Assembly: GCA_030043545.1 (NCBI GenBank)
Contig: JASHXM010000236.1
Span: forward strand, 1 to 5,875
DNA length: 5,875 bases
From: Thermoplasmata archaeon
Lineage (GTDB): Archaea > Thermoplasmatota > Thermoplasmata > Lutacidiplasmatales > UBA184
Direction: 5' to 3'
The notes under the pieces were generated by a model that worked only from the letters and a program-made list of their open reading frames with translations, ran no database searches and was not told where the DNA came from. Numbering within the stretch: position 1 is the stretch's first letter; every line of letters starts with the position of its first letter. Both the position numbers and the translations under genes were made by a program. Shown here piece after piece: positions 1 through 5,875 of the stretch.

Positions 1-1
1 G

Positions 2-52
2 TTCAGCCAGCGGATGAGCCGTCGGGTCACGCCGATCGTCCCGATGTTCTAG
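2..52 (+). CDS. 3' end of an unidentified gene (partial)
   Basis: The first bases of the window contain an open frame that ends in TAG at 50-52 and encodes about 16 residues ending RVTPIVPMF. Fifteen of the sixteen codons end in G or C, as in the definite genes of this window, whereas the neighbouring rightward frame shows only about half, so this frame looks like the true one. A GC-rich hairpin lies 10 bases after the stop. The fragment is too short to assign to a family. It runs towards the leftward tRNA-Ala, so the two units converge. The gene begins left of the window. Confidence 0.45.
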   Translation, partial: FSQRMSRRVTPIVPMF

Positions 53-62
53 GACCCGGGAC

Positions 63-80
63 GCCCCGCCCGGACGGGGC
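63..80. terminator. GC hairpin between convergent units
   Basis: A perfect 6-bp inverted repeat (GCCCCG at 63-68, CGGGGC at 75-80) with a 6-base loop lies just after the stop codon at 52 and just past the 3' end of the leftward tRNA-Ala at 84. Its position suits a shared transcription end or an RNA 3' end structure. There is no T-tract on either side, and archaeal termination depends mainly on T-runs, so the terminator role is an inference only. Confidence 0.3.
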
Positions 81-83
81 AAG

Positions 84-155
84 TGGACACGGGGGGATTT
101 GAACCCCCGACCTCTGCTTTGCGAAAGCAGCGATCTTCCGCTGATCTACGTGCCC
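84..155 (-). tRNA. tRNA-Ala (anticodon CGC)
   Basis: On the minus strand the gene folds as a complete 72-base tRNA without intron. The acceptor stem pairs GGGCACG with CGTGTCC, followed by discriminator A. It includes the G3-U70 wobble pair that is the classic alanine identity element. The D-stem pairs GATC with GATC. The anticodon stem pairs CTGCT with AGCAG around the loop TTCGCAA, giving anticodon CGC (bases 121-123 on the plus strand), which reads GCG codons. The T-arm has loop TTCAAAT. CCA is not encoded, as is common in archaea. A TATA-like box lies about 27-32 bases upstream, so this gene probably has its own promoter although it follows the flavoprotein gene in the same direction. Confidence 0.97.
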
Positions 156-181
156 AGCGCGCGGGGGGAGGGTCGGCGGGG

Positions 182-192
182 CATAAGCGTTT
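182..192 (-). promoter_or_regulatory. TATA-like promoter of tRNA-Ala
   Basis: Read on the minus strand this is AAACGCTTATG, the only AT-rich stretch in the GC-rich gap between the flavoprotein stop codon and the tRNA. It ends 26 bases before the first base of the tRNA, the normal distance of an archaeal TATA box from the start of transcription. The upstream AAACG could act as the purine-rich TFB recognition element. Confidence 0.6.
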
Positions 193-201
193 GGAAAACG
201 C
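187..201. repeat. Perfect inverted repeat downstream of the flavoprotein gene
   Basis: GCGTTT at 187-192 and AAACGC at 196-201 form a perfect 6-bp stem with loop GGA. It lies 15 bases beyond the stop codon of the leftward flavoprotein gene and overlaps the upstream edge of the tRNA-Ala promoter. It could be a terminator-like hairpin for the leftward operon (the minus strand reads TTTT within it) or an operator overlapping the tRNA promoter. Both roles are inferred from position. Confidence 0.35.
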
Positions 202-216
202 GCCCGCCTCGACGCC

Positions 217-777
217 CTACTCCGGGCGCGCCAGGCGACGAGCGTGACGCGCGAGCTCGGTGAGGTGGTCGCCGATCAGCTTGCGAGCCGTCGGGTCGGC
301 CAGCCGTCCGTCCGCGTCGAACTTCTGCGCGGCGAACGTGACGATCACCTCGGGGCGGTTGATCGGGAACATGTTGAGGAACACCATCGTCTGCCGCAGC
401 TCGTACTGCGCGCGGGCGCCGCCGATCATCCCGATCGAGGCGCTCATCAGGCCGGCGGGTTTGCCGTTCCACGCGTTCTCCGCCGGGGGCCGCGAGACCC
501 AATCGATCACGTTCTTCTCGGCGGCGGACAGGCCGTAGTTGTGCTCGTTGAGGGAGAAGAGGACCGCGTCGGCGCGACGGACCTGGTCCCGGAGGCGCCG
601 CACCGGTTCGGGGGCCGCCGGTTCCTCGTCCTGGTTGTACACCGGGAACCCCCGGATATCGGCGAGGTCGACGGTCACCCCGGCCGGCGCCACCTCCTGG
701 GCGGCGAGCAGCAGCCCGCGGCTGTACGCCTTCGCCCGGAGGCTTCCCGGGATGCCGAGGACCGAAAGGTTCGCCAT
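217..777 (-). CDS. NADPH-dependent FMN reductase family flavoprotein
   Basis: This 186-residue protein has the flavodoxin-like FMN_red fold (PF03358) that uses NAD(P)H to reduce FMN, quinones, chromate or azo compounds. The phosphate-binding loop GSLRAKAYS lies at residues 11-19 and PVYNQD at 45-50. The family signature NEHNYGLSAAEKNVIDWVSRP lies at 77-97, where most relatives have PEYNYS-P--KN-IDW-SRP, and GGARAQYELR at 119-128 is the usual later motif. It has no signal peptide or membrane segment, so it should be cytosolic. The length is typical. ATG at 775-777 sits six codons before the first conserved strand. The gene follows the AAA-associated gene by 51 bases in the same direction, so it may be the last gene of the transporter operon, but a functional link is not demonstrated. 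The exact substrate cannot be told from sequence. Azoreductase, quinone reductase and chromate reductase annotations are all common for this family. Confidence 0.92.
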   Translation of the reverse strand: MANLSVLGIPGSLRAKAYSRGLLLAAQEVAPAGVTVDLADIRGFPVYNQDEEPAAPEPVRRLRDQVRRADAVLFSLNEHNYGLSAAEKNVIDWVSRPPAENAWNGKPAGLMSASIGMIGGARAQYELRQTMVFLNMFPINRPEVIVTFAAQKFDADGRLADPTARKLIGDHLTELARHARRLARPE

Positions 778-828
778 CGTCCGGGCCCGCTCCCCGTCCG
801 CTGACGAAACGATCCGGCGACGGGTCCC

Positions 829-1440
829 TTACGTCGCCACGGACGCCGCGCCCGCTCCCGGCATCTCGGGAGGTTGCGCTCCCGACCGGCGCGTCGCGGC
901 GGCCGGCGTCGTGGGAGTCCCGGAGGTCGGGGGAGGCGGCGTCCGACCGCCGGTCGACTTCGAGGCGGGGGTCGGCGTGTGCGCGAGCAGCCGGTGCCCC
1001 GCCGAGTCGTACCGGAACAGGTCGGCGTACCGGCCCCAGGTGACGATCGTCTGGATCGTCTCTTCGCTGGGGGGGGTCGTCAGGGAGACGATCTGTCCCA
1101 GTTCCTGGTCGGAGAGCTCCCGCTGGGGCGCGTTCTCGAGCGCCCGGACCAGCGTCTTGAACAGGGTCGTGCGGCGGAGCTGTTCCCGGAGGATCGTCTT
1201 GCGTCCGCGGATCGTCCCGGCGACCAGCTTCTTCCCGAGGTCGGTGAACGTCGCCCGGCCGTCGGAGACCTTCACGAGCTGCAGGATCTCGGCGTAGTCG
1301 AGCGCCGGCAGGATCTCGTCGATCTCGAGGTCGAGATCATCCGCCAGGAGGGCGACGTCCTCGGAGCCGTGGTGGCCGTTGAGCAGCACCAGGAGACCGA
1401 GCATCTCGGTCGGACTGCATTTCGGATAACTGGTCGGCAC
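829..1440 (-). CDS. AAA-associated domain protein of ABC transporter (PF09821-like)
   Basis: This 203-residue protein resembles the AAA_assoc_C domain (PF09821), which is often fused to the C-terminus of nitrate/sulfonate-type ABC ATPases but here is a separate gene 47 bases after the ATPase. Residues 10-72 look like a winged helix (PTEMLGLLVLLNGHHG, then DEILPALDYAEILQL, then FTDLGKKL). Residues 74-149 are the second, helical part, ending with WGRYADLFRYD at 135-145. Residues 154-203 are a Pro/Thr/Ala-rich, probably disordered tail outside the domain. The start is GTG at 1438-1440, with GGGGGGTGA 12 bases upstream as a plausible ribosome binding site. An internal ATG (residue 13) would cut into the domain. 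The molecular role is unknown; regulation or coupling of the ATPase is an inference from fusion partners. A cytosolic location is expected. Confidence 0.85.
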   Translation of the reverse strand: MPTSYPKCSPTEMLGLLVLLNGHHGSEDVALLADDLDLEIDEILPALDYAEILQLVKVSDGRATFTDLGKKLVAGTIRGRKTILREQLRRTTLFKTLVRALENAPQRELSDQELGQIVSLTTPPSEETIQTIVTWGRYADLFRYDSAGHRLLAHTPTPASKSTGGRTPPPPTSGTPTTPAAATRRSGAQPPEMPGAGAASVAT

Positions 1441-1452
1441 GGGCGCAGCGGC

Positions 1453-1461
1453 TCACCCCCC
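1453..1461 (-). promoter_or_regulatory. Ribosome binding site deciding a GTG start
   Basis: The minus strand reads GGGGGGTGA, complementary to the UCACC core at the 3' end of archaeal 16S rRNA. It ends 12 bases before the GTG at 1440, a slightly long spacing, but there is no ATG nearby in frame before residue 13. It supports the GTG start of the AAA-associated protein. Confidence 0.5.
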
Positions 1462-1475
1462 TCTACGGGCCGCCT

Positions 1476-1487
1476 CTTTTAGCTTTA
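1476..1487 (-). promoter_or_regulatory. Possible internal TATA-like box
   Basis: On the minus strand the gap between the ATPase stop codon and the AAA-associated gene reads AAAGCTAAAAGAGG, an unusually AT-rich stretch in this GC-rich window. Its centre is about 40 bases before the GTG start. A start of transcription about 26 bases downstream would fall at the proposed ribosome binding site, leaving a leader of about 15 bases. It may let the last two genes be expressed separately from the transporter, but it may be incidental. Confidence 0.25.
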
Positions 1488-2291
1488 TCACGGCACGGCG
1501 CGCGGCTCGGGCGCCGCGGGGGTCGGGGGCGGTGCGCCCCCCTCGGTGATCAGCGAGTAGACCCGGTCGGTGAGCTCGTAGAAGGCGGCGCTCTTCCGGT
1601 CCCGGGGGCGCGGAAGTCCGATCGTCACCTCCGCGAGGACGTGCGACGGCCGGCGCGACATCACCACCACCCGGTCGGCGAGCTGGATCGCCTCTTCGAT
1701 GTTGTGGGTGACGAGCACGACCGCTTCCGGGGGGAGCTGGGGGTCGCTCCACAGCTGGAGGATCTCCTCCCGGAGGCTCTCCGCCGTGAGCGCGTCGAGC
1801 GAGCTGAACGGCTCGTCCATCAAGAGCACGGCGGGCTCGACGGCGAGCGCGCGCGCGAGCCCGACCCGCTGGCGCATCCCGCCCGACAGCTCGCGCGGGT
1901 ACGCTTCCTGGAACCCGTCGAGGCCGGTCACCGAGACGTACCGCTCGACCTGGGCGGCGATCTTCTCCTTGGAGGCCCCGACGGCCTCCAAGCCGAAGCC
2001 GACGTTCTGCGCGACGGTGAGCCACGGGTAGAGCGCGAAGCTCTGGAACACCATCGCCATCTGCGTGCAGACCTTTTCGACGGGCCGGTCCCGGAAGGTG
2101 ATCGTGCCCGCGGTCGGGTGATCGAGCCCCTGGATCAAGCGGAGGAGCGTCGACTTCCCGCACCCGGACGGGCCGACGATCGCGACGAAGTCGGCGTCCT
2201 TCACCTCGAACGAGATCCCCTGCATGATCCCGATCGAGCCGTGGCGCGACGGGAAGCTCTTGTCGACCCGATCGACCCGGATCAGCGCCAT
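1488..2291 (-). CDS. ABC transporter ATP-binding protein, nitrate/sulfonate/taurine type
   Basis: This 267-residue ATPase energises the membrane transporter encoded just upstream. All nucleotide-binding motifs are intact: Walker A GPSGCGKST at 40-48, Q-loop Q83 in MVFQSFALYPWLTV, signature LSGGMRQRVGLARAL at 135-149, Walker B VLLMDEP at 155-161, D-loop SSLDA, and the switch histidine H196 in VTHNIEEA. The FQSFALYPWLT context is characteristic of the NitT/TauT family. The C-terminus (252-267) is a Pro/Ala-rich extension with no domain, whereas many relatives continue here into the AAA-associated domain; in this genome that domain is the next gene. ATG at 2289-2291 is preceded by GAGGAG ten bases upstream. 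The gene starts 41 bases after the permease stop codon. It should form the cytosolic part of the complex, probably as a homodimer under the single duplicated permease (inference). Confidence 0.95.
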   Translation of the reverse strand: MALIRVDRVDKSFPSRHGSIGIMQGISFEVKDADFVAIVGPSGCGKSTLLRLIQGLDHPTAGTITFRDRPVEKVCTQMAMVFQSFALYPWLTVAQNVGFGLEAVGASKEKIAAQVERYVSVTGLDGFQEAYPRELSGGMRQRVGLARALAVEPAVLLMDEPFSSLDALTAESLREEILQLWSDPQLPPEAVVLVTHNIEEAIQLADRVVVMSRRPSHVLAEVTIGLPRPRDRKSAAFYELTDRVYSLITEGGAPPPTPAAPEPRAVP

Positions 2292-2332
2292 CGGCGGCCT
2301 ACTCCTCGGGGACCCACGGGGCCGGGTCACGG

Positions 2333-4072
2333 TCAGTCGTACCGGAACCGCTCCGCCGCCCGGCGGTAGAGCGGCTTCCATATGAGCTCGTTGATGACGA
2401 CGACGGTGGCGACGAGCGTGAACAGCGCGGCGACGAGCAGCGGCGTGCCGCCCGGCTCCGCGTAGCCGATGTCGATCTGCTGGCCGATCCCGAGGACGCT
2501 CAGCGACCGGGCGCTCCCGGACTTGAGGTACTCCGCGACGATCAGGGTGTTCCACCCGCCGCCGAACGCCGTGATCGAACCGGTTACGAGCGCGGGAAAG
2601 ACGCCGGGGAGCAGCACCCGGCGGAAGAACTGACGGCCCTTGAGGCCGAACGAGCGGGCCGCTTCCTCGAGATCCGGCGCCAGCCCCCGGACGCCCGCGA
2701 GGAGGTTGAAGAAGAGGTACCAGAGCATCCCGGTGAGGAGCATCAGGATCGAGGCGCCCTCGGGGCCGAGGTACGGGATCAGCTCGAAGACGATCACGGG
2801 GAACAGCGCCGTCGCGGGGAACGACGCGATGACCTCGACGATCGGGAGACCGACCCGCGCCGCGGACCGCCGGCGGGCGAGCAGCATCGCGAGGGGCAGG
2901 GAGATCGCAAGACAGATCGCGTACGCGGCCACGATCCGCGCGGTCGACGCCCCCATCGCGAGCGGGAGGGCGTAGATCTGCGACCGGACCGAGTCGGCGA
3001 TCGGGCCGGTGAAGACCCGGAAGACGCTCACCGTGATCGCGATCATCATCAGCCAGACGATGACGAGGATCGAACCGAGCGCGAGGTAGTAGAACACCGA
3101 CCGCTGGAACGCGGTCGGTTTGCGGACCGGCCGCACGGAGATCGAGGCGAGTTGCACGAGCGGCGTCGAGAGCCGAGAGACCCCCGACCGAACGCCGCGC
3201 GTCACGTACGCGGCGGCCCGGTGGAACCGCCCGCTGGGGTCTCGCGTCGGCGTCACGTCGGCCGACTCGCCGGACGGCGACGTGTCGTAGCGGAACCGCT
3301 CCGCGTACCGGCCGAGCGGCCGCCAGACGACGAAGTCGAGGAGCGCGATGACGATCACGAGCACGATGAGGCCGGCGAGGAACGCATCCGTCTCGTGGCC
3401 GCTCGCGGCGAAGGAGAGATAGCTGCCGATCCCGGCGAGCGGCCGGGTGTTCGTCGTGAAGATCTCCGCCTCGACGAGGAAGAACCAGCCGCCGGTCCAG
3501 GAGAGGACCGAGTTGTAGACGAGCCGGTTCACGGTCGCGGGGAACAGCACGCGGCGAAACCGGAACCCGCCGTGGGCGCCGAACGCGTCGGACGCCTCGC
3601 GGAGCTCGGCCGGGAGGGTCTTGAGCGACTCGTAGACGCCGAAGACCATGTTCCACGACATCGACGTGAAGATCAGGAACACCGAGGCGATGTTCGGCCC
3701 GAGCCAGGCGACCGCCGGCGTCAGCCCGACGAAGAAGTAGATCGCGACGGGGAAGAACCCCAGGATCGGGACCGACTGGAGGATGTCGAGGATCGGGATC
3801 ATCACCCGCTCGCTCGACCGGTGGGTCGCGGCGTAGTAGCCGTACGCCAACGCGAACCCGAGGGAGGCCGCGTACGCAGCGCACATCCGCGCGAACGAGT
3901 AGACGATGTCGACGGACGCCGTCGGCAGATGGGCCGCGATGCCGAGGAGCGTCCCTCCGAACGATTCGAAGCCGACGACCGCGGCGAGCGTCGGCAGCGC
4001 CGCGTAGAGCAGCAGCGCGGGGACCGCCGGTAGCCGGAACGTCGTGGGGCGCGCCCGGTCCGTTTCCGTCAT
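2333..4072 (-). CDS. Duplicated (fused) ABC anion-type transporter permease
   Basis: This 579-residue membrane protein contains two BPD_transp_1-type permease domains in one chain, matching the 'duplicated permease component' type of nitrate/sulfonate-like ABC systems (COG4986-like). The first half (about 15-263) has hydrophobic segments near 14-35, 60-80, 93-117, 122-146, 185-200 and 230-250, with EAA loop EASDAFGAHGGFRFRRVLFP at 159-178. A hydrophilic linker (264-318) is followed by the second half (about 322-579), with segments near 328-352, 378-398, 408-432, 440-462, 495-513 and 543-563 and a second EAA loop EAARSFG...LLP from about 470 to 489. The EAA loops are where the ATPase docks. 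Both halves end in a near-identical tail, AERFRYD. I chose ATG 4072 over an upstream ATG at 4186: it has GGAGG directly upstream and a promoter about 40 bases away, and the extra 38 residues are Pro/Arg/Gly-rich and non-family. No substrate-binding protein is nearby, so the substrate is unknown. Confidence 0.93.
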   Translation of the reverse strand: MTETDRARPTTFRLPAVPALLLYAALPTLAAVVGFESFGGTLLGIAAHLPTASVDIVYSFARMCAAYAASLGFALAYGYYAATHRSSERVMIPILDILQSVPILGFFPVAIYFFVGLTPAVAWLGPNIASVFLIFTSMSWNMVFGVYESLKTLPAELREASDAFGAHGGFRFRRVLFPATVNRLVYNSVLSWTGGWFFLVEAEIFTTNTRPLAGIGSYLSFAASGHETDAFLAGLIVLVIVIALLDFVVWRPLGRYAERFRYDTSPSGESADVTPTRDPSGRFHRAAAYVTRGVRSGVSRLSTPLVQLASISVRPVRKPTAFQRSVFYYLALGSILVIVWLMMIAITVSVFRVFTGPIADSVRSQIYALPLAMGASTARIVAAYAICLAISLPLAMLLARRRSAARVGLPIVEVIASFPATALFPVIVFELIPYLGPEGASILMLLTGMLWYLFFNLLAGVRGLAPDLEEAARSFGLKGRQFFRRVLLPGVFPALVTGSITAFGGGWNTLIVAEYLKSGSARSLSVLGIGQQIDIGYAEPGGTPLLVAALFTLVATVVVINELIWKPLYRRAAERFRYD

Positions 4073-4076
4073 CCCT

Positions 4077-4081
4077 CCTCC
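4077..4081 (-). promoter_or_regulatory. Shine-Dalgarno site of the permease
   Basis: The minus strand reads GGAGGAGGGATG, placing a full GGAGG four bases before the ATG at 4072. This short but strong site decides the start against the longer open frame that begins at 4186. Confidence 0.65.
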
Positions 4082-4111
4082 CGGACCGGAACGCGGCGGG
4101 GACTGTGCCGG

Positions 4112-4120
4112 CGTATTTGT
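4112..4120 (-). promoter_or_regulatory. TATA-like promoter of the transporter operon
   Basis: On the minus strand this reads CACAAATACG, an AT-rich island in otherwise GC-rich DNA. It is centred about 26 bases upstream of a predicted start of transcription near 4090, which would give a leader of about 18 bases containing the GGAGG site. It shares the 147-base divergent region (4073-4219) with the tRNA-Gln promoter facing the other way. Confidence 0.45.
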
Positions 4121-4186
4121 GGGTACGGTTCGGTCGGCGGCCCGGGGCGCCCACGGCGGTCGACGGCCGCGGCGAGGCGGGGTCAA

Positions 4187-4196
4187 TGTTTATCAA
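4187..4196 (+). promoter_or_regulatory. TATA-like promoter of the tRNA-Gln / tRNA-Leu unit
   Basis: TGTTTATCAA is the most AT-rich stretch of the divergent region and lies 24-33 bases before the first base of tRNA-Gln at 4220, the expected spacing for an archaeal TATA box. No comparable box lies in the 27 bases before tRNA-Leu, so this promoter probably drives both tRNAs, and perhaps the phosphatase gene. Confidence 0.65.
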
Positions 4197-4219
4197 CGGA
4201 CCGACGCTGGAGACCGCGT

Positions 4220-4326
4220 AGCCCCGTGGTGTAGTGGCCAATCATGCGAGACTCTGGATCTCGCGACGCAGGTTCGAACGCCGCGGGCCCCCGCGTACCC
4301 GCCGGCCGGAACTCCTGCCGGGGCTA
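4220..4326 (+). tRNA. tRNA-Gln (anticodon CTG) with a T-loop intron
   Basis: The gene is 107 bases, with a 34-base intron (4279-4312), leaving a 73-base mature tRNA. The acceptor stem pairs AGCCCCG (4220-4226) with CGGGGCT (4319-4325) at all seven positions, followed by discriminator A4326. An A1-U72 start is common in archaeal glutamine tRNAs. The anticodon stem CGAGA/TCTCG (4247-4251, 4259-4263) encloses loop CTCTGGA, so the anticodon is CTG at 4254-4256. The T-stem GCAGG (4268-4272) finds its partner CCTGC only at 4314-4318, after the intron. Splicing at 59/60 restores the standard loop TTCGAAT. There is no anticodon-loop intron and no encoded CCA. The D-stem is weak (G-U and U-U pairs), as in related archaeal tRNAs. 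It is followed after 27 bases by tRNA-Leu. Confidence 0.93.
4279..4312 (+). other. Non-canonical tRNA intron, position 59/60 of tRNA-Gln
   Basis: The boundary folds into a textbook hBHBh' motif. The outer helix is the T-stem GCAGG/CCTGC. The central 4-bp helix pairs TTCG (4273-4276) with CGGA (4307-4310), including one T-G pair. The 3-base bulges are AAC (4277-4279) and ACT (4311-4313). The inner intron helix starts GCCG/CGGC and continues CGGG/CCCG after one bulged C. Archaeal splicing endonuclease cuts after the second base of each bulge, which gives exactly the predicted borders. Confidence 0.88.
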
Positions 4327-4377
4327 CTCGGCGGTTCGAGTCGCGCTTCCGGTGCGGGGGTGCTCCAGCTCGGCCAA

Positions 4378-4404
4378 TCCGTGCGGCGACGCCGCCGGGG
4401 CCAG
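4378..4404 (+). other. Non-canonical tRNA intron, position 21/22 of tRNA-Leu
   Basis: This 27-base intron follows the conserved A21 of the D-loop. The BHB motif has central helix GGCC (4372-4375) with GGCC (4399-4402), bulges AAT (4376-4378) and AGC (4403-4405), and outer helix CTC/GAG (4369-4371, 4406-4408). The intron itself is a tight hairpin: CCG/CGG, one bulged T, then GCGGC/GCCGC closed by GAC. Cutting after the second base of each bulge restores a normal D-loop (AGCTCGGCCAA) and D-stem. Confidence 0.87.
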
Positions 4405-4452
4405 CGAGGCAGGGCTTAGGACCCTGTTGCCCAGGGCATACGCCGGTTCAAA

Positions 4453-4487
4453 CGGTCGGGCGGTCGATCCGGCCGCCGACCGGAAAC
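4453..4487 (+). other. Non-canonical tRNA intron, position 59/60 of tRNA-Leu
   Basis: This 35-base intron sits at the same T-loop position as the one in tRNA-Gln. The bulges are AAC (4451-4453) and ACT (4486-4488), identical to those of tRNA-Gln. The central helix pairs TTCA (4447-4450) with GGAA (4482-4485): three pairs plus one A-G mismatch, so the motif is relaxed. The inner helix is strong, GGTCGG/CCGACC extended by CGG/CCG past one bulged G. Splicing gives T-loop TTCAAAT closed by GCCGG/CCGGC. Confidence 0.82.
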
Positions 4488-4527
4488 TCCGGCCCCCCGC
4501 ACTCTCGCCCCGATAGGGGGCGCGCCG

Positions 4528-5460
4528 ATGGACATCGCCGACGCGACGCTGGACGCGATCGCCCGCGCCGATGCCGCTTCGATCGACCGCCTGCTCGACG
4601 AACTCGAGTCGGCCGTGCCGCGCCGGGCCGGGGCGCATCCGATCGACGTCCCCGGGGCGACCGAGGCGCTGGTCTTCGGAGACACGCACGGGGACCTCGC
4701 GACGATCCGGGCGATCGTGGGACGCTTCGCCGCGTCGCCGGCCGCGGTCCTCGTCGGGCTCGGCGACTACGTCGACCGGACGCCCGCGGCGACTCCGGGC
4801 GGCTCGGCGATCGGAGCGCTCTATCTGCTGGCGACCGCGGCGCGCGCCCCCGAGCGGGTGGTCCTCGTGCAGGGGAACCACGAGAACGCTCGACGGATCC
4901 CGTTCCATCCCCGCGACCTGCCGGACGAGGTGCGGCAACTGTGGGGTCCGGACCCGAGCCGGACGGACCGGATCGTGCGGCTGTTGGAGCGGGGTCCGCT
5001 GTCGGCCTGGACCCCGAGCGGGGCGTACCTCGCCCACGCCGGGTTCCCCCGCGGTCCGCTGCCCACCCCGTGGAGCCGCGCGTTCGACGCGGTCGACGAC
5101 GATCGGCTCGCCGAGATCGTCTGGGCGGAGTGCGCCGCCTCCCGGATCCGACGCGGCGCCGCGCCCGCGTTCGACGAGTCCGCCCTCCGCGAGTTCCTCG
5201 CCGCCACGGGGCTCTCGGTCTTCCTCCGAGGGCACGACCCGGATCTCACCGGACGGCCGGTGTACGGCGGGCGCTGCCTCACGCTTCACTCGACCCGGGT
5301 CTTCGCCCAGTACGGGGGGGTGCTTCTCGCGCACCTCCCCCTACGGGAACCGGCGACCGACGTCGGTACGCTCCGGATCGAGCGGCTTCCGGTCGGAGGA
5401 GCCGGGACGAACGGCGCCTCGGCTACCCCGGTCCGCCGAACTCACGACGCTCCGCCGTGA
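4528..5460 (+). CDS. PPP-family (calcineurin-like) metallophosphatase
   Basis: This 310-residue protein carries the complete PPP phosphatase metal site. GDTHGD at 51-56 gives D52 and H54, GDYVDR at 79-84 gives the bridging D80 plus D83/R84, and GNHEN at 116-120 gives N117 and catalytic H118. HAG at 170-172 gives H170, and LRGHD at 233-237 gives H236 (the RAHQ motif of eukaryotic PP1), followed by LTLHSTRVF (251-259) in place of LFSAPNYC. The family hydrolyses phosphoserine/threonine or other phosphomonoesters with two metal ions. The target here is unknown. Residues 1-45 form a helical N-terminal extension, and about 283-310 is a Gly/Ala/Thr-rich tail that overlaps the opposing gene. There is no signal peptide, so it should be cytosolic. 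ATG at 4528 lies only 26 bases after tRNA-Leu with a weak AGGGGGCG upstream and no obvious TATA box, suggesting read-through from the tRNA unit or an undetected promoter inside tRNA-Leu. Confidence 0.9.
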   Translation: MDIADATLDAIARADAASIDRLLDELESAVPRRAGAHPIDVPGATEALVFGDTHGDLATIRAIVGRFAASPAAVLVGLGDYVDRTPAATPGGSAIGALYLLATAARAPERVVLVQGNHENARRIPFHPRDLPDEVRQLWGPDPSRTDRIVRLLERGPLSAWTPSGAYLAHAGFPRGPLPTPWSRAFDAVDDDRLAEIVWAECAASRIRRGAAPAFDESALREFLAATGLSVFLRGHDPDLTGRPVYGGRCLTLHSTRVFAQYGGVLLAHLPLREPATDVGTLRIERLPVGGAGTNGASATPVRRTHDAPP

Positions 5461-5875
5461 CCACCTCCGCGAACCCCGTCGCCGCGGCGTACGCCCGGAG
5501 CCGGCTCGCGTTCACGACGAGGAACTCGGGACCGCCGCGGAACCCCTCGAGGATCCGGGCGGCCGCTTCGGGGAACCCCAGGACGTACAGTCCGGCCGAC
5601 AACGCTTCGACGGTGTTCAGCTCCGCGAGTCGCCCGAAATGCTGGGGGTTCGCCGCCACGAGCAGCGGGAGACGGCGCCGTCGGGCCGGGTCTCCGGCCG
5701 ACCCCGGCGGGAGCGACCCGCGCTGCGCGATCCGGTTCCAGGAGCAGTCCACGGCGAGGAGTCCCTCGCGTCGTGCGAGCGACGCGTCGGAGGCGGACAG
5801 CGGGCGGCTCGCCCGGGGGTCCAGGACGAGCGGGCGCCGGCCCGGCGGCACGGACGACGAGGCCCACCCGCGGGC
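5423..5875 (-). CDS. tsr3: Tsr3-type 16S rRNA aminocarboxypropyltransferase (5' end outside window)
   Basis: About 150 C-terminal residues of a Tsr3 homologue (DUF367 / RLI-like N-terminal region family) are present; the rest lies right of the window. Tsr3 transfers the 3-amino-3-carboxypropyl group of S-adenosylmethionine to a hypermodified (pseudo)uridine in helix 31 of small-subunit rRNA, a late ribosome maturation step in archaea and eukaryotes. Recognisable blocks are LVLDPRASRPLSASD, LLAVDCSWNR, RRLPLLVAANPQHFGR with LNTVEALSAGLYVLG, and GGPEFLVVNASRLRAYA, in the family order. The frame stays open to the edge at 5875 through residues ARGWASSS before a GTG at 5851; family members carry a longer N-terminus, so that GTG is probably not the start. 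The 3' end overlaps the phosphatase gene by 38 bases tail-to-tail. The last residues (RREFGGPG) are poorly conserved. Confidence 0.93.
   Translation of the reverse strand, partial: ARGWASSSVPPGRRPLVLDPRASRPLSASDASLARREGLLAVDCSWNRIAQRGSLPPGSAGDPARRRRLPLLVAANPQHFGRLAELNTVEALSAGLYVLGFPEAAARILEGFRGGPEFLVVNASRLRAYAAATGFAEVVTAERREFGGPG

Follow-up and report, generated by a model that had tools for sequence, protein, structure and literature searches.

Results

A tRNA-Leu gene with two introns

The window, by which we mean the whole stretch of DNA that was analysed (5,875 nucleotides, contig JASHXM010000236.1 of assembly GCA_030043545.1, a Thermoplasmata archaeon), carries a 148-base gene for tRNA-Leu(UAG) at 4354-4501 of the plus strand, interrupted by two introns outside the anticodon loop (Table 1). 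Re-derivation of the exons gave the same coordinates and lengths as the original prediction, a 27-base intron at site 21/22, a 35-base intron at 59/60 and 86 bases after splicing, and the same split recurs in relatives. The joined exons yield an 86-nt class II tRNA with a 7-pair acceptor stem, 5-pair anticodon and T stems and a 4-pair variable arm. The earlier statement that all stems are paired holds for these elements, but not for the mature D-stem, which has only three pairs (10-12 with 23-25) and C.C at 13/22. In the minimum-energy fold of the spliced product (RNAfold), the acceptor and T stems form, and no cloverleaf appears in the D and anticodon region. The three exons follow in order within 148 bases, rather than being separate or reversed as in split or permuted tRNAs; with at least two introns in one gene and a tRNA of standard length, the gene belongs with the multi-intron tRNA genes of archaea. 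Judged by its sequence, this is a genuine tRNA gene with two introns, known in kind but unexpected in this lineage; its splicing is predicted.

Table 1. Features of the tRNA-Leu(UAG) locus (window positions; a slash within a bulge marks the predicted cut)
Feature	Position	Strand	Description and evidence
TATA-like box TTTATC	4189..4194	+	lies 31 bases before tRNA-Gln; may serve both genes as a promoter
tRNA-Gln(CUG)	4220..4326	+	34-nt T-loop intron 4279-4312; full 4-bp central helix
tRNA-Leu(UAG) gene	4354..4501	+	two introns, spliced length 86; exon/intron split, conservation, covariation
Exon 1	4354..4377	+	positions 1-21, 24 bases; same 24 bases (one being C or T) on 73 stretches
Bulge-helix-bulge 1	4369..4408	+	CTC 4369-4371 with GAG 4406-4408; GGCC 4372-4375 with GGCC 4399-4402
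Bulges of motif 1	4376-4378, 4403-4405	+	AA/T and AG/C
Intron 1	4378..4404	+	D-loop, 27 nt, site 21/22; conservation and covariation; missing in L062/L106 and L158
Exon 2	4405..4452	+	positions 22-59, 48 bases, anticodon UAG
Bulge-helix-bulge 2	4442..4493	+	weak centre; T-stem 4442-4446/4489-4493; TTC 4447-4449 with GAA 4483-4485; A4450.G4482 mismatch
Bulges of motif 2	4451-4453, 4486-4488	+	AA/C and AC/T; inner helix 4454-4459/4476-4481
Intron 2	4453..4487	+	T-loop, 35 nt, site 59/60; missing in 12 sister-genus genes (g24, g26, g27, g155)
Exon 3	4488..4501	+	positions 60-73, 14 bases

Neither ARAGORN nor the Rfam tRNA model reported this gene in the window. ARAGORN called a tRNA-Ala(CGC) and the tRNA-Gln(CUG), the latter wrongly ended at 4292; Rfam likewise found these two, scoring the tRNA-Gln below its cut-off. 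The tRNA-Gln gene, which lies 27 bases upstream, bears the T-loop intron that had already been noticed in a neighbouring gene, and tRNA-Leu(UAG) is likely co-transcribed with it. Among 23 distinct 60-base stretches taken from upstream, 20 contain the sequence TTTANN. Further neighbours lie at 217-4072 (minus strand), 4528-5457 (plus) and 5426-5875 (minus), the products being an FMN reductase, an AAA_assoc_C protein, an ABC transporter ATPase, a permease, a calcineurin-like phosphoesterase and a ribosome biogenesis protein (Ribo_biogen_C). A plasmid search with the phosphoesterase gave no match.

The host genome (1.22 Mb, 240 contigs, rated 61% complete) belongs to the genus of Ca. Lutacidiplasma silvani, since a genome of that genus (G361) bears a letter-for-letter identical gene (L246) at the matching contig position. 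NCBI assigns Ca. L. silvani to the Thermoplasmatota, Ca. Lutacidiplasmatales. As to a second complete tRNA-Leu(UAG), a case the original prediction had raised against this copy, a search of the host genome at its 61% completeness with one pattern, CTTAGGA...GTTCRAA, returned as sole other match C226:1699, which does not read as a tRNA. In a relative rated 100% complete (G044), the pattern has a single match.

Conservation in relatives

Scanning for the 24-base 5' exon returned 73 stretches in named genomes, whose records are titled Thermoplasmata archaeon (70), Euryarchaeota archaeon (1), bacterium (1) and Candidatus Lutacidiplasma silvani (1, L104). A complete gene of this kind, with one or both introns, is present on 72 of them; L156 is cut by a contig end. 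These 72 stretches and further genomes provided 73 distinct genes fitting the exon pattern, outside which genes with other exon letters fall (e.g. L238). This comparison with orthologous genes, proposed earlier as a check, revealed identical split sites: the T-loop intron is present in all 73 (32-38 nt) and the D-loop intron in 71 (24-35 nt). While all products are 86 nt long and comprise only 19 distinct mature sequences, the introns vary, and the boundary between exon and intron coincides with the boundary of conservation. In the host's genus, window included, 31 of 31 genes have the T-loop intron and 30 the D-loop intron, some genomes of the genus having yielded no gene. L062/L106 (one gene) and L158 have no D-loop intron, and their sequence at this site equals the predicted joined exons, CTCGGCCAA/CGAGGC. 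Site 2 is uninterrupted, reading TTCRAA/TCC, in 12 genes of the genera g24, g26, g27 and g155.

Splicing motifs and RNA structure

The D-loop intron lies in a strict bulge-helix-bulge motif, a 4-bp central helix between two 3-nt bulges: all four central pairs form in 69 of 71 genes, and all three outer pairs in 71 of 71. The T-loop intron departs from the strict form and has a relaxed one: in 70 of 73 genes its centre consists of three standard pairs and A57.G, and in the other 3 of four pairs. Given the window sequence, RNAfold leaves the central helix of motif 2 open and, in motif 1, pairs GCU with AGC rather than CUC with GAG. The trinucleotide CTC occurs twice before intron 1 (window 4363-4371), and the GAG at 4406-4408 is a possible partner for either copy. 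In the 22 T-loop introns of other tRNAs in the genomes G000 and G044, A57 faces an intron G in 12 of 12 cases and G57 a C in 10 of 10; as the facing intron base follows base 57, we argue that this central pair matters. The T-loop motif of tRNA-Asn has a C56.C mismatch in both genomes.

The hairpins within the introns are retained while their sequences change. For the 55 D-loop introns of 27 nt, 86% of cells are paired, against a mean of 62% in shuffled sequences and 34-53% in slid registers; for the 31 T-loop introns of 32 nt the values are 82%, 59% and 34-53%. The 39 T-loop introns of 35 nt have 63% of cells paired in the fixed register against 56% in shuffles, and fare better with a slide of +1 (68%), which we interpret as a one-base shift of the helix within the intron. 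When the structure with this one-base shift was tested for covariation on an ungapped alignment of the 29 genes of 148 nt, 66 cells had changed on both sides, compared to 25.5 (sd 4.2) in shuffles, none of 500 of which reached this value; the count includes pair 97/129, which never forms a standard pair. The 21 exon-exon pairs in the four stems are invariant in this alignment, and hence uninformative on covariation. The inner helices are imperfect: read in the fixed register, 25 of 71 D-loop introns and 28 of 73 T-loop introns have no more than three contiguous pairs.

Introns throughout the tRNA set

The host genome harbours 15 introns in 14 of 26 readable tRNA genes, distinct ones read by eye (27 rows, of which L023 is a cut duplicate). 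T loops hold 10 of the introns and D loops 3, together 13 of the 15, and the other 2 are in anticodon loops. The "extensive tRNA fragmentation" suspected originally is thus borne out as far as host-wide introns are concerned, but the wording is too strong, as the introns sit within one gene. G044 has 22 introns in 20 of 43 tRNA genes, partly read by eye, with 18 outside site 37/38: 14 T-loop, 4 D-loop (Met, Arg(GCG), Lys(UUU), Leu(UAG)) and 4 anticodon-loop introns. The 43 genes comprise 42 Rfam candidates (E up to 10) and tRNA-Leu(UAG), which the Rfam search missed. As ARAGORN and the Rfam model both miss it, tRNA counts of such genomes may be too low.

Two genes of G044 are doubly interrupted, tRNA-Leu(UAG) and tRNA-Lys(UUU). 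The latter was matched in 57 of 61 genomes of the family, and among 30 fetched genes from seven genera, read by eye, an extra D-loop stretch is present in 30 and a T-loop stretch in 29 (L265 being without). D-loop and T-loop introns in tRNA-Lys(UUU) are recorded for L210 and, with that exception, L265-L294.

Splicing endonuclease and ligase

Matches to the splicing endonuclease (EndA) family came from 36 of 41 genomes in one survey and 58 of 61 in another, for the most part with both domains encoded in a single frame; none was found in the host genome at 61% completeness, nor, for example, in G274 (94% complete). In the genus the protein has about 354 residues. It aligns over both repeats to the α'2 enzyme of Archaeoglobus fulgidus and has the α'2 build, two tandem repeats in one chain with a catalytic second repeat. 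Y292, H300 and K331, which we take to be the catalytic triad, are invariant in 14 aligned sequences. For an AlphaFold single-chain model of one relative's EndA (L046; pLDDT 92), the 41 PDB matches at E<=0.001 are splicing endonuclease chains, the best being, in order, those of the Methanopyrus kandleri fusion enzyme (5x89), A. fulgidus and Thermoplasma acidophilum. With 5x89 as the closest fold, it is the one-chain, two-repeat build that underlies the designation "α'-type".

PDB entry 3p1y, titled a chimeric A. fulgidus enzyme of broadest substrate specificity, has an insert between YGS and LSL. This insert, the Crenarchaea-specific loop, is absent in 31 of 31 EndA sequences of the family, all with identical spacing, and likewise in six outgroup sequences. 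The ligase RtcB was identified in 20 of 21 genomes, among them the host's.

Discussion

How might the two introns be removed? Very probably, the gene is a two-intron tRNA-Leu(UAG) whose introns an α'-type endonuclease is predicted to excise at bulge-helix-bulge motifs, after which RtcB would join the exons. In such motifs the cut falls after the second bulge base. Intron 1 would be cut at this position of a strict motif, with a centre of GGCC paired to GGCC and two 3-nt bulges; intron 2 would have to be recognized by a weaker centre, UUC with GRR plus the A57.G mismatch. The GAG closing motif 1 would also be the GAG of the mature D-stem. As the same bases serve both, the two helices compete, and we infer that splicing comes first and the D-stem forms afterwards.

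The gene might instead be a decayed tRNA-Leu pseudogene with chance hairpin insertions, as would fit with its being missed by the tRNA finders used (ARAGORN and the Rfam model) and with the high variability of both inserts. However, the near-constancy of the exons across 73 distinct genes with differing inserts, the covariation of the insert helices, and the fact that G044, rated 100% complete, has no other match to CTTAGGA...GTTCRAA make decay highly improbable. Even less credible is an assembly or binning artefact of a single metagenome: the named records are metagenome-assembled, but the 5' exon recurs on 73 named stretches, 72 with the complete gene, and the genomes of the genus have the T-loop intron in 31 of 31 and the D-loop intron in 30 of 31 genes. 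So many separate assemblies rule out one faulty metagenome. A third reading concerns the origin of the introns, namely recent transposition between tRNA genes, as proposed for Thermoproteales in the portion of PMC4033280 available. Many tRNAs have an intron at the common site 59/60, as transposition would predict, but the 14 T-loop introns of G044 are no more alike than shuffled sequences (mean 11.8 against 11.9), and the best pair scores 25, a value reached in 8 of 100 shuffles. Based on this one genome and with the last six intron bases left out, recent spread appears improbable.

The most serious competitor accepts intron 2 as real and holds that the α'-type endonuclease does not cut it alone. 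Its removal would then depend on a helper, on another nuclease, or on the tRNA body having folded once intron 1 is gone. In 70 of 73 genes the central helix is limited to three standard pairs, RNAfold leaves it open, the loop insert is absent in 31 of 31 family sequences, and reviews, in their excerpts, call α'2 enzymes narrow (PMC6379350, PMC4033280). Yet PMC6379350 also describes, in the part consulted, excision by the A. fulgidus α'2 enzyme of a BHL intron located at 37/38 in full-length pre-tRNA, and homodimeric forms are stated to cleave BHL-like motifs in the accessible text of PMC8707768. On balance we consider the need for such assistance unlikely, though worth keeping in mind, and retain cleavage of both introns by the α'-type enzyme as the preferred reading. 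As far as these excerpts go, the literature is split on α'2 enzymes and relaxed motifs, PMC6379350 describing them as narrow with an exception and PMC8707768 as able.

Multi-intron tRNA genes are known from Crenarchaeota, Nanoarchaeum, Methanopyrus, Methanothermobacter, Korarchaeum, ARMAN, Thaumarchaeota and Asgard archaea, and the same literature, cited here from excerpts, ties non-canonical introns to loop-bearing endonucleases (PMC4090602, PMC4033280, PMC6379350, PMC8707768, PMC8450103, PMC11291895, PMC9287336, PMC12397907). Two of the genera reported there belong to the Euryarchaeota, for which double introns in themselves are therefore no novelty. Euryarchaeota in general are described in the excerpt of PMC4090602 as having few introns, at the canonical site; their α4 and α'2 endonucleases go with few canonical introns, and broad specificity is said to have come with an inserted, lysine-bearing loop (PMC4090602, PMC4033280, PMC6379350, same excerpts).

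Compared with the known systems, again on the parts of the sources at hand, the multi-intron genes of Thermoproteales (Crenarchaeota) are similar in having short bulge-helix-bulge introns at non-canonical sites, several per gene, but are served by an (αβ)2 enzyme with the Crenarchaea-specific loop, whereas the lineage here is Thermoplasmatota and the relatives' one-chain enzyme lacks the insert. Atabeyarchaeia and Freyarchaeia share non-canonical positions and multiple introns per gene, but are Asgard archaea with introns in 92-95% of tRNA genes (PMC11291895), as opposed to 20 of 43 in G044. Korarchaeum cryptofilum, called the sole archaeon combining a homodimeric α2 enzyme with non-canonical introns (PMC4033280), has an enzyme said there to share the specific loop, in contrast to the 31 Lutacidiplasmatales-family sequences. 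The α'2 enzymes of A. fulgidus (2GJW), T. acidophilum (2OHC) and Ferroplasma (PMC8707768) are likewise single chains of two repeats; 2GJW and 2OHC match the relatives' EndA by sequence and fold, but the first two enzymes have 305 and 289 residues, respectively, against about 354 (table in PMC6379350). The endonuclease of M. kandleri, the closest fold match and said to be without specific loops, differs in being of the (αβ)2 type fused as one chain, its specificity being described as constrained (PMC6379350).

Among the listed matches in open-licence literature, judged by title and start of abstract, none reported non-canonical tRNA introns in Lutacidiplasmatales, and in the accessible portion of the Lutacidiplasmatales paper the word "intron" does not occur. 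While multi-intron archaeal tRNA genes are already known, their pairing with this lineage and enzyme did not appear in the literature found. The relatives pair a loop-free one-chain, two-repeat enzyme with 18 non-canonical introns in a single genome (G044), and this enzyme type makes the two-intron gene a useful test case: if the enzyme cuts non-canonical sites, the rule of intron-endonuclease co-evolution needs revising. Tentatively, and with somewhat more doubt than conviction, we suggest that in an entire family of Thermoplasmatota D- and T-loop introns came to fill the tRNA genes although the endonuclease stayed a plain α'2 type. The specificity loop held to drive the spread of introns would then be unneeded, its role being taken by fine-tuning of the RNA, with G or C facing base 57.

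Intron gain and loss in the family

Our survey of tRNA-Leu(UAG) by genus, to which G344 and G358 contributed no readable gene, found no intron in g24 (5 genomes), the D-loop intron only in g26 (1), g155 (3) and g27 (3), and both introns in g25 (6) and g156 (5). An endonuclease tree groups g24, g26, g155 and g27 (support 99/94) and, separately, g25, g156 and g1 (100/99), without resolution of the branching order inside the latter group. In the simplest reading, the T-loop intron was gained on the stem of the g25/g156/g1 group, and the D-loop intron is either older and was lost in g24 and two g1 genes, or was gained twice. In other families of the order or class, 15 of 18 genes have neither intron and 3 have one (D-loop in L053; T-loop in L055 and L091). 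If the gain on the stem holds, L055, which belongs to another family of the order, would have acquired its T-loop intron separately; alternatively, that intron would point to an older origin with losses. The relatives represent the stages with neither intron, the D-loop intron only and both, and also absence of the D-loop intron inside the two-intron genus. Such a natural series of one gene with 0, 1 and 2 introns within a family makes gain and loss directly testable.

The intron lengths run mostly in steps of three, 24, 27, 30 or 33 nt for the D-loop intron in 69 of 71 genes and 32, 35 or 38 nt for the T-loop intron in 71 of 73, which in a non-coding RNA may reflect few events.
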